Below, piece by piece: positions 1 to 64,000 of a stretch of DNA of 64,000 nt (position 1 is its first letter; each line of letters opens with the position of its first letter). The DNA is taken from the NCBI RefSeq assembly GCF_000974805.1, contig NZ_BBQZ01000002.1, forward strand, positions 499,510 to 563,509. Direction: 5' to 3'. The position numbers were made by a program, and so were the translations under genes. The stretch is from Demequina salsinemoris (GTDB lineage Bacteria > Actinomycetota > Actinomycetes > Actinomycetales > Demequinaceae). The notes under the pieces are model-generated. The model worked only from the letters and a program-made list of their open reading frames with translations, was not told the origin of the DNA and did no database searches.

Positions 1-151
1 GGTGGACGATCAGCAGCGCGTGGTCCTCGGCGAGGGCGTCGACCGCGGCCTGGTCCTGAGGAGACAGACGGTAAGGGCCGGTCTCATCGTGCGCAGGGAT
101 GGCCTGGCCGAGCGACATCGTGCGCTCGACCGGGCTCTCGTCGTAGGTCAT
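1..151 (-). CDS. Partial CDS, possibly an FHA-domain (GarA/OdhI-type) protein N-terminus
   Basis: This is the 5' end of a minus-strand gene that runs off the left edge; about 50 residues are visible. The ATG at 149-151 is preceded by a GGAG ribosome site. The visible protein is acidic, has a Thr-containing N-terminal stretch (VERTMSLGQ), and ends in DQAAVDAL then ALLIVH. That pattern resembles the lead-in to the FHA domain of actinobacterial GarA/OdhI proteins. Genes for such proteins often sit downstream of a pgsA-like gene, as here. The FHA domain itself lies outside the window, so the assignment is an inference from a short stretch and from context. Confidence 0.5.
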   Translation of the reverse strand, partial: MTYDESPVERTMSLGQAIPAHDETGPYRLSPQDQAAVDALAEDHALLIVH

Positions 152-184
152 GGCATCTCCAGGCTCTGAGGGGACACTTGCATT

Positions 185-772
185 CTAGGCAGTGGGCACA
201 TCGGTGTCGGGGGCGGCACGCGAGAGGTTCGCGATGCGGGAACGAACGTCCTGAACGTAGCCGAGACCCGACCACCAGTACAGGACCGCTGCCAGGACCG
301 CTCCCCCGATCGCGACCGCATGCACCACGTCCCACCGGTCATACGCGAAGTACGCGAGCGGGAGGAAGACGTACAGCGCCGCGGTGGCGGCCTTGCCCAC
401 GAACGTGACGTGCGGTGGCTCGGTTCCCCGCACTTTTCCGACGGCGAGGGCGACGGCGACCATCGCGTCCCTCAGCAGCAGCACCACGACGAGCCACCAC
501 GGCACGATGTCCCGCAGCGCGAGGCCGATGACCACGACGAAGGTGAGCAGCCGGTCCGCGAAGGGATCGAGAAGCCGACCGAGATCGGTCACCTGGCCCC
601 ACCGACGCGCGAGGAAGCCGTCGAGGAAGTCCGACACGCCCGCGGCCGCGAGGGCGACGAGCGCCCACCCGTCCTGGTGCGTGATCAGCAGCACCCCGAA
701 CGCCACGACCAGCGCGATCCGCACCATCGAGATGGCGTTCGGAATGTTCCAGACTGCGTGCGAAGGCTCCAC
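185..772 (-). CDS. pgsA: CDP-alcohol phosphatidyltransferase (phosphatidylglycerophosphate synthase-like)
   Basis: This 195-residue integral membrane enzyme should transfer a phosphatidyl group from CDP-diacylglycerol to an alcohol, most likely glycerol 3-phosphate in phosphatidylglycerol synthesis. The full family signature D(x2)DG(x2)AR(x8)G(x3)D(x3)D is present: Asp48, Asp51-Gly52, Ala55-Arg56, Gly65, Asp69 and Asp73. Hydrophobic helices lie on both sides of it. The length is usual for PgsA. The start at 772 gives a short N-terminus before the first helix. Substrate choice (glycerol-P, inositol-P or another alcohol) cannot be settled from the motif, and actinobacteria carry several paralogues. 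Confidence 0.85.
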   Translation of the reverse strand: MEPSHAVWNIPNAISMVRIALVVAFGVLLITHQDGWALVALAAAGVSDFLDGFLARRWGQVTDLGRLLDPFADRLLTFVVVIGLALRDIVPWWLVVVLLLRDAMVAVALAVGKVRGTEPPHVTFVGKAATAALYVFLPLAYFAYDRWDVVHAVAIGGAVLAAVLYWWSGLGYVQDVRSRIANLSRAAPDTDVPTA

Positions 773-809
773 GCCGCACGAGTCTAGACGTGTGCGGCTG
801 CCAGCGGCA

Positions 810-959
810 TCAGTGTGCGACGCCCTTCTCGGCCATCACCTTGTCGACCGTCTCCGCGGCGACCTTCGCGGCCTCGTCCTCGGAGGCGCCCCTGGCGAGC
901 TCCTTGGCGCGGATCTGCTCATACGTGTAACGACGGGTGTCGGTGGCGTTTCCGTCCAT
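810..959 (-). CDS. Small hypothetical protein, 'plasmid stabilisation'-like family
   Basis: This is a 49-residue charged, probably helical protein starting at ATG 957-959 behind an AGGGAG ribosome site. It has the pattern YEQIRAKELARG-SEDEAAKVAAETVDK. That pattern resembles the short proteins annotated in actinobacteria as plasmid-stabilisation or Rho-N-like proteins, which share a Y-E-x-I...G...A-x-x-I/V-A-x-x-T-V-N/D core. The molecular role is unknown. It lies on the same strand as the genes around it, with about 100 bases to the next start upstream, and shows no signal peptide or membrane segment. Confidence 0.65.
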   Translation of the reverse strand: MDGNATDTRRYTYEQIRAKELARGASEDEAAKVAAETVDKVMAEKGVAH

Positions 960-1059
960 GACGGGTCTCCCTTCGTCGTGCGCGGACCCCGTTGTCCGCA
1001 CTTCAAGCGTAGCCTCGCGAACCCGCCCGGGCGAGGTCAGCGACGGCGTGTGCGGAGGG

Positions 1060-1794
1060 TCAGCGGGCGGGAGCCGTCGCGACCAGGACGGTGTCCACGC
1101 GCTCCACGGTGACGCCGTCGCGCACCGAGGTGCGCGGCCTGGCCCGCGTCGTGACCTGCCAGCCGTCGCCGAGCCCGGCGGCCTCCACGAGGTCCTCGGC
1201 GAGGAACCGGGTGTGGCCGCGGGGTCCCGCAAGGTGCGCGGGCTCGTCGGGGTGGTGACCGACGACGATGAGCGTGCCGCCCGGCGCCACCGCGCCGACC
1301 GCCGCTGCGAGCACCGCCGAACGGAGGTCCGCGGCCTCATGCAGGTAGTGGCACGTGACCAGGTCCCACACGGGCTCGGGGTCCCACGTCCCCAGGTCGG
1401 TCTCGACGAACTCGGCACGATCCGCCACGCCGCGGCGCAGCGCCTCGTCGCGCCCTCGCGCGAGGGCCGGCGCGGCCGCGTCCAGGCCCGTCGCCCTCCA
1501 GCCGTGCTCCGCGAGCCAGAGGACGTCCCCGCCCTCACCGCAGCCGAGATCCACCGCGGTGCCGGGGACGAGCCGCGAGGCCGTCTCCTCGACGACGGGA
1601 TTCACGTGGCCGGACCACGCGGCGCCCGCGGCATAGCGCTCATGCCAGAAGGCCCTGCGCTCAGGGTCGGGCTGCACAGGGACGCGAGACTCGGTGATGC
1701 GAGACCCAGCGCTCCGAGACCCTTCCGGCCGCGAGGTCGCGTCGGGGGCGCCTCCCGACGCCGTCGGGAGGGGTGCGGGATCGCTCGTCGTCAC
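1060..1794 (-). CDS. Class I SAM-dependent methyltransferase
   Basis: This 244-residue soluble protein has a Rossmann-type methyltransferase core. Motif I, VDLGCGEGG, lies at residues 81-89 and is followed by the acidic end of strand 2 (TGLDAAAP). A further motif, DLVTCHYLHEA, and the strand APGGTLIVVGHHP fit the small-molecule methyltransferase fold (methyltransferase 25/31 type). The first 45 residues are proline/serine rich and probably disordered, so a shorter start is possible. The acceptor substrate is unknown. The gene stands alone, diverging from a marR gene about 65 bases away. Confidence 0.8.
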   Translation of the reverse strand: MTTSDPAPLPTASGGAPDATSRPEGSRSAGSRITESRVPVQPDPERRAFWHERYAAGAAWSGHVNPVVEETASRLVPGTAVDLGCGEGGDVLWLAEHGWRATGLDAAAPALARGRDEALRRGVADRAEFVETDLGTWDPEPVWDLVTCHYLHEAADLRSAVLAAAVGAVAPGGTLIVVGHHPDEPAHLAGPRGHTRFLAEDLVEAAGLGDGWQVTTRARPRTSVRDGVTVERVDTVLVATAPAR

Positions 1795-1858
1795 CCAGCC
1801 AGCATAAGCAGGACCTCCGGTACCGACGCTTCGTTGTCGTGATCGCTACTCTGGACAC

Positions 1859-2320
1859 ATGATCGACGAGACGCCCCTGGATGAGCGCGAATGGGCCCTC
1901 TGGCGCTCGTTCGCCCTGATGTCCCGCCAGCTCTGGAACCGGGTCGAGCAGAGGCTTCAAGCCGACGCGGGAATCTCCGCCGCCGACTTCGAGATCCTGC
2001 ACGCCCTGTCCACCGCGGATCAGCACCGTGTCCGCGTGGGCGAGCTCGGCGAGATGCTGATGTGGGAGAAGTCCCGCATCTCGCACCAGGTCTCGCGCAT
2101 GGAGCGCCGTGGCCTCGTCGCGCGAGTCGTCTGCGAGGAGGACCTTCGCGGCACCTGGGTGGGCCTGACCGATGAGGGGCAGCAGGTGCTCGAGCCCGCG
2201 CTGCTCGTCTTCGCCACCGCTATCCGCGAGTCCTACACCTCCCGCATCACCCCCGACATCGCGCAGCAGTTCGCGACCACCATGATGCGCGTCGTCATGG
2301 CGACGGATCCGACCGCCTGA
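1859..2320 (+). CDS. MarR-family transcriptional regulator
   Basis: This 153-residue regulator has a winged helix-turn-helix (approximately residues 40-105). It contains the MarR-typical core RVGELGEMLMWEKSRISHQ, followed by the wing MERRGLVARVVCEEDLRGTWVGLTDEG. It ends only 3 bases before the GTG of an FAD oxidoreductase, so the two are probably co-transcribed and the regulator may control that enzyme. A TACTCT -10-like hexamer at 1848-1853 lies so close to the ATG that a leaderless transcript is possible. The ligand is unknown. Confidence 0.85.
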   Translation: MIDETPLDEREWALWRSFALMSRQLWNRVEQRLQADAGISAADFEILHALSTADQHRVRVGELGEMLMWEKSRISHQVSRMERRGLVARVVCEEDLRGTWVGLTDEGQQVLEPALLVFATAIRESYTSRITPDIAQQFATTMMRVVMATDPTA

Positions 2321-2323
2321 CCC

Positions 2324-3406
2324 GTGGACGTCGCCGTCATCGGCGCGGGACAGGCAGGCCTGGCGGTCGCCTATCACCTGCGTGACCTGGGTCCGCGGGT
2401 CGCGCTCGTCGACGCCGGGCCACGCGCGGGTGGAGCGTGGCAGCACCGGTGGCCGTCGCTCACTCTCGGACGCACCCACTCCCTCGCCGATCTCCCGGGG
2501 ATGCGCGCCGCCGGCCTGTCGTTCTCCGACGCCGACCCCCGCGTGCCCGCTCGCGACACGGTTCCCGAGCTCATGTCGCGCTACGAGGAGGCCTACGGGC
2601 TCCACGTGGCCAGGCCGGTGCGCATCGTCCGCGTGACCCGCGAGAGCGGGCGCTTCGTGATCGAGGCCGCGCCCGGTGGCCCCGTCCCCCGCCTCGAGGC
2701 CCGGGCCGTCGTGAACGCCACGGGAACGTGGACGGCCCCGCGCGTTCCCGAGCTGCCCGGCCGCGACACGTTCGCGGGACGCCAGATCACCACCGCCGGC
2801 TATCCCGGCGCGCACGCCTTCGCGGGACTCCGCGTCGCCGTGGTGGGCGGCGGCCTGTCGGCGCTGGGGTTCATGGATGAGCTCGCGCCCGTCGCGAGCG
2901 CTCTGCGCTGGTACACGAGACGTCCCCCGGTCATTCGGGACGATGCGTCGTCGGAGCTCGGGTTCGCGCGCGGCAGGGCCGCGGTCGAGGCTCAGGACGC
3001 GGCCGCGCTCGCGGGTCAGCTGCTTCCCTCGATCGTCTCGGTCACGGGCATCCCGCTCACGCCGCCCGTGCGTCGGCTCAAGGCTCGGGGGCTGCTCGAC
3101 TCCCACCCGATGCCCGTGCGGATGGTCCCCGACGGGCTCGTCGAGACGGACGGCAGCGTCTGGGCCGCGGACGCGATCATCTGGGCGACCGGCTTCGACC
3201 ACGCCCTCGACCACCTCGAGCCGCTGGGGATCCGTGGCGCGGATGGCGGGGTGCGTGTCGATCAGGGACGCGTCGTCGGCCAGCCCGGGCTGATCCTGGC
3301 GGGATACGCGGGGCAGGCGTCGACCGTCTCCGCCGCGAGGGCGGCGCGCACGTCGGCGCGCCACGTGCGCGAGCACCTCTCCGGCGCGGCCGACTGGCCC
3401 GCCTGA
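2324..3406 (+). CDS. FAD-dependent NAD(P)-linked oxidoreductase (flavin monooxygenase-like)
   Basis: This 360-residue flavoprotein starts at a GTG immediately after the marR stop. An FAD-binding Rossmann motif GAGQAG is at residues 7-12, and a second nucleotide-binding motif VVGGGLSALG is near residue 175. The architecture is that of the CzcO/flavin-containing monooxygenase superfamily. The IWATGFDHAL segment near the C-terminus is the ATG motif common to these enzymes. It probably oxidises a small organic or metal-linked substrate using NADPH and oxygen. The substrate is not predictable; the adjacent MarR gene suggests induction by an aromatic or reactive compound. Confidence 0.75.
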   Translation: MDVAVIGAGQAGLAVAYHLRDLGPRVALVDAGPRAGGAWQHRWPSLTLGRTHSLADLPGMRAAGLSFSDADPRVPARDTVPELMSRYEEAYGLHVARPVRIVRVTRESGRFVIEAAPGGPVPRLEARAVVNATGTWTAPRVPELPGRDTFAGRQITTAGYPGAHAFAGLRVAVVGGGLSALGFMDELAPVASALRWYTRRPPVIRDDASSELGFARGRAAVEAQDAAALAGQLLPSIVSVTGIPLTPPVRRLKARGLLDSHPMPVRMVPDGLVETDGSVWAADAIIWATGFDHALDHLEPLGIRGADGGVRVDQGRVVGQPGLILAGYAGQASTVSAARAARTSARHVREHLSGAADWPA

Positions 3407-3500
3407 CCCGCCGCCCCCGACCGCCCGCCCCGCAGTCTCTGGAGGGTCCCATCGTCCGCCCGGACGGGCGTCTCGCCGGCCAGACGTCGGCCGGACAGGC

Positions 3501-3536
3501 GTCGGCCCGGCCCACTGAGGGTGAGGCCGGGCCGAC
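3501..3536. terminator. Strong hairpin between convergent genes
   Basis: A perfect 12-base inverted repeat, GTCGGCCCGGCC / GGCCGGGCCGAC (3501-3512 and 3525-3536), has a 12-base loop. It lies between the stop of the oxidoreductase gene (3406) and the stop of putA (3546). There is no clear T-tract, but the position between convergent genes makes it a likely bidirectional terminator. Confidence 0.65.
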
Positions 3537-3545
3537 AGGTCCGGA

Positions 3546-6500
3546 TCAGAGGGCGTCCGCGATCCTCCTGGCGGCCTCGAACGGAGTCCCATAGCGGTGC
3601 GCCGTGATCGACACGGCCTGCTCGCGCAGGTACGGCGTGAGCTCGAGATGCGGGCTCGCAGTCACCGCGTGGTCGAACACCGACACCACGGTGTTGCCCA
3701 CGAGGCGGCCCACGGCGCGCACGCGCGTGCCCTGGTGGGCGGACGCGCGCATCACGCACATCGCGTCGTCCTCGAGGCGAAGCTCGATGTCGAGCTCGTC
3801 GAGCGCGAGGGCGAGCGGCCCCGGCAGCGGGATCGGCGCGGACACCACGCCCTCTCCCCTGGTGACGAAGTGCGCCGCGCAGGCTCGGATCAGGTCGTCC
3901 GTCGGCGCCTGGCCGTCCCAACGGATGTCCACCTCGGCCGGAACGTAGCGCAGCGCATCGACCTCGCACGCGAGACCGCTGCGGTCCAGCGCGGCGCCGT
4001 ACTGCGCCTCCCAGGCCTTCTCGTCGGCCGCGACCGCGGCGCGGACCCACGCGGGGGCCTGCGCCCGGTCGAGGAACGCCTTGAGACGGGGCGACGCCGG
4101 TTCGGCGTCGGCGATCTCGGTGCGCTCCCAGTCGACGAGGGCCGACAGGTAGTGCGGTCCACCCGCCTTGAACGTCGGGCCGACGACCGACCGCTTCCAG
4201 CCTCCGAAGGGCTGGCGCTGGACGATCGCGCCGGTGATGCCGCGGTTCACGTAGACGTTGCCGGCCTCGACGCGATCGAGCCAGTGCTCGACCTCGCGCG
4301 GGTCGAGCGAGTGGATGCCCGCGGTCAGGCCGTAGTCGACGGCGTTCTGCACCCGGATGGCGTCGTCGAGGTCGGCCACCGCGATGATCGACAGGACCGG
4401 GCCGAACACCTCGGTCTTGTGGAAGAACGACCCAGGACGGGTGCCCGCCTTGAGCGCGGGGCTCCAGGCGGTGCCCGACTCGTCGAGGGGCTGGGGCTCG
4501 ACCACCCAACGCTCCCCCGGCTCGAGCGTCGTGAGCGCGCGCTCGAGCTTGCCGTGCACGGGCTCGATGACCGGGCCCATCTGGGTGCGAGGGTCCGTGG
4601 CGGGACCGGCGGTGAGCGACCGCACGGCGTCCTCGAGCTGCGTGAGGAATCGGTGCGACGTCGCGACGGAACCCACCGCGATGACGAGCGAGGCCGCCGA
4701 GCACTTCTGGCCGGCGTGGCCGTAGGCCGACGCGACGATGTCACGGACCGCGAGGTCGAGGTCGGCCGAGGGGGTCACGACGACGGCGTTCTTGCCGCTG
4801 GTCTCCGCGAACAGCTTGAGATCGGGGCGGATCCTCAGGAATCGTTCCGCGGTCTCGAAGCCGCCGGTGAGGATCACCTGGTCGATCCGGGCGTCACCGA
4901 TCAGCGGCTCGCCGAGGCGCTCCGGGTCGATGTCGAGCAGGCGCAGCGCGTCGCGAGGAACGCCGGCCGCCCACATGATCTCGGCGATGACGGCTCCGCA
5001 GCGGGGCGCCTGCTCGGCGGGCTTGAGAATCACGGCGCTGCCGGTCGCGAGGGCCGCGAGCGTCGAGCCGGTCGGGATGGCCACCGGGAAGTTCCACGGC
5101 GGGGTCACGAGGGTGAGGCCGCGCGGCACGGGGCGGGCGCCCTCCCACGACTCGAGCTCGACGGCGCGCTCCGCGTAGTAGTTCGCGAAGTCGATCGCCT
5201 CGGAGACCTCGGGATCGGACTGGTCGACGGTCTTGCCGGCCTCGGCCATCATCACCTCGACGAGGTCCGCGCGGCGAGCCTCGAGGCCGAGCGCGACGGC
5301 GCGCAGGATCTCGGCGCGTGCGGGAGCGCCGAGCGCGGCCCAGGCGGGCGCGGCCGCGGCGGCATCGCCGATCACGTCTGACATGGTGTCGGCGTCCTCG
5401 ACGCGCGCCTGGGCGAGGGTCTCGACGCCCAGGGACGATGCGAGGGCGCGCTCGCGGATGTCGGCGGCCCACTCGCGGTTGGCGGCGACGGACGGGTCGG
5501 TGTCGGCCGCGTTGGCGAAGCCCTCGGCTCCCTCCGGGGCCCCCGATCGTCCTGTGCCTCGGTGCGTCTCGAGGGCCGTGTCGCCGGCGAGCCGCCAGGC
5601 GTCGCGGAAGCGCTTCTCCTCGCGCGCGAACACCTGCGGGTCCTCGTCGATCTGATACAGCGAGGACATGAAGTTCTCCTTGCTCGCGACCTCCTCGAGG
5701 CGACGGACAAGGTAGGCGAGGGCGACGTCGAACTCCTTCGGGTGCACGACGGGCGTGTAGAGCCGCAGCGAGCCCACGTCCTTCGCGACGGCCTTCGCGA
5801 CGTGCTCGCCCATGCCGAGAAGCATCTCGAAGTCGACGGCGTCGGCCACGCCTCGCTGCGTGGCGAGGAGGTGCGCGTGCGCGACGTCGAACAGGTTGTG
5901 GCCCGCGACGCCGATGCGCACCGCACGCGTGCGCTCGGCCGTGAGCGCGTAGTCGAGGAGGCGCTTGTACTGCGCGTCGGACTCGACCTTGGATCCCCAC
6001 GTGGCGAGCGGCCACCCGTGGATCTCCGAGTCGACCCTCTCCATCGACAGGTTCGCGCCCTTCACCAGGCGGATCTTGATGGGCGCGCCTCCCGCGGCCA
6101 CGCGGCGCGCCGCCCACTCCTGGAGGCTGCGCATCGCGGGCATCGAGTCGGGCAGGTAGGCCTGGAGGACGATGCCGGCGGTGATCTGGCGGAACTCCTC
6201 CTCATCGAGCAGGCGCGTGAAGACCGCCATGGTGAGGTCCAGGTCGCGGTACTCCTCCATGTCGAGGTTCACGAAGCCGCCTGCCTGCGCGGAGCGGCGC
6301 AGGAGCGGGCGGAGCGTCTCGACGATGTGGTCGACCGACTCGTCGAGCGCCCACGGGTTGTGGGGCGCGATCGCGGCCGAGACCTTGAGGGAGACGTAGT
6401 CGACGTCCTGTCGGCCGAGGAGCTCCTCGGTGCGCACCAGGCGGCGGGCGGCCTCCTGCTCGCCCAGCACGGCCTCGCCTAGGAGGTTGACGTTGAGCCG

Positions 6501-6938
6501 GTGGCCATCCTTGCGCAGGCGCGCCAGCGCGCCGCCGAGCCGCTTGGGGCTCGCATCGACGATGAGGTGGCTGACGAGGGTGCGGACGGTGAGGCGTGCG
6601 ACGCTCACGACCACGTCGGGGAGCACGTGGGAGGCGATCGAGCCGAGCGACAGCGCGCCGCGCTGCCACGGCGCGAGCCTGCCCTCGGTCTGACCCGCGA
6701 GAGTGCGCAGGCTGCGAGCCGCGACGCGCTTGTCCTCGGGCCGGATCACCTCATCCACGAACTGCGTGAGGAAGGCGAGCCCGCCGGGACGGCCGAGCAG
6801 GTCGGCGAGCATAGCCGCGGCCCCGGTGACCTTGTACTGGCGGGACGACTCGAGCCAGGTCCTGACCTGGGCGGAGACGGCGTCGGGCGTGTGGGACGCG
6901 ACGTCGTCGCTGTGCGACGAGGCGGCGGTCCGGGTCAT
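3546..6938 (-). CDS. putA: Bifunctional proline dehydrogenase / L-glutamate gamma-semialdehyde dehydrogenase
   Basis: This 1,130-residue enzyme oxidises proline to glutamate in two steps. The N-terminal FAD-dependent proline dehydrogenase barrel covers roughly residues 80-460 (for example FVNLDMEEYRDLDLT near 220). The C-terminal NAD-dependent aldehyde dehydrogenase covers roughly 520-1000. Its PPWNFPVAIP motif is near 616, the catalytic Glu is in FAETSGKNA near 709, and the nucleophilic Cys is in GHAGQKCSA near 744. There is no N-terminal DNA-binding ribbon-helix-helix, so it is not a self-repressing PutA of the enterobacterial type. The ATG at 6936-6938 is preferred because GGAGGAGTCACC precedes it; an in-frame ATG eight codons upstream lacks such a site. 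A divergent lysR gene is the likely regulator. Confidence 0.95.
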   Translation of the reverse strand: MTRTAASSHSDDVASHTPDAVSAQVRTWLESSRQYKVTGAAAMLADLLGRPGGLAFLTQFVDEVIRPEDKRVAARSLRTLAGQTEGRLAPWQRGALSLGSIASHVLPDVVVSVARLTVRTLVSHLIVDASPKRLGGALARLRKDGHRLNVNLLGEAVLGEQEAARRLVRTEELLGRQDVDYVSLKVSAAIAPHNPWALDESVDHIVETLRPLLRRSAQAGGFVNLDMEEYRDLDLTMAVFTRLLDEEEFRQITAGIVLQAYLPDSMPAMRSLQEWAARRVAAGGAPIKIRLVKGANLSMERVDSEIHGWPLATWGSKVESDAQYKRLLDYALTAERTRAVRIGVAGHNLFDVAHAHLLATQRGVADAVDFEMLLGMGEHVAKAVAKDVGSLRLYTPVVHPKEFDVALAYLVRRLEEVASKENFMSSLYQIDEDPQVFAREEKRFRDAWRLAGDTALETHRGTGRSGAPEGAEGFANAADTDPSVAANREWAADIRERALASSLGVETLAQARVEDADTMSDVIGDAAAAAPAWAALGAPARAEILRAVALGLEARRADLVEVMMAEAGKTVDQSDPEVSEAIDFANYYAERAVELESWEGARPVPRGLTLVTPPWNFPVAIPTGSTLAALATGSAVILKPAEQAPRCGAVIAEIMWAAGVPRDALRLLDIDPERLGEPLIGDARIDQVILTGGFETAERFLRIRPDLKLFAETSGKNAVVVTPSADLDLAVRDIVASAYGHAGQKCSAASLVIAVGSVATSHRFLTQLEDAVRSLTAGPATDPRTQMGPVIEPVHGKLERALTTLEPGERWVVEPQPLDESGTAWSPALKAGTRPGSFFHKTEVFGPVLSIIAVADLDDAIRVQNAVDYGLTAGIHSLDPREVEHWLDRVEAGNVYVNRGITGAIVQRQPFGGWKRSVVGPTFKAGGPHYLSALVDWERTEIADAEPASPRLKAFLDRAQAPAWVRAAVAADEKAWEAQYGAALDRSGLACEVDALRYVPAEVDIRWDGQAPTDDLIRACAAHFVTRGEGVVSAPIPLPGPLALALDELDIELRLEDDAMCVMRASAHQGTRVRAVGRLVGNTVVSVFDHAVTASPHLELTPYLREQAVSITAHRYGTPFEAARRIADAL

Positions 6939-6997
6939 GGTGACTCCTCCAGATACATCCATGCCGACAGTGTGAGGTCGACTTCAGTTCAGCACCA

Positions 6998-7018
6998 GTT
7001 CATATATCTATCGTGAAC
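6998..7018. promoter_or_regulatory. LysR-type operator in the putA-lysR intergenic region
   Basis: GTTCA at 6998-7002 and TGAAC at 7014-7018 form a perfect inverted repeat separated by 11 bases, the classical T-N11-A LysR box. The 11-base spacer is AT-rich. A direct repeat CAGTTCA occurs at 6985-6991 and again at 6996-7002, possibly a second activation half-site. It lies 60-80 bases upstream of the putA start and 26-46 bases upstream of the lysR start. Confidence 0.65.
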
Positions 7019-7043
7019 ACGTCAGGCATGCTTAACTTTCTGC

Positions 7044-7985
7044 ATGCTCGATCCGACCCGCCTCGCGATGCTCCGCGAGTTCGCGCACCGCGGCACGATC
7101 GCCGCGGCCGCGGAGGCCATGGGATACACCCCCTCCGCCGTGTCGCAGCAGCTCGCCGCCCTCGAGCGCGAGGCCGGCATCCCGCTCACCACGCGGACCG
7201 GCAGGCGCCTCCGCCTGACGCCTGCAGGCGTGCGGCTCGTGGCGCGCGCCGAGGACATCCTCGCCGCGATGGACCTCGCCGAGGCGGAGCTCAAGGACTC
7301 GGATACGGAGCCGTCGGGGACGGTGCGCCTCGCGGTGTTCCAGTCGGCGGCGCTCGCGCTCGTGCCAGGGGCGCTGCTCGCGCTTCGGGACGCCCATCCC
7401 AGGGTGCGCGTCCACGTCACCCAGTCCGAACCGGGCGCCGCCCTCGCCGAGACCTGGACGCGAGACTTCGACATCGTCGTGGCCGAGGAGTACCCCCACC
7501 ACTCCGCCCCTCACTACCCGGACATGGTCCGCCGGCCCCTCCTGGTCGACGAGATCCGGCTGTGCGTGGGAGGCGCCTGGTCCGACGCGACGCGCCTCTC
7601 GGCCGTCGCGCAGGCCCCCTGGGTGATGGAGCCTCGCGGGACCGCGACGCGCCACTTCGCCGAGCAGGCGTGCAGGGTGGCCGGCTTCGAGCCCGACATC
7701 CGCTTCGAGTCCGCGGACCTGCAGGCACATGCCGCCTACATCGCCGAGGGATTGGCGGTCGGCCTGCTGCCGGGGCTGATGTGGACGCGGCCGGGGTTCG
7801 GCGCGGCGGCCCGCGCCCTCGCCCCGGCCGCGCACCGCACGGTCTTCACCGCCGCGCGCGAGATCTCCGCCGCGGACCCCGCGGTGCTCGCGGTGCGGGA
7901 CGCGCTCGAGACCGCGGCTCACGGCGTCGACCTCCGGGCGGAGGCGCATGACGTCACTCCTGAAGAGTCGCGCTCTCAAGGCTGA
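7044..7985 (+). CDS. LysR-family transcriptional regulator, probable putA regulator
   Basis: This 313-residue regulator has an N-terminal winged helix-turn-helix (residues 1-60, with AAAEAMGYTPSAVSQQLAAL) and a LysR substrate-binding domain (about 90-295). It is divergent from putA with one T-N11-A box between them, so it probably senses proline or a product and controls putA as well as itself. No ribosome binding site precedes the ATG, so a leaderless start is possible. Its 3' end overlaps the convergent osmC gene by 32 bases. Confidence 0.88.
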   Translation: MLDPTRLAMLREFAHRGTIAAAAEAMGYTPSAVSQQLAALEREAGIPLTTRTGRRLRLTPAGVRLVARAEDILAAMDLAEAELKDSDTEPSGTVRLAVFQSAALALVPGALLALRDAHPRVRVHVTQSEPGAALAETWTRDFDIVVAEEYPHHSAPHYPDMVRRPLLVDEIRLCVGGAWSDATRLSAVAQAPWVMEPRGTATRHFAEQACRVAGFEPDIRFESADLQAHAAYIAEGLAVGLLPGLMWTRPGFGAAARALAPAAHRTVFTAAREISAADPAVLAVRDALETAAHGVDLRAEAHDVTPEESRSQG

Positions 7986-8382
7986 CGTCAGTGCCCGCGA
8001 GGGCCTGCGACATCGGGCACTCGTCCTTGGCCTTCTCCGCGATCTCGGTGAAGGCGATCGGATCGAGGCCCGGCACGTGAGCATGAACCGTGAGCATGCT
8101 CCAGGTGATGCCCTCGCCGGGCACGAACTGGACCCGGGCGTCGGTCCTCATCTCGACCGGCGGGGTGCCGTTCTGCTCGAGCGCGTGTGACAGCGCCATC
8201 GCGAAGCACGCCGAGTGGGCCGCCGCGAGCAGCTCCTCAGGCGTGGTGGACGTGCCCTCACCCGTCGAGCGCTGACGCCAGTCGACCGGAAGCTCGGAGA
8301 ACACTCCGGACTCTCCACCGGTGATGCCCTTGCCGTTCGAGAGGCCACCCTGCCAGCGGGTGGTCGCCTTGCTCGTGATCAT
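7954..8382 (-). CDS. osmC: OsmC-family peroxiredoxin (organic hydroperoxide resistance)
   Basis: This 142-residue OsmC/Ohr-fold thiol peroxidase should reduce organic hydroperoxides in the cytoplasm. The two catalytic cysteines are at residue 59 (LAAAHSACFAMALSH) and residue 122 (KAKDECPMSQAL), matching the family, and GTSTTPEELLAAAHSACFAM is the typical OsmC core. It is transcribed alone from the 230-base region 8383-8612. The start is preceded by a GGAGGAGAG-type ribosome site. The OsmC rather than Ohr subtype is favoured by the overall pattern but not certain. Confidence 0.88.
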   Translation of the reverse strand: MITSKATTRWQGGLSNGKGITGGESGVFSELPVDWRQRSTGEGTSTTPEELLAAAHSACFAMALSHALEQNGTPPVEMRTDARVQFVPGEGITWSMLTVHAHVPGLDPIAFTEIAEKAKDECPMSQALAGTDVSLESATLQE

Positions 8383-8612
8383 GGTCTCTCCTCCTCTGGG
8401 ACCCGCGGGGTCGGACCCTGTTCCAGTCTTTCACCTGGGGTGTTCGACCGCCCGTCAAACCGCCCAGCGGCGCCCAACCGCGCTCGGTCGGCAGCCCCGC
8501 CTGTTTCCGACTCGTAAACTTTCGCGCCCCACTCTTGCCACATGCGTGTCACCCGGTGTTCAGTACCGGGCATTGGACGTTTGTCCAAGTTGATCATCGA
8601 GAGGCATCCCTC

Positions 8613-9395
8613 ATGCATGCAGTTCCGTCGTGCGTCGTCGTGACCGGCGCGAGCTCGGGCTTCGGCGCCGAGTTCGCGCGGCGATTCGCCCAGCGGGGCG
8701 CCGACGTCGTGCTCGTCGCGCGTCGTCGAGATCGGCTCGAGGAGCTCGCATCGCAGCTCCAGGACTCGGGTCGGGTGCGCGCCTATCCGATCGCCGTCGA
8801 CCTCGCGAAGCCCGGCGCGGTCGACGACCTCATGGACGAGCTCGCCGTGCGCGGGCTGAGGCCCGACGGCCTCGTCAACTGCGCGGGCTTCGGCATCGAC
8901 GGCCCTTTCGCCGATGCGGACCCCGCGCGCGTGACCTCCCTGGTCCAGGTCAACGTCACGGCGCTCACCGAGCTGACGCATCGTCTGCTGCCTTCGATCC
9001 TCGCCTCCGGCAGCGGGGTGCTGGTGAACGTCGCCAGCACCGCGGCGTTCCAGCCGATCCCTCAGATCGCGCTGTACGCCGCGTCGAAGGCGTACGTGCG
9101 TACGCTCACCGAGGCCATCTGGCAGGAGGCGAAGGGCTCCGGCGCGAGGATCCTCGCGCTGTGCCCCGGACCGTCTCGGACCGAGTTCTTCGCGGCCGCG
9201 GGATCGGAGCGGTTCAACGTCGGCCAGATGGTGTCCACCGACGAGGTCGTCGACGCCGCGTTCGACGCGCTCGCGCACCAGGGCGCGGGCCCCACCCGGA
9301 TCGTCGGCTGGCGCAACGCCGTCCAGGCCCATCTCCCCCGCATCGTCCCGACACGAGCGGCGCTCGCCGTCACCGCCGGGCTCACGAAGGACTGA
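8613..9395 (+). CDS. Short-chain dehydrogenase/reductase (SDR)
   Basis: This 260-residue NAD(P)-dependent oxidoreductase has the cofactor motif TGASSGFG at residues 11-18 and the active-site Tyr155/Lys159 in LYAASKAYV, with Ser in NVASTAAF upstream. It resembles the classical DltE/YqjQ-like SDRs that act on hydrophobic alcohols or ketones. The ATG at 8613 follows a GAGAGG ribosome site; an upstream in-frame ATG at 8535 would add 26 unlikely residues. It is the first gene of a tight operon (3 bases to tetR) with an SCP2-like protein, an aminotransferase and an exporter. It may therefore interconvert alcohol and ketone before or after transamination; this is inference. Confidence 0.82.
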   Translation: MHAVPSCVVVTGASSGFGAEFARRFAQRGADVVLVARRRDRLEELASQLQDSGRVRAYPIAVDLAKPGAVDDLMDELAVRGLRPDGLVNCAGFGIDGPFADADPARVTSLVQVNVTALTELTHRLLPSILASGSGVLVNVASTAAFQPIPQIALYAASKAYVRTLTEAIWQEAKGSGARILALCPGPSRTEFFAAAGSERFNVGQMVSTDEVVDAAFDALAHQGAGPTRIVGWRNAVQAHLPRIVPTRAALAVTAGLTKD

Positions 9396-9398
9396 CCC

Positions 9399-10004
9399 AT
9401 GGCACGCATCCCCCTCGAGGAGCGACGCCGGCTGCTCATCGCGGCGACGCTCACCGTGATCGAGCGCGACGGCATCGCCGGCGCGACCGCGCGCCGCATC
9501 GTCCAGCAGGCGGACATGCCCCTCGGCGCCCTGCACTACGCCTTCGAGAACGTCGAGGACCTCCTCGCGGCGGCCGCCGACGCGGTCACCGACAACGAGC
9601 GGCTCGCCGCCGAGCGAGGACTCGCCGAGGGCGGCGCCGCCCCGGATCTCACGGACCTGCTCGTCGCGGGCATGGAGCGCTACGTCGACCTGCTCAAGGC
9701 GCGCCCCGGTCACGAGCTCGCCTTCCTCGAGCTCATGCTGCACTCGTCGAGGGCGCGACTCGACGCGCCGCCCGCACCCGGCCGCTACGAGGCGTCCTAC
9801 GAGGTCGTCGCCGCACTGCTCGCGCAGGCCGCGGATGCCGCCGGCGCGGCGTGGACCCGTCCCGTGCGCGAGCTCGCGCGCCACACCGTCTCGACGCTCG
9901 ACGGCATCACGACCACCTGGCTCGCCGACCACGACGACGCGGCCGCCCTCGCGACCGCCCGCTTCCACGCCCACGCGCTCACCGCGCTGACCACACCCGC
10001 CTAG
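9399..10004 (+). CDS. TetR-family transcriptional regulator
   Basis: This 201-residue regulator has an N-terminal helix-turn-helix (about residues 25-50: GATARRIVQQADMPLGALHY) and an all-helical ligand domain. It is embedded in the operon, starting 3 bases after the SDR gene and ending 16 bases before the next gene, so it is probably the autoregulator of this pathway. No operator was clearly identified in the 230-base region upstream of the SDR gene. Confidence 0.85.
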   Translation: MARIPLEERRRLLIAATLTVIERDGIAGATARRIVQQADMPLGALHYAFENVEDLLAAAADAVTDNERLAAERGLAEGGAAPDLTDLLVAGMERYVDLLKARPGHELAFLELMLHSSRARLDAPPAPGRYEASYEVVAALLAQAADAAGAAWTRPVRELARHTVSTLDGITTTWLADHDDAAALATARFHAHALTALTTPA

Positions 10005-10020
10005 CCGCAAGGAGTCCACG

Positions 10021-10797
10021 TTGCTCACCGATCTCAACCCTCGCGTGACCGCGCACATCAACGCGCACGCGGTGCTCGGGGCCCTGCCCGTGCTCGTCGC
10101 GCGCGTGCCCGAGGCACGCGCCGCGCTCGCCGGCCTCGACCGGCCCACGACCGTCACCCTCAAGGCTCCCGGCGTCGCCGACGCCTCCTACACCTTCACG
10201 ACGGATGCCGTCGTCCCCGGTGCTCAGGACGGCGCGCGCCGGGTGACGCTCGTGTTCACCTCGCCCAAGCACCTCAACCGGATGGTGGACGGCGAGGCGC
10301 AGCCGCTCCCGGTCGCCTCGCCCGCAGGACTGAAGTTCCTCACCGGGCCGTTCTCGACGCTGGCCGACCTGCTCGGGACCTACCTGCGCCCCGCGGACGA
10401 GGCGCTCGCGGACCCCGAGTTCAAGACGACCTCGACCCTGATGACCCTCAACGTCGCGGCGGCCGCGATCGCCCAGGTCGCGAACGAGGACCGCTCGGGC
10501 CGCTTCTCCGCCTCGATGGTCCCCGACGGGCAGGTCGCGCTCGAGGTGGGCGACGACATCGACCTGCGCCTTCACGTCGAGGACAACGTCTTCACCTTCG
10601 TTCCCGGCACCCCGACGGCCCCCGCCCGCGCCGCGCTGCGCTTCGCGGACCTCGACGTCGCGGGCGACGTGCTCGCGGGCCGCGCTTCGGCGCTGGGCTC
10701 CATCTGCGACGGAACGCTCGGCATGCGGGGCTACATCCCGATGCTCGACAACGTCAGCCGCATCCTCGACCGCGTCGGCCACTACCTCGGAGACTGA
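10021..10797 (+). CDS. Hypothetical protein with SCP2-like lipid-binding features
   Basis: This 258-residue soluble protein starts at a TTG preceded by AAGGAG. It has no confident family assignment. Two segments resemble the SCP2 sterol-carrier pattern of a beta strand followed by a helix with L-x-G. The first is near residue 80 (VTLVFTSPKHLNRMVDGEA), and the second is near residue 200 (ALRFADLDVAGDVLAGRA), ending in GTLGMRGYIPMLDN. A tandem SCP2-like fold would make it a carrier of a hydrophobic metabolite. It sits 2 bases before the aminotransferase gene, so the two products probably work together. The gene is surely real; its function is inferred weakly. Confidence 0.7.
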   Translation: MLTDLNPRVTAHINAHAVLGALPVLVARVPEARAALAGLDRPTTVTLKAPGVADASYTFTTDAVVPGAQDGARRVTLVFTSPKHLNRMVDGEAQPLPVASPAGLKFLTGPFSTLADLLGTYLRPADEALADPEFKTTSTLMTLNVAAAAIAQVANEDRSGRFSASMVPDGQVALEVGDDIDLRLHVEDNVFTFVPGTPTAPARAALRFADLDVAGDVLAGRASALGSICDGTLGMRGYIPMLDNVSRILDRVGHYLGD

Positions 10798-10799
10798 TC

Positions 10800-12062
10800 A
10801 TGACCACCACCCCCATCGCCCCCTTCACCTACGCCAAGTCCTTCGAGGCCTTCGACCGCGCCGCGAAGGTCATCCCCGCCGGCGTCCCCGGACACCTCGG
10901 CCCCTCCGAGGGCTGCTTCATCCCGAACAAGGCGTTCCCGCGCTTCTCCTCGCGAGCCGAGGGCTCGCGCTTCTGGGACCTCGACGGCAACGAGTACCTC
11001 GACTACATGTGCGCCTACGGGCCCAACGTGCTCGGCTACGGGGACCCCGACGTCGACGCGGCCGCCGCCGCGCAGGCCCGCATCGAGGACGTCGTCACCC
11101 TGCCCTCGACCGTCATGGTCGACCTGGCCGAGCTGCTCGTCGACACCGTGGCCTCCGCCGACTGGGCGTTCTTCGCCAAGAACGGCGGCGACACCACGAC
11201 GCTCGCGATGATGACCGCCCGCGCGCACACGCGCCGCAAGAAGATCGTCTTCGTCAAGGGCTACTACCACGGGGTCGCGCCCTGGACCCAGAAGCTCGAC
11301 TACCCGGGCGTGATCGAGGAGGACGTCGCGAACAACCTCTACGTGCCGTGGAACGACCTCGTCGCGCTCGAGGAGATGTTCGTCAAGCATGAGGGCGAGA
11401 TCGCCGCGTTCATCTCGACGCCGTACTTCCACGGCAACTTCCTCGACAACGAGCTTCCGGCGCCCGGCTACTGGCAGGGCGTGCGCGACCTGTGCGACAG
11501 GTACGGCGTCGTCCTGATCATGGACGATGTGCGCGCCGGCTGGCGCCTCGACCTCGCCGGATCCGACCACCACTACGGCATCGAGGCGGATCTCATCTGC
11601 TTCTGCAAGGCGATCGGCAACGGCTACAACCTGTCGGCGCTGTGCGGCAAGGAGGAGTTCAAGGAGTCGGTCGCCTCCCTGACCTACACCGGCTCGTACT
11701 GGATGAGCGCGGTGCCGTTCGCGGCGTCGATCGCGACGATCACCAAGCTCAAGGAGCTCGACGCGCCCGCTCTGTTCCGCACGCAGGGCGAGAAGGTCAC
11801 GACCGGACTCGTCGGGGCTGCGGCCAACCACGGCCTGAACCTCGTGGCCTCGGGCGAGCCCGCCCTGTTCTACCTGCGCCTCGCCGACGACGACTCCCTC
11901 CTCATGCACCAGGAGTGGGTCGCGGAATGCGTGCAGCGCGGCCTGTGGATCACGTCGCACCACAACCACTTCCTCAACGCGTCGCTCACCGACGCCGACA
12001 TCGACCGGACCATCGAGATCGCCGACGAGGCCTTCCGCATCGTCGCCGCCCGCCACGGCTGA
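10800..12062 (+). CDS. Class III PLP-dependent aminotransferase (glutamate-1-semialdehyde aminomutase-like)
   Basis: This 420-residue pyridoxal-phosphate enzyme has the cofactor Asp in LIMDDVRAGW (about 242) and the Schiff-base Lys270 in ICFCKAIGNGYNLSAL. The N-terminal half carries PAGVPGHLGPSEG and FAKNGGDTTTLAMMTAR, typical of glutamate-1-semialdehyde 2,1-aminomutase-like enzymes. It is unlikely to be HemL itself because it lies in a catabolic or biosynthetic-looking operon away from haem genes. With the neighbouring SDR it could convert an alcohol to an amine, or the reverse. The true substrate is unknown. Confidence 0.85.
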   Translation: MTTTPIAPFTYAKSFEAFDRAAKVIPAGVPGHLGPSEGCFIPNKAFPRFSSRAEGSRFWDLDGNEYLDYMCAYGPNVLGYGDPDVDAAAAAQARIEDVVTLPSTVMVDLAELLVDTVASADWAFFAKNGGDTTTLAMMTARAHTRRKKIVFVKGYYHGVAPWTQKLDYPGVIEEDVANNLYVPWNDLVALEEMFVKHEGEIAAFISTPYFHGNFLDNELPAPGYWQGVRDLCDRYGVVLIMDDVRAGWRLDLAGSDHHYGIEADLICFCKAIGNGYNLSALCGKEEFKESVASLTYTGSYWMSAVPFAASIATITKLKELDAPALFRTQGEKVTTGLVGAAANHGLNLVASGEPALFYLRLADDDSLLMHQEWVAECVQRGLWITSHHNHFLNASLTDADIDRTIEIADEAFRIVAARHG

Positions 12063-12091
12063 CCGCCTCCCCACCCAGCGAAGGAGTCCCC

Positions 12092-13348
12092 TTGACGACG
12101 CTCGCCCCCTCCCCCGTGTCCCAGGGCACCGAACGCCTCGGTGTCACCGCCGCCTACGTCGCGCAGGGCCTCAGCTACGCGACGGTCGTGACGGCGCTGC
12201 CGTTCTTCAAGGACCGGTACGGCATCTCCGAGGACATCGTGTCGCTCATCACGCTCACGGTCGTGATCGGCGCAGCCGCCGGATCGGTGCTCGCGGACAG
12301 GATCTCGGTGCGCTGGGGCTCCCGGGCCTCGCTGATCCTCGCGCTCGCGACCCAGGCGGTCGCCCTCGTCGCCGTGATGCTTCCCGTGCCGTTCCCGCTG
12401 TTCTGGGCCTTCTTCGGCGTCTACGGCCTGGGGCTGGGCGGCGTCGACGCGTCGGCTGCGATGCAGGCGGTGCTCGTGCAGCGGCGGATCGGACGCTCCG
12501 TGATGGGCTCGTTCTTCGCCACGGCGACGGCCGCCTCCGCGGTGGGCGCGGTGCTCATGTCCGGCGCCTCCGGCTCCTCGCTCGGCGCGGGCCTCGCGAT
12601 CGGCGTCGCGGCCGCGGTCGCCGCTTCGGTCGCCTTCGTCGGGGTGCGGATCTTCGACCGCACGCGTGAGGAGCGGGCCACGACCCCTGAGGCCAAGGCC
12701 GGGCGCGCGCCGATCCCGACGCTGGGCCTCATGCTCGTGGGCTTCGTCGTCTTCGCGGCGTTCACCGCGGACTCGACGCTCAGCACCTGGACGACGCTGT
12801 ACCTCCAGGACGAGCTCGCCGTCACCGGTTCGGTGGTCGTCCTGGGTCTCGCCTTCACCATCGCGCCGCTCGGTTACGGCACGTACCAGGTGACGACGCT
12901 CGTCAGCCGCCTGGGGTCCGACTTCGTGGTGCGCCGGTGGGGGCGCGCGCCGCTCGCGTTCGTGACCGCGATCGTCGGGGCGGTCGGGCTCGCGGCCATG
13001 GCGCTGCTGCCGAGCACGGGGACGGTCTTCGCCGGCATCGCGCTCGCCGGCCTGGGCGTCGGAGCCCTCGTGCCCCTCGCGTACTCGGCGGCCGGCGATA
13101 TCGAACCGAGTCGCTCGGACGAGATCGTGGCCCGCGTGAACCTCTTCACGTACCCCGGATCGGTCATCGGCGCCGTGGTTCCGGGGCTCGTCGCTGCTTC
13201 GATCGGTTACGGACCGTCACTCCTGGTAGCCGCCGTGTTGCTGCTCCCGGTACTTGCGGTTGTGCCCCGCTTCAGGGCTCCCACCCAGGGGATCTCTGGC
13301 GAGGCCGACAGGGCGCCGGAAGAGGCACTCGACGCCGCGACCGACTGA
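12092..13348 (+). CDS. MFS transporter
   Basis: This 418-residue membrane protein has about 12 hydrophobic segments and the major-facilitator loop motif ADRISVRWGSRASL after the second helix. The TTG start at 12092 follows AAGGAG, and the 29-base gap to the aminotransferase gene indicates co-transcription. It is probably the exporter or importer of the compound handled by the operon. The middle loop (RTREERATTPEAKAGRA) is the usual cytoplasmic loop between the two six-helix halves. Confidence 0.85.
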   Translation: MTTLAPSPVSQGTERLGVTAAYVAQGLSYATVVTALPFFKDRYGISEDIVSLITLTVVIGAAAGSVLADRISVRWGSRASLILALATQAVALVAVMLPVPFPLFWAFFGVYGLGLGGVDASAAMQAVLVQRRIGRSVMGSFFATATAASAVGAVLMSGASGSSLGAGLAIGVAAAVAASVAFVGVRIFDRTREERATTPEAKAGRAPIPTLGLMLVGFVVFAAFTADSTLSTWTTLYLQDELAVTGSVVVLGLAFTIAPLGYGTYQVTTLVSRLGSDFVVRRWGRAPLAFVTAIVGAVGLAAMALLPSTGTVFAGIALAGLGVGALVPLAYSAAGDIEPSRSDEIVARVNLFTYPGSVIGAVVPGLVAASIGYGPSLLVAAVLLLPVLAVVPRFRAPTQGISGEADRAPEEALDAATD

Positions 13349-13364
13349 CACTCCATGACCGAAT

Positions 13365-13394
13365 GTTCTCAAAAATGAACGCGGATCGCGTATC
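13365..13394 (+). promoter_or_regulatory. Promoter with GTTC-N8-GAAC dyad upstream of tetR
   Basis: An inverted repeat GTTC (13365-13368) / GAAC (13377-13380) overlaps a -35-like TTCTCA (13366-13371). A -10-like TATCAT (13389-13394) follows at 17-base spacing. The ATG of the following tetR gene is at 13404, so its transcript would be leaderless or nearly so. The dyad would suit autoregulation. Promoter strength is inferred only from sequence. Confidence 0.5.
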
Positions 13395-13403
13395 ATCGTC
13401 GTC

Positions 13404-14057
13404 ATGAACGAGGATCGACCCATCGGAGCCCGTGAGGCCGCACGTCGTCGTGTGAGCGGAGCGCTCGCTTCAGCAGCCAGGTCGCTCGTGGCCGAGAACG
13501 GCTATGACGACACCACCATCGAGATGATCGCGGAGCGTGCGGGAGTGTCCCGTCGCACGTTCTTCCGTCACTTCGAGACGAAGGACGCGGTGCTGCTGCA
13601 CTTCTACGACGAGCTCGGCGATCAGATCGTCGAGGCGATCGATCAGGCCGCCGACGAGCTGCCGATGCAGTTCGCGCTGAGCGAGGCGTTCCGCGTGGTC
13701 GAGCGCTTCCTGTCCGATCCGGTCGAGCACGCGTCACAGGTTGCGCTCGTGCAGATGATCTCCGAGTCCCCGCGCCTCGACGCCGCGCGCAACTACCGGC
13801 GCCGCCGCACCGTCGAGCTCGCAACCCACGCGCTCATGCGGCGCGAGCAGCGTCAGGGCCGCGAGATCAGCCGCCTCGTGGCAGGAGCGATCTCGGGCGC
13901 CACGTTCTCGTGCCTCTACGCAGCCGAGCACGAGTACCTCCGGGACCCGTCGCAGGACCCGGTGGGCCTTTTCGACGAGGCCGCAGCCGGCGTCTACGCG
14001 GCGATGACCGATTCCTACGCATTCAGGGAGCAGGAGGCGGCCGCCGCGGCGTCCTGA
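13404..14057 (+). CDS. TetR-family transcriptional regulator
   Basis: This 217-residue regulator has a helix-turn-helix at about residues 30-60 (TTIEMIAERAGVSRRTFFRHF), a mycofactocin/AcrR-like TetR type. The C-terminal domain is helical with an acidic-to-basic mix. It has its own promoter with a dyad and is followed by a strong terminator, so it is separate from the preceding MFS operon. It may nevertheless regulate that operon. Confidence 0.85.
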   Translation: MNEDRPIGAREAARRRVSGALASAARSLVAENGYDDTTIEMIAERAGVSRRTFFRHFETKDAVLLHFYDELGDQIVEAIDQAADELPMQFALSEAFRVVERFLSDPVEHASQVALVQMISESPRLDAARNYRRRRTVELATHALMRREQRQGREISRLVAGAISGATFSCLYAAEHEYLRDPSQDPVGLFDEAAAGVYAAMTDSYAFREQEAAAAAS

Positions 14058-14077
14058 GCCGCGACATACCCGATCCG

Positions 14078-14115
14078 CTGAGCCGGGCAGCACCTCATGG
14101 GGCTGCCCGGCTCAG
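14078..14115. terminator. Bidirectional hairpin terminator
   Basis: A 14-base perfect inverted repeat has arms CTGAGCCGGGCAGC (14078-14091) and GCTGCCCGGCTCAG (14102-14115) with a 10-base loop. It lies between the convergent tetR gene (stop 14057) and the CPVC membrane-protein gene (stop 14151). Confidence 0.75.
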
Positions 14116-14150
14116 CCGTCTCCACGTGCGTTCGATGAGGGCCGGAAGCC

Positions 14151-14627
14151 TCAAGCCACCGGCTGCGCCGTGCGAGGGATGACGCACGACCGCTCGCGTC
14201 GGACGCGCGCCACGAAGGCCCAGCCGAGCAGTCCGATCGCGCCGATGGCCAGGTAGGGCTGGATCGGCTCGAACCACTGGATGGCGCCGGTGTAGCCGAG
14301 GGCGAGCAGGACGATCTTGTTGCACACAGGGCATCCCACAGCGAAGAAGGTGACGATGCCTCCCGCCATGCCGAGCCTGCCCTCCTTCTCGGTGCGCGCT
14401 TCCTCAGGCGCCGCGACGTAGGTGGCGGCGACCAGGCCTGCCAGCACCGAGCTGATGCCGAGCGCCCACCATGACCACGGGGTCGGCGGGATCTCGCGAC
14501 CGAAGAGGGGGTTCGGGATCAGGTCGGTCGGTATGGCGATGAACAGGAACGTCGCCACGGCGGTGCCGAGCGCGAACCACCACCGACGCGCGGGCCAGGC
14601 GCGCAGGGACTCGAGGAGCAGCGTCAT
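14151..14627 (-). CDS. Small integral membrane protein with a CPVC motif
   Basis: This 158-residue protein has four to five predicted membrane helices. A CPVC dithiol (FFAVGCPVCNKIVLLALGY) lies at the start of a helix, typical of a conserved but uncharacterised membrane family that may handle thiols, persulfides or metals. The ATG at 14625-14627 is preferred. An ATG six codons upstream (14645) falls inside a perfect operator-like palindrome. The C-terminal tail is basic and cytoplasmic, with one further Cys (RERSCVIP). Function is unknown; regulation by a CsoR-family repressor is inferred from the palindrome. Confidence 0.75.
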   Translation of the reverse strand: MTLLLESLRAWPARRWWFALGTAVATFLFIAIPTDLIPNPLFGREIPPTPWSWWALGISSVLAGLVAATYVAAPEEARTEKEGRLGMAGGIVTFFAVGCPVCNKIVLLALGYTGAIQWFEPIQPYLAIGAIGLLGWAFVARVRRERSCVIPRTAQPVA

Positions 14628-14636
14628 GCGACGAGG

Positions 14637-14652
14637 ATACCCCATGGGGTAT
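14637..14652. promoter_or_regulatory. CsoR-family-type palindrome
   Basis: ATACCCCATGGGGTAT is a perfect 16-base palindrome. It matches the TACCCC-GGGGTA pattern bound by CsoR/CstR/FrmR-type repressors. It sits 10 bases upstream of the preferred start of the CPVC membrane-protein gene, a position suited to repression. Confidence 0.6.
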
Positions 14653-14668
14653 TCCAGATCCGGGGACC

Positions 14669-15520
14669 TCAGGCGACGCGTGCGAGCAGCGCCTCGAGCA
14701 TCGTGAGCACTCCCTGCTCGGCATTCGAGGGTGCGCGGTACCGCGCCGCCGCGGCGACGTCAGGGTGCGCGTTCGACATCGCGAACGACAGGTCCGCGTG
14801 AGACATCATCTCGAGGTCGTTGAGGAAGTCCCCGAAGACGGCCGTCTGCGCCTGCGACACGCCGAGCGACCCCTGCAGGGCGGCCAGCGCGCGCCCCTTG
14901 TTGACGCCGGGCGCCATCACGTCGGCCCAGTGGTGATCCGAGACGACGATGCGGACGCGGTCGCCGAACGGCGCGAGCGCCTCGGCCGCGCCCTCGGCCC
15001 CTCCGAAGTCGTAGATGGCGACCTTGAGGAAGTCGTCCTCCGCGTCATGCAGGTCCTCGAGGACGGTGAGCGCCTTGTAGTAGTGCACGACCTTGTCCAT
15101 GAACGCATGATCCGTGCGCTCGACATAGGCGGAGCGCTTCCCGCACAGCACGACGCCGAGATCGGCGCCGGCCGCGGAGCGCGCCCTGAGCGCGTCGATC
15201 AGCCCCGGCACGACCCCGTCGGGCAGCGGGTCGGAGCTGACCTCCTGACCCTCCTTCACCACGTAGGCGCCGTTCTCCGCGATGTAGTCGAGCCCCTCGC
15301 CCACCTGGCCGAACTGCTCGGCGAGCGTCGCGTACTGGCGGCCCGAGGCGGGCGCGAAGGCGATGCCGCGCTCATGGAGCCGGTCGAGCATCGGCCACAG
15401 GCCATCGGGGATGCGCTTGTGCTCGTCGAGCAGCGTGCCGTCCATGTCGCACACCACCAGCCGAAGATCGAGCGGGGCGTCGGGCAGCTGGTCGATGAAG
15501 CGCATTTCCACGCCTGGCAT
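14669..15520 (-). CDS. HAD-superfamily hydrolase, Cof type
   Basis: This phosphatase has about 283 residues. Motif I, VVCDMDGTLLDE, places the nucleophile at Asp25 and the acid/base at Asp27. Motif II lies in APASGRQ, the Lys in NKGRALAAL, and motif IV in FGDFLNDLEMM. The cap arrangement and length fit the Cof/YbhA class (HAD-IIB) that dephosphorylates sugar phosphates or cofactors. The start is uncertain: ATG at 15520 or 15505 are both possible and neither has a good ribosome site. The gene diverges from the esterase gene that starts 46 bases away. Confidence 0.82.
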   Translation of the reverse strand: MPGVEMRFIDQLPDAPLDLRLVVCDMDGTLLDEHKRIPDGLWPMLDRLHERGIAFAPASGRQYATLAEQFGQVGEGLDYIAENGAYVVKEGQEVSSDPLPDGVVPGLIDALRARSAAGADLGVVLCGKRSAYVERTDHAFMDKVVHYYKALTVLEDLHDAEDDFLKVAIYDFGGAEGAAEALAPFGDRVRIVVSDHHWADVMAPGVNKGRALAALQGSLGVSQAQTAVFGDFLNDLEMMSHADLSFAMSNAHPDVAAAARYRAPSNAEQGVLTMLEALLARVA

Positions 15521-15566
15521 GCTACCCGGTGCCGCCGAGCCGCCCTTCGCGCGGAATACTGGGCGC

Positions 15567-16202
15567 ATGACCAGCCTCCTGTCCGTCACCTCGTCCTCGT
15601 GGCCCTCGATCGACGATGCCGTCGAGGGGCCGCTCCTGCTGATGCTGCACGGCTACGGGTCGAACGAGCACGACCTCGCGGGCCTCGCGCCCATGCTCCC
15701 CCGGACGATGCCGTGGGCGTCCGTGCGGGCCCCGCTCGAGATGGGCTTCGACGGCGCGGCGTGGTTCCCGCTCCAGGCGCCGACCCTCGCCTATCGGCCC
15801 GATGCGGTCGCGAAGGCGACCGAGGACCTGTGGGCCTGGATCGACAAGAACGTGCCGGCATCGGCGCCGATCCTCCCGCTCGGCTTCTCGCAGGGCGGAC
15901 TCATGGCGCTGCAGCTCCTCCGCACGCGACCCGAACGGCTCGCGGGAGCGATCGTCCTGTCGGGCTTCGTGGCCGACGTTCCCGGACCCGCGGACGAGCG
16001 GCTGGCCGCCCTGCGCCCGCCCGTGCTGTGGGCCCGCGGCGACGCCGACATGGTGATCCCGCCCGCCGAGGTGGCACGCATGGAGCGTTGGCTCCCGACC
16101 CACGCCGCCGCGACGATCAGGCTGCACGATCGCCTCGGCCACGGCATCGACGAGCGCGTCATGGGCGACGTCATCGCATTCATCGACAGCCTGGAAGGCT
16201 GA
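15567..16202 (+). CDS. Alpha/beta-hydrolase, phospholipase/carboxylesterase family
   Basis: This 211-residue hydrolase has HGYGSNEHDL near residue 29 (oxyanion region), the nucleophile Ser108 in GFSQGG, the acid in WARGDADMVIPP and the catalytic His in LGHGID. Length and motifs match the YpfH/acyl-protein thioesterase-like carboxylesterases. It probably hydrolyses short-chain esters or thioesters in the cytoplasm. No ribosome site precedes the ATG, and a -10-like GAATACT ends just 6 bases upstream, so a leaderless transcript is plausible. Confidence 0.82.
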   Translation: MTSLLSVTSSSWPSIDDAVEGPLLLMLHGYGSNEHDLAGLAPMLPRTMPWASVRAPLEMGFDGAAWFPLQAPTLAYRPDAVAKATEDLWAWIDKNVPASAPILPLGFSQGGLMALQLLRTRPERLAGAIVLSGFVADVPGPADERLAALRPPVLWARGDADMVIPPAEVARMERWLPTHAAATIRLHDRLGHGIDERVMGDVIAFIDSLEG

Positions 16203-16267
16203 GCCGCCCGCTCCACCCGGCGACACGCTGTCGCATTCATCACACCGTGTCACTCCATGTCACATCA

Positions 16268-16294
16268 CTGTACTAAACTGACTAGTCAGTACAG
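16268..16294. promoter_or_regulatory. TetR-type operator of the ABC-Pip-tetR operon
   Basis: A 14-base perfect palindrome ACTGACTAGTCAGT (16277-16290) is nested inside outer arms CTGTACT (16268-16274) and AGTACAG (16288-16294). It lies immediately before the AGAAGGAG ribosome site of the first gene. It is probably bound by the TetR protein encoded at the end of the operon. Confidence 0.65.
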
Positions 16295-16304
16295 AAGGAG
16301 TGAC

Positions 16305-17018
16305 ATGACCACCGAATCGACCCTCGCTCCGACGCACGATGCGCCGGCGGCGACTCCCCCCGTCCTCGACATCCGCGCCGCAGGCGTCTCGACGCGCAGG
16401 GCCTCCGTCTACGGTCCGCTCGATGCCCGCATCTCTCAGCCGATCACGCTCGTGCTCGGCGACCGCGGCTCGGGCCGCACCTCGCTGCTGCTGTCCGTCG
16501 GCGGTCGCATGCGCCTGTCGAAGGGCAGCATCCGCACCCTCGGCTACGACGTGACCAAGAATGCGCGCCGCGTCCGCAACTTCACCGCCCTGGCCGGCTT
16601 CGATGCGATCGACCGCCCCGACGGCGCCGCGCGCATCGCGGAGGTCATCCGCGAACGCCAGACCTGGCTCGCACCCTGGTACCGCCGCGTCCCCGCGCCC
16701 ACTCCCCGCATCGTCCATGACCTGCTCGCCGCCGTGTACGGCGACGTCCCCGTCCCCACCTCGGGAAGCCTCGTGCGCGACCTCACGGAAGGCCAGGAGC
16801 TGCTCCTGCGGGTCGCGCTCGCTCTCATCGAGGAGCCCCGACTCCTGCTCGTCGACGATCTCGACGACGTCAAGAACCCCGCGGAGCGCGCGAAGGTCGC
16901 CGCCCGCCTCCAGGCGATCGCCCTGAGCGGCATCGCCGTCGTCGTCGGGTCCGCCGACCCGAGGGACGCCGCGTTCTTCGACGCCGACCTCGTCGACACC
17001 GTCTCACTGTCACGCTGA
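16305..17018 (+). CDS. ABC-transporter-like ATPase domain protein
   Basis: This 237-residue protein has a Walker A variant GDRGSGRTSLL, a divergent signature region (LTEGQELLLRVALAL) and a Walker B-like LLLVDDLDDV. The N-terminal 30 residues are Ala/Pro/Thr rich. It is shorter and more divergent than transporter ATPases. Such proteins commonly accompany YhgE/Pip membrane proteins in actinobacteria and may energise them. An AGAAGGAG ribosome site supports the start at 16305. Confidence 0.75.
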   Translation: MTTESTLAPTHDAPAATPPVLDIRAAGVSTRRASVYGPLDARISQPITLVLGDRGSGRTSLLLSVGGRMRLSKGSIRTLGYDVTKNARRVRNFTALAGFDAIDRPDGAARIAEVIRERQTWLAPWYRRVPAPTPRIVHDLLAAVYGDVPVPTSGSLVRDLTEGQELLLRVALALIEEPRLLLVDDLDDVKNPAERAKVAARLQAIALSGIAVVVGSADPRDAAFFDADLVDTVSLSR

Positions 17019-17041
17019 CCCCACGAATCGAGCCTCACCGC

Positions 17042-19510
17042 ATGTCCATCCTCTCCCCCGGCACCGAGCTGTCGCGCTTCCGCTCCGGGCTGCTCCCCCG
17101 CATCGCGATCGCGGTGCTGCTGTTCATCCCGCTGATCTACGGCGCCCTGTACCTGTGGGCGTTCTGGGCCCCCACCGACAACCTCGACGAGGTCGCCGTG
17201 GCGCTCGTCAACGAGGACGAGCAGGTGACCCTCTCCGACGGCTCCGTGCTCGCCGCGGGCGACGAGGTCGTCGACGCGCTGCTCGACTCGGCCGACCTCG
17301 GCTGGGTGGTCACCGACGCGGCCGACGCCGCCGCGGGTGTGTCCGACGGCACCTACTACTTCTCCGTCACGGTCCCCGCGGACTTCTCGAGCGAGATCGC
17401 CTCCGCGGAGGGCGACAGCCCCGAGGCGGCCGATCTCGAGGTCCACTACAACGAGACCAACAGCTTCCTCGCGACCACGCTGGGCGGCTCCGCGATGCTT
17501 CAGGTGCAGGAGGCGGTCTCCGACACCATCGCCTCCGAGACCGCACTCACGCTCATCGAAGGCGTCGAGACGCTCGCCGACGGCGTCGACGACGCCGCGG
17601 ACGGCGCCTCCGAGCTGAACGACGGCACGGCCCAGGTCGCCGACGGCGCCACGGACCTCGCCGACGGGCTCGTCCAGCTCGCCGACGGCACCACCACGCT
17701 CGCGGCGGGCGCGGGCGAGCTCTTCAGCGGCTCCGTGACGCTCGCCGACGGGGCCGACACCCTCGCCGACGGCACGTCGGACCTGTCCGACGGCGCTGCC
17801 ACGCTGGCCTCCGGCGCGTCCGACCTCGCCGACGGGGCCGACACCCTCGCCGACGGCACGTCGGACCTGTCCGACGGCGCGACGACGCTGGCCTCCGGCG
17901 CATCCGACCTCGCCGACGGCGCGAGCGACCTCGCCGACGGCACCTCATCCCTAGCCTCGGGCGCCACCGCGCTGGCCGACGGCGCGAGCGACCTCGACGA
18001 CGGGCTCGCGCAGCTCGACGACGGTGCCACCACGCTCTCCACGAGCCTCGCCGCGCTCAACGCCGAGGCCCCGACGCTCGCCGCCGCGGCCGAGGACCTC
18101 TCGACCGGCGCCTCGCAGCTCTCCACGGGCGTCGCGACGATCGCGCAGCTCGCGGCCGCCTACCCCTCGATGACGCTCGCCCAGCTCGAGGCGACGCTCG
18201 CTTCGTACGACACGAGCCTGTCGGCCATCGCCTCTGGCGCGTCCGCGCTCGCCGCGGGAACCGACGAGCTGGACGCGACGGTCAACGAGACCGTCGACGC
18301 CGACACGCCTTCCCTCGTCGACGCGATCGCGCAGCTCTCGACCGGCGCGGCCACGCTGGCAGCCGGCGTCTCCGACGCCGCAGACGGCGCCGCGACGCTC
18401 GACGCAGGCGCCTCCGACCTCGCCGACGGCGCGGCTCAGGTGGACGACGGAGCCGCGACGCTCGCCGCCGGAGCGAGCACGCTCGCCGACGGCACCGCGA
18501 CGCTCGACGACGGTGCCACCCAGGTGGACGACGGAGCCACGACGCTCGCCGCGGGGGCCGACACGCTGGCCAGCGGCGCCTCCGACCTCGCCGACGGCGC
18601 CACCCAGGTCGACGAGGGCGCCACCGCGCTCGCGACCGGCGCATCGTCCCTGAGCGATGGCGCATCGCAGGTGGACGACGGCGCGACCACCCTCTCGGAC
18701 GCCGCAGCGACGGCCTCCGACGGATCGGCCGAGCTCGCCGACGGAGCCCAGCAGGTCGCCGACGGCGCGTCGACGCTGTCCGTCGCGCTCAGCGAGGGCG
18801 CCGACGAGGCCCCCTCCATCACGACCGAGCAGGCGACAGCGCTCGCCGACGTCGTCGCCGATCCGGTGGTGCTCGACTCGACCACCGACAACGAGACCCA
18901 GGGCTTCGGCGAGGGCTTCGCGCCCTTCTTCATCGCGCTGGCCACGTTCGTCGGGGCGCTCATCACCTGGCTGATCCTGCGCCCGCTGCCGATGCGGCTG
19001 CTCGCGACGCGCGCATCGGGCCTGCGCGCGGTGCTCACCGGCTTCGTCCCGGCCGCGCTGCTCGGCCTGGGCCAGACGATCATCATGATGCTCGTCCTCG
19101 TGATCGGCATCGGCGTCACGCCCGTCCACCTCCTCGGCATGACGCTGTTCGTGCTCCTCACCACGCTCGCCTTCATGGCGCTCCAGCAGATGTTCGTCAT
19201 CATGCTCGGGTCCGCGGCGGGCCGCGTCGTGAGCCTCGTGCTCCTGATGCTCCAGCTGTCCTCCTCGAGCGGGACCTACCCCGTCGAGACCTCGCCCTCG
19301 TTCTTCCAGGCGCTGCACCCGTACATGCCCGCGTCGTACGTGGTCACCGGGCTCCGCGCCCTGCTCGGCGGCGGGATCGACGCGCGCTTCTGGGCGGCGC
19401 TCGCCTATATGGTGGGCCTGCTGGTGGTGTCGATCACGGTGAGCGCGTTCGCGGCCGGTCGTCAGAAGGTGTGGACGATCGCCCGACTGCACCCCGAGCT
19501 GACGATCTGA
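17042..19510 (+). CDS. YhgE/Pip-family membrane protein with heptad-like repeats
   Basis: This 822-residue protein has one N-terminal membrane helix (about residues 15-38), a long extracytoplasmic region, and five or six C-terminal helices (about 625-805) like ABC-2 permeases. The extracytoplasmic region, roughly residues 175-590, is built of imperfect seven-residue LADGAxx units (often S/T-L-A-D/S-G-A). These are characteristic of YhgE/Pip (phage-infection) proteins, and relatives anchor type VII secretion or act as export permeases. Two neighbouring 84-base blocks are nearly identical (see the repeat entry). The gene lies between its ATPase partner and a TetR gene. Confidence 0.88.
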   Translation: MSILSPGTELSRFRSGLLPRIAIAVLLFIPLIYGALYLWAFWAPTDNLDEVAVALVNEDEQVTLSDGSVLAAGDEVVDALLDSADLGWVVTDAADAAAGVSDGTYYFSVTVPADFSSEIASAEGDSPEAADLEVHYNETNSFLATTLGGSAMLQVQEAVSDTIASETALTLIEGVETLADGVDDAADGASELNDGTAQVADGATDLADGLVQLADGTTTLAAGAGELFSGSVTLADGADTLADGTSDLSDGAATLASGASDLADGADTLADGTSDLSDGATTLASGASDLADGASDLADGTSSLASGATALADGASDLDDGLAQLDDGATTLSTSLAALNAEAPTLAAAAEDLSTGASQLSTGVATIAQLAAAYPSMTLAQLEATLASYDTSLSAIASGASALAAGTDELDATVNETVDADTPSLVDAIAQLSTGAATLAAGVSDAADGAATLDAGASDLADGAAQVDDGAATLAAGASTLADGTATLDDGATQVDDGATTLAAGADTLASGASDLADGATQVDEGATALATGASSLSDGASQVDDGATTLSDAAATASDGSAELADGAQQVADGASTLSVALSEGADEAPSITTEQATALADVVADPVVLDSTTDNETQGFGEGFAPFFIALATFVGALITWLILRPLPMRLLATRASGLRAVLTGFVPAALLGLGQTIIMMLVLVIGIGVTPVHLLGMTLFVLLTTLAFMALQQMFVIMLGSAAGRVVSLVLLMLQLSSSSGTYPVETSPSFFQALHPYMPASYVVTGLRALLGGGIDARFWAALAYMVGLLVVSITVSAFAAGRQKVWTIARLHPELTI
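17741..17908. repeat. Two tandem 84-bp copies inside the Pip gene
   Basis: The blocks 17741-17824 and 17825-17908 are nearly identical at the DNA level and each encode 28 residues (four heptads). The DNA identity is much higher than between the other heptads, which indicates a recent in-frame duplication. Confidence 0.85.
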
Positions 19511-19535
19511 CCCACAGGGATTCAAGGAGGAGACC

Positions 19536-20120
19536 ATGGCGCGCACGTCCACACGACTGGCCATCCTGTCAGCCGCGGTGACCGTCGCGGCCCGCCAGGG
19601 CATCTCGTCGGCGACGATGGACGCCGTCGCCGACGAGGCGGGCGTCGCCAAGGGCAGCCTCTACTACAACTACCCCAACAAGGACGCGATCTTCGAGGCC
19701 GTCATGCGTGACGGCTTCGAAGGTCTGCGGACGCGGGCCGAGGGCGCCAGGGCCGATGCCGTGCCCGCCGACGCGCTGCTGGCGGTCTCGATCGCCTCAC
19801 TCGAGCTCCTGCGCGAGAATACCGATCGCGCGAAGGTCATGGCCGCGGAGCTGTTCCGCACCGACAGGCCGTGGAACGAGGCGGTCGCCTCGGCGCGCCA
19901 GAGCCTCGTCGAGGTATATCTGCGAGCCATGCGCGACTCCTATCCCGCCCGGCCGGGCGGCGCCCCGATCTCGGAGATGACCGCGGGCGCCTTCATGGGG
20001 GCGCTCGTGGGTGCAGCGCTGTCGTGGCTCGTCCTGCATCCCGAGATGACCCCCGAGCAGGTGGCGGCGCAGGTGCTGGCCCTCACGCGGCTCGGAGCGG
20101 GCCACGACGCCTCCGCATGA
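19536..20120 (+). CDS. TetR-family transcriptional regulator of the Pip operon
   Basis: This 194-residue regulator has a helix-turn-helix in SSATMDAVADEAGVAKGSLY (about residues 25-45). Strong AAGGAGGAG precedes the ATG, and it starts 25 bases after the Pip gene as the last gene of the operon. It probably binds the ACTGACTAGTCAGT palindrome upstream of the ATPase gene, forming a feedback loop. The ligand is unknown. Confidence 0.85.
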   Translation: MARTSTRLAILSAAVTVAARQGISSATMDAVADEAGVAKGSLYYNYPNKDAIFEAVMRDGFEGLRTRAEGARADAVPADALLAVSIASLELLRENTDRAKVMAAELFRTDRPWNEAVASARQSLVEVYLRAMRDSYPARPGGAPISEMTAGAFMGALVGAALSWLVLHPEMTPEQVAAQVLALTRLGAGHDASA

Positions 20121-20180
20121 GAACGCGGCCGGGGACCGGAGCCATCTCGTCCTGACCCCGCAGCGCCCGGCCCTCAGGGT

Positions 20181-20780
20181 TCAGGCGTAGGGCACGGGGT
20201 CCGCAGAGCACGACGCCGGCGCGGGATCAGCGGCGCACTCCCCCGACGCCGGCGCGGGATCAGCGGCACACTCGGAGGCTGCCGCCGGATCGGCCAGGCA
20301 CGCGGTGATGTCCATGCGACGGTCAGGATCGAGGCGCCCGAGGATCTTCAGGCACAGCGACGCGAGCTCGTCGACCTCGGTGTCGGTGAGGTCCTGCAGC
20401 ACCATCGTGCGCACGGCGTCCGCGTGCAGCGGAAGGCTGTCACCGTAGCGCTCGCGCCCCGCGGCGGTCAGCACCGCATTGAAGGCCCTGCCATCCTCGG
20501 GGCACGCCTCGCGCGCGACGAGCCCCTTCTTCTCGAGCGCGGTCACCACCCTCGACAGCCTCGGAAGGGTCGCGTTGGTGCGGGAGGCGAGCGCGCTGAG
20601 CCTCAGCCGCCCGCCGGGAGCCTCCTGAAGAGCCTCCAGCAACGTGAACTCGAAGGCCGTCAGCGAGGCGGCCGCCATCTGCTTGTCGAGCGCCGACGGG
20701 AGCAGCTCGAGCAGCGCGTGCAATCGGGCCACCGCCACCCGCTCCTGCTGCCTCAGCAGCTCCTCAGTACGTGTCGTCAT
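20181..20780 (-). CDS. MarR-family regulator with a duplicated cysteine-containing tail
   Basis: This 199-residue MarR protein has a winged helix at about residues 55-115 (LRLSALASRTNATLPRLSRV, then the wing LEKKGLVAREACPEDGRAF). Beyond the normal family end it carries a tail of about 40 residues with repeated ECAADPAPASG units and five cysteines, made by a 33-base duplication. The tail could be redox- or metal-sensing, or simply low-complexity. It diverges from the F420-reductase-like gene, with two related dyads in between, so it probably controls that gene. Confidence 0.82.
   Translation of the reverse strand: MTTRTEELLRQQERVAVARLHALLELLPSALDKQMAAASLTAFEFTLLEALQEAPGGRLRLSALASRTNATLPRLSRVVTALEKKGLVAREACPEDGRAFNAVLTAAGRERYGDSLPLHADAVRTMVLQDLTDTEVDELASLCLKILGRLDPDRRMDITACLADPAAASECAADPAPASGECAADPAPASCSADPVPYA
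20211..20276. repeat. 33-bp tandem duplication in the marR 3' end
   Basis: The 33-base unit at 20211-20243 recurs at 20244-20276 with very few differences. It encodes 11 residues of the cysteine-containing C-terminal tail of the MarR protein. Confidence 0.8.
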
Positions 20781-20800
20781 ACCGCCATCCTATCAAGTAC

Positions 20801-20847
20801 TTGCAGATACAACTAGAGTGCGCTACGTTCGTAGTTGTAGGTACAAC
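20801..20847. promoter_or_regulatory. Two related MarR-type dyads between divergent genes
   Basis: GTTGTAGGTACAAC (20834-20847) is an inverted repeat with 6-base arms and a 2-base spacer. TTGCAGATACAA (20801-20812) matches its inner TTGTAGGTACAA at 10 of 12 positions. The pair lies between the marR start (20780) and the reductase gene (start 20894), so binding would affect both promoters. Confidence 0.6.
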
Positions 20848-20893
20848 CACTAGCCCCGCGATGGGGCGTCACACACGAAAGGCGGGCCCCCTC

Positions 20894-21475
20894 ATGGCCA
20901 CCACCACCACCATCTTCGGCACCGGCAACATGGCGAACGCGATCGGCGGCGTGCTCGCCGACGGCGGAAGCTCGGTCACGTACATCTCGGAGGCCGAGTC
21001 CGGCACCGCGCCGATCTCCGGCGAGATCGTCGTCCTCGCGGTGCCCTACCCCGCCGTGGACGCGATCATCGCCGCCTACGCGGACCAGCTCGCCGGCAAG
21101 ATCGTCGTCGACATCACCAACCCGCTCGACTTCTCCACGTTCGACTCGCTCGTCGTCCCGGTCGGCAGCTCGGCCGCCGCCGAGATCCAGGCGAAGCTCC
21201 CCGAGTCCAAGGTGCTCAAGGCGTTCAACACCACCTTCGCCGGCACGCTCGTCGCCAAGAAGGTCGGCAACCTCGCGACCACTGTCCAGATCGCGGGCGA
21301 CGACGCCGACGCCAAGGCCACCCTGGCCGCGGCTGTCGAGGCGGGCGGCGTCAAGGCCCTCGACGCGGGCGCCCTCAAGCGCGCGCACGAGCTCGAGGCC
21401 TTCGGCTTCCTCCAGCTGACCCTCGCCGCCGCGGAGAAGATCTCGTGGACGGGCGGCTTCGGCGTCGTCCGCTGA
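20894..21475 (+). CDS. NADP-dependent F420-reductase-like / NAD(P)-binding protein
   Basis: This 193-residue protein has an N-terminal Rossmann motif IFGTGNMANAIG and belongs to the NADP oxidoreductase coenzyme-F420-dependent family (for example ADVDITNPLDF-like and KAFNTTFAGTL patterns). Relatives reduce NADP with F420H2 or act as DinF/YrpG-like reductases. The start at 20894 is chosen because the family motif begins seven residues later; an in-frame ATG 41 codons upstream overlaps the operator region. Expression is probably controlled by the divergent MarR protein. Confidence 0.8.
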   Translation: MATTTTIFGTGNMANAIGGVLADGGSSVTYISEAESGTAPISGEIVVLAVPYPAVDAIIAAYADQLAGKIVVDITNPLDFSTFDSLVVPVGSSAAAEIQAKLPESKVLKAFNTTFAGTLVAKKVGNLATTVQIAGDDADAKATLAAAVEAGGVKALDAGALKRAHELEAFGFLQLTLAAAEKISWTGGFGVVR

Positions 21476-21492
21476 TCCCGCTCCTCTCGTCG

Positions 21493-21526
21493 AGAAGCCC
21501 GGTCCCGTCAGGGGCCGGGCTTCTTG
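21493..21526 (+). terminator. Rho-independent-type terminator
   Basis: AGAAGCCCGG (21493-21502) and CCGGGCTTCT (21515-21524) form a 10-base stem with a 12-base loop, followed by a short T run. It lies 18 bases after the reductase stop. Confidence 0.75.
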
Positions 21527-21571
21527 CTGCGCCATTCGCGGACACTTCCTGACACACGAGCGTGGTCCGGC

Positions 21572-21597
21572 CCGGCGTGTCGGGGCCGACACGCCGG
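21572..21597. repeat. Long near-perfect palindrome
   Basis: CCGGCGTGTCGG (21572-21583) and CCGACACGCCGG (21586-21597) are 12-base arms with a 2-base spacer. It lies between two terminators in the convergent space between the reductase and poxB. It could add to termination or be a protein-binding site. Confidence 0.6.
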
Positions 21598-21645
21598 CCC
21601 CTCACCTCGAAACATGTCAGGGAGTGCTCGCTCGGGCACAAGAAC

Positions 21646-21671
21646 GGGGGCCCGGCGCGAACCGGGCCCCC
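21646..21671 (-). terminator. Hairpin terminator downstream of poxB
   Basis: GGGGGCCCGG (21646-21655) and CCGGGCCCCC (21662-21671) form a 10-base stem around the loop CGCGAA. It lies 45 bases beyond the poxB stop and suits termination of poxB transcription. Confidence 0.7.
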
Positions 21672-21696
21672 GCGCTCCGACCTCAGGGAGCGGCGA

Positions 21697-21730
21697 CGCT
21701 CAGCGCAGCCGACCGCTCAGCGCAGCCGGC
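21697..21730. repeat. 17-bp tandem duplication over the poxB stop codon
   Basis: CGCTCAGCGCAGCCG plus two bases occurs at 21697-21713 and again at 21714-21730. The second copy contains the poxB stop (21717-21719), and the first is a downstream duplicate carrying a second in-register TGA. Confidence 0.75.
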
Positions 21731-23462
21731 CGCCGGACACGCGACGCCAGACGTTGGTGTCCGCGAGGTCGAGCACCTCGTCGCCGCGGCCGGACATGAC
21801 GGTCTTGAGCGCCCACAGCGCGAAGCCCTTGGCCTGATCGGCGGTCACGGTCGGAGGCATGGTCAGCTCCTCGCGTGCCGTGACGACATCCACGAGCACC
21901 GGGCCAGGCGTCGAGAACGCGGTGCGCAGGGCACCCTCGAGATCCTTGCCGTCCTCGACGCGGATGCCCGTGATGCCCATCGCGCGCGCGACGGCCGCGA
22001 AGTCGGGGTTCTGAAGCCCGGTCGCGTAGGTCGGGATCCCCGCGGCCTTCATCTCGAGCTCGACGAAGTTGAGCGACGAGTTGTTCGACACGACGATCTT
22101 CACGGGGAGCTCGTTCTGGACGGCCGTGAGCAGCTCGCCCATGAGCATCGTGAGGCCGCCATCGCCGGACAGCGCGATCACCTGGCGGTTGCGATCCTCG
22201 GCCTGCGCCCCGAGCGCCTGCGACAACGCGTTGGCCATCGAACCGTGGTTGAAGGAGCCCAGGAGGCGACGCTCCTTGGTCATCTCCAGGTAGCGCGCCG
22301 ACCACACCGTGGGGCTGCCGACGTCGGCCGTGAAGATCGCATCGTCCGCGGCGACCTGCGAGACGGTGCGCGTGAGGAACTGCGGGTGGATGGGCTTCTT
22401 GCCGTCGTCGTAGGCGAGAGCGTCGAGGTCCTTGCGCGTGCGCTGGTAGTGCTTGACGGAGTCGCGCAGGTGACGCCCCTCGCGGCCCACGCGCAGCAGC
22501 GGCAGCAGCGCCTCGGCGGTCTCCTTGACCCCGCCGACAAGGCCGAAGTCGATCGGGGTGCGGCGGCCGAGGTTCTCGCCCTTGATGTCGACCTGAACGA
22601 TCGTGGCGTGCTCGGGATAGAACTGCCGGTACGGGAAGTCGGTGCCGAGCATGAGCAGCGCGTCGGCCTTCTCCATCGCCCTGTAGCCGGACGCGAAGCC
22701 GATCAGCCCCGTCATGCCGACGTCGTACGGATTGTCGTACTCGATGTGCTCCTTGCCGCGCATCGCGTGGACGATCGGCGCCTGGAGGCGCTCGGCGAGG
22801 GCCATCACCTCGTCGTGGGCGCCGGCGACGCCCGACCCGGCGAGGATCGTCACGCGCTCGGCGTGGTCGAGCGCCTTGGCCACGGCCTTCAGCTCGGTCT
22901 CGGAAGGGACTGTGCGGGAGGCGGTCGGCACGATGGGCGCGGTCAGGCGACGGGCGGGTGCGGGCTGGAAGAAGATGTCGGACGGGACGGCGACGACGGC
23001 GACCCCGCGCTTCTCCACGGCGGTGCGCATCGCGGTCTCGAGGATCCACGGCAGCTGCGAGGCGTCGCTCACGAGCTCGGAGTACACCGAGCATTCGCGG
23101 TACAGCTCCTGCGGGTGTGTCTCCTGGAAGTAGTTGGAGCCGATCTGGTCGAGCGGGATGTGCGACGCGATGGCGAGCACGGGCACGTGGTTGCGCTGCG
23201 CATCGAAGAGTCCGTTGATGAAGTGCAGGTTGCCCGGGCCTGAGCTGCCCGCGAGCACCGCGACACGCCCGGTGATGTCCGCATCAGCGCCGGCCGCGAA
23301 TGCCGCCGCCTCCTCGTGCCGGGTGTGCATCCACTCGATGCGGCCGTCGACGCGCAGCGCGTCGGTGAGCGCGTTGAGCGAATCGCCTGCGATGCCCCAG
23401 ATGCGGGTGACCCCCGCACGGACGAGCGTGTCGATGAAGGTGTGCGCGACTGTCTGCGCCAT
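21717..23462 (-). CDS. poxB: Pyruvate dehydrogenase (quinone) / pyruvate oxidase
   Basis: This 581-residue thiamine-diphosphate flavoenzyme oxidises pyruvate to acetate and CO2 and passes electrons to the quinone pool at the membrane. The N-terminal TPP glutamate is in TRHEEAAAFAAGA (about residue 51). The central FAD/transhydrogenase-like domain follows, and the C-terminal cofactor-binding motif begins at ALSGDGGLTMLMGE. The overall sequence closely follows Corynebacterium Pqo/PoxB. The ATG at 23462 is favoured by AAGGAG upstream over one 17 codons earlier. A divergent TetR gene lies about 100 bases away. Confidence 0.9.
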   Translation of the reverse strand: MAQTVAHTFIDTLVRAGVTRIWGIAGDSLNALTDALRVDGRIEWMHTRHEEAAAFAAGADADITGRVAVLAGSSGPGNLHFINGLFDAQRNHVPVLAIASHIPLDQIGSNYFQETHPQELYRECSVYSELVSDASQLPWILETAMRTAVEKRGVAVVAVPSDIFFQPAPARRLTAPIVPTASRTVPSETELKAVAKALDHAERVTILAGSGVAGAHDEVMALAERLQAPIVHAMRGKEHIEYDNPYDVGMTGLIGFASGYRAMEKADALLMLGTDFPYRQFYPEHATIVQVDIKGENLGRRTPIDFGLVGGVKETAEALLPLLRVGREGRHLRDSVKHYQRTRKDLDALAYDDGKKPIHPQFLTRTVSQVAADDAIFTADVGSPTVWSARYLEMTKERRLLGSFNHGSMANALSQALGAQAEDRNRQVIALSGDGGLTMLMGELLTAVQNELPVKIVVSNNSSLNFVELEMKAAGIPTYATGLQNPDFAAVARAMGITGIRVEDGKDLEGALRTAFSTPGPVLVDVVTAREELTMPPTVTADQAKGFALWALKTVMSGRGDEVLDLADTNVWRRVSGGRLR

Positions 23463-23561
23463 GTCTGTCTCCTTGGTGATGAACGTCTCCGAGCGCGGCC
23501 CTACCGCTGCCACTCATTATCTGTACGCTCTGTTCACTATTTATATTCCGAAGTGCTGGAC

Positions 23562-24212
23562 ATGGCAACAACCGCACCGTCGGCGCGGACCGATATGCTG
23601 AACACGATGTCCACTTCTGCCCACCCTCGCCCGGGGAGCCGCACGCGCGGCCGGCCTCGTGATCCCGAGCTGCGCGAGCGCATCCTCGACGCCGCCGCGA
23701 CGCTCGCGATGACCGCGGGCATTGAGCTCGGATTCGAGCGGATCGCGCAGGAGGCGGGCGCGAGCCGCACCACCCTGTATCGGTGGTGGGACAGCCCTCA
23801 GGAGCTCCTTCTCGACGCGATGCTCGAGCGCACCCGCTGGTCGCTCGACCACGACTCGGAGGGGACCGCCGCAGCGCGGCTCCGGGCGCAGGTCATCGAC
23901 GCGGTCGAGATCCTCTCGGCCCCCGACACCGGACGCCCGCTGCGCGCCCTCGCCGCGGGGGCGCTCACGAACGAGAAGGTGCGGGCCTCATTCATCGAGC
24001 ACTGGCTCGAGCCGCGCCGCGCGGTCGCCGCCAGGATCCTCGAGGATGGCATGATCACGGGCGAGTTCCGCCAGGACCTCGACGTCGAGGCGGTCATCGA
24101 CGCTCTCTTCTCGCCGATCTACCACCGGCTGCTGCTCACGCGCATGCCGTTGGGCCGCTCGTTCGGCGAGACTCTCTGGAACCTCGTCGAGCCGGGGCTG
24201 TCGCCCTCCTGA
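23562..24212 (+). CDS. TetR-family transcriptional regulator
   Basis: This protein has about 216 residues, with a basic RTRGRPRDPELRERIL lead-in and a helix-turn-helix in LGFERIAQEAGASRTTLYRW; a tryptophan-rich turn (RWWDSPQELL) follows. The C-terminal domain (TetR_C_11-like) is helical. The start is uncertain: ATG at 23562, 23595 or 23607, none with a ribosome site. A -10-like TATATT at 23542-23547 would make a nearly leaderless transcript from 23562. It is divergent from poxB and may regulate it. Confidence 0.82.
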   Translation: MATTAPSARTDMLNTMSTSAHPRPGSRTRGRPRDPELRERILDAAATLAMTAGIELGFERIAQEAGASRTTLYRWWDSPQELLLDAMLERTRWSLDHDSEGTAAARLRAQVIDAVEILSAPDTGRPLRALAAGALTNEKVRASFIEHWLEPRRAVAARILEDGMITGEFRQDLDVEAVIDALFSPIYHRLLLTRMPLGRSFGETLWNLVEPGLSPS

Positions 24213-24237
24213 CGCGCGGCGACCCTCCCCGCGGCGC

Positions 24238-25173
24238 TCAGGCGTCCGTGAAGCCATCGCCGGTCGGCGCACGACCGTCCGTGAGGTCGCGCAGCCAGCC
24301 AGCGCCGCGCATCCTGACCGAGTCGGGAAGCCTCGCCCGCAACCCCCGGTCCGAGGTCACGACGGTGACGTCCGCTCCCCCGTCCGCCAGCGACCGCGCC
24401 TGAGCGACGACCTCGGAGTCCCCATCCCGCCCAGCCTCGACGATCTCCACGCGGCCCGCGCTCGGCACCCCGCGCGCCTCGCCCTCGACGACGGCGATCA
24501 CCCGCGGCATGACCGCATGCGCCTCGATGCCCAGCTCGGCGCCGGCCAGCCCTGCCTCGGCGAGCGAGTCGATTCGTCCCACGAGGCGCGACGTCGCCTC
24601 GCCCCTGTCGCGCCACCAGCCGTCCGGCCGCGCTCCGAGCACGTTCGCCGCATCCACCACGAGGACCGGGCGCGCGACGGCGAGCCCCAGCAGGCTCGGC
24701 CACGCGGCCGCGAAGCCGGGATGCAGCTCGCGCTGGTCGACCTCGGCCACCGGCACCCATTCGAGCGCGAGCGACTCCGCATCCGCGATCTCGGCCTCGA
24801 ACGGCGTCACCACATCGGCGACGACGGTCGTGTACGACCACACGTCGAGGTCGAGCACGTAGGTGGCCTTCGTGCGGAGCGACGCGCGTGGCACCGCGGC
24901 CTCCTCGGCGCACTCCCGGAGCGCGCCTGCCATCGCCGACTCGCCCATGTGTCGAGCCCCGCCGGGCAGGCCCCAGGTGCCACCTTGGTGCGACCAAGGG
25001 GCGCGATGCTGAAGCAGCACGCCTCTGTCGGCATCGTGAGCGAGCAGCCCGGCGGCCCCGTTGAGACCCCAGTAGCGCTGCCCCGAGGGTGCGATCACCC
25101 AGTCGTCCGCCCTGTCGCGATGCGCGGGGTGCTGGGGCGGTGTCGACGCGCCGGGGCGGGACTCGGTGGCCAC
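24238..25173 (-). CDS. Nudix hydrolase fused to an NYN/PIN-like domain
   Basis: This 311-residue two-domain protein has a complete Nudix box at residues 72-94 (GARHMGE...REcAEEaaV), expected to hydrolyse a nucleoside-diphosphate derivative with Mg2+. From about residue 168 a second domain begins with VLVVDAANVLGARPDGWWRD, continues with acidic residues including RDGDSEVVAQ, and ends in VTVVTSDRGLRARL. That is the Asp...Asp...T-S-D pattern of NYN/PIN ribonucleases. The second assignment rests on this pattern only. Combined nucleotide clean-up and RNA cleavage is a possibility. The downstream aminotransferase is transcribed towards it from its far side. Confidence 0.8.
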   Translation of the reverse strand: MATESRPGASTPPQHPAHRDRADDWVIAPSGQRYWGLNGAAGLLAHDADRGVLLQHRAPWSHQGGTWGLPGGARHMGESAMAGALRECAEEAAVPRASLRTKATYVLDLDVWSYTTVVADVVTPFEAEIADAESLALEWVPVAEVDQRELHPGFAAAWPSLLGLAVARPVLVVDAANVLGARPDGWWRDRGEATSRLVGRIDSLAEAGLAGAELGIEAHAVMPRVIAVVEGEARGVPSAGRVEIVEAGRDGDSEVVAQARSLADGGADVTVVTSDRGLRARLPDSVRMRGAGWLRDLTDGRAPTGDGFTDA

Positions 25174-25208
25174 GGTCTCAGGTTCGCATACGCCGGGGGC
25201 GGTGCGCC

Positions 25209-26546
<1,338 letters not shown>

Positions 26547-27164
26547 TCAGCCGAAGTAGCGTCCCGGCCTGTGGTTGATGGCGATGACGAAGTTGAGCAG
26601 GACGGCGCCGACGATCGAGCACAGCAGGATCCACCAGTCGACCAGGGCGAGCGATGCGAGCACCACCGTGAGGTCGAGCGCTCCCTGCACGAGTCCGGCG
26701 CGGATGTTGAACCGCTCCTGCGCGTAGGCGGCGAGGATGCCGAAGCCGCCCGCGCTCGCGCCGTGGCGGAAGAGCACGATCATGCCCATGCCGATCGCGA
26801 GCCCCGCGAAGACCGCGGCGTACATCGGGTTCAGGTCGCCGATCTCGATGAACCTCGGGTGCAGCGACGAGCCGACGGAGACGAGGCTGACGGCGATGAG
26901 AGTCTTGACGGTGAAGGACCAGCCGAGGCGCTTGACGGCCAGGTAGTAGAACGGCAGGTTGATGACGAAGTAGACGACGCCGAAGCCCCAGCCCGTGATG
27001 TACGTGGTCAGGAAGGCGACGCCCGCGAGTCCTCCGGAGACTCCCGCGATGGCCTTGAGCAGGTAGATGCCCCACGACATCATGAACGCTCCCGTGACGA
27101 GGGCGAGGGCGTCCTCCCACAGCGCATGCTTCTTCACGTCAAGGGGCGGCTCGATGACAGTCAC
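26547..27164 (-). CDS. YitT-family membrane protein
   Basis: This 205-residue protein has five to six membrane helices with the YitT/YczE pattern: an N-terminal GAFMMSWGIYLL, then AGVSGGLAGVAFL, FVINLPFYYLA and GASAGGFGIL. The GTG at 27162-27164 is preferred because GGAGGA lies 6 bases upstream; an ATG 23 codons further up lacks one. It lacks the C-terminal DUF2179 domain of longer YitT proteins. Function is unknown. It probably forms an operon with the following dgdA gene. Confidence 0.8.
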   Translation of the reverse strand: MTVIEPPLDVKKHALWEDALALVTGAFMMSWGIYLLKAIAGVSGGLAGVAFLTTYITGWGFGVVYFVINLPFYYLAVKRLGWSFTVKTLIAVSLVSVGSSLHPRFIEIGDLNPMYAAVFAGLAIGMGMIVLFRHGASAGGFGILAAYAQERFNIRAGLVQGALDLTVVLASLALVDWWILLCSIVGAVLLNFVIAINHRPGRYFG

Positions 27165-27290
27165 GTGGTTCCTCCAACTTCGTGGCGCGGCCTCAGCCGC
27201 CGCGCGAACCGGCCCATTGTCCTGCATCGGCATGACGGCCAGGTTTCGCGCCGCCGCCAGGATCCGATCGTGGCGCGGCGGGGGTTGCCG

Positions 27291-28541
27291 TCACTCGCCG
27301 ATCGCGACGGGCACCTTCACCTTTTCGGACGCGACGACGCCCGTCCTCGTCCTGGTGACCGCCCAGCCGGCGAGCGCGAAGCCGACGCCGGGCACGCACA
27401 GGGCGAGCCCCACCCAGGTGGGCGCGAGGTAGCCCCAGCCGGCCGCGATGACCGCGCCTCCGAGGAACGCTCCGAGGCTGTTGCCGATGTTGAGCGCGGA
27501 GTGGTTCACGGCGGCGGCCATGGTTTGACTGTCGCTCGCGACGTCCATCAGGCGGGTCTGGATCGCCGGCGAGATCGCGGACGATGCGGCGCCCACCAGG
27601 AACAGGCCGAGCAGCAGGCCCCCGATCGTGGAAGCACCGACGCCGAGGGTGACGAGCGCGAGCGCGAACACCCCGAAGAGCACGAAGATCGCGCGCATCG
27701 CGCCCCTGTCCGCGAGCCGACCCCCGAGCAGGGTGCCGGCGGTCATCCCGACGCCGAGCACGGCGAGCGCCCACGGGACGAAGGACTCCGACACCCCCGT
27801 CACGCCGGTCGCGAGCGGTGACACGTAGCTGTACACCGCGAAGAAGCCGCCGAAGCCGAGTGCTCCCGTCAGGAGCGCGAACCACACCGCCGGCCGCGTG
27901 AAGGCGGCCAGCTCGCGCCTCACCGTGGCGCTCGAGTCGCCCGGCTGCCAGGGAACGAGGGCGACGATGGCCGCGGCCGTCGCGGCGAAGATTCCCGCCA
28001 CCGCGAGATACGCGACGCGCCAGCCCGCGTGCTGGCCGAGGAAGGTGATGGTGGGGACGCCGACCACGTTGGCGATCGTGAGCCCCGTGAGCACGAGGGC
28101 CACCGCCTGGCCGCGCTTGCCCGGACCCATGAGATCGGCGGCGACGAGCGCGGCGATGCCGAAGTAGGCACCGTGCGGCAGCGCGGCGAGGAATCGTGCC
28201 GCGACGACGAGCTCGAAGGTCGGCGCGAGCGCGGAGGCCACGGTGCCGATCGTGAACACGATCGCGAGCATGGTGAGCAGCCGCTTGCGCGGGAAGCGCG
28301 CGGCGATGGCGGCGATGGTCGGCGCGCCGACGACGACTCCCGCGGCGTATGCCGAGATGACGATCCCCGCCTTGGCGAGCGCGGCGTCGGGATCCTGCGC
28401 GTAGAGGTCAGGCAGGAGGTCGCGCGCGATGTCGGGCAGGAGACCCATGGCGACGAACTCGGTGGACCCGATGCCGAAGCCTCCGAGGGCGAGGGCGAGC
28501 AGCGCGAGGCGCACACGTACTGGGCTGAGAGCGGGCAACAC
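27291..28541 (-). CDS. MFS transporter, AraJ/DHA1-type
   Basis: This 416-residue transporter has 12 hydrophobic segments. The N-terminal [20 protein letters not shown] is typical of AraJ/YdhP-like drug:proton antiporters, followed by motif A-like [17 protein letters not shown] and [21 protein letters not shown]. It probably exports sugars or toxic compounds. It has a separate start from the yitT operon and diverges from the glutathione peroxidase gene over 124 bases. Confidence 0.85.
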
Positions 28542-28665
28542 GGTACCGATCTATGAGGGAGCGGGAATGACCGCTCACCCTCGAGCCGGCCGCGCACGTA
28601 GCGCACAGGTGTCAACGTTAGCGCGGTGCTGGCCCTTCCCGACGCCGGGTGACAAGATTGATGTT

Positions 28666-29157
28666 GTGACAACTATCTCAGACTTCCGCGCCACCACCCT
28701 GACCGGATTCGACCGTCCCCTGTCCGAGTACGCCGGAGACGTCGTGCTCGTCGTCAACACCGCCTCGAAGTGCGGGCTCACCCCGCAGTTCGAAGGGCTG
28801 GAGAGCCTCTACACGACGCTGAACGCGGAGGGCTTCGAGATCCTGGGCTTCCCGTGCAACCAGTTCGCGAAGCAGGAGCCCGGCGACGCGACTCAGATCG
28901 GGGACTTCTGCCAGCGCAACTACGGCGTCACGTTCCCGATGTTCGACAAGGTCGAGGTCAACGGCAAGGGCGCGCATCCGCTCTACCAGTGGATGAAGAA
29001 GGAGACGTCCGGGTGGCTGCGCGGCGGCGCGATCAAGTGGAACTTCACGAAGTTCCTCATCGCGCGCGACGGCACCGTCGTCAAGCGCTACGCGCCGACG
29101 GTCGAGCCCGCCTCGCTGGAGGCCGACATCCGCGCCGAGCTGGCGAAGCGCGCCTGA
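28666..29157 (+). CDS. Glutathione peroxidase-family thiol peroxidase
   Basis: This 163-residue enzyme starts at a GTG. The peroxidatic residue is a normal cysteine (Cys36 in [10 protein letters not shown]), with [15 protein letters not shown] and the Trp/Asn of WNFTKFL completing the Cys-Gln-Trp-Asn tetrad. In actinobacteria such enzymes usually take electrons from thioredoxin rather than glutathione. A resolving Cys is seen in [10 protein letters not shown]. It is transcribed alone and convergently with the acyl-CoA oxidase gene, which ends 22 bases away. Confidence 0.88.
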
Positions 29158-29179
29158 CCCGACCCCGCATCGTCCGGCA

Positions 29180-31129
29180 TCACTCGTCGAGGATCGCCGC
29201 GCCGAGCCACTCCGCCGGGATGCCGAGCCCCTCGACGAGCGGGAGCGCGTGCGGGCGAAGCTCGCGGCACAGCGCGTCGATCTGATCGCCGATCGCCTTG
29301 GCGCGCCCCGTGGAGATCCGCTGGTGCTCCATGAACCAGGCACGATCCTCGTGGATCGACGTCAGCGCGTACAACGAGCACACCCGCTCGAGCACATCCC
29401 GGGTCTCAGGATCCTCGCACGCTCCGATCGCCTCGACGCACGCGTCAAGCACCTGGCGCTCGACATGCGCCCGTGCGGCGAACTGCATATGCCCTCCGAG
29501 CCTGTTGATCGCCTCGAACCGATCCCCAGGCCCCTTCCCGGCGGCCCGGATCCTCCTCGCGAGCGAGTCCAGCGCATGCCGCTCGCGCTCCTCGAACATG
29601 AGCGCATGCCAGCCGCGGTCGACGAGCGTCGTCTGCTCGGGGCCGCGTCGCGCGGTGTCCGCGAGCCGTTCGGCCATGAGGCGGGCGGACGTCCGCTCGG
29701 CGAGGGTCTCCCCCGCCGCACGCGTCACCGCTTGCACCATGCCCGCCCGGTCGAGCGCCTTCCACGCCTCGGCATAGCTGCCGAGCATGCCCTTCGCGAC
29801 GAGCTGGAGCAGGACGGTGTTGTCCCCCTCGAACGTCGCGAACACGTCCACGTCCTCGCGGATGCCGACGATGCGGTTCTCGCTGAGATAGCCCGCGCCG
29901 CCGCACGCCTCACGCGCCTCCTGGACCGCCTCGTTCGCGAACCACGACGTCATGGCCTTGATGCCCGCGGCGCGCAGCTCGAGCTCGCGCTGGTCCGCCT
30001 CCGTGTGCGCACCCCCGCTCTGGATGTGGACCAGGCGTCCGGTGAGCTCGTTCTGAGCGAAGCCGAGCGCGTACGCCCTGGCCACGAGCGGGAGCAGCCG
30101 CCGCTGGTGCGTCTGATAGTCGAGCAGCACGACCCCGTCGGGACGCCCGGGCGCCGCGAACTGCCGGCGGCGCAGTCCGTAGCGCACTGCGATCGACAGC
30201 GCGCGACGGGCCGCGATGCCCGAGGCCGCGGCGATGCAGACACGGCCGCGCACGAGCGTGCCGAGCATCGTGAAGAAGCGTCGGTTCGGGTTTTCGATCG
30301 GCGACTCGTACACGCCGTCCGAGCTCACGCCTCCGTACCGGTCGAGCAGCATCCTGCGAGGTACGCGAAGGTGCTCGAAGCGGAGGGTGCCGTTGTCGAC
30401 GCCGAGCAGGCCGCCCTTGTGCCCCTGGTCCCCGGTGACGACGCCGGGGACGTCGCGTCCCGCATCGTCCCTGATGGGGACGAGGATCGTGTGGATCCCG
30501 TGGTCGACGCCGCCGACCACGAGCCGGCCGAAGACCGCGGCCATCGTGCCGTGGGTCGCGGCGTTGCCCAGGTAGGCCTTGGTGGCGCCCGGCGTCGGCG
30601 AGTGGACCTCGTACTCGTCGGTGTCGGGCAGGTACGTGATCGTGGTCTCGAGGCCCTGCACATCGGAGCCGTGCCCCAGCTCGGTCATCGCGAAGGCGCC
30701 GAGCAGCCTGAGCGCCGTGATGTCGGGCAGATAGGTGTCGCGATGCCACGCGTTGCCGAGGTTCATCACCGCGCCGCCGAACAGCCCCCATTGGACGCCC
30801 GACTTGATCGTCACGGACAGGTCACCGTGCGCGAGCGTCTCGAACGTGACGACCGCGGTCAGCGGGTCCGACACCGCGTCGGCGCCGTCGGGAACCCCCG
30901 CCGAGCCGAATCCGGCCCGGTCGAGCTCGCGCAGCCGGTCGAGCACCCACTCGCGCGAGTCCGCTACGCCCAGCGTGGGGTCGCGCAGCAGGTTCTCGGC
31001 GGGGAAGGCCGCGCGCGCCGCTCCGCGTTCCGCGGCGAAGGGTCCGTCGAGCTGGGCCCGCAGGCGCGAGCCGAGCGCGGTGAGCCGCTCCGCGGGGACG
31101 GCGGAGGGTCGGGTGTCGGTCGACGTCAT
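29180..31129 (-). CDS. Acyl-CoA oxidase (acyl-CoA dehydrogenase superfamily)
   Basis: This 649-residue flavoprotein would introduce the trans-2 double bond in the first step of beta-oxidation, passing electrons to oxygen. It has the long acyl-CoA oxidase form: AMTELGHGSDVQGLETTITY (FAD/substrate contact), GGAGYLSENRI and FATFEGDNTVLLQL, which includes the region of the catalytic Glu. A helical C-terminal domain follows. The ATG at 31127-31129 has AGGGAG upstream. It is followed in the regulatory picture by a TetR gene 31 bases upstream on the same strand. Confidence 0.87.
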   Translation of the reverse strand: MTSTDTRPSAVPAERLTALGSRLRAQLDGPFAAERGAARAAFPAENLLRDPTLGVADSREWVLDRLRELDRAGFGSAGVPDGADAVSDPLTAVVTFETLAHGDLSVTIKSGVQWGLFGGAVMNLGNAWHRDTYLPDITALRLLGAFAMTELGHGSDVQGLETTITYLPDTDEYEVHSPTPGATKAYLGNAATHGTMAAVFGRLVVGGVDHGIHTILVPIRDDAGRDVPGVVTGDQGHKGGLLGVDNGTLRFEHLRVPRRMLLDRYGGVSSDGVYESPIENPNRRFFTMLGTLVRGRVCIAAASGIAARRALSIAVRYGLRRRQFAAPGRPDGVVLLDYQTHQRRLLPLVARAYALGFAQNELTGRLVHIQSGGAHTEADQRELELRAAGIKAMTSWFANEAVQEAREACGGAGYLSENRIVGIREDVDVFATFEGDNTVLLQLVAKGMLGSYAEAWKALDRAGMVQAVTRAAGETLAERTSARLMAERLADTARRGPEQTTLVDRGWHALMFEERERHALDSLARRIRAAGKGPGDRFEAINRLGGHMQFAARAHVERQVLDACVEAIGACEDPETRDVLERVCSLYALTSIHEDRAWFMEHQRISTGRAKAIGDQIDALCRELRPHALPLVEGLGIPAEWLGAAILDE

Positions 31130-31160
31130 TGTCGCTCCCTGTAGTGGTGGGTGGAGGGGC

Positions 31161-31793
31161 TCAGCGCTCCATCGCCGAGGCGAAGGCGGGCGCGAACAGC
31201 GCGGTGATCTGCGCGACGACGGTGTCGCGCGGCGGCCGTGGGTCGGAGGCCATCCAGTGGTCGGCCGCCGCCCTGATGAAGCCCACGAGCCCGTGAGCCC
31301 AGGTCTCCGCGGGCTTGACGTCGCGCCCCGCGAGGGCGAGCCGCTCGCGCAGCGCCTGAGCGATGTGCGTGCTGATGAGCGAGATGAGCGACCCGGCCGG
31401 GTCGAGCGAGTCGTCATCGGTCCTCGCGGGACGATGCAGGGTGAACCGGTAGATCTCCGGGTCCTGCTCGACGAGCCTCAGGTAGGTGTCCGCGAGCTCT
31501 GCGACGAGGGCGGTGACGTCCGTCCCCTCCGAGCTCTCGAGCGTCGCGGTGAGGCCCTCGTGGATGTAGGCATGCACCGACGCGACGACGCCCGCGTAGA
31601 GACCCGCGCGGTCGCCGAAGTGCCGATAGATCACGGTCTTGGACGTGCCGGCCCGCGCGGCGATGTCATCCATGCCGACACCCGCGCCCTGGACGCGGAT
31701 GGCGCGCAGCGCATGGGACACCAGCTCCTCGCGTCGCCTCGCGCGATGCGGCTCCCAGCGGGTGTCCCTGCCGTCCTGCCTGACCTCGGTCAT
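31161..31793 (-). CDS. TetR-family regulator of lipid metabolism genes
   Basis: This 210-residue regulator has a helix-turn-helix in VGMDDIAARAGTSKTVIYRHF. It is transcribed away from the thiolase operon and reads into the acyl-CoA oxidase gene 31 bases later. It probably senses acyl-CoA and controls both directions. ATG at 31793 is the best start; the longer frame would run through the operator region. Two short dyads lie between it and the thiolase gene. Confidence 0.85.
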   Translation of the reverse strand: MTEVRQDGRDTRWEPHRARRREELVSHALRAIRVQGAGVGMDDIAARAGTSKTVIYRHFGDRAGLYAGVVASVHAYIHEGLTATLESSEGTDVTALVAELADTYLRLVEQDPEIYRFTLHRPARTDDDSLDPAGSLISLISTHIAQALRERLALAGRDVKPAETWAHGLVGFIRAAADHWMASDPRPPRDTVVAQITALFAPAFASAMER

Positions 31794-31799
31794 GAGTCC

Positions 31800-31842
31800 A
31801 CTGTAACCAGTACGGCGAGTATCTGCTACCGTCAGTATCGGT
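31800..31842. promoter_or_regulatory. Putative TetR operator pair between divergent lipid genes
   Basis: ACTGTAACCAGT (31800-31811) has ACTG/CAGT arms, and ACCGTCAGTATCGGT (31828-31842) has ACCG/CGGT arms. Both lie in the 77-base space between the tetR and thiolase starts, where a repressor would act on both genes. CAGTA-type half-sites recur in both. Confidence 0.45.
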
Positions 31843-31870
31843 GAATTCCCCACACCCCATCGGAGGCACC

Positions 31871-33139
31871 ATGAACCACACCGTCGTGGTCGTCGGCGGC
31901 AATCGCACGCCGTTCGCCAAGGCCGGGGGCGCGCTCCGCGAGGCGTCCAACCATGACCTCATGACCGCCGCGATCGACGGCCTCGTCGCGCGCTACGGGC
32001 TCGCCGGGACCCGCGTCGGCGAGGTCGCGGGCGGCGCCGTCCTCAAGCATCCGCATGACTTCAACCTCACGCGCGAGGCCGTCCTCAGCTCCGCTCTCGC
32101 CCCCGAGACCCCCGCATGCGACCTGCAGCAGGCCTGCGCCACGGGGCTCGAGGCCACGATGTACCTCGCCAACAAGATCGCGCTCGGGCAGCTCACCCAC
32201 GGCATCGCCGCGGGCGCGGACTCCACCTCCGACGCGCCGATCACCGTGAGCGGTGAGATGCAGCGCACGCTCCATGCCGCGAGCCGCGCACGTTCGGCCC
32301 AGGCCCGGGTCAAGGCGTTCTCCCGGCTCCGGCCGTCGCACCTCGCCCCCTTGGCTCCCCGCGTCGAGGAGCCCCGCACGGGCCTGTCGATGGGCGAGCA
32401 TCAGGCGATCACCGGCACGCGGTGGGGCATCACGAGGGAGGAGCAGGACGACATCGCGCTCGCCTCGCATCGGAACCTCGCCGCCGCCTGGGACGACGGA
32501 TTCTTCGATGACCTGGTCACCCCCTTCCTCGGGCTCGCCAAGGACGCGATCCTGCGCCCCGACACGACGCTCGAGGCGCTCGCGAGGCTGCGCCCGGTCT
32601 TCGGGGGCGAGCACGGCACGATGACCGCGGGCAACTCGACCGCACTGTCCGACGGCGCCGCGGCCGTCCTCCTCGCCGACGCCGACTGGGCCGCCGAGCA
32701 GGGACTTCCCGCGCTCGCCCGCGTGGTGGACGCGGAGGTCGCCGCCGTCGACCACCCCGGGGGCGCGGACCTGCTGCTCGCCCCCGTCGCCGCGACCGGC
32801 CGCCTCCTCGCGCGCCAGGGCCTCACGATCGGAGACATCGACCTGATCGAGATCCACGAGGCCTTCGCCTCGACGGTCGCCGCGACCCTCAAGGCGTGGG
32901 AGGACGCCGATCATTGCCGGTCCGTCGGCCTCGACGGTCCGATCGGCGCGATCGACCGCTCGCGCCTCAACGTCACCGGCTCCTCCCTCGCCGTCGGCCA
33001 CCCGTTCGCGGCCACCGGCGCGCGCATCGTCCCCACCCTTGCGAAGCTGCTCCATGCTCGAGGCCCCGGAAGCCGAGGCCTCATCTCGATGTGCGCCGCG
33101 GGCGGGCAGGGGCTCGTCGCGATCCTGGAGGCCGTGTGA
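31871..33139 (+). CDS. fadA2: Acetyl-CoA C-acyltransferase (thiolase)
   Basis: This 422-residue thiolase cleaves 3-ketoacyl-CoA or joins acyl groups. The nucleophile Cys is in DLQQACATGLEA (about residue 91), the His in IEIHEAF, the second His in AVGHPFAATG, and the second Cys in ISMCAAGGQG. Gene order with the FabG4-type and MaoC genes follows mycobacterial fadA2-fabG4-htdX, on which the symbol is based. GGAGG lies 5 bases before the ATG at 31871. The stop overlaps the next start by one base (TGATG). Confidence 0.87.
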   Translation: MNHTVVVVGGNRTPFAKAGGALREASNHDLMTAAIDGLVARYGLAGTRVGEVAGGAVLKHPHDFNLTREAVLSSALAPETPACDLQQACATGLEATMYLANKIALGQLTHGIAAGADSTSDAPITVSGEMQRTLHAASRARSAQARVKAFSRLRPSHLAPLAPRVEEPRTGLSMGEHQAITGTRWGITREEQDDIALASHRNLAAAWDDGFFDDLVTPFLGLAKDAILRPDTTLEALARLRPVFGGEHGTMTAGNSTALSDGAAAVLLADADWAAEQGLPALARVVDAEVAAVDHPGGADLLLAPVAATGRLLARQGLTIGDIDLIEIHEAFASTVAATLKAWEDADHCRSVGLDGPIGAIDRSRLNVTGSSLAVGHPFAATGARIVPTLAKLLHARGPGSRGLISMCAAGGQGLVAILEAV

Positions 33140-34485
33140 TGTCCGCGCTCGAGATGGCCTTCACCTCCAGGGTCGGCCGCAAGGTCGCGGCGCGGGCTGG
33201 TCTTCACGAGCCCCCCGTGCTGCGTCGTGGCCGGACCTACCCCGGCGGACCGATCGTGCTCGCGACGCTCGGCGCGTCGCGGCTCGGAGCCGACACGCTC
33301 GCGCTGCTGGGACGACCGTATGAGGCCCCCGTGATCGACTCGGGCGGCGACGAGGTCCCCGGCTACGGCGACCGGATCGGAGCGCTGGTCGTCGACGCGA
33401 CCGACCTGAACCGGCTCTCGGACCTCGAGGCGCTCCGCGCGGTCCTCCGCCCCGCCCTGCGCGGGCTGGAGGCGTCGGGGAGCGTCGTCATCCTCGGGCG
33501 CCCGCCCGCGGGCGACTGGGAGCAGCGTGCCGTCACCCGCGCGCTCGACGGGATCGATCGCACGGTGGGCAAGGAGCTTCGGCGCGGCGCGACCTCGAAC
33601 CTGATCCATGTGGATCCGGAGGCCGGTCCCTTGGAGCTGGCGTCGACGCTCGAGTTCCTGCTGCACGGGAGGTCCGCCTTCGTCGACGGCCAGACCTGGA
33701 CCGTCGCCCCGGCGGTGGACACGCCGGCTCCGAGCGAACGCCCCCTGAGCGGACGCACGATCGTCGTCACCGGCGCGGCACGCGGGATCGGCGCGGCCAT
33801 CGCCCGCACCCTCGCGCGCGACGGCGCGAGCATCGTCGCGGTCGACGTCCCTCCCGCCGGGGAGTCGCTCGCCGCGGTCGCCAACGAGATCGCGGGCACC
33901 GCGCTCCAGCTCGACATCACCGCGCCAGACGCCGGCGCCAGGATCGCCGCTCACGTCGCGGGCCGGGGCGAGGGGCTCTACGGCATCGTGCACAACGCCG
34001 GGATCACCCGCGACAAGCTGCTCGCCAACACGGACGCGCAGCGCTGGGCATCCGTGCTCGAGGTGAACCTCGTCGCGCAGATGCGGATCAACGAGACGCT
34101 CCTGACCCCGGGGCTTCCGGGAGGTCTGATCGACGGAGGCCGCATCGTCGGCGTCGCGTCCACGTCGGGCCTGGCGGGCAACAAGGGCCAGGCGAACTAC
34201 GCGGCCTCCAAGGCAGGCGTCGCCGGGCTCGTGGCGGCGATGGCGCCCGACCTCGCCGCGCGGCGGATCACGTCCAACGCGGTAGCCCCTGGCTTCATCG
34301 AGACCGACATGACCGCGCGCATCCCGTTCGTGCAGCGCGAGATCTTCCGCCGCGCCAACAGCCTGGGACAGGGCGGCAGGCCCATCGACGTGGCCGAGAC
34401 GATCGGCTACCTCCTCGATCCCGCCTCCCAGGGCGTCACCGGCCAGGTCGTGCGCGTGTGCGGCCAGAACGTGGTCGGCGCGTGA
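33139..34485 (+). CDS. fabG4: High-molecular-weight 3-oxoacyl reductase (FabG4-type)
   Basis: This 448-residue protein has an N-terminal flavodoxin-like/degenerate SDR region (1-205) and a C-terminal active SDR domain (about 206-448). The cofactor motif VTGAARGIGAA is near 212, and the Ser/Tyr/Lys active site is in ASTSGLAGNKGQANYAASK. This long form is the FabG4 (HMwFabG) type known from mycobacteria, which reduces 3-ketoacyl-CoA with NADH. The length is almost the same as FabG4. It overlaps both neighbours by one base (TGATG), so the three genes are translationally coupled. Confidence 0.87.
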   Translation: MSALEMAFTSRVGRKVAARAGLHEPPVLRRGRTYPGGPIVLATLGASRLGADTLALLGRPYEAPVIDSGGDEVPGYGDRIGALVVDATDLNRLSDLEALRAVLRPALRGLEASGSVVILGRPPAGDWEQRAVTRALDGIDRTVGKELRRGATSNLIHVDPEAGPLELASTLEFLLHGRSAFVDGQTWTVAPAVDTPAPSERPLSGRTIVVTGAARGIGAAIARTLARDGASIVAVDVPPAGESLAAVANEIAGTALQLDITAPDAGARIAAHVAGRGEGLYGIVHNAGITRDKLLANTDAQRWASVLEVNLVAQMRINETLLTPGLPGGLIDGGRIVGVASTSGLAGNKGQANYAASKAGVAGLVAAMAPDLAARRITSNAVAPGFIETDMTARIPFVQREIFRRANSLGQGGRPIDVAETIGYLLDPASQGVTGQVVRVCGQNVVGA

Positions 34486-35336
34486 TGACCGCGGCGACGG
34501 TCACCCTCGACCACGTCCCCGCGATGGGCGCCGCCTTCGCGCGCGCGATGGTTCCCACGCACCGCGCCGCCGCCCGCCTGCCCGAGGCGACCGTCGAGCT
34601 GCTCGACCAGCGCCAGGATCCCGAGCGGCTCGCCGCCTACAGCAGGGTGTGCGGCTTCACGCTCAAGGACGCCGTGCCCCCCACCTGGCTGCACGTGCTG
34701 ACCTTCCCGCTCCACGTGCACCTGCTCGGCGCTCACGACAGCACGGTGCGGCTCGTGGGCGCGGTCCACGTGAGCAACGAGATGACGATGCATCGCCCCG
34801 TCCGCGCGGACGAGCGCCTCACCATCCGGGTGCACGCCGACCGCCTGCGCCCGCACGCGAAGGGCGCGCTCGTGGACCTGGTCGGCGAGGTCTCGGTGGA
34901 TGGTGAGACGGTCTGGGAGGGCATCAGCACCTATCTCGCGCACGGCGCCCACACCCCAGGCCTTCCCGAGGCGCTTCCCAGGCTCCCGTTCTCCCCCGCC
35001 GAGCCCCATGGCCGCTGGCGGCTCGGACCCGGGCTCGGCCGCGCGTACCGGGGCGTGTCGCATGATCCGAACCCGATCCACACGAGCAAGGTCCTCGCGC
35101 GGGCGTTCGGCTTCCCGCGCCCCGTGATCCACGGCATGTGGACCCACGCGCACGCGCTCGCGACGCTCGAGGCGCGACTGCCCGCGTCGTACCGCGTCAG
35201 CGCGGGCTTCGCGCGCCCCATCTACCTTCCCGGCACCGTCGGCTTCCGCACCGAGCACCATGACGCAGGCACGGACGTCATCGTCACCACGCGGGACGGG
35301 GCGAAGCCGCACATGATCATGCGCGTCACGCCGTGA
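34485..35336 (+). CDS. htdX: MaoC-family (R)-hydratase (HtdX-like)
   Basis: This 283-residue double hot-dog protein has a C-terminal MaoC hydratase motif: YRGVSHDPNPIHTSKVLARA, with Asp/His catalytic residues, then RPVIHGMWTHAHAL. The N-terminal half is a hot-dog without the catalytic pair. It would hydrate trans-2-enoyl or dehydrate (3R)-hydroxyacyl-CoA/ACP. The gene position after thiolase and FabG4-like genes matches mycobacterial htdX. Whether the module elongates or degrades acyl chains is unresolved. Confidence 0.85.
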   Translation: MTAATVTLDHVPAMGAAFARAMVPTHRAAARLPEATVELLDQRQDPERLAAYSRVCGFTLKDAVPPTWLHVLTFPLHVHLLGAHDSTVRLVGAVHVSNEMTMHRPVRADERLTIRVHADRLRPHAKGALVDLVGEVSVDGETVWEGISTYLAHGAHTPGLPEALPRLPFSPAEPHGRWRLGPGLGRAYRGVSHDPNPIHTSKVLARAFGFPRPVIHGMWTHAHALATLEARLPASYRVSAGFARPIYLPGTVGFRTEHHDAGTDVIVTTRDGAKPHMIMRVTP

Positions 35337-35466
35337 ACACTCGGGAGCGCGCGCCACGAAGGGCCCGTTCCCACAACTGCGGGTAGGCTGTCCTGGCGCT
35401 CGCCGAGCCCTGCTCGGCTCCCGGCGGCGGCGTGAAGGACCGAGACCACCGTCGAGGAGGATGGCA

Positions 35467-37215
35467 ATGAGCACGAGGAACGACCGCGTCGACAACCCTG
35501 TCGGCGACGAGGACCGTCCCTGGTTCGCCTACTACGGCCCCAGCGTTCCCCGCCACATCGGGCCTCTTCACGAGTCCTCGCTCGGCGAGATGGTCGCCGC
35601 CGCGGCCGAGCGTCATGGCGACGCGGACGCGTTCACCAACATGGGAGGAAGCCTGTCCTTCCGCGAGGTCGACGCGCTCGCGACCCGCTTCGCCGCGTTC
35701 CTCCAGCACGACCTCAAGCTGCGCAAGGGCGATCGCATCGTCATCCAGATGCCCAACGTCCTCCAGTACCCTGTGGCATTCTTCGGCGCCCTGCGTGCCG
35801 GCCTCATCGTGGTCAACGCCAACCCGCTGTACACGACGCGAGAGATGGCGGGCGTGTTCAAGGACGCCGAGCCGCGCGCGATCGTGGTGCTCGCGAACTT
35901 CGCCCACAAGGTCGAGGAGGTCCTCCCCTCGACGTCGATCGAGCACGTCATCGTGACGAAGGTCGGCGACCTGCTCCCGCGTCCCAAGGGCGCGCTCGTG
36001 AACCTCGTCGCCGACAAGGTCAAGAAGATGGTCCCCGCGTACAGCCTCCCGGCGGCGATCAGCTTCCGCAAGGCGCTCTCCCAGGGCCGTGAGGAGCGCT
36101 TCGAGGACCCGGGCGTGTCCGCGGACGACATCGCGCTCCTGCAGTACACGGGTGGCACGACCGGCGGCGCCAAGGCCGCGGTGCTCAGCCACCGGAACAT
36201 GCTCTCCAACCAGGAGCAGTTCATGTCGCAGATCCGCGCGACGCTCGGCGAGGAGTCCCAGTCGACGATCATCGCCGCCCTGCCGCTCTATCACGTGTTC
36301 GCCCTCACCGTGAACTGCCTGGGGTTCTACCGCTTCGGGTGCCGCACCGTGCTGATCACGAACCCGCGCGACATCAAGGGCTTCGTCAAGGAGCTGGCGA
36401 AGGCCCGCCCCGACGGCATCATGCTCGTGAGCACCCTGGCGAGCGCGCTTCTCGATGAGCCCACCTTCAAGGAGATCGACCACGAGCGCCTGAGGCTGAC
36501 CGTCGCGGGCGGCATGGCGGTCAGGTCCTCGGTCGCCGAACGCTGGCGCGAGCTCGTCGGCACCGACATCGTCGAGGGCTATGGCCTCACCGAGGCGTCC
36601 CCCGTCGTCTCCGTGAACCCCACCCACATGCCTCCGCGCGTGGGCACGATCGGCGTTCCCCTGCCCTCCACCGACCTGCGCGTCGTGGACGACGAGGGCA
36701 CCCCGCTCCCCGTCGGTCAGGCCGGCGAGCTCGCGGTCAGGGGTCCGCAGGTCATGCAGGGCTACTGGCACAACGCTGAGGAGACCGCGAAGGTGCTGAC
36801 CGACGACGGCTGGCTGCTGACCGGAGACGTCGCGGTGATGGACGACGACGGCTTCTTCACGATCGTCGACCGCAAGAAGGAGATCATCGTCGCCTCCGGC
36901 TTCAACGTGTACCCGGGCGAGATCGAGGACGCGGCGATGATGCACCCGCTCGTGGTCGAGGCCGGGGCGATCCCCGTTGCCGACGAGCGCGCGGGCGAGG
37001 TGCCGAAGCTCTTCGTCGTGCGCCGCGACGACTCCCTCACCGAGGAGGCGCTGCGCGCGTTCCTGCGCGAGCGGCTCACCGGCTACAAGCGTCCCAGGCA
37101 GATCGAGTTCATCGACGAGCTGCCGAAGACCAACGTGGGCAAGGTGCTGCGCAGGGCGCTGCGCGAGCGCGAGGCCGCGGCGCAGGCGGCACAGGCGGCG
37201 CAGACCGCCGAGTAG
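35467..37215 (+). CDS. fadD: Long-chain fatty-acid-CoA ligase
   Basis: This 582-residue adenylate-forming enzyme activates fatty acids to acyl-CoA. The ATP motif is LLQYTGGTTGGAKAAVLSH; GYGLTEASPVVSVNP and the hinge TGDVAVMDDDGFFTIVDRKK follow, and the C-terminal Lys is in PKTNVGKVLRRAL. The start at 35467 is favoured because GGAGGA lies 7 bases upstream of it (an ATG two codons earlier is possible). The C-terminal tail is Ala/Gln rich. It follows the thiolase operon by 130 bases and is convergent with nrdG. Confidence 0.88.
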   Translation: MSTRNDRVDNPVGDEDRPWFAYYGPSVPRHIGPLHESSLGEMVAAAAERHGDADAFTNMGGSLSFREVDALATRFAAFLQHDLKLRKGDRIVIQMPNVLQYPVAFFGALRAGLIVVNANPLYTTREMAGVFKDAEPRAIVVLANFAHKVEEVLPSTSIEHVIVTKVGDLLPRPKGALVNLVADKVKKMVPAYSLPAAISFRKALSQGREERFEDPGVSADDIALLQYTGGTTGGAKAAVLSHRNMLSNQEQFMSQIRATLGEESQSTIIAALPLYHVFALTVNCLGFYRFGCRTVLITNPRDIKGFVKELAKARPDGIMLVSTLASALLDEPTFKEIDHERLRLTVAGGMAVRSSVAERWRELVGTDIVEGYGLTEASPVVSVNPTHMPPRVGTIGVPLPSTDLRVVDDEGTPLPVGQAGELAVRGPQVMQGYWHNAEETAKVLTDDGWLLTGDVAVMDDDGFFTIVDRKKEIIVASGFNVYPGEIEDAAMMHPLVVEAGAIPVADERAGEVPKLFVVRRDDSLTEEALRAFLRERLTGYKRPRQIEFIDELPKTNVGKVLRRALREREAAAQAAQAAQTAE

Positions 37216-37224
37216 CCGCATCCT

Positions 37225-37326
37225 GGACGATGCGCTCGTTCTGGACGATGCGTGAGTTCAGGACGATGCGTGGGTTCAGGACGATGCGTGGGTTCAGGAC
37301 GATGCGTGGGTTCAGGACGATGCGTG
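37225..37326. repeat. 18-bp tandem repeat array between convergent genes
   Basis: Six units start at 37225, 37243, 37261, 37279, 37297 and 37315, each beginning GGACGATGCG. Units 3-5 are identical (GGACGATGCGTGGGTTCA), and the outer ones diverge in the last six to eight bases. It fills the space between the fadD stop (37215) and the nrdG stop (37328). Read on the minus strand, every unit carries an in-frame TGA in register with the nrdG stop. Confidence 0.9.
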
Positions 37327-37327
37327 C

Positions 37328-37942
37328 TCAGGCCGCGCCGGCCAGGCTCGCCCGCTCGTCCTCGGCAAGGCGCCCCAGCGGATCGCCGACGCCCTCGTAG
37401 GGCATCGCCCTCCCCGCCTCGAGCGACGCCCTTGCGTCGAGCACGCGCTGATTGCGGCTCCCGCGGTGGGGCAGCGTCAGGTCTCGCATGGCCTGCTCGT
37501 ATCGTCCGTCGACGAGGACGTCGATCTCGGCGAGGAGCGCGCGCTTGTCCTCCGAGTCCGCCAGGAGCTCCTCGAACGTGTAGCCGGTCCAGCACCACAC
37601 GTCCTTGGCGCGGCCGAAGCGCTCCCGGAGCGCCCCGACGATGCTCAGCGCGACCTGGGTGTTGAGGAAGGGCTCGCCACCGAGCAGTGACAGGCCCTGG
37701 ACCGACTCGTGCTCCAGGTCGGCCAGGATCTCCTGCTGAAGCGCGTCGTCGTAGGGCTTGCCGCAGCGGAAGCTCCACGCGGCCTCGTTGAAGCAGCCGT
37801 CGCACTTGAACAGGCATCCGCTCACGTAGAGGCTGCAGCGGACGCCCTCGCCGTCGACGAACGAGAACGGCTTGTAGTCGGCCACGTAGCCGTGGCTGAC
37901 CTTCTCGGCCACCCACAGGCGCGGATTCGGTTCGAGTGCCAT
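37328..37942 (-). CDS. nrdG: Anaerobic ribonucleoside-triphosphate reductase activating protein
   Basis: This 204-residue radical-SAM activase installs the glycyl radical on NrdD. The iron-sulfur ligand motif is C-x3-C-x2-C at Cys43/47/50 (SGCLFKCDGCFN), followed by GLSLLGGEPFLN for SAM binding. The gene starts 10 bases after the nrdD stop, so the two are one operon. The C-terminus ends at the 18-bp repeat array. Confidence 0.92.
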   Translation of the reverse strand: MALEPNPRLWVAEKVSHGYVADYKPFSFVDGEGVRCSLYVSGCLFKCDGCFNEAAWSFRCGKPYDDALQQEILADLEHESVQGLSLLGGEPFLNTQVALSIVGALRERFGRAKDVWCWTGYTFEELLADSEDKRALLAEIDVLVDGRYEQAMRDLTLPHRGSRNQRVLDARASLEAGRAMPYEGVGDPLGRLAEDERASLAGAA

Positions 37943-37952
37943 GTCGTCCCGC

Positions 37953-40214
37953 CTAGCAGGACCTGGCGTTCGGAGCCGCCCCGTCCTCGCCGAGCGCCGA
38001 CAGCGGCACGCGCACGTCGCCGTCCATGTGCTTGGCGCGGGACGAGATCTCGACGTGGCGACCGTGGACCATGGGGCGCTGCTGGGGGTTGCCGAGGTAG
38101 CCGCATGTCCGCTTGACGACGTCGCAGGTCCGCGGGTCCTCATTGCCGCACTCGGGGCACGCGAACCCCTCCGCCGTCGGGTTGAAGTCGCCCGCGAAGC
38201 CGCACTCGTAGCAGCGGTCGATCGGCGTGTTCGTGCCCAGGTAGCCGACGCGGTCGTAGGCGTAGTCCCACACGGCCTCGAGCGCCTTGGGGTTCTGACG
38301 CAGCACGGGGTACTCGCAGTAGTGGATGAAGCCGCCGCCCGTGTACTGGGGGTAGTCCTTCTCGAAGTCGAGCTTCTCGAACGGCGTGGGGTTCTTGCGC
38401 ACGTCGTAGTGGAAGCTGTTCGTGTAGTAGTCCTTGTCGGTGATGTCCGGGACGGAGCCGAAGCGCTCCTTGTCGAGGCGGCAGAAGCGGTCCGTGAGGC
38501 TCTCGGACGGCGTGGAGTACACGCTCACCCAGTAGCCGGACTCCGCCGCCCAGGTCTTGGCGTGGTCCTTGAGGGAGGCCATCACGCTGAGCGTGAGCTC
38601 CTTCGCCTCGGGGTTCGACTCCCACTCCGGGCCGTAGAACGCGGTGGCGACCTCGTACAGGCCGATGTAGCCCAGCGACACGGTCGCGCGGCCGTTCCGG
38701 AACAGCGTGTCCACGTCCTCGGTCGGGGCGAGGCGCTGGCCGAAGGCGCCGTGGACGTAGAGGATCGGGGCGTTGCCCGGCATGGCCTCCTTGCAGCGCT
38801 CGACGCGGAAGAGGATCGCGTCGTGCATGATCTGGAGCCGCTCCTCGAGCAGCGCCCAGAACGCGCCCAGGTCACCCTCGGCCTCCATCGCGATGCGCGG
38901 CAGGTTAAGCGTCACGACGCCGAGGTTCATGCGGCCCTCGACGACGTCGTTGCCCTGCTCGTCCTCCCAGCCCTGCAGGAACGAGCGGCAGCCCATGGGC
39001 GCCTTGAACGAGCCGGTGATCTCGACGACCTTGTCGTAGCTCAGCACGTCCGGGTACATGCGCTCGGTCGCGCACTGGACCGCGAGCTGCTTGATGTCGT
39101 AGTTGGGGTCCCCCGCCGACAGGTTGAGGCCGCGCTTGAGCGTGAAGAGCAGCTTCGGGAAGATCGCGGTGCGGCCCTCCTTGCCCAGGCCGCGACGGCG
39201 GATCGCGAGGATCGCCATCTGGATCTCACGCTCGTACCAGCCGGTGCCCAGGCCGAATCCGACCGAGGTGAACGGCGTCTGCCCGTTCGACGTGAACAGC
39301 GTGTTGATCTCGTACTCGAGCGACTGCATCGCGTCGTAGATGTCCTTGCGCGTGCGCTCCTGCACGTACTCCTCGCGCTTGGCCTCATCGTCGATCCAGC
39401 GCGCCGCCTCCGCGGAGTGCTTGTCGTAGTTGAGCTCCGCGTACGGGGCGAGCAGCTCGTCGATGCGGTTGACCGTCGCGCCGCCGTACTGCGAGGACGA
39501 GACGTTGGCGATGATCTGCGCGATCTGGGCGGTGGCCGTCCCGATCGACTTGGGAGGCTCGACCTGGGCGTTCCCGATGCGGAAGCCCTGCGACAGCATC
39601 GACTTGAAGTCGATCAGGCAGCAGTTCGTCATGGGCGCATAGGGGTGGTAATCGAGGTCGTGGTAGTGGATGTCGCCCTTCTGGTGGGCGTTCGCGACGT
39701 GCGGGGGCAGCATGCGCAGCCCGATCGACTTGCCGACCATGCCCGCGGTCAGGTCGCGCTGGGTGTTGAACACCTCGGCGTCCTTGTTCGCGTTCTCGTT
39801 GACGACAGTGGCGTCCTTGTCGAGCAGCTTGTTGATCGAGTGGTTGAGGTCGGTCGCCTGCGAGCGGGCGAAGTCGCGCTGCACGCGGTAGTCGATGTAG
39901 GCGCGGGCCACGTCGTACAGGCGCGCCTCGAGCAGCACATGCTCGACGACGCTCTGGATCTCGTAGATCTTGACGGTGTCCACGAAGCGCGCGCGGATCT
40001 CCGAGTCGATGCGCGCGACGAGCTCGCCGACGGTGCGCTCGTCAAGGGGCGACAGCGGGCCGTTGACCTCCTTGTACGCCTTGATCAGGGCCGCGCGGAT
40101 GCGCGAGTCGTCGAAGCGCAGGGTGCGTCCGTCGCGCTTGATGATGTTGAGGACCGCCTGCGCCGCGCCCTTGACTGCGGCTGGTGCCTGGGTCCCGCTC
40201 TCAACGATGCTCAT
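37953..40214 (-). CDS. nrdD: Anaerobic ribonucleoside-triphosphate reductase
   Basis: This 753-residue class III reductase makes deoxynucleotides without oxygen. It has an N-terminal ATP-cone (about residues 20-110, VLNIIKRDGRTLRF), the reductase barrel, a zinc site (CYECGF and CPECGNED near the C-terminus), and the glycyl-radical loop in RTCGYLGNPQQRP. Presence of nrdDG in a window also rich in oxygen-using enzymes marks the organism as facultative. The upstream region carries two NrdR-like boxes and a hypoxia-type dyad. Confidence 0.94.
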   Translation of the reverse strand: MSIVESGTQAPAAVKGAAQAVLNIIKRDGRTLRFDDSRIRAALIKAYKEVNGPLSPLDERTVGELVARIDSEIRARFVDTVKIYEIQSVVEHVLLEARLYDVARAYIDYRVQRDFARSQATDLNHSINKLLDKDATVVNENANKDAEVFNTQRDLTAGMVGKSIGLRMLPPHVANAHQKGDIHYHDLDYHPYAPMTNCCLIDFKSMLSQGFRIGNAQVEPPKSIGTATAQIAQIIANVSSSQYGGATVNRIDELLAPYAELNYDKHSAEAARWIDDEAKREEYVQERTRKDIYDAMQSLEYEINTLFTSNGQTPFTSVGFGLGTGWYEREIQMAILAIRRRGLGKEGRTAIFPKLLFTLKRGLNLSAGDPNYDIKQLAVQCATERMYPDVLSYDKVVEITGSFKAPMGCRSFLQGWEDEQGNDVVEGRMNLGVVTLNLPRIAMEAEGDLGAFWALLEERLQIMHDAILFRVERCKEAMPGNAPILYVHGAFGQRLAPTEDVDTLFRNGRATVSLGYIGLYEVATAFYGPEWESNPEAKELTLSVMASLKDHAKTWAAESGYWVSVYSTPSESLTDRFCRLDKERFGSVPDITDKDYYTNSFHYDVRKNPTPFEKLDFEKDYPQYTGGGFIHYCEYPVLRQNPKALEAVWDYAYDRVGYLGTNTPIDRCYECGFAGDFNPTAEGFACPECGNEDPRTCDVVKRTCGYLGNPQQRPMVHGRHVEISSRAKHMDGDVRVPLSALGEDGAAPNARSC

Positions 40215-40282
40215 GGTTCATCCCTCCACAGTCGACGGTACGCCCCGGGACTGACAATCTGCCGATCCCCCACCGCCTCGAC

Positions 40283-40329
40283 CACAACATGTAGTGCCTC
40301 GGGCGTGGAATCAAACTAGATGTCGTAGT
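40283..40329 (-). promoter_or_regulatory. Two NrdR-like boxes over the nrdD promoter
   Basis: CACAACATGTAGTG (40283-40296) and ACTAGATGTCGTAGT (40315-40329) resemble the NrdR consensus acaCwAtATaTwGtgt. Their centres are about 32 bases apart, the usual three helical turns. On the minus strand, a -35-like TTGATT/TTTGAT lies within the upstream box and TACATG (-10) within the downstream one, so NrdR binding would block RNA polymerase. Confidence 0.65.
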
Positions 40330-40339
40330 TGGGTACCGT

Positions 40340-40355
40340 TGGGACCAAGGTCCCA
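40340..40355. promoter_or_regulatory. Hypoxia-type (DosR/NarL-like) palindrome upstream of nrdD
   Basis: TGGGACCAAGGTCCCA has 7-base arms, with the core GGGAC-N4-GTCCC as in the DosR box TTSGGGACTWWAGTCCCSAA. It is centred about 60-67 bases upstream of the predicted nrdD transcription start, a typical activator position. Confidence 0.5.
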
Positions 40356-40418
40356 CCCGGGCGTCGACCGGGCCATGCGGAGGGCCCCTGAACGGCCATC
40401 GACGCAGGGTCACGCACG

Positions 40419-40451
40419 GAGATTCCGAGAAGAAATCTCGCGGCTTCTCGG
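40419..40451. terminator. Overlapping alternative hairpins downstream of the dihydroorotate dehydrogenase-like gene
   Basis: CCGAGAAG (40425-40432) pairs with CTTCTCGG (40444-40451). Alternatively GAGATT (40419-40424) pairs with AATCTC (about 40434-40439). The two stems are mutually exclusive. The element is 54-86 bases beyond the stop of the minus-strand gene, where a terminator is expected; there is no long T-tract. Confidence 0.45.
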
Positions 40452-40504
40452 CGTGTCGGATCGAGCTCCTGGCGTGTCGCGGGCGGACCTGACGGCCCGG
40501 AGGC

Positions 40505-41563
40505 TCAACGAGCCGCCGCGGCCCGCACCTTCTGTCCGAGAAGCGGATCGAGCATCGCCCCGGTCGCGCTCATCACGGCGTCGGCCCCGGCCTCGCGCAG
40601 GGCCGTGAAGTCGGCCACGGTCAGCACGCCGCCGACCCCGATGAGCGTGACGTCCGAGCCTCGGCGCTCGCGCAGGGCGGCGAGGCGCTCGATCATCTCG
40701 AGCCCGGCCCAGCGGATGGCGCCGCCGCAGACCCCCGACACCTCGCGGCCCTCACCCGGCAACGCCTGCGCGCCGGAGGCGTCGACGAGCCGCGCGGGAA
40801 GCGTGTTGATGGCCGCGTACCCGTCGACGATGCCGTCGGTGAGCGCGACGAGGCGCTCGAGCGCCGCATCGTCCTGGAAGTAGGCGAGCTTGAGCACCAG
40901 GGGCGTGTCGCCGATCTGGTCCTTCACCGCTCCCGCGATGCGCGTCACCAGCTCGGGATCGAAGCACAGGAGGTTGCTCGTGCCCTCGTTCGGGCAGCTG
41001 AGGTTCATCTCCATCGCGCGCGCACCGGTCTCCGCGACGAGCCGCGCGGCGAGCACGTGGTCCGCGACGTACGCGTCGACCGAGCCGTCACCCGACCCCG
41101 TCGTCCCCTGGAAGGAGCCCACGAGCAGCTGGCCGTCGCCGGCCGCGGCGACGGCGCGGGCCATGTCGGCCTGCCACACGTCGGGGTCGCTCGACGGCAC
41201 GCCGAACGAGTTGGAGATGCTGCGCGCCGTGCCCCACGCATCGTCCGCGAGCAGCGGCATGGGCGTGTCCGACGTGAGGTCGCCGTCGAGGTGCACGGCA
41301 AGCGTGTTGGGGAACCGGTGCGCGCGGTGCGCGCGGGTCCGCACGGTCTTGTAGACGTTGACGTCGAAGCCGAGGCGGAACGCGGCGGCGCACGTCGCGC
41401 TGCCGACGAGCGGGCCCGCGGGGATCCCGAAGGGCGACGACACGGGGTTGCCCCAGAGCTCCGCCGTCGCGGGCATCGTCGGCGCGGTGACCTCGGGGAC
41501 CCCGAAGGGCCCCTCGGCGAGGTTCTCCTCGTAGGTGCGGGTGGGATCGTAGAAGGCGTGCAT
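40505..41563 (-). CDS. Dihydroorotate dehydrogenase-family flavoprotein
   Basis: This 352-residue FMN-barrel protein has NPVSSPFGIPAGPLVGS at the start of the barrel, the strand MEMNLSCPNEGTSNLL with the substrate-binding Asn/Cys, and FMN phosphate-binding LIGVGGVLT and MSATGAML near the end. This pattern fits class I/PreA-like dihydroorotate dehydrogenases. It is not next to other pyrimidine genes but divergent from ppdK, so a role other than pyrimidine synthesis (for example dihydropyrimidine reduction) is possible. ATG at 41563 gives the natural N-terminus. Confidence 0.75.
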   Translation of the reverse strand: MHAFYDPTRTYEENLAEGPFGVPEVTAPTMPATAELWGNPVSSPFGIPAGPLVGSATCAAAFRLGFDVNVYKTVRTRAHRAHRFPNTLAVHLDGDLTSDTPMPLLADDAWGTARSISNSFGVPSSDPDVWQADMARAVAAAGDGQLLVGSFQGTTGSGDGSVDAYVADHVLAARLVAETGARAMEMNLSCPNEGTSNLLCFDPELVTRIAGAVKDQIGDTPLVLKLAYFQDDAALERLVALTDGIVDGYAAINTLPARLVDASGAQALPGEGREVSGVCGGAIRWAGLEMIERLAALRERRGSDVTLIGVGGVLTVADFTALREAGADAVMSATGAMLDPLLGQKVRAAAAR

Positions 41564-41604
41564 CGGCGTCGAGGATACCCCTCGCCCGCGGGCCCCTCGC
41601 AGGG

Positions 41605-41632
41605 CCGAGGACCCTGCTAGGTCCTTGGTCCC
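41605..41632. promoter_or_regulatory. Inverted repeat and hypoxia-type element upstream of ppdK
   Basis: AGGACC (41608-41613) / GGTCCT (41620-41625) are perfect 6-base arms, and matching CC/GG bases extend them to 41605-41628. Overlapping it, AGGTCCTTGGTCCC (41619-41632) matches the nrdD element read on the other strand (GGGACCTTGGTCCC) at 12 of 14 positions. It lies 83 bases before the ppdK start. Confidence 0.45.
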
Positions 41633-41714
41633 CCTCGAAGCATGCGCATGGGGTAAGACTGGGATTGCTCGCGACGACGCGAGGATCACGATGACCAGCA
41701 CAAAGGGGTGCCCC

Positions 41715-44435
<2,721 letters not shown>

Positions 44436-44489
44436 CGCTCCCTTGACGTGCCGCCTCCGCGAGACCCGCCGGAGACGGCGACAGGAAGG

Positions 44490-44526
44490 CCCCGAGCCCG
44501 CTCCGACAGGAGCGTGAGGCTCGGGG
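44490..44526 (+). terminator. Rho-independent terminator of ppdK
   Basis: CCCCGAGC (44490-44497) pairs with GCTCGGGG (44519-44526), with an inner GCTCC/GGAGC stem. TCTTCGTCGT follows. It lies 55 bases after the ppdK stop. Confidence 0.8.
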
Positions 44527-44684
44527 TCTTCGTCGTCCCACGCTCCCCCGCCGCCCCGATTCGCCGAACTGTCCGTTACGCGCCTTTTACACAAATCGGC
44601 GTCAGACGTGACCCTGAGTGCCATATGTCACAACACGGCGACAATTTGATCACTTTTCGATGACGGCGCAGTAAAGTCATCACC

Positions 44685-45320
44685 ATGCTGAGGTCAATCC
44701 TTACCGCAATGGCGCGGTTGGCAGGAGCGACGGTCATCGCGATCGCGCTCGGGGCACAGGCGTGGGCCGACCTGACCCACGGAACCTTCACCTGGGCGCA
44801 GCTGCCCGGCTACTTCACCCCCCTCGCGAACCTCGCGGGCATCCTCGCTCTCGTCGTCGCAGCGTTCGCAGGGCGGCACGACCCCGCGTGGGTGCAGACG
44901 CTGCGCGTCAACGCCGCGACCTATCTGGTCGTGGTCGGCGCCGTGTACTGGCTTCTCCTCGCACCTCACGCGGGCCACCCGTACTTCCCGTGGGCCAACG
45001 CGGTCATCCACGGCGGCGCGGGCCTGATCGTCGCCGCCGACTGGGTGCTCATCGGGGGGCGGCGGCGACCACGGTGGCGCGACGTCTGGAGCGTGCTGAT
45101 CATGCCCGCGCTGTGGCTCGGCTACCTCTTCGTCCGCGCGACCACCGACGGCTGGGTCCCGTACCCCTTCCTCGACCCAGCGCTCGGCTTCGCGACCGTC
45201 GCGACGACCGTGAGCGTGATCGTGCTCATCGGGCTCGCCGTCTCGGCCGCCCTGCGCGCGCTCGGCGCGGTGGCTCCCCTGCCGTCGCGAGATCCCGCAC
45301 CCGCGACCCACCGCGGCTGA
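44685..45320 (+). CDS. Pr6Pr family membrane protein
   Basis: This 211-residue integral membrane protein has six hydrophobic helices and the pattern WADLTHGTFTWAQLPGYFTP, HGGAGLIVAADW and LFVRATTDGWVPYPFLDP. That is the actinobacterial Pr6Pr (FAR-17a/AIG1-like) family; function is unknown, possibly a lipid hydrolase or transporter. It has its own upstream region (44527-44684) of lower G+C, suggesting a separate promoter. The C-terminus is a proline-rich tail. Confidence 0.82.
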   Translation: MLRSILTAMARLAGATVIAIALGAQAWADLTHGTFTWAQLPGYFTPLANLAGILALVVAAFAGRHDPAWVQTLRVNAATYLVVVGAVYWLLLAPHAGHPYFPWANAVIHGGAGLIVAADWVLIGGRRRPRWRDVWSVLIMPALWLGYLFVRATTDGWVPYPFLDPALGFATVATTVSVIVLIGLAVSAALRALGAVAPLPSRDPAPATHRG

Positions 45321-45329
45321 CGGCGTCGC

Positions 45330-45929
45330 TCACGACTGTCCGGGTGGCAGCGGGATCGCGCAGACCGCGCCCTCCGAGAACCCGGCGGCCTCGAGGTCGA
45401 AGGCCACCCCGTACCGCCCCCGCATGTTCTCGAGCGCGATCTGGTGGGTGAGCTCGACGAGGGCCCGCGAGGTCAGTCGTGCCGCGAGCTCGGCGTACAG
45501 CTCGTCGGACACGCGCGCGGGGGTCGAGGACATCCCGACCGCGTACTCCATGACGAGGCGATCCATCGCGTCGAACACGGGGCTCGTCCTGAACTCGGGC
45601 AGCGCGAGCAGCTCCTCATCGGTGAGGCCGTGGGCGCGCAGGATCTGCGAGCCGAGATCGATGCAGTACTCGCAGCTCACCAGCGTCGACGCCTTCACCG
45701 TCGCCAGCGCCATGAGGCGGGGCTCCACCGCGTCCATGCGCGCCGTCGCCTGCTCGAGCCGGGCGTAGGCGCGCAGCAGGCCCGGCGCGTGCGCATAGAT
45801 CTCGAGCGGTTCGAGCATCCTCGCGGGGCTGCGCCCGGCAGCCCGGGACAGTCCCCGGCGCGAGAAGAAGTAGAGGATCCGCGTGCCGACGCCGGCGCGC
45901 GCACCTGGAACACCGTCGATGCGTGCCAT
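45330..45929 (-). CDS. Carboxymuconolactone decarboxylase (AhpD-like) family protein
   Basis: This 199-residue helical protein has the redox motif SCEYCIDLGSQI (Cys86, Cys89) preceded by KASTLVS, as in AhpD-like alkylhydroperoxidase proteins. It probably acts as a thiol-dependent peroxidase or disulfide carrier. The second half (ALENMRGRYGVAFDLEAAGF) is typical of the larger CMD-family members. ATG at 45929 is favoured over an upstream start that has an unusual WWWM stretch. It converges with the Pr6Pr gene. Confidence 0.82.
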   Translation of the reverse strand: MARIDGVPGARAGVGTRILYFFSRRGLSRAAGRSPARMLEPLEIYAHAPGLLRAYARLEQATARMDAVEPRLMALATVKASTLVSCEYCIDLGSQILRAHGLTDEELLALPEFRTSPVFDAMDRLVMEYAVGMSSTPARVSDELYAELAARLTSRALVELTHQIALENMRGRYGVAFDLEAAGFSEGAVCAIPLPPGQS

Positions 45930-46048
45930 CCACCACCACCCTCCCCGGCGGTTCCTCCAGGGTACGCGCGCCCGCATCGTCCTGGTCTGACGACAGCGAT
46001 TCGTGCTGGAAAGCGCGCGAAAGTCCCAGGACCGCGTACCGTTGAGCC

Positions 46049-47848
46049 ATGCCTACTGACTCCGGATCGGCCCCCGACGCGCCCGACACCCTCTCCTTCG
46101 CCGATCTCGGACTCGAAGGACCCGTGCTCGAGGCGGTGCGGTCCCTCGGCTACGAGACCCCGTCGCCGATCCAGGCACGCACCATCCCGATCCTGCTGTC
46201 CGGCCGCGACGTCGTCGGCCTCGCGCAGACCGGTACGGGAAAGACCGCCGCGTTCGCGCTGCCCATCCTCGCCCGCCTCACCCGCGGCCAGCGCCGGCCC
46301 CAGGCGCTCGTGCTCGCCCCCACCCGTGAGCTCGCCCTCCAGGTGTGCGAGGCGTTCGAGAGCTACGCGTCGAAGTCGGAGGGCGTCCGCCTGCTCCCCG
46401 TCTACGGTGGCCAGGCCTACGGCGTGCAGCTGTCCGCGCTGCGCAGGGGCGTCGACGTGGTCGTCGGCACCCCCGGCCGCATCATGGACCACCTCGACCG
46501 CGGCACCCTCGACCTGTCCGAGCTCAAGTACGTCGTGCTCGACGAGGCCGACGAGATGCTCCGCATGGGCTTCGCCGAGGACGTCGAGACGATCCTCGGC
46601 GCGACGCCCGAGGACAAGCAGGTCGCGCTCTTCTCGGCCACGATGCCCAACCAGATCCGGCGCCTGTCCCAGAAGTACCTGCGCGACCCCGAGGAGGTGA
46701 CGGTCAAGGGCAAGACCAGCACGTCCTCGACCATCACCCAGCGCTACATCGTCGTCTCCTACGCGCAGAAGACCGACGCCCTCAGCCGCATCCTCGAGGT
46801 CGAGAACTTCGAGGCCGTGATCGTCTTCACGCGCACCAAGAACGAGACCGAGCAGGTCGCGGAGAAGCTCCGCGCGCGAGGCTTCGCGGCCGCCGCCATC
46901 AACGGCGACGTGGTCCAGCAGCAGCGCGAGCGCCTGGTCCAGCAGCTCAAGGACGGCAACCTCGACGTGCTCGTCGCGACCGATGTCGCCGCTCGCGGCC
47001 TCGACGTCGAGCGCATCACGCACGTCGTCAACTACGACATCCCCGTCGACACCGAGTCCTACGTCCACCGCGTCGGCCGCACCGGCCGCGCCGGACGCAC
47101 GGGAGACGCGATCAGCTTCGTGACGCCGCGCGAGCGTCGTCTCCTCGGCGCGATCGAGAAGGCCACGAGGCAGCCCCTCACCCCGATGCAGCTGCCGTCC
47201 GTCGGCGACGTCAACGCCACGCGCCTGACCCGCTTCGACGACTCGATCACCGCCGCCCTGTCCGAGACCGAGCGCATCGACCGCTTCCGCGACATCATCG
47301 CCCACTACGTCGAGCACCACGACGTGCCGGAGACCGACGTCGCCGCCGCGCTCGCGGTGGTCGCGCAGGGCGACAAGCCGCTCCTCCTGGGAGACGAGGA
47401 CGAGCTGCCGACCCAGTCGTTCTCCGAGCGCGGCAAGCAGCAGCGCGATCGCGACGGCGACCGCGGCCCTGGCGGCCCTGGACGGCGCGACAGCGCCGGG
47501 CGCATCACGTACCGCATCGAGGTCGGCCGCCGCCACAAGGTCGAGCCGCGCCAGATCGTGGGAGCGATCGCCAACGAGGGCGGGCTGGACCGCAGCGACT
47601 TCGGCGCGATCAAGGTCAACTCGACCTTCTCGCTCGTCGAGCTGCCGGAGAACCTGCCTCAGCACGTGCTCGACAAGCTGTCGCGCACCCGCATCTCGGG
47701 CGAGCTCATCGCGCTCAAGCCCGACAAGGGGACGCGCGCCTACCAGTCGAACAAGAAGCGGTACAGCGACCGCAAGGGCGGCGACCACCGCCCCTCGCGT
47801 TCGCATCACGACGGCAAGGGCCCCCGCAAGCCGCGCCGGGACTACTGA
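46049..47848 (+). CDS. deaD: DEAD-box ATP-dependent RNA helicase
   Basis: This 599-residue helicase has the Q motif (FADLGLEGPVL...TPSPIQ), motif I AQTGTGKT (about 59-66), the DEAD box at Asp165-Asp168 (VLDEADEM), FSATMPNQIRR and HRVGRTGRAGRTG. After the helicase core there is a linker and an RNA-binding DbpA/CsdA-type domain (RIEVGRRHKVEPRQIVGAIA), then a basic tail rich in Lys/Arg/Gly. It probably unwinds structured RNA in ribosome assembly or at low temperature. Confidence 0.93.
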   Translation: MPTDSGSAPDAPDTLSFADLGLEGPVLEAVRSLGYETPSPIQARTIPILLSGRDVVGLAQTGTGKTAAFALPILARLTRGQRRPQALVLAPTRELALQVCEAFESYASKSEGVRLLPVYGGQAYGVQLSALRRGVDVVVGTPGRIMDHLDRGTLDLSELKYVVLDEADEMLRMGFAEDVETILGATPEDKQVALFSATMPNQIRRLSQKYLRDPEEVTVKGKTSTSSTITQRYIVVSYAQKTDALSRILEVENFEAVIVFTRTKNETEQVAEKLRARGFAAAAINGDVVQQQRERLVQQLKDGNLDVLVATDVAARGLDVERITHVVNYDIPVDTESYVHRVGRTGRAGRTGDAISFVTPRERRLLGAIEKATRQPLTPMQLPSVGDVNATRLTRFDDSITAALSETERIDRFRDIIAHYVEHHDVPETDVAAALAVVAQGDKPLLLGDEDELPTQSFSERGKQQRDRDGDRGPGGPGRRDSAGRITYRIEVGRRHKVEPRQIVGAIANEGGLDRSDFGAIKVNSTFSLVELPENLPQHVLDKLSRTRISGELIALKPDKGTRAYQSNKKRYSDRKGGDHRPSRSHHDGKGPRKPRRDY

Positions 47849-47923
47849 GCGGAGTCCCTGGACCGCGAGCGGCCCCTGGGCCGCGGAGCGGGGCTCGGTG
47901 AGTCCCGCCGTCTGAGACGGTCG

Positions 47924-48967
47924 CTAGACCCTGACGCGCGAGCGGCTCCACCACAGTGACAGCCCAACTGCGGCCGTGACCAGCAGCCCGGCGGCACCGG
48001 CGAACCACGCGCCGATGTCCTGCTGCTCCTGCTGCACCGCCACGACCTCGTCGAGCCCGGTGAGGACGTCCGCGAGCTCGGACGCGTCCTCGGCCGCGAA
48101 GTACTCGCCGCCGGTGAGGTCGGCGACCTCCTGCAGGGTGGCCTCGTCGAGCGTCTGGCTGGGTCCCCCGCCTCCGCCGCTCATCGCCATGTCGCCTGAG
48201 TCGACCTGCGACGAGTCGCAGACCGCGGGCGATGCCTCGTCGGTGCCGAACCCGATCGTGTACACGCGCAGGCCTCGCGCGGCGGCCTCCTCGGCCGCGG
48301 TCACGGGCTCCACTCCTGCGGAGTTCGTGCCGTCTGTCAGGACGACGATGGTCTCGGCGGCATAGGAGTCGTCGTCCGAGTCGTCCTCGTCCTCGGTGAC
48401 CTCGACGCCCGTCGAGGCGACGTCCGAGTCGACCTGCGCGATCGCGTCGATCGAGGTGAGGATCGACTGCCCGATCGCGGTGCCCCGCGACGTGGTGAGG
48501 GAGCCGATCGCGTCGATCAGCTCGTCCCGATCCGTCGTCGGCTCGGACACCAGGGAGGCGCTCGACGAGAACGCCACGATGCCGATCGCGACCGACTCGT
48601 CCTGGGACTCGACGAACTCGATCGCTGCTTCCTGGGCGGCCTCGATCCTGTTGGGGTCCACGTCGGTCGAGCACATCGAGCTCGACACGTCGATCGCGAG
48701 CATGATCGTGGCCTCGCTCGTCGCGACGTCCACCGTGGTCTGAGGGCGTGCCACCGCCGCTGACGCTGCCACGATGCCAAGCGCCAGCAGCGACGCCGGG
48801 ACCCAGCGCCGAGCACGGGACTGGGTCGCGACCGCGGCGCGTACGGCCCGAACGGACGGGATCACCACGGCGTTGCGGCGACGGCGGCGACGCGTCAGCC
48901 ACCACACGGCGACGAGCGCGGGCAGCAGCAGGAGCGCCGCGAGGGCGAAGGGCCAGGCGAAGGACAT
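47924..48967 (-). CDS. vWA-domain membrane protein (second of the MoxR operon)
   Basis: This 347-residue protein has an N-terminal helix (6-25), a second at about 60-75, a von Willebrand A domain with the MIDAS motif AIDVSSSM, and a C-terminal helix near 320-345. Between residues 180 and 200 is an acidic loop (VTEDEDDSDDDSY). It resembles BatA/BatB. The start overlaps the stop of the preceding vWA gene by one base (TGATG), so translation is coupled. It would act with the MoxR ATPase in assembling or stressing envelope complexes. Confidence 0.85.
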   Translation of the reverse strand: MSFAWPFALAALLLLPALVAVWWLTRRRRRRNAVVIPSVRAVRAAVATQSRARRWVPASLLALGIVAASAAVARPQTTVDVATSEATIMLAIDVSSSMCSTDVDPNRIEAAQEAAIEFVESQDESVAIGIVAFSSSASLVSEPTTDRDELIDAIGSLTTSRGTAIGQSILTSIDAIAQVDSDVASTGVEVTEDEDDSDDDSYAAETIVVLTDGTNSAGVEPVTAAEEAAARGLRVYTIGFGTDEASPAVCDSSQVDSGDMAMSGGGGGPSQTLDEATLQEVADLTGGEYFAAEDASELADVLTGLDEVVAVQQEQQDIGAWFAGAAGLLVTAAVGLSLWWSRSRVRV

Positions 48968-49998
48968 CAGAGCAGCCTCCCGGTCCGCACGATCGTGATC
49001 CCCGCGCCGGCGACGAGCAGCGCGAGCGCGAGCGCGGCAAGGAACGGCGTGAGCTCCCGCTCCTCCTCCTGCACGGTGACCCGCAGGTCGAGGCTCGAGG
49101 CCACGTCGTCGAGCTCGGAGACGTCGGACAGTGCGTGATAGGAGCCGCCGGTGGTCGCGGCGATCTCGGTGAGCAGCTCCTCGTCGAGCGCCGTCGACGC
49201 GGTGTAGCCGTCGACCTCGATCGTGGTGCCCTCAGTGGTGCCTACACCGACCGTCTCGACGTGGACGCCCAGCTCGGCGGCGAGCTCGGCGGCGGCGATC
49301 GCATCGGGGTCGCTCGTCTGCTCCCCGTCCGAGATGAGGACGATCGTGGCCGATCCCCAGTAGCCGAGGTCGGACGTGTCGCTCGTCTCCGTATAGTCGG
49401 CGGCCTGCGCGTCGGTGCCGTCGAGCGTGCTCGTGCCGTCGTCTGTGGTGCCGTCGTCTGTGCTGCCATCGAGCGTCACCGTCTCCCCGGTGATCGCGCT
49501 CAGCGCGGTGAGGATCGCCTGGCCGAGCGACGTGGATCCCGAGGACGAGGCGCTCGCGATCGCGGCGATCGCCTCGGTGTGGTCCTCGGACGGCAGCTGC
49601 GTGCTGAGCGCGCCGCCTGAGAAGGCCACGACTCCGACGTCCACGGACGATGCCTGCGCCTCCACGATCTCCGACGCCGCCTCCTGGGCGGCCTCGAGGC
49701 GGCTGGGCGACACGTCGTCGGCCGTCATGCTCGCCGAGGTGTCGATCGCGATCACGACCGTGCCCGCGGCACGCGGAAGCGTGATCACCGCCTGGGGGCG
49801 CGCCGAGGACACGAGCAGCAGGCCGACGCCCGCGATGAGCAGCGCCGTGGGCACCTGGGGGGCCCAGGATCGACGCGTCGGGATGCCAGCGGCGGCGAGC
49901 GCGCGTCGGCGCCGTCGCGCCAGGACCACGGCGCCGGCGGTGAGCGCGGCGACCGCGACGGCGGCCGCGAGCAGCATCCAGGGGCTGAGGAAGGTCAC
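48967..49998 (-). CDS. vWA-domain membrane protein (first of the MoxR operon)
   Basis: This 343-residue protein starts at GTG 49996-49998. Helices lie at about 7-25 and 55-75, the MIDAS motif is AIDTSASMTADD, and a final helix is at about 320-340. A low-complexity Asp/Thr stretch (about residues 184-205) interrupts the domain. The start overlaps the DUF58 stop by 4 bases (GTGA). It is the usual partner of the second vWA protein (BatA/BatB style). Confidence 0.85.
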   Translation of the reverse strand: MTFLSPWMLLAAAVAVAALTAGAVVLARRRRRALAAAGIPTRRSWAPQVPTALLIAGVGLLLVSSARPQAVITLPRAAGTVVIAIDTSASMTADDVSPSRLEAAQEAASEIVEAQASSVDVGVVAFSGGALSTQLPSEDHTEAIAAIASASSSGSTSLGQAILTALSAITGETVTLDGSTDDGTTDDGTSTLDGTDAQAADYTETSDTSDLGYWGSATIVLISDGEQTSDPDAIAAAELAAELGVHVETVGVGTTEGTTIEVDGYTASTALDEELLTEIAATTGGSYHALSDVSELDDVASSLDLRVTVQEEERELTPFLAALALALLVAGAGITIVRTGRLL

Positions 49999-50891
49999 GC
50001 ACGCCTCCACGCGGTGGAACGGACGATGCGGACGAGGACGTCGGCGAGCGAGTCGGCGGTGGAGACGGTGTGGAGGTCGACGCGCGCGGCGCGGGCGGCC
50101 TCGGCCAGCAGGGCGTCCTCGCGCGCGATCTCTGCCGCGAAGCGCGCACGGAAGCCGGGGTCGGACACGTCCACGAGCACCTGCTCCCCCGTCTCGGAGT
50201 CCTCCATGACGACGGGGCCGAGCTCGGGGAGCTCGCGCTCGAGCGGGTCGACCACGCGGATGAGCGCGACCTCGTGACGGCGCGCGAGCAGCGACAGCTC
50301 GCGCTGCCATCCGTCCTGGCCCACGAGGTCGGACACGACGATCACGAGCCCCCTGCGGCGGGCGGTGGCGGCGGCCACGCGCAGCATGCCGCGCAGGTCC
50401 GTGGGGGTTCCCGGCGTTCCGGCGGGAGCCGCGGCCCGCAGCTCGCGGGTCAGCAGCAGGGACTGGTGGCGACCGGAGCCGGGCTGGATGACTCGCAGCG
50501 CCTGGTCGTCGTACAGGAGGGCGCTGACCCTGTCGCCGGTCGAGCCCAGGAGCCGGGTGAGCGCGACCGCGATCCCGGCGAGCGCATCGTCCTTGCCTCT
50601 GCCCTCCGCGCCGAAGCGCATCGACGCCGAGCGGTCGAGGACGAGCCAAGCGGTGACCTCGCGGTCCTCGTCGTAGCGGCGCACGTGGGTCTCGTCGAGT
50701 CGCGCGGTCACCGCCCAGTCGATGCGACGGGCCTCGTCGCCATCCGCGTACGGTCGCACGTCGGCGACGTCCATGCCGCTGCCACGCTGGGACGTCCGGT
50801 GTCCTCCCTGGAGCCGGCCGTCCACGCGGTGGAGCAGCCTCCACTCGAGGCCTGTCAGGAGCCGCTCGGGGACATCGGTGGGCATCGTCAC
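49995..50891 (-). CDS. DUF58-domain protein
   Basis: This 298-residue protein has the signature VRPYADGDEARRIDWAVTAR and a vWA-like motif LVLDRSASM. DUF58 genes always accompany MoxR ATPase genes in such operons. It overlaps the preceding moxR stop by 4 bases and the following vWA start by 4 bases. Its role is unknown, probably a partner or substrate adaptor of the ATPase. Confidence 0.87.
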   Translation of the reverse strand: MTMPTDVPERLLTGLEWRLLHRVDGRLQGGHRTSQRGSGMDVADVRPYADGDEARRIDWAVTARLDETHVRRYDEDREVTAWLVLDRSASMRFGAEGRGKDDALAGIAVALTRLLGSTGDRVSALLYDDQALRVIQPGSGRHQSLLLTRELRAAAPAGTPGTPTDLRGMLRVAAATARRRGLVIVVSDLVGQDGWQRELSLLARRHEVALIRVVDPLERELPELGPVVMEDSETGEQVLVDVSDPGFRARFAAEIAREDALLAEAARAARVDLHTVSTADSLADVLVRIVRSTAWRRA

Positions 50892-51907
50892 CGACCGGCA
50901 GTCGCGGGCGCGGGCTGCGGAGCGGGCACGGCGGTCATGACGCGGGACACGATCGTGTCCGCCGAGACGTCGTCGGCCATGGCCTCGTAGCTGAGGACGA
51001 TGCGGTGGCGCAGCACGTCGGGAGCGAGGTCACGGATGTCCTGGGGCAGCACGTAGTCGCGGCCCCTGAGAAGCGCGAGCGCGCGACCAGCGAGGGCCAG
51101 GTTGATCGACGCGCGCGGGCTCGCGCCGTAGGTGACGTACTGGTCCAGCTCGGGCAGCCCCGCGGCGGCCGGGAACCGGGTCGCGTGGGACAGGCGCACG
51201 GCGTACTCCATCAGCGACGGGTCTACGTAGACCCGCTCGGTGGCGGCCTGGAGCGCGAGCAGCCGCTCGGGGTCGAGGACCTGCTCGGGACCGGGCCCCT
51301 TGGCGATGGCGCGGTCCACGACCGCGAACTCCTCGGTCGGGGTCGGGTAGCCGACCACGACCTTCATCATGAAGCGGTCCATCTGCGCCTCGGGCAGCGG
51401 GTACGTGCCCTCGGACTCGATCGGGTTCTGCGTCGCCATGACCAGGAACGGGTTCGGCACCTTGTGCGTCTCGCGGCCGATCGTGACCTGGCGCTCCTGC
51501 ATGACCTCGAGCAGCGCGCTCTGCACCTTGGCGGGTGCGCGGTTGATCTCGTCGGCGAGCAGGAGGTTCGCGAACACGGGGCCGAGGCTCGTGACGAACT
51601 CGCCCGTGCCCTGGTGGAAGATCCTGGTGCCGACCAGGTCCGCGGGGACCAGGTCGGGCGTGAACTGGATGCGCTGGAAGGTGCCGCCTGTCGCGGTGGC
51701 CAGCGAGTTCACGGTGAGGGTCTTCGCGAGTCCAGGCACGCCCTCGACGAGCACGTGGCCGCGCGCGAGCAGCGCCACGAGCAGCCGCTCGAGCAGGTGA
51801 TCCTGTCCGACGATCGTCTTCTTGACCTCGTAGAGCACCTGCTCCAGCTGGGCGGCGGGGGTCTCTTCCATGGCGGTCCTCTCGGGATGGTGCGGGTCGT
51901 ACGTCAT
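50888..51907 (-). CDS. moxR: MoxR-family AAA+ ATPase
   Basis: This 339-residue AAA+ chaperone-like ATPase has Walker A GVPGLAKT, Walker B LLLADEINRAP, sensor region FLVMATQNPIESEGTYPLPE and the arginine-finger region SPRASINLALAGRALA. It presumably remodels the vWA/DUF58 proteins encoded next. Its start overlaps the upstream HtrA-like gene stop by ATGA (51904-51907). The operon order is HtrA-like, moxR, DUF58, vWA, vWA. Confidence 0.92.
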   Translation of the reverse strand: MTYDPHHPERTAMEETPAAQLEQVLYEVKKTIVGQDHLLERLLVALLARGHVLVEGVPGLAKTLTVNSLATATGGTFQRIQFTPDLVPADLVGTRIFHQGTGEFVTSLGPVFANLLLADEINRAPAKVQSALLEVMQERQVTIGRETHKVPNPFLVMATQNPIESEGTYPLPEAQMDRFMMKVVVGYPTPTEEFAVVDRAIAKGPGPEQVLDPERLLALQAATERVYVDPSLMEYAVRLSHATRFPAAAGLPELDQYVTYGASPRASINLALAGRALALLRGRDYVLPQDIRDLAPDVLRHRIVLSYEAMADDVSADTIVSRVMTAVPAPQPAPATAGR

Positions 51908-52683
51908 TGCTGGGGTCCTCCGTCTCCCTCTCCCCCGTCGCCGGCCAGGGCCGTGCCGACGGGCACTGCCAGGCCGATGCCGGAGAAGCCCTCGTCGTCG
52001 TCGGCCGTGAGCAGCGCGACGACGATGCCGACGACCTGCCCGTCCTCGTTGACGAGCGGGCCGCCCGCACTGCCGGGGTTCACGGCCGCGTCGAACTGGA
52101 TCAGCCCCGACGCGGTGAGATCGGCGATGTCGACGTCGCGGTCCAGGCCCGACACGACCCCTGAGGACACCGACCATTCGAGCCCGAGGGGGTTGCCGAT
52201 CGCGATCACCGAGTCGCCGATGGAGGCCGAGCCGCCGATGGTGGCGGGGACGAGCACGGACGGGAGGGCGTCGGGCGTGAGCGTCGCGGTGCCGGACTCC
52301 GTGTCGGCGTCAGCGATCGAGGCCGAGGCGGTCGTGCCGTCGTAGAAGGTGAGGGTGATCTCGTCGGCGTCCTCCACGAGGCTCAGCGCGGTGAGGATCG
52401 ATCCGTCCTCGTTGACGACCACGCCGGCTCCTGTCGCGGTGGAGGTCTCGAGGACGACGACCGAGGGCGCGACGGTCTCGTAGATGTCCTGGGTGGTCAC
52501 CGAGTCCGCCTGCGCCGAAGCGCTCGCGGTCGCAGAGGCCGTGGGCTCCGCCGCGGCGGACGCCGAGGCCCACCTGGCGGTGAACGCGGACACCGCGACG
52601 ACGGCGACGAGCGCGACCACGCCGATGGCCGACCAGAGCAGCGCTCGGCGGCGGGGCGCACGGGTGTCGGGCACGGGATCCAT
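51904..52683 (-). CDS. Trypsin-like (HtrA-type) protein lacking its catalytic triad
   Basis: This 259-residue protein has one N-terminal membrane helix (about 13-33), an Ala/Ser/Thr-rich linker (40-60) and an HtrA-like trypsin domain without a PDZ. Alignment by eye to the DegP/HtrA pattern puts Ser101 where the catalytic His is expected (TALSLVEDADEI) and Glu129 at the Asp. Ala206 is at the Ser, giving NPGSAGGPL instead of NPGNSGGPL. The fold is kept (SVIAIGNPLGLEW, FDAAVNPG) but catalysis is not expected. It is the first gene of the MoxR operon; ATG 52681-52683 is the natural start. It may be a regulatory pseudoprotease. Confidence 0.8.
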   Translation of the reverse strand: MDPVPDTRAPRRRALLWSAIGVVALVAVVAVSAFTARWASASAAAEPTASATASASAQADSVTTQDIYETVAPSVVVLETSTATGAGVVVNEDGSILTALSLVEDADEITLTFYDGTTASASIADADTESGTATLTPDALPSVLVPATIGGSASIGDSVIAIGNPLGLEWSVSSGVVSGLDRDVDIADLTASGLIQFDAAVNPGSAGGPLVNEDGQVVGIVVALLTADDDEGFSGIGLAVPVGTALAGDGGEGDGGPQQ

Positions 52684-52771
52684 GCCGAGCACGCTAGGGC
52701 CCGTAACTAAGAAATCACTGAGAAAGGCCACCAAGGTGGCTGGGGCAGCGCGCGGACGGGCCCCGTGGCCG

Positions 52772-52984
52772 CTACAGGGCCGCGCGCACGTCCCGTCCCT
52801 TGAGGGGCTTGCCGAACAACGGCGCGAGCAGGCACACGTCGCCCACGCCCACGCCGACGAAGACGGTTCCGACAGCGGCCAGGGCCCATCCGGCGCCGCC
52901 GGTCGCCACGCCGGCGCCGATCAATGCGAGGCCGATGACACCGCGCGTCCAGCGCCCCGCCGTCGAGCTCATGAAGCTCACCAT
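52772..52984 (-). CDS. YgaP-like (DUF2892) small membrane protein
   Basis: This 70-residue protein has two hydrophobic segments (about residues 12-30 and 33-52) and the pattern TAGRWTRGVIGLALIGAG then CLLAPLFGKPLKGR. That is the DUF2892/YgaP transmembrane domain often found with rhodanese or persulfide enzymes. GGAAGGA lies 9 bases upstream of the ATG. A CsoR-type site lies about 52 bases upstream, suggesting copper or persulfide control. Confidence 0.75.
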   Translation of the reverse strand: MVSFMSSTAGRWTRGVIGLALIGAGVATGGAGWALAAVGTVFVGVGVGDVCLLAPLFGKPLKGRDVRAAL

Positions 52985-53035
52985 GATGCGCCATCCTTCC
53001 GGGGCGGGCGGGCGCCCGCCTTCCTCAAGGCGACC

Positions 53036-53053
53036 ATACCCCCGGGGGGATAC
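53036..53053. promoter_or_regulatory. Second CsoR-type near-palindrome, upstream of the DUF2892 gene
   Basis: ATACCCCCGGGGGGATAC has five C/G pairs around the centre and matching AT/AT ends, with one mismatched pair. It resembles the palindrome ATACCCCATGGGGTAT upstream of the CPVC membrane-protein gene. It lies 52-69 bases upstream of the DUF2892 start. Confidence 0.5.
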
Positions 53054-53077
53054 ATCTCGCGAGGTGTGACGGCGGGC

Positions 53078-53689
53078 TCAGGCCTGGACGGCCGCGAGAT
53101 CGAACGCCTCGGGGCCGAGCGACGGCGGCGCGGAGGTCCCGAGGACCCACTCGAGGGCCCAGGGCAACGGCCCGTGGCCGTCGGCGGGGTTGAGATGCCC
53201 CGCCCCGGGGAGCTCGTGCACATCGGCGCGCCACCCACGCGTGAGCGACGCGAGGCTCTGCGTCCGGTGCGGGTCGGACTCGCGTCCGATGACGGTGACC
53301 GCGCCGGCACCCGCGGCGGCGCCCACGCCCATCACGTCGTCGTCGCAGCGGAAGGAGGACACGGCGTCGACCAGCTCATGCGGAGTGGGAGGCGCGACGA
53401 GCAGCACGCGACTCACCTTGAGATGGTCGGGCAGGTCGGCGCCCATGAGGCACCACAGCACGGTGCCGAGCGAGTGCGCGACGACGACGCGATCGCCGTC
53501 CCCCAGCATCTCGAGCTCCTGAAGCGCGACCTGACGCCATGCATCGAGGTCGGGAGCGGCGCACTGCGGAAGGAGCGGGAACTGCACGGGCACCCCACGG
53601 GACCGCAGGGACTCGCCGAGCGGCCAGAGCCAGTGCGCGGAGTTGCGCGGGGACATGCCGTGCAGGAGCAGGACTCGTGTCTGGGTCAC
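53078..53689 (-). CDS. RBBP9/YdeN-family serine hydrolase
   Basis: This 203-residue alpha/beta-hydrolase has LLLHGMSPRNSAHWLWPL at the N-terminus, nucleophile Ser73 in VVVAHSLGTVLWC, the acid near GRESDPH and the His in PGAGHLNP. This is the RBBP9/YdeN pattern of small cytoplasmic serine hydrolases. Substrate is unknown. It starts downstream (minus direction) of a region 53690-53808 that holds no further recognisable gene. Confidence 0.8.
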   Translation of the reverse strand: MTQTRVLLLHGMSPRNSAHWLWPLGESLRSRGVPVQFPLLPQCAAPDLDAWRQVALQELEMLGDGDRVVVAHSLGTVLWCLMGADLPDHLKVSRVLLVAPPTPHELVDAVSSFRCDDDVMGVGAAAGAGAVTVIGRESDPHRTQSLASLTRGWRADVHELPGAGHLNPADGHGPLPWALEWVLGTSAPPSLGPEAFDLAAVQA

Positions 53690-53808
53690 CGGGGAGCCTT
53701 TCGTCGTCGGGGATCACGCACCCGACGGGGCTCCGGCATCATCGGCGGGCGACGAGCGCGCCCTCCCTCAACGGTATACCCACCCCCGCATGAGCGGCGC
53801 CACGCCGG

Positions 53809-53910
53809 CTACGACTCGACGACGGCTTCCGCAGGAAGGCCGAAGGCGAGCGCCACCCCGAGCACCGCGATGGTCGTCGCCAGCGCGAGCTTGACCACGA
53901 GTCGCACCAT
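53809..53910 (-). CDS. Possible 33-residue membrane miniprotein
   Basis: A 33-codon frame starts at ATG 53908-53910 with GGAGG 7 bases upstream. It encodes one hydrophobic segment (LVVKLALATTIAVLGVALAF) and a short acidic end. No homologue is recognised. It lies inside a 398-base stretch (53690-54087) without other genes, apart from the terminator at 54047-54081. Confidence 0.35.
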   Translation of the reverse strand: MVRLVVKLALATTIAVLGVALAFGLPAEAVVES

Positions 53911-54046
53911 CCCGCACCTCCGGGAATCAGGTCCAGCGCGCACGCCCGACAGTGGACGTGTCAACGGACACGTGATCCCACGGTAGATCCGCACGGGACC
54001 GGTCGCAACGCGGTGAGGCGCGTCCGCTCGCGCGAGGACCCCCACT

Positions 54047-54081
54047 CCGCGGCGGCCGAGAGGAGAGCACGGCCGCCGCGG
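54047..54081 (-). terminator. Hairpin downstream of the SDR gene
   Basis: CCGCGGCGGCCG (54047-54058) and CGGCCGCCGCGG (54070-54081) form a 12-base stem with an 11-base loop. It lies 7 bases beyond the stop of the minus-strand SDR gene. Confidence 0.7.
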
Positions 54082-54087
54082 CGCGCG

Positions 54088-54921
54088 TCAGGCCTGAGCC
54101 TGGTCGATGTGGGACGGGACGGTCAGCGCGACCTTCCCCAGGGTGCCGCCGTCGGTGGCGGCGATGCTGACGCCGGTCATGTAGGTGGCATCGTCGGACG
54201 ACAGGAACAGCACGAGGCCGACCGTGTCGTCGAGGTTCGGGGCGCGGTCCAGCTTGAGCGGGATCTCGGTGGCCGTCTTGTCCCAGCCGCCGGCGGCCTG
54301 CTCGTGCGAGTCCTTCGAGCTCTCGCCCGTGATGAAGCCGGTCGACATGCCGTGGGCCGGGCACACGGCGTTGACGCGGATGCCGAGACGTCCAGCCGAC
54401 AGCGCCGCTGCCTTGACGAAGCCGTTGACGCCGTGCTTGGCGGCCGTGTAGCCGGTCCAGCCGGGGTAGGCGGAGATGCCGGCCGCCGAGCTGCAGATCA
54501 CGACCGAGCCCTTGCCCGCGGGCTTCATGACGCGCACCGCGTGCTTCGTGGACAGGAACGCTCCCGTGAGGTTGACCGCGATATTGCGGTTCCACGCGTC
54601 GAGATCCATCTCCTCGAGCGGCACGAAGCCGAAGCCCGGCTCGGGGATGCCGGCGTTCGCGTACATCACGTCGAGCTTGCCGTACTCGGCGACCGTGCGG
54701 TCGACCATCGCGGCGACCGAGGGCTCGTCGGAGATGTCGCACGCGATCGCCATCGCCGTGCCGCCCGCGGCGATGACCTCGTCCGCGACGGCCTGGGCGC
54801 GGTCCTCGCCGATGTCGGCGACGACGACCTTGGCGCCTTCCTTCGCGTACCTGAGCACCGCGGCGCGGCCGAGGCCGGAGCCACCGCCGGTCACGATCAC
54901 CACTGCGTCCTGAAACCTCAT
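54088..54921 (-). CDS. Short-chain dehydrogenase/reductase (SDR)
   Basis: This 277-residue NAD(P)-dependent enzyme has the cofactor motif VTGGGSGLG (residues 10-18), NAGIPEPG, the Ser in VICSSAAGIS and the Tyr/Lys in TGYTAAKHGVNG. It resembles cyclopentanol/levodione-like classical SDRs. ATG at 54921 is used; the longer frame would run through the operator region. It follows a marR gene (stop 55071) with an operator between them, so the MarR probably represses it. Confidence 0.82.
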   Translation of the reverse strand: MRFQDAVVIVTGGGSGLGRAAVLRYAKEGAKVVVADIGEDRAQAVADEVIAAGGTAMAIACDISDEPSVAAMVDRTVAEYGKLDVMYANAGIPEPGFGFVPLEEMDLDAWNRNIAVNLTGAFLSTKHAVRVMKPAGKGSVVICSSAAGISAYPGWTGYTAAKHGVNGFVKAAALSAGRLGIRVNAVCPAHGMSTGFITGESSKDSHEQAAGGWDKTATEIPLKLDRAPNLDDTVGLVLFLSSDDATYMTGVSIAATDGGTLGKVALTVPSHIDQAQA

Positions 54922-55027
54922 GACAACCTCCAAGGGTCGACGCGTCAGCGCTGTCGCGCTTCCGCGGAGCCGAGCATGCGGGGACTTCTGTGTCCGCCGT
55001 CGGGGGTGCCGGCTCGCGACCACTTTA

Positions 55028-55042
55028 CTTAACCTGGTTAAG
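55028..55042. promoter_or_regulatory. MarR-type operator
   Basis: CTTAACCTGGTTAAG is a perfect inverted repeat with 7-base arms around one central base. It lies 107 bases upstream of the SDR start and 29 bases beyond the marR stop, in a lower-G+C stretch. It is probably the MarR binding site controlling the SDR gene. Confidence 0.6.
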
Positions 55043-55070
55043 CACTTTGACGGGACGGAGGTCCCGACGC

Positions 55071-55541
55071 TCACTGATCCTGCGCGTACTCCTGCAGGCC
55101 GGCGGCGAAGCGCCCCAGGAGCGCGGCGAACTGCTTCCTCTCCTCGAGGCTCCACGACGCCATGATCCGGCGCGTCATGCGATCGCCCTCATCCATGAGC
55201 AGGGCCGCTCGCTGCTGCCCCGCGTCCGTGAGCGCTGCCACCCTCGCACGTCCGTCGTCGGGATCGACGACCTGCTCCACGAGGCCTCGCTCCCTGAGGC
55301 GCGCGAGGGCCTTGGTCATGGCGGCGGCCGTCACCTCGACCTGCTGAGCAAGCTCCCCCGGCCGCGTCGGCCCGCTCTCGTCGAGCTCCCACAGCACCCG
55401 CGCCTCTGTCGCTCCGACGCCCGCCTCCGCGCGACCGACGAATCGCTCGCGGAACCGCGTCGACATGAACAGCGCAAGATACCTGCGCTCGGCGAGCGCG
55501 ACCTCGCGCACCAGCGCATCGTCCACATCCTCCACGGCCAT
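55071..55541 (-). CDS. MarR-family transcriptional regulator
   Basis: This 156-residue winged-helix regulator has the recognition region RPGELAQQVEVTAAAMTKAL and the wing LRERGLVEQVVDPDDGRARVAAL. Helices at both ends form the dimer. It sits upstream of the SDR gene on the same strand, with a perfect palindrome in between, and probably acts as its repressor and as a sensor of its substrate. Confidence 0.85.
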   Translation of the reverse strand: MAVEDVDDALVREVALAERRYLALFMSTRFRERFVGRAEAGVGATEARVLWELDESGPTRPGELAQQVEVTAAAMTKALARLRERGLVEQVVDPDDGRARVAALTDAGQQRAALLMDEGDRMTRRIMASWSLEERKQFAALLGRFAAGLQEYAQDQ

Positions 55542-55628
55542 GGCACGACAGTACCGACCACGATCTCTGCGAGGGATCTCCCCCCTTCCTTGGCGATTCC
55601 TGAGTAGGCGCTTCTAGCGTCGACGACC

Positions 55629-56600
55629 ATGAAGACCAGACCCCGCAGGCCCCACCGCGTGCGCCGAGCCATTATCGCGGGCTCGGCCGCGCTCGCCCTG
55701 ACCCTCGGCGGCACCACCGCCTGGGCGCTCAACCGCTTCGTGATCGACCACGTCGAGATCGCCAGCGCCTCCGAGTACGAGGCCTCAGTGCTCGGCACGA
55801 GCGACGACAGCGACACGGCGACCACGGACGACTCCTCTTCGTCGGACGACACGACGACCACGTCGGACACGTCCGACGACGACTCCCCCGAGGTCACGAT
55901 CTCCACCTACACGTACGGCGAGGGGGACGATGCGGCGACGTACTACGTCGCGGACGTGACCTTCGACGACATCACGCAGCTCCAGTCGGCCTTCGCGAAC
56001 GACGAGTACGGCACCAACATCGTCGAGTACCCCTCGGACATCGCGGACGATGTCGGCGCGCTGTTCGCGATCAACGGCGACTACTACGGCTTCCGTGACA
56101 CCGGGATCGAGATCCGCAACGGCGTGATCTATCGCGACGAGGGTGCGAGGACCGGAGCCGTGATCTACGAGGACGGCACCATGGACGTGTACGACGAGAC
56201 GACGACCACGGCGCAGGACCTCCTGGACGACGGCGCGTGGCTCACGCTGTCCTTCGGGCCCGCCCTGGTGGACGACGGGGAGATCGTCTCCGATCTCGAC
56301 TCGTACGAGGTCGACACCAACATCGGCAACCACTCGATCCAGGGCGACCAGCCCCGCACCGCGATCGGCATGATCTCCGCCAACCACTACGTCTTCGTCG
56401 TCGTCGACGGACGCTCCGACGACAGCGCAGGCGTCACGCTGGACGAGCTCGCCGAGATCATGCAGGACCTCGGCGCCACCGAGGCCTACAACCTCGACGG
56501 AGGCGGCTCGTCGACGATGGTCTACGACGACGAGGTCGTCAACTACCCCGGCGGCTCGGGCAACGAGCGCGGCACCTCCGACATCCTCTGGTTCGGCTGA
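55629..56600 (+). CDS. Phosphodiester glycosidase (NAGPA-domain) exported protein
   Basis: This 323-residue protein has an N-terminal membrane anchor/signal segment (about 15-35) after a basic RRPHRVRRAI. An acidic Asp/Ser/Thr linker covers about residues 58-90. The NAGPA/exopolysaccharide-biosynthesis domain has INGDYYGF, GDQPRTAIGM and the motif YNLDGGGSSTMVY. Such enzymes cleave phosphodiester-linked sugars on cell-surface polymers. It ends 1 base before the GT2-GtrA gene, so the two are coupled and may work on the same surface polymer. Confidence 0.85.
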   Translation: MKTRPRRPHRVRRAIIAGSAALALTLGGTTAWALNRFVIDHVEIASASEYEASVLGTSDDSDTATTDDSSSSDDTTTTSDTSDDDSPEVTISTYTYGEGDDAATYYVADVTFDDITQLQSAFANDEYGTNIVEYPSDIADDVGALFAINGDYYGFRDTGIEIRNGVIYRDEGARTGAVIYEDGTMDVYDETTTTAQDLLDDGAWLTLSFGPALVDDGEIVSDLDSYEVDTNIGNHSIQGDQPRTAIGMISANHYVFVVVDGRSDDSAGVTLDELAEIMQDLGATEAYNLDGGGSSTMVYDDEVVNYPGGSGNERGTSDILWFG

Positions 56601-56601
56601 C

Positions 56602-57681
56602 ATGTGGGTTCTCATCCCGGCCTACGAGCCCGACGAGCGCCTCATCGATCTCGTCCGCGAGCTCGCGCCCGCGGCCCCCGTGCTGCTCGTGGACGACGGC
56701 TCCGGACCCTCGTACGGCGAGGTCTTCACCGTCGCCGAGGGCTACGGCGCCACCGTCCTGCGCCATCGCGTCAACCGCGGCAAGGCCGCGGCCCTACGCA
56801 CCGGCCTCGCCTGGCTACTTGATCACTCGGCGAAGGTCGACGTGGTCTGCGCCGACGCCGATGGCCAGCATCGCCCTGCCGACATCATGCGGGTCGCCGC
56901 CGAGGTGAACCGACGTCGGAACGCCGCCGAGCCTCCCGCGGTCGTGCTCGGCGCGCGAGCCTTCGACGGCGACGTGCCGTGGCGCTCTCGCGTGGGCAAT
57001 CGCGCGACGAGCGCGCTCGTGGCCGCCGCGTCGGGCGCCACGCTCGCCGACACCCAGACCGGCCTGCGGGCCTATCCCGCCGAGCTCGTCCCCTGGGTGC
57101 TCGGGGTCAAGGGCGAGCGATTCTCCTACGAGCTGCGCGTGCTGCTCGAGGCGGCGAGGGCGGGCATCCCGCTCATCGAGGTGCCGATCGCGACCGTCTA
57201 CCTCGACGGCAACAGCTCCTCGCACTTCCGTCCCGTGCGCGACTCCGCGCTCGTCCTGTGGCCGCTCGCGGCGTTCGCCGCATCCTCGCTCGCCGCCTTC
57301 GCGCTCGACACCGGCCTGCTGCTCGCCCTGACCGCGCTCGGGCTGACCCTCGGGCCCGCTCTGATCGCGGCGCGTGTGTCGAGCGGTCTCGTGAACTTCG
57401 CGCTCAACCGCCGCGCGGTCTTCCGTTCCGAGGGTCGTCCGCTGCCCCAGCTGGCACGTTACGTGCTGCTCGCGGCCGCGGTCCTCGCCGCCGGCTACGC
57501 CTCGTTGTCGGTGCTCACGTGGGCGGGACTGCCGCTCCTCGCGGCCAAGGTGATCACGGACGGCGGACTCTGGCTCGCCTCATTCGGACTTCAGCGCGCC
57601 TTCGTCTTCGCGCCCCGCCAGGACAGCGGGAAGCCGGTGCCCTCCGGTCGTCCGCGAGAGCGCGAGATCAGAACGCGGTAG
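56602..57681 (+). CDS. Fused GT2 glycosyltransferase / GtrA flippase-like protein
   Basis: This 359-residue protein has an N-terminal GT2 domain (about 1-220). It shows LLVDDGSG, NRGKAAALRTGL and the metal-binding DAD of CADADGQHRPAD, as in polyprenyl-phosphate glucosyl/mannosyltransferases. The C-terminal GtrA domain (about 225-345) has four helices (AAFALDTGLLLALTAL... RYVLLAAAVLAAGYA). Fusion suggests synthesis and membrane flipping of a lipid-linked sugar by one protein. It overlaps the tight unit with the upstream glycosidase. Confidence 0.87.
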   Translation: MWVLIPAYEPDERLIDLVRELAPAAPVLLVDDGSGPSYGEVFTVAEGYGATVLRHRVNRGKAAALRTGLAWLLDHSAKVDVVCADADGQHRPADIMRVAAEVNRRRNAAEPPAVVLGARAFDGDVPWRSRVGNRATSALVAAASGATLADTQTGLRAYPAELVPWVLGVKGERFSYELRVLLEAARAGIPLIEVPIATVYLDGNSSSHFRPVRDSALVLWPLAAFAASSLAAFALDTGLLLALTALGLTLGPALIAARVSSGLVNFALNRRAVFRSEGRPLPQLARYVLLAAAVLAAGYASLSVLTWAGLPLLAAKVITDGGLWLASFGLQRAFVFAPRQDSGKPVPSGRPREREIRTR

Positions 57682-57746
57682 CCACGCCTCGCCTCCCCGA
57701 ACTGGGGAGATGAGCGCAGACGACCGCGGACAGGAGAGCGCCCCTG

Positions 57747-57774
57747 GCCACCCGGGACCTCTGTCCCGGGTGGC
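57747..57774. promoter_or_regulatory. GGGAC-N4-GTCCC hairpin upstream of the por operon
   Basis: Twelve-base arms GCCACCCGGGAC (57747-57758) and GTCCCGGGTGGC (57763-57774) enclose the loop CTCT. It may be the terminator of the GT2-GtrA gene (stop 57681). The core GGGAC-N4-GTCCC (57754-57767) also matches the nrdD hypoxia-type element, and it lies about 40 bases upstream of a possible transcription start. Both roles are possible. Confidence 0.5.
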
Positions 57775-57875
57775 ACACCCCCCTGGGCATAGCGTGGACA
57801 TGTGGACGTCACCGACGACGTTCCCCCGCGGCCCGCGTGGTCGCGCCGTCGCCGGGCGTCCCCAGGGACGGACGC

Positions 57876-58487
57876 ATGAGGCAGGTCAGAATTCACGGTC
57901 GCGGCGGGCAAGGTGTCGTCACCGCCGCGGAGATGCTCGCCAGGGCGGGATTCCTCGCCGGCCACGAGGCGCAGGCCATCCCCTCCTTCGGATCGGAGCG
58001 CACGGGAGCACCCGTCGTCGCCTACTGCAGGTTCGCCGACGCTCCCCTGCGCACGCGCGAACCCGTCCTTCATCCCGACGTCGTGCTCGTCCAGGACCCG
58101 ACGCTGCTCGGCCCCGCGCAGCCGTTCTCGGGGCTCGCCACGCACGGCCTGGTGATCGTCAACACCAACGCCGACGCTCCGACCGTCAGGGCCGAGGCCG
58201 GCGTCGACGACGCGAACGCGACCGTGATCACGATCCCCGCCATGTCGATCACCATGACGCACCTCGGCAAGCCCAAGCCGGCCGCCGCCATGCTCGCCGC
58301 ATACGCCGCGGCCACCGACGACATCACGCTGGATGCCGTGAAGCAGGTCTTCCGCGACCGCTTCCCCGGCAGGGTCGGCGAGGCCAACGCGCTCGCGGCC
58401 GACGAGGCGTTCGCCTACGTCCGCGCGGAGCTCGCGGGCTCAGGCGGCGGAGGCGGGCTCGCAGCCGCGGCGACGAGGGGAGACTGA
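57876..58487 (+). CDS. porC: 2-oxoacid:ferredoxin oxidoreductase gamma subunit
   Basis: This 203-residue subunit has the N-terminal GRGGQGVVTAAEMLARAG and IPSFGSERTGAPVVAYCR, both characteristic of the PorC/gamma subunit of pyruvate/2-oxoacid:ferredoxin oxidoreductases. The ATG at 57876 with AGGGA upstream is used. It is the first gene of the por operon and is followed by porA after one base. The acid used (pyruvate or branched-chain) cannot be decided from this subunit. Confidence 0.88.
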   Translation: MRQVRIHGRGGQGVVTAAEMLARAGFLAGHEAQAIPSFGSERTGAPVVAYCRFADAPLRTREPVLHPDVVLVQDPTLLGPAQPFSGLATHGLVIVNTNADAPTVRAEAGVDDANATVITIPAMSITMTHLGKPKPAAAMLAAYAAATDDITLDAVKQVFRDRFPGRVGEANALAADEAFAYVRAELAGSGGGGGLAAAATRGD

Positions 58488-58488
58488 C

Positions 58489-59718
58489 ATGCGCGAGGTG
58501 CTCGAAGGCTCCCAGGCGGTCGCGAGGACCGTCGCTCGCTGCCGGCCCGGCGTCGTGTGCGCCTACCCGATCTCTCCCCAGACCCACATCGTCGAGGCGC
58601 TGTCCGTCATGGCTCGCACGGGCGAGCTCGCGGACTGCGAGTACGTCAACGTCGAGTCGGAGTTCTCCGCGATGTCGGTGTCGATCGGCTCATCGGCCGC
58701 GGGCTCACGCACCTACACCGCGACCGCCTCGCAAGGCCTGCTGTACATGACCGAGGCGGTGTTCAACGCGGCCGGCATGGGCCTGCCGATCGTCATGACC
58801 GTCGCGAACCGCGCGATCGGCGCACCCATCAACATCTGGAACGATCAGTCCGACGCGCTGGCGCTGCGCGACTCGGGGTGGCTTCAGCTGTACGCGGCCG
58901 ACAACCAGGAGGCGGCTGACCTCCACGTCATCGCGTTCGCGGTCGCGGAGGAGCTCGGGATGCCCGCGATGGTGTGCATGGACGGATTCGTGCTCACCCA
59001 CGCCTCTGACGTCGTGGAGCTCGCCGAGGCCGATGAGATCGACGCGTTCCTGCCGCCGTACCGCCCGCAGCAGGTGCTCGACGTCGAGCACCCCACGACG
59101 ATCGGCACGATGGCCGGACCGGAGTCGTTCACCGAGACCAAGTACCTCCAGCACCTGCGCTTCCTCGACGCGACCGAGGTCATCGAGCGCTGGTCGCTGA
59201 AGTTCAGGGAGGCCTTCGGACGCGAAGCCGGCTGCCTCGTCTCCCGTTATGACCCCGACACGCTCGAGCGCGACCACGCAGCGCCGCCGGCCGCGGCCGA
59301 GGACATCGCCGTGATCGGGATGGGATCGGTGATCGGGACCCTCCAGGCCGCGCTCGCGCCGATGCAGGCTGAAGGCGACCACGTGCGGCTCATCGGGATC
59401 CAGTCGTTCCGCCCGTTCCCCGAGAAGGCGCTGCGCGAGGCGCTCGGCGACTGCCGGGACGTGCTGGTCATCGACCGCGCGCTCGAGCTCGGCGCCGGCG
59501 GCGTGCTCACCGGCAACGTCGGGCGCGCGCTCGCGGGCACGCGCTCGCGCATCCACTCGGTGATCGCGGGGCTCGGCGGGCGTCCCATCCTCGAGGCCTC
59601 CCTCAGGGACGTGATCAGGCGCACCCGCGCGGGCGACGTCGGCAGGCTCGAGTTCCTCGACCTCAAGGAGGGTGGCGTTCCCGTGCCCCCCGTCGGCGCG
59701 ACGGAGGTGGCGCGATGA
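58489..59718 (+). CDS. porA: 2-oxoacid:ferredoxin oxidoreductase alpha subunit
   Basis: This 409-residue subunit has AYPISPQTHIVEAL, NVESEFSAMSVSIGSSAAG and YTATASQGLLYMTEAVFNA (PFOR pyrimidine-binding domain), then the middle and C-terminal domains II. The pattern suits pyruvate-type enzymes (PorA/VorB class). It overlaps the porB start by 4 bases (ATGA). It forms the catalytic core together with the beta subunit. Confidence 0.9.
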   Translation: MREVLEGSQAVARTVARCRPGVVCAYPISPQTHIVEALSVMARTGELADCEYVNVESEFSAMSVSIGSSAAGSRTYTATASQGLLYMTEAVFNAAGMGLPIVMTVANRAIGAPINIWNDQSDALALRDSGWLQLYAADNQEAADLHVIAFAVAEELGMPAMVCMDGFVLTHASDVVELAEADEIDAFLPPYRPQQVLDVEHPTTIGTMAGPESFTETKYLQHLRFLDATEVIERWSLKFREAFGREAGCLVSRYDPDTLERDHAAPPAAAEDIAVIGMGSVIGTLQAALAPMQAEGDHVRLIGIQSFRPFPEKALREALGDCRDVLVIDRALELGAGGVLTGNVGRALAGTRSRIHSVIAGLGGRPILEASLRDVIRRTRAGDVGRLEFLDLKEGGVPVPPVGATEVAR

Positions 59719-60710
59719 CCACGGTGCACATCCCGTTCCTGCAGACCGGCACGCTCGCGGTCGGCGGTCGGCTGCTCGGCGAGGACGACCGGTCCGTGCA
59801 GTCCCACGCCGACCGCCCGTCGTCCCTGACCAAGGGCCACCGCGCCTGTCAGGGCTGCGCCGAGGCGCTCGCCGCGAGGTGGGTCATGGACACCGCGGTG
59901 GAGGCGGCCGACGAGAAGCTCATCGTCGCCAACGCGACCGGCTGCCTCGAGGTCTTCTCGACGCTCTACCCCGAGAGCGCGTGGAAGCCGCCGTGGATCC
60001 ACTCGCTGTTCGCCAACGCCGCGGCCGTCGCGACGGGCATCGCAGCCTCACTGCACGCGCAGGGACGCGACGACATCCGCGTGCTCGCCCAGGGCGGCGA
60101 CGGCGGCACGGTGGACATCGGCCTCGCGGCGGTGTCCGGGATGTTCGAGCGCAACGACGACGTCCTCTACGTCTGCTACGACAACCAGGGGTACATGAAC
60201 ACCGGCGTGCAGCGCTCGTCGGCGACTCCGGCGTCGGCCAGGACGGCGACCACCCCCGCGGTCGGACGCCAGCCCGGCGCGCCCCAGGGCCAGGGCAAGT
60301 CGATGCCCAAGATCGCGATGGCCCACGAGATCCCCTACGTCGCGACCGCGACCGTCGCGGACCTCAGGGACCTCGAGGCCAAGGTCCGCACCGCGATGTC
60401 CATCCACGGCGCCCGCTATCTGCACGTGCTCGTGCCGTGCCCCCTCGGCTGGGGAGCCTCCTCCGCGGAGTCCATCAAGCTCTCGCGGGCCGCGGTCCAG
60501 TCCGGGATCTTCCCGGTGATCGAGGCCCGCGCGGGCGAGCTCACCGACGTCCAGCCGATACGGCAGCGGATGGACGTCGAGGAGTACCTGAGGCCCCAGG
60601 CGCGCTTCGCGCACCTGTTCAAGCCCGGCGGCGAGGACGCCCTCGAGCGCTGGCGAGCGATGGCCGACGCGAACATCCGCCGCTACGACCTGATGGGAGA
60701 GCGCTCATGA
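59715..60710 (+). CDS. porB: 2-oxoacid:ferredoxin oxidoreductase beta subunit
   Basis: This 331-residue thiamine-diphosphate subunit has CQGC near residue 43, the cluster-binding ATGCLEVF, the TPP motif GGDGGTVDIGLAAVSGMF and CYDNQGYMNTG. It binds one 4Fe-4S cluster and carries the catalytic cofactor. It overlaps the following GltD-like gene by 4 bases. The electron acceptor in this operon is probably the fused ferredoxin encoded next. Confidence 0.9.
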   Translation: MTTVHIPFLQTGTLAVGGRLLGEDDRSVQSHADRPSSLTKGHRACQGCAEALAARWVMDTAVEAADEKLIVANATGCLEVFSTLYPESAWKPPWIHSLFANAAAVATGIAASLHAQGRDDIRVLAQGGDGGTVDIGLAAVSGMFERNDDVLYVCYDNQGYMNTGVQRSSATPASARTATTPAVGRQPGAPQGQGKSMPKIAMAHEIPYVATATVADLRDLEAKVRTAMSIHGARYLHVLVPCPLGWGASSAESIKLSRAAVQSGIFPVIEARAGELTDVQPIRQRMDVEEYLRPQARFAHLFKPGGEDALERWRAMADANIRRYDLMGERS

Positions 60711-62350
60711 CCGGTCACGACGCACCTCCGACCCACGGCCTGTCCACGGGACCCGCGACGTCCCTCGCGTATCACACGGGCACGTGGCGCACCGAGCGTC
60801 CCGTGTACGTCGAGCTGCAGCCGCCGTGCTCGCTCGCGTGCCCGTCGGGCGAGGACATCCGCGGCTGGCTCGGGTCGACCCAGGAGGGCGACGCGGGCTT
60901 CGAGACCGCGTGGCGCCGCATCGTCTCCGCCAACCCTCTGCCGGCCGTGATGGGACGCATCTGTTACCACCCGTGCCAGAGCTCGTGCAATCGAGGACAG
61001 CTGGACGAGGAGGTCGGCATCAACGCCGTGGAGCGGTTCCTCGGCGACACCGCGCTCGCGAAGGGCTGGGCGCTGCCCACTCCCGGCCCGGCCACCGGGC
61101 GCAGGGTCCTCGTGATCGGCTCGGGTCCCGCGGGCCTGTCCGCCGCGTATCACCTGCGTCAGCACGGCCATGAGGTCGTGATCCGCGAGGCCGCCGCCGA
61201 GCCTGGCGGCATGATGCGCTACGGCATCCCCGCGTACCGGCTTCCGCGCGACGTGCTCGCGAAGGAGATCCGCCGGATCCAGGACACGGGCGTCGCGATC
61301 GAATGCGATGCACCGGTCACGGACCTCGACGCCGCGCAGTCCGAGTTCGACGCGGTCGTGCTCACGATGGGCGCCGGCGTCGCGCACCACGTGGATATCC
61401 CCGCGGGAGCGGCCTCGAAGATCGTCGACGCGATCGACGTGCTGCACGACGTCGCAGCGGGCAAGCCCCCGCTCGTCGGCCGCCGCGTCGCCGTCTACGG
61501 CGGCGGCAACACCGCGATGGACGCCGCCCGCACCGCGCGCCGCCTCGGCGCGCAGGACGCCGTCGTCGTCTACCGCCGCACCCGGGAGCAGATGCCCGCG
61601 CATCCGACCGAGCTCGAGGACGCGATCGGCGAGGGCGTGCGCGTGCAGTGGCTGTCCACGATCTCGCAGGTCGAGGGCCCGACGATCACGATCGAGAGGA
61701 TGGAGCTCGACGACGAGGGACGTCCGCACGGCACCGGCGAGTTCGAGGAGCTCGACGCCGACACCGTGATGCTCGCGGTGGGCCAGGACGCCGACCTGAC
61801 CCTCCTCGACGGAGTCGATGACGTGACCGTCGCGGACGGCGTGGTGCAGGTCGACCCCGGCACCCTCATGACGGGACGGGACGGCGTGTTCGCCGCCGGC
61901 GACGTCTCCCCCGGGTCGCGCACCGCGACCTACGCGATCGGGCGCGGCTCCCGAGCCGCCCAGGCGGTCACCGCGTACCTCGCGAGCCGGCCGGTCCCGC
62001 TCGAGCCGCCGGTGCGTGAGGCCACCTACGACCGGCTCAACCCCTGGTACTACTCCGATGCCCCCAAGCAGCATCGCACCGAGCTCGAGGCCGCGCGGCG
62101 CGTCACGGGCTTCGAGGAGGTGCTCTCGGGCCTCGACGCGGAGCACGCGGTCTTCGAGGCGCGGCGCTGCATGTCATGCGGCTCGTGCTTCGAGTGCGAC
62201 AACTGCTTCGGCATGTGCCCCGACGACGCGATCAAGAAGCTCGGCCCCGGCCAGGGCTTCGCGATCGACTACGACTACTGCAAGGGCTGCGGCATCTGCG
62301 CGTCGGAGTGCCCGGCGGGCTCGATCGACATGATCCCGGAGGTGCGCTGA
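60707..62350 (+). CDS. GltD-like NAD(P)/FAD oxidoreductase with fused C-terminal ferredoxin
   Basis: This 547-residue protein has an N-terminal Cys cluster (PPCSLACPSG, RICYHPCQSSCNRG), an FAD motif VLVIGSGPAGLSAAYHL, a second nucleotide motif VAVYGGGNTAMDAARTARRLG and the ATP/FAD-like GVFAAGDVSPGSRT. The C-terminus carries two ferredoxin-type clusters (CMSCGSCFECDNCFGMC and CKGCGICASECP). It looks like a GltD/NfnB-type flavoprotein with the missing PorD ferredoxin attached. It would move electrons between ferredoxin and NAD(P)H for the por enzyme. The start overlaps porB by ATGA. Confidence 0.88.
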   Translation: MTGHDAPPTHGLSTGPATSLAYHTGTWRTERPVYVELQPPCSLACPSGEDIRGWLGSTQEGDAGFETAWRRIVSANPLPAVMGRICYHPCQSSCNRGQLDEEVGINAVERFLGDTALAKGWALPTPGPATGRRVLVIGSGPAGLSAAYHLRQHGHEVVIREAAAEPGGMMRYGIPAYRLPRDVLAKEIRRIQDTGVAIECDAPVTDLDAAQSEFDAVVLTMGAGVAHHVDIPAGAASKIVDAIDVLHDVAAGKPPLVGRRVAVYGGGNTAMDAARTARRLGAQDAVVVYRRTREQMPAHPTELEDAIGEGVRVQWLSTISQVEGPTITIERMELDDEGRPHGTGEFEELDADTVMLAVGQDADLTLLDGVDDVTVADGVVQVDPGTLMTGRDGVFAAGDVSPGSRTATYAIGRGSRAAQAVTAYLASRPVPLEPPVREATYDRLNPWYYSDAPKQHRTELEAARRVTGFEEVLSGLDAEHAVFEARRCMSCGSCFECDNCFGMCPDDAIKKLGPGQGFAIDYDYCKGCGICASECPAGSIDMIPEVR

Positions 62351-62386
62351 GCGATCCGAGACCAGCAGCGCGGCTAGGGTGAGGGC

Positions 62387-62797
62387 ATGCCGCAGCCCGA
62401 GCCCCCCATGATCCGCGTCGTCGGCGTCGTCATGAGGGACGATGCGGGACGCATCCTCACGGTGCGCAAGCGCGGCACCTCGCGCTTCATGCTCGTGGGC
62501 GGCAAGCCCGAGCCGGGAGAGACGCCCGAGGCCGCCGCGGTGCGCGAGGCCGCCGAGGAGATCCGCGCGGCCCTCGACCCCGATGCTCTCAGCCTGCTGG
62601 GACACTTCCGCGCGCCCGCCGCGAACGAGCCCGATCACGTCATCGAGTCCACGGTCTTCACGCATCCCCTGGTCGCTCACGACGAGCCGGCGGCGGAGAT
62701 CGAGGAGCTGCGCTGGCTCGATCCCGCGAGTCCCCTGCCGGGCGACCTCGCTCCCCTGCTCGTCGGCTACGTTCTCCCCGCGCTCGCGGCGGAATAG
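62387..62797 (+). CDS. Nudix hydrolase
   Basis: This 136-residue Nudix protein has the box GGKPEPGETPEAAAVREAAEEI (starting near residue 45, given here only by its ends) and the MutT-like lead-in VVGVVMRDDAGRILTVRK. Such enzymes clean up damaged or surplus nucleotides. It is 36 bases after the flavoprotein gene but not functionally related by sequence. The C-terminal LLVGYVLPALAAE is the usual final helix. Confidence 0.83.
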   Translation: MPQPEPPMIRVVGVVMRDDAGRILTVRKRGTSRFMLVGGKPEPGETPEAAAVREAAEEIRAALDPDALSLLGHFRAPAANEPDHVIESTVFTHPLVAHDEPAAEIEELRWLDPASPLPGDLAPLLVGYVLPALAAE

Positions 62798-62851
62798 GGG
62801 CACACTGGCGAGAGAGCCACGATGCTGAGGCTCGCCCTGAGGAGGCACGCC

Positions 62852-63181
62852 ATGCGCTATCTGATCTCGGTCATCGACACGGCGACCGCATCGGCCACGC
62901 CCCAGGAGATGGCGGCGATCGAGCTCTTCAACGAGCGGCTCCAGGATGAGGGCTGGTGGGTGCTCGCCGCCGGGCTCGCGTCGCCGTCGCACTCCCGCGT
63001 GATCGACGCGCGAGGCGCGTCCCCCGCCCTCACCGAGGGCCCGCTCACCCAGGAGCCCGAGTACCAGTCGGGCCTGTGGATCGTCTCGGTCCCGGACGAT
63101 GCGACCGCGGTCGCCTTGGCGACGGACGCCTCGCGCGCGTGTCACCGCCGGGTCGAGCTGCGCGAGTTCCTCGGCGGCTGA
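62852..63181 (+). CDS. YCII-related domain protein
   Basis: This 109-residue protein has the YCII pattern (MRYLISVID, LQDEGWWVLAAGL and YQSGLWIVSVPDDATAVALA), related to a ferredoxin-like fold found near sigma-factor and stress genes. The start at 62852 follows GAGGAGG. No catalytic residues can be assigned. It lies between the Nudix gene and the glutamate decarboxylase gene. Confidence 0.75.
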   Translation: MRYLISVIDTATASATPQEMAAIELFNERLQDEGWWVLAAGLASPSHSRVIDARGASPALTEGPLTQEPEYQSGLWIVSVPDDATAVALATDASRACHRRVELREFLGG

Positions 63182-63302
63182 CCGAGTCAGCGCGTGCCGC
63201 TTTCGCTCCTGCCCTGCGTCGTCCCAGGCTGAGGCGTAGTTTCGAACTGTGCGCCGAGACACGGCGCCTCCCCTGCGGGAGCCCATGAGAGGTGCCACCG
63301 CA

Positions 63303-64000
63303 ATGTCCGTACGCGACGACCACCGCACCGATGCGACATCGGAGAACGAGCCCCTGGGATTCACCAACGACTACGACGACTTCGCCGCGCCGTGGTTCAC
63401 GCTGCCGGAGGGCAGCATGCCCCCGGACATGGCGTATCAGATCGTGCACGACGAGGCGATGCTCGACGGCAACGCGCGCCTGAACCTCGCGACGTTCGTC
63501 GGGACGTGGATGGACGAGCAGGCGAACCGGCTCTATGCCGAGACGTTCGACAAGAACATGATCGACAAGGACGAGTATCCGAAGACCGCGGAGATCGAGA
63601 CGCGCTGCTGGCGCATCCTCGCGGACCTGTGGAACGCGCCGGATCCCGCGGCGACGATCGGCACCTCGACGGTGGGCTCGTCGGAGGCGGCCATGCTCGC
63701 GGGCCTCGCGCTCATGCGCCGCTGGCGGCTGCGCAGGCGTGCCGCGGGGCAGCCCACCGACCGACCGAACCTGGTGATGAGCGCCGCGGTGCAGGTGTGC
63801 TGGGAGAAGTTCTGCAACTACTGGGACATCGAGACGCGCCTCGTGCCGGTCTCCGAGGAGCACCCCGCATTCGACGGCGACGACCTCGAGTCGTACGTCG
63901 ATGAGAACACGATCGGCGTCGTCGCGATCATGGGTGTCACCTACACCGGGGTGTACGAGCCCGTGCAGCGCATCTCGGACGCGCTGGACCGCATCCAGGA
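63303..64000 (+). CDS. gadB: Glutamate decarboxylase, truncated by the window edge
   Basis: The first 232 or so residues of a PLP-dependent glutamate decarboxylase are visible. They match the bacterial GadB pattern MAYQIVHDEAMLDGNARLNL, DKDEYPKTAEIETRC, STVGSSEAAMLAGLA and MGVTYTGVYEPV. It converts glutamate to GABA and consumes a proton, so it is often used in acid stress. The ATG at 63303 has GAGAGGTG upstream. The active-site Lys lies beyond the window. Confidence 0.92.
   Translation, partial: MSVRDDHRTDATSENEPLGFTNDYDDFAAPWFTLPEGSMPPDMAYQIVHDEAMLDGNARLNLATFVGTWMDEQANRLYAETFDKNMIDKDEYPKTAEIETRCWRILADLWNAPDPAATIGTSTVGSSEAAMLAGLALMRRWRLRRRAAGQPTDRPNLVMSAAVQVCWEKFCNYWDIETRLVPVSEEHPAFDGDDLESYVDENTIGVVAIMGVTYTGVYEPVQRISDALDRIQ

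What the first reader, a model, noticed from the sequence alone, without database searches (positions are those of the whole stretch)
8613..13348. Undescribed-looking operon: SDR, TetR, SCP2-like protein, aminotransferase, MFS exporter
Five genes run in one direction with gaps of 3, 16, 2 and 29 bases. An SDR plus a class III aminotransferase can interconvert alcohol, ketone and amine. The lipid-carrier-like protein would present a hydrophobic substrate, and the MFS would export or import it. I know no named pathway with this order, so the operon may make or break a hydrophobic amino compound.
Basis: inference. Interest (0 to 1): 0.6.

Follow-up and report, generated by a model that had tools for sequence, protein, structure and literature searches.

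The report
Lipid-amine operon with lipid carrier
A five-gene bacterial operon pairs an aminotransferase with a protein shaped like a fat carrier; the same pair recurs in distant gut and soil bacteria, often beside a re-tooled transketolase, which points to an undescribed way of breaking down (or making) sphingosine-like lipid amines.

Summary
The operon is real: SDR, TetR, 258-aa protein, class III aminotransferase (AT) and MFS, gaps 3, 16, 2 and 29 bases, with an operator-like palindrome at 8573-8588. The 258-aa protein has no Pfam hit; its AlphaFold model (pLDDT 94) has the SCP2 lipid-carrier fold. The AT is not HemL. Its closest solved relative is FumI (41% identical), which deaminates the sphingoid-like hydrolysed fumonisin. 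The carrier gene lies directly upstream of the AT in 79 of 80 related loci, in Actinobacteria, Clostridia and Spirochaetes. In 39 of the 80 the pair is joined by a split transketolase, in 32 also by a second SCP2-like protein. That transketolase keeps its catalytic histidines but has lost three residues (E. coli R91, R358, D469) at the substrate site. The window-type ATs are one clade nested among transketolase-linked ATs. Best reading: the AT interconverts a 2-amino and a 2-keto group on a long-chain, sphingoid-like lipid; the ketone is split by transketolase in the anaerobes, or handled by the SDR and exported in the window's lineage. Substrate, direction and the carrier's role are inferred. 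My paper searches (capped listings) showed no description of it.

The parts
8573..8588 (.). operator-like palindrome TTGGACGTTTGTCCAA, probable site of the operon's own TetR
   Evidence: only match in the window at up to 1 mismatch; 0 in 100 shuffles; degenerate form near the first gene of 23 of 34 operons of this type (window included), 2 elsewhere in 649,562 bases of these loci, and in 0 of 39 transketolase-linked loci over the 1.8 kb before the AT; the only perfect site in the whole genome
8613..9395 (+). short-chain dehydrogenase/reductase (260 aa); best NCBIfam neighbour mycolate reductase, below cut-off
   Evidence: PF00106 5.7e-46; NF040690 154.8 bits vs cut-off 380; PDB 4bmv 1.5e-35
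9399..10004 (+). TetR-family regulator (201 aa)
   Evidence: TetR_N 6.9e-6; PDB 2dg8 2.1e-8 and MtrR (6of0) 7e-7 over residues 7-178
10021..10797 (+). 258-aa SCP2-fold protein, apparently two related halves; presumed lipid carrier
   Evidence: no Pfam or NCBIfam hit; AlphaFold pLDDT 94.4, pTM 0.90; Foldseek 1wfr 3.1e-4, UbiJ-SCP2 6.2e-4; VIA Z 11.6, 2.6 A over 107 residues of the C-terminal half to 3bdq; halves align by hhalign, prob 88.5
10800..12062 (+). class III (HemL/FumI-like) PLP aminotransferase (420 aa); invariant Lys270, aligned with FumI's
   Evidence: PF00202 1.5e-36; PDB 6hbs FumI 2.2e-95 vs best HemL 3bs8 2.8e-46; Lys270 in all 80 family rows; 40.8% identical to FumI, 26.7% to the genome's own hemL-like protein
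12092..13348 (+). MFS transporter (418 aa), presumed exporter
   Evidence: MFS_1 9.8e-26; no PDB relative at E 0.01
13404..14057 (+). second TetR gene, 55 bases downstream; doubtful member
   Evidence: TetR_N 1.1e-15; MftR-like 77.6 bits vs cut-off 224.9; its cluster was seen beside the operon only in the window, L022 and L023

Best explanation
This is the actinobacterial branch of a patchily distributed, apparently undescribed lipid-amine pathway. The aminotransferase interconverts the C2 amino group and a C2 ketone on a long-chain, sphingoid-like 2-amino alcohol, as FumI does on hydrolysed fumonisin. The SCP2-fold protein is presumed to hold the hydrophobic substrate or product for it. In the transketolase-linked form, the resulting 1,3-dihydroxy-2-ketone is a ketol that a modified split transketolase can cleave between C2 and C3, giving a fatty aldehyde and passing the two-carbon unit to a sugar phosphate; a second SCP2-fold protein would hold the aldehyde. 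In the window's form no transketolase lies beside the genes: the SDR would reduce (or oxidise) the hydroxy-ketone and the MFS would export product or substrate, under a local TetR that binds the palindrome upstream and is released by the substrate. I judge breakdown or detoxification more likely than synthesis. Shown: gene content, conservation, predicted fold, active-site changes, nesting of the clade, the repeat upstream. Inferred: substrate, direction, transport direction, TetR binding and ligand, and the carrier's partners.
For: AT closest to FumI among solved chains; FumI transfers the 2-amino group of HFB1 to pyruvate (PMC2933618, passages). Many columns at least 95% conserved in the family match FumI and not the genome's hemL-like protein, including H388-N389, while the Arg of that protein aligned at column 34 is Gly. 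Carrier gene directly upstream of AT in 79 of 80 loci. SCP2 fold of the carrier model and of the second carrier model; the two are homologous (hhalign prob 97, E 4e-11). Split transketolase in 39 of 80 loci; in 32 with both halves and the second carrier, the other 7 being cut by the contig end; and in 8 of 11 further loci, in seven of which the AT is only 46-57% identical. E. coli D469-equivalent is Ala in 32 of 32 plus 8 of 8; R91-equivalent is Asn in 38 of 38 plus 8 of 8; R358-equivalent lost in 31 of 32 plus 8 of 8. Paralogous split transketolases (41-45% identical) in the same genomes mostly keep them: D in 11 of 12, R358 in 12 of 12, R91 in 11 of 13 N-halves. Engineered D469T lets E. coli transketolase take aromatic aldehydes that the wild type refuses (PMC5073344, passages). 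Split transketolases have catabolic roles in gut Firmicutes, proposed for DesAB on cortisol (PMC3735941) and described for SqwGH on sulfofructose (PMC11659671). Window-type ATs form one clade (21 rows, SH-aLRT 97) nested among transketolase-linked ATs. TetR gene plus conserved repeat.
Against: No activity has been measured on any member, as far as I found. FumI identity is only 41%; the three newer HFB1 transaminases share 61-74% with the two known ones, so a different substrate is possible. SCP2-fold proteins bind many ligands (general knowledge). The transketolase keeps three residues recalled as phosphate contacts (S385 in 31 of 32, H461 and R520 in 32 of 32), as expected for a sugar-phosphate partner, but D469A should also weaken sugar binding. 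R358 loss is not specific: five distant full-length relatives (26-30% identical, L125-L129) have Thr there, and the Treponema copy and two unlinked copies (59%) keep Arg. Ceramidase PF04734 was found in 0 of 47 family genomes (none of its 14 controls rang, so this is weak). An aldehyde dehydrogenase was noticed beside only one locus (L174). AT orthologues are rare: 0 of 395 other Actinomycetota genomes drawn. 8 of 80 loci have the pair with neither partner set.
Confidence: 0.5

Rival explanations
1. Synthesis, not breakdown: in the clostridial form the transketolase adds a two-carbon ketol to a fatty aldehyde, and the AT aminates the product to a sphinganine-type base without serine palmitoyltransferase. 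In the window the SDR makes the ketone and the MFS exports the amine.
For: The same genes and chemistry run in reverse. D469 loss suits an aldehyde without an alpha-hydroxyl (role of D469 recalled). Two carrier proteins could channel intermediates. A polyketide-linked, still serine-dependent sphinganine route is known, so bacterial sphingoid synthesis is more varied than the classical route (PMC12134224, passages).
Against: None of the recurrent neighbour clusters that I named is a fatty-acid, acyl-CoA reductase or acyltransferase gene; unnamed neighbours were not all annotated. TetR, repeat and MFS look like an inducible response. The two retooled split transketolases in the papers read are catabolic.
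Confidence: 0.2
2. Detoxification and efflux in Actinobacteria only: the operon protects against membrane-active sphingoid bases or fungal sphinganine-like toxins by deamination, reduction and export, with no carbon gained.
For: The TetR's PDB neighbours include the efflux repressors MtrR and EbrA; MFS directly downstream in 28 of 33 loci of this type; patchy presence, 15 of 47 family genomes with the own one counted and 0 of 395 others in the phylum draw; FumI is a mycotoxin deaminase.
Against: A large anaerobic group uses the same AT-carrier pair with a transketolase, which looks metabolic. In four loci a hydrolase related to M19 dipeptidases, secreted by the look of its N-terminus, is linked, which suggests substrate harvesting.
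Confidence: 0.2
3. Steroid or other polycyclic substrate: the SCP2 proteins carry a sterol-like compound and the split transketolase is a desmolase like DesAB, with the AT acting on a side-chain ketone.
For: DesAB is a split transketolase proposed to remove a two-carbon ketol from cortisol. SCP2 is named for sterol binding. One locus (L142) has the transketolase genes and the second carrier beside a Zn-dependent dehydrogenase, as in desABC.
Against: The AT is closest to FumI, which acts on a linear chain. No steroid gene was recognised among the recurrent neighbours named. I could not compare DesAB sequences.
Confidence: 0.1

Closest known systems
FumI, aminopentol (hydrolysed fumonisin B1) aminotransferase, PDB 6hbs; Sphingopyxis fum cluster
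   Same: Closest solved relative (2.2e-95, 40.8% identity); falls on the family's side of a branch with SH-aLRT 100 in the tree; shares many family-conserved residues that the genome's hemL-like protein lacks
   Different: Outside the family's own groups in the tree, in a three-way fork. No SCP2-like gene beside the FumI-like paralogue seen here (L140). Window AT is far below the 61-74% identity that the newer proven HFB1 transaminases share with the known ones. Make-up of the fum cluster was not checked here
Glutamate-1-semialdehyde aminomutase (HemL)
   Same: Same class III fold family (TIGR00713 173 bits)
   Different: Far below cut-off 527; the Arg of the genome's hemL-like protein aligned at column 34 is Gly; the genome has that separate hemL-like gene scoring 508 bits
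desABCD, steroid-17,20-desmolase operon of Clostridium scindens (PMC3735941)
   Same: Split transketolase proposed to act on a hydrophobic ketol, with a dehydrogenase and a transporter, in a gut Firmicute
   Different: No aminotransferase and no SCP2-like gene among the four genes described; DesAB sequences not compared here
Sulfo-transketolase pathway, SqwGH (PMC11659671)
   Same: Split transketolase moving a two-carbon ketol to G3P in anaerobic Firmicutes
   Different: Acts on sulfo-sugars; no carrier or aminotransferase named in the passages read; sequences not compared
UbiJ and SCP2-domain lipid carriers
   Same: SCP2 fold, Foldseek 6.2e-4 to UbiJ, VIA Z up to 11.6 to SCP2 chains
   Different: Apparently two SCP2-like halves in one chain; no sequence match to Pfam or PDB

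Membership tests
HemL (GSA aminomutase) | scores over the TIGR00713 cut-off of 527.3 bits | tested here: not met
   173.2 bits
HemL (GSA aminomutase) | Arg of the N-terminal SPVR-like motif (recalled role: substrate carboxylate) | tested here: not met
   Gly34 in 96% of 80 family rows, which hold a few stray paralogues; Arg in the genome's own hemL-like L102
FumI-type long-chain amino-alcohol aminotransferase | groups with FumI apart from HemL and other class III enzymes | tested here: met
   53 rows with FumI on one side of a branch with SH-aLRT 100; the other side held only own-genome class III paralogues and one stray row (long branches flagged by the tool)
FumI-type long-chain amino-alcohol aminotransferase | deaminates HFB1 or a sphingoid base | not testable with these tools
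   needs an enzyme assay
FumI-type long-chain amino-alcohol aminotransferase | identity to a proven HFB1 transaminase in the range of the known ones (61-74%) | tested here: not met
   40.8% to FumI; range
SCP2 lipid-carrier fold | SCP2 fold | tested here: met
   AlphaFold model, C-terminal half VIA Z 11.6, 2.6 A over 107 residues
SCP2 lipid-carrier fold | sequence match to an SCP2 Pfam family | tested here: not met
   no Pfam family at E 0.1
SCP2 lipid-carrier fold | binds a lipid | not testable with these tools
   needs a binding assay
Transketolase (linked genes in relatives, absent near the window operon) | catalytic His and ThDP residues (E. coli H26, H66, H100, H261, E411; numbering recalled) | tested here: met
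   38 of 38 N-subunits (35 of 38 for H261, the other three gapped there) and 32 of 32 C-subunits
Transketolase (linked genes in relatives, absent near the window operon) | substrate-site residues R91, R358, D469 | tested here: not met
   R91 to N 46 of 46; D469 to A 40 of 40; R358 lost in 39 of 40
DesAB steroid desmolase | sequence orthology to DesA/DesB | not tested
   no DesAB sequence at hand; the two operon-type subunits scanned matched no desmolase model among the NCBIfam hits at E 1e-5

The most novel reading that the evidence does not exclude
A third natural chemistry for sphingoid bases, beside serine palmitoyltransferase and sphingosine-1-phosphate lyase: a FumI-like aminotransferase and a retooled split transketolase, served by two SCP2-fold carriers, run sphingoid base <-> 1,3-dihydroxy-2-ketone <-> fatty aldehyde plus a two-carbon ketol. 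It would be oxygen-independent and active in gut and rumen anaerobes. Actinobacteria such as the window's Demequina-like host would carry a derived version in which an SDR and an MFS took the place of the transketolase.
Probability: 0.3. Interest if true: 0.87.

Novelty: new variant of a known kind. Interest (0 to 1): 0.7.

Why it matters
If right, gut, rumen and soil bacteria carry an unrecognised, oxygen-independent route that splits or builds sphingosine-like lipids. This would matter for dietary sphingolipid turnover, for gut signalling lipids, for fumonisin-type mycotoxins and for biocatalysis (chiral long-chain amino alcohols). It also suggests a role for a carrier family with no Pfam hit, and gives a natural example of change at the same transketolase position (D469) that engineers altered by hand.

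Tried and rejected
Haem synthesis for the aminotransferase: rejected. Sequence search of the 258-aa protein: nothing in Pfam, NCBIfam or PDB by single sequence; by profile the best PDB hits were anti-sigma F at E 0.45, chance; no plasmid match. Ceramidase PF04734 in the family: 0 of 47, and 0 of 14 control genomes rang, so uninformative. MFS and the M19-like hydrolase against PDB: no hit. My first guess from gene lengths, an ABC transporter for the clostridial neighbours, was wrong; Pfam shows transketolase halves. Home-made gene picking missed or mis-chose genes in high-GC loci (no AT in 3 of 81 entries), so the order counts were redone by tblastn; the residue counts rest on picked genes. Other neighbour clusters of the animal-gut loci (e.g. 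the phosphorylase c21 and the PALP enzyme c27) recurred only in small groups of loci and were not followed. In the tree, one row labelled SDR-type (L056_15) is an unrelated class III paralogue; it causes the second 'SDR' change reported there. The tree used 59 of 103 collected AT rows, chosen by hand to thin near-copies; branches to FumI, L021 and the outgroup are long and were flagged, and FumI's exact place is an unresolved three-way fork. VIA-align looks only at Foldseek's top chains, so absence of other folds means nothing. The operator pattern was derived from the window and widened after seeing the same loci, so one search is a description, not an independent test; all 11 Demequina loci have it and 12 of the 23 others. 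From the transketolase control I leave out of the 12 the six rows below 35% identity: L124 has R358 but Ser for D469 and Tyr for H461; L125-L129 keep D469 but have Thr for R358. One search scored at most 4 candidates per genome, so a miss is possible. Papers: no paper held all of sphingosine, transketolase, aminotransferase, bacteria and sphingoid. The other searches listed 1 to 20 papers each, of up to 614 that matched, and none of those listed describes the system by title and abstract start. Passages only were read of PMC2933618, PMC9858248, PMC5073344, PMC7661550, PMC12134224, PMC3735941 and PMC11659671.
Full report
What is there. The window lies in a 3.21-Mb genome whose nearest named relatives are Demequina. 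Upstream is a divergent OsmC gene (7954-8382, minus strand), then a perfect inverted repeat TTGGACGTTTGTCCAA at 8573-8588, 24 bases before the SDR start. It is the only such site in the window (0 in 100 shuffles) and the only perfect one in the genome (at up to one mismatch there are 7 sites against 3 for the reversed pattern). A second TetR gene follows the MFS after 55 bases; its membership is doubtful.

The aminotransferase. Its best PDB relative is FumI, aminopentol aminotransferase, at 2.2e-95; the best HemL chain is at 2.8e-46. Identity is 40.8% to FumI, 26.7% to the genome's hemL-like protein L102 and 26.3% to a second HemL-like protein L103. L102 scores 508 bits against TIGR00713, just under the 527.3 cut-off, while the window's AT scores 171.6, so haem synthesis has another candidate. 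In 80 family rows (at least three of them stray paralogues), many columns at least 95% conserved agree with FumI and not with L102, for example Y73, P75, N76, W122, K127, N128, W162, R245, S299, W301, S303, P306, H388 and N389; the L102 Arg aligned at column 34 is Gly. FumI moves the 2-amino group of hydrolysed fumonisin B1 to pyruvate (PMC2933618, passages); fumonisins resemble sphingosine and sphinganine (PMC9858248, passages).

The 258-aa protein. No Pfam or NCBIfam family matches it. An alignment of 53 homologues gave an AlphaFold model with pLDDT 94.4 and pTM 0.90. Foldseek and VIA-align place mainly its C-terminal half (about 133-258) with SCP2 proteins, including liganded ones, UbiJ and the SCP2 domain of alkylsulfatases (VIA Z 11.6, 2.6 A over 107 residues; Foldseek 3.1e-4 for 1wfr, 6.2e-4 for UbiJ). 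The two halves align with each other by hhalign (prob 88.5, E 2.7e-6, local mode; 37.5 in global mode), so it looks like a duplicated SCP2 unit. That a lipid is bound follows from the fold family and is inferred.

Conservation of the neighbourhood. By tblastn the 258-aa gene lies directly upstream of the AT in 79 of 80; the exception, L096, is a contig that begins at the AT. Of the 80, 33 are of the window's type: 19 of 33 have SDR-TetR-carrier-AT-MFS in order, 8 lack a detected SDR, 2 lack SDR and MFS, 2 lack the MFS on that strand (one has it divergent), 1 lacks TetR and 1 lacks TetR and MFS. Another 39 carry a transketolase N-half (in L069 divergent, otherwise after the AT); 32 of 39 also show the C-half and a second SCP2-like protein, and the other 7 (L050, L070, L071, L081, L085, L087, L093) are cut by the contig end. 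Eight have neither set. Profile searches found the carrier in 7 of 398 genomes of the phylum of G050 (G050 counted) and in 16 of 297 genomes of the window's order (the own and six of its genus counted). Of 11 loci fetched from these, 8 keep carrier-AT-transketolase; in seven of the 8 the AT is only 46-57% identical to the window's, in the eighth (L175) 72%. L168 and L170 show no transketolase of this kind nearby, and L176 is SDR-type. The AT itself occurs in 15 of 47 family genomes, the own counted, and in none of 395 other genomes drawn across the phylum: an accessory, patchy trait.

The transketolase partner. Its halves are most like the split transketolase of Carboxydothermus (4.2e-72 and 3.7e-79). 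Catalytic residues are kept. The residue recalled to meet the acceptor's alpha-hydroxyl (E. coli D469) is Ala in 32 of 32 and 8 of 8 divergent copies; R358 (recalled phosphate contact) is lost in 31 of 32 and 8 of 8; R91 is Asn in 38 of 38 and 8 of 8. As a control, 12 paralogous split transketolases (41-45% identical) from the same genomes keep D in 11 and R358 in 12, and 11 of 13 paralogous N-halves keep R91. Against this, S385 (31 of 32), H461 and R520 (32 of 32) are kept, so one partner may still be a sugar phosphate; the Treponema copy (L069, also fetched as L120) and two unlinked copies (L119, L121; 59% identical) keep R358; and five full-length relatives (L125-L129, 26-30%) have Thr there, so R358 loss alone is not telling. 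In the laboratory D469T let E. coli transketolase take aromatic aldehydes that the wild type refuses (PMC5073344, passages). The second carrier's model also has the SCP2 fold (pLDDT 92.8; VIA Z 12.0 to 8af3 for the C-half, 9.2 to 2cx7 for the N-half) and is homologous to the 258-aa protein (hhalign prob 97).

History. In an ML tree of 59 of the 103 collected AT rows, the window-type ATs form one clade of 21 rows (SH-aLRT 97), nested among transketolase-linked ATs; FumI with a Demequina paralogue (L021) lies beside the family in a three-way fork with the L169-L171 group and all others. So a transketolase-linked ancestor, with a single switch to the SDR/TetR/MFS setting, is the simplest history. 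Caveats: quick search, long branches to FumI and the outgroup, one stray row.

Regulation. The pattern TTGGWCNNNNGWCCAA (one mismatch allowed) lies between 900 bases before and 60 after the start of the first gene in 23 of 34 window-type operons (window included; all 11 Demequina loci and 12 of the 23 others), against 2 sites in 649,562 bases elsewhere in these loci and 0 of 39 transketolase loci (1.8 kb before the AT). One of the two elsewhere overlaps the 5' end, as picked, of the M19-like hydrolase ORF in the Frankia locus L047, which hints that this hydrolase belongs to the regulon. Two Cellulomonas loci (L032, L036) have a related repeat, CTGGGTCGATCGACCCAG. The TetR's closest PDB chains are 2dg8 and, among named efflux repressors, MtrR and EbrA. 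Binding is not shown.

Mechanism. A 2-amino-1,3-diol lipid deaminated at C2 becomes R-CH(OH)-CO-CH2OH, which is the donor ketol of a transketolase; cleavage gives R-CHO and a two-carbon unit. C4 of sphinganine bears no hydroxyl, which fits D469 to Ala. This is chemical inference. Precedents for split transketolases on odd ketols in gut Firmicutes are DesAB on cortisol (proposed, PMC3735941) and SqwGH on sulfofructose (PMC11659671); both are catabolic, which with the TetR and MFS tips me to breakdown or detoxification. In the window's branch the SDR (nearest model mycolate reductase, below cut-off) would act on the hydroxy-ketone. The reverse, synthesis, uses the same parts and is not excluded.

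Verdict. I found no biochemistry for any member and no description of the system in the listings (titles and abstract starts of capped lists).

Noticed in passing
L140:6648-7889 (minus), Demequina silvatica genome G023: A second, more FumI-like aminotransferase (48.7% to FumI) beside what look by eye like an oligopeptide-type ABC transporter, a TetR and an aldo-keto reductase, with no SCP2-like gene; a candidate fumonisin-type or amino-alcohol catabolic locus.
   Followed up: partly
L142:3420-7386 and L141:4738-6895: Transketolase halves plus the second SCP2-like gene as a separate locus; in L142 (Sinanaerobacter) next to a Zn-dependent dehydrogenase, a gene that looks MerR-like by eye and an amidohydrolase, reminiscent of desABC; the L141 contig ends at the carrier.
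   Followed up: partly
L033, L044, L047, L076: A hydrolase of 541-712 aa, secreted by the look of its N-terminus and weakly like M19 membrane dipeptidases (over the Pfam cut-off in three of the four), lies near the operon in four loci; in L047 the operator pattern overlaps its 5' end as picked. No PDB relative for the L033 copy.
   Followed up: partly
L172, L173, L174: A glyoxalase/VOC-like gene follows the second carrier in all three small actinobacterial genomes; in L174 an aldehyde dehydrogenase (above the PRK09407 succinic semialdehyde dehydrogenase cut-off) is divergent from the carrier gene.
   Followed up: partly
L066, L067, L072, L079, L082, L096: An extended-SDR/epimerase-like gene of 339-365 aa follows the second carrier; the L079 copy has a faint likeness to HpnA (34.8 bits against a cut-off of 367.65).
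   Followed up: no
L124 (Frondihabitans genome G062): A divergent split transketolase with Tyr, Ser and Asp at the E. coli H461, D469 and R91 positions; another retooled transketolase of unknown role.
   Followed up: no
window 17042-19510: An 822-aa protein with a long run of 'LADGASDLADG'-type repeats, after a 253-aa gene at 16257-17018 that looks like an ABC ATPase by eye; looks like a YhgE/Pip-type membrane protein (name recalled).
   Followed up: no
window 3546-6962: A 1138-aa protein on the minus strand that looks like a bifunctional proline/glutamate-semialdehyde dehydrogenase (by eye), divergent from a LysR regulator at 7044-7985.
   Followed up: no
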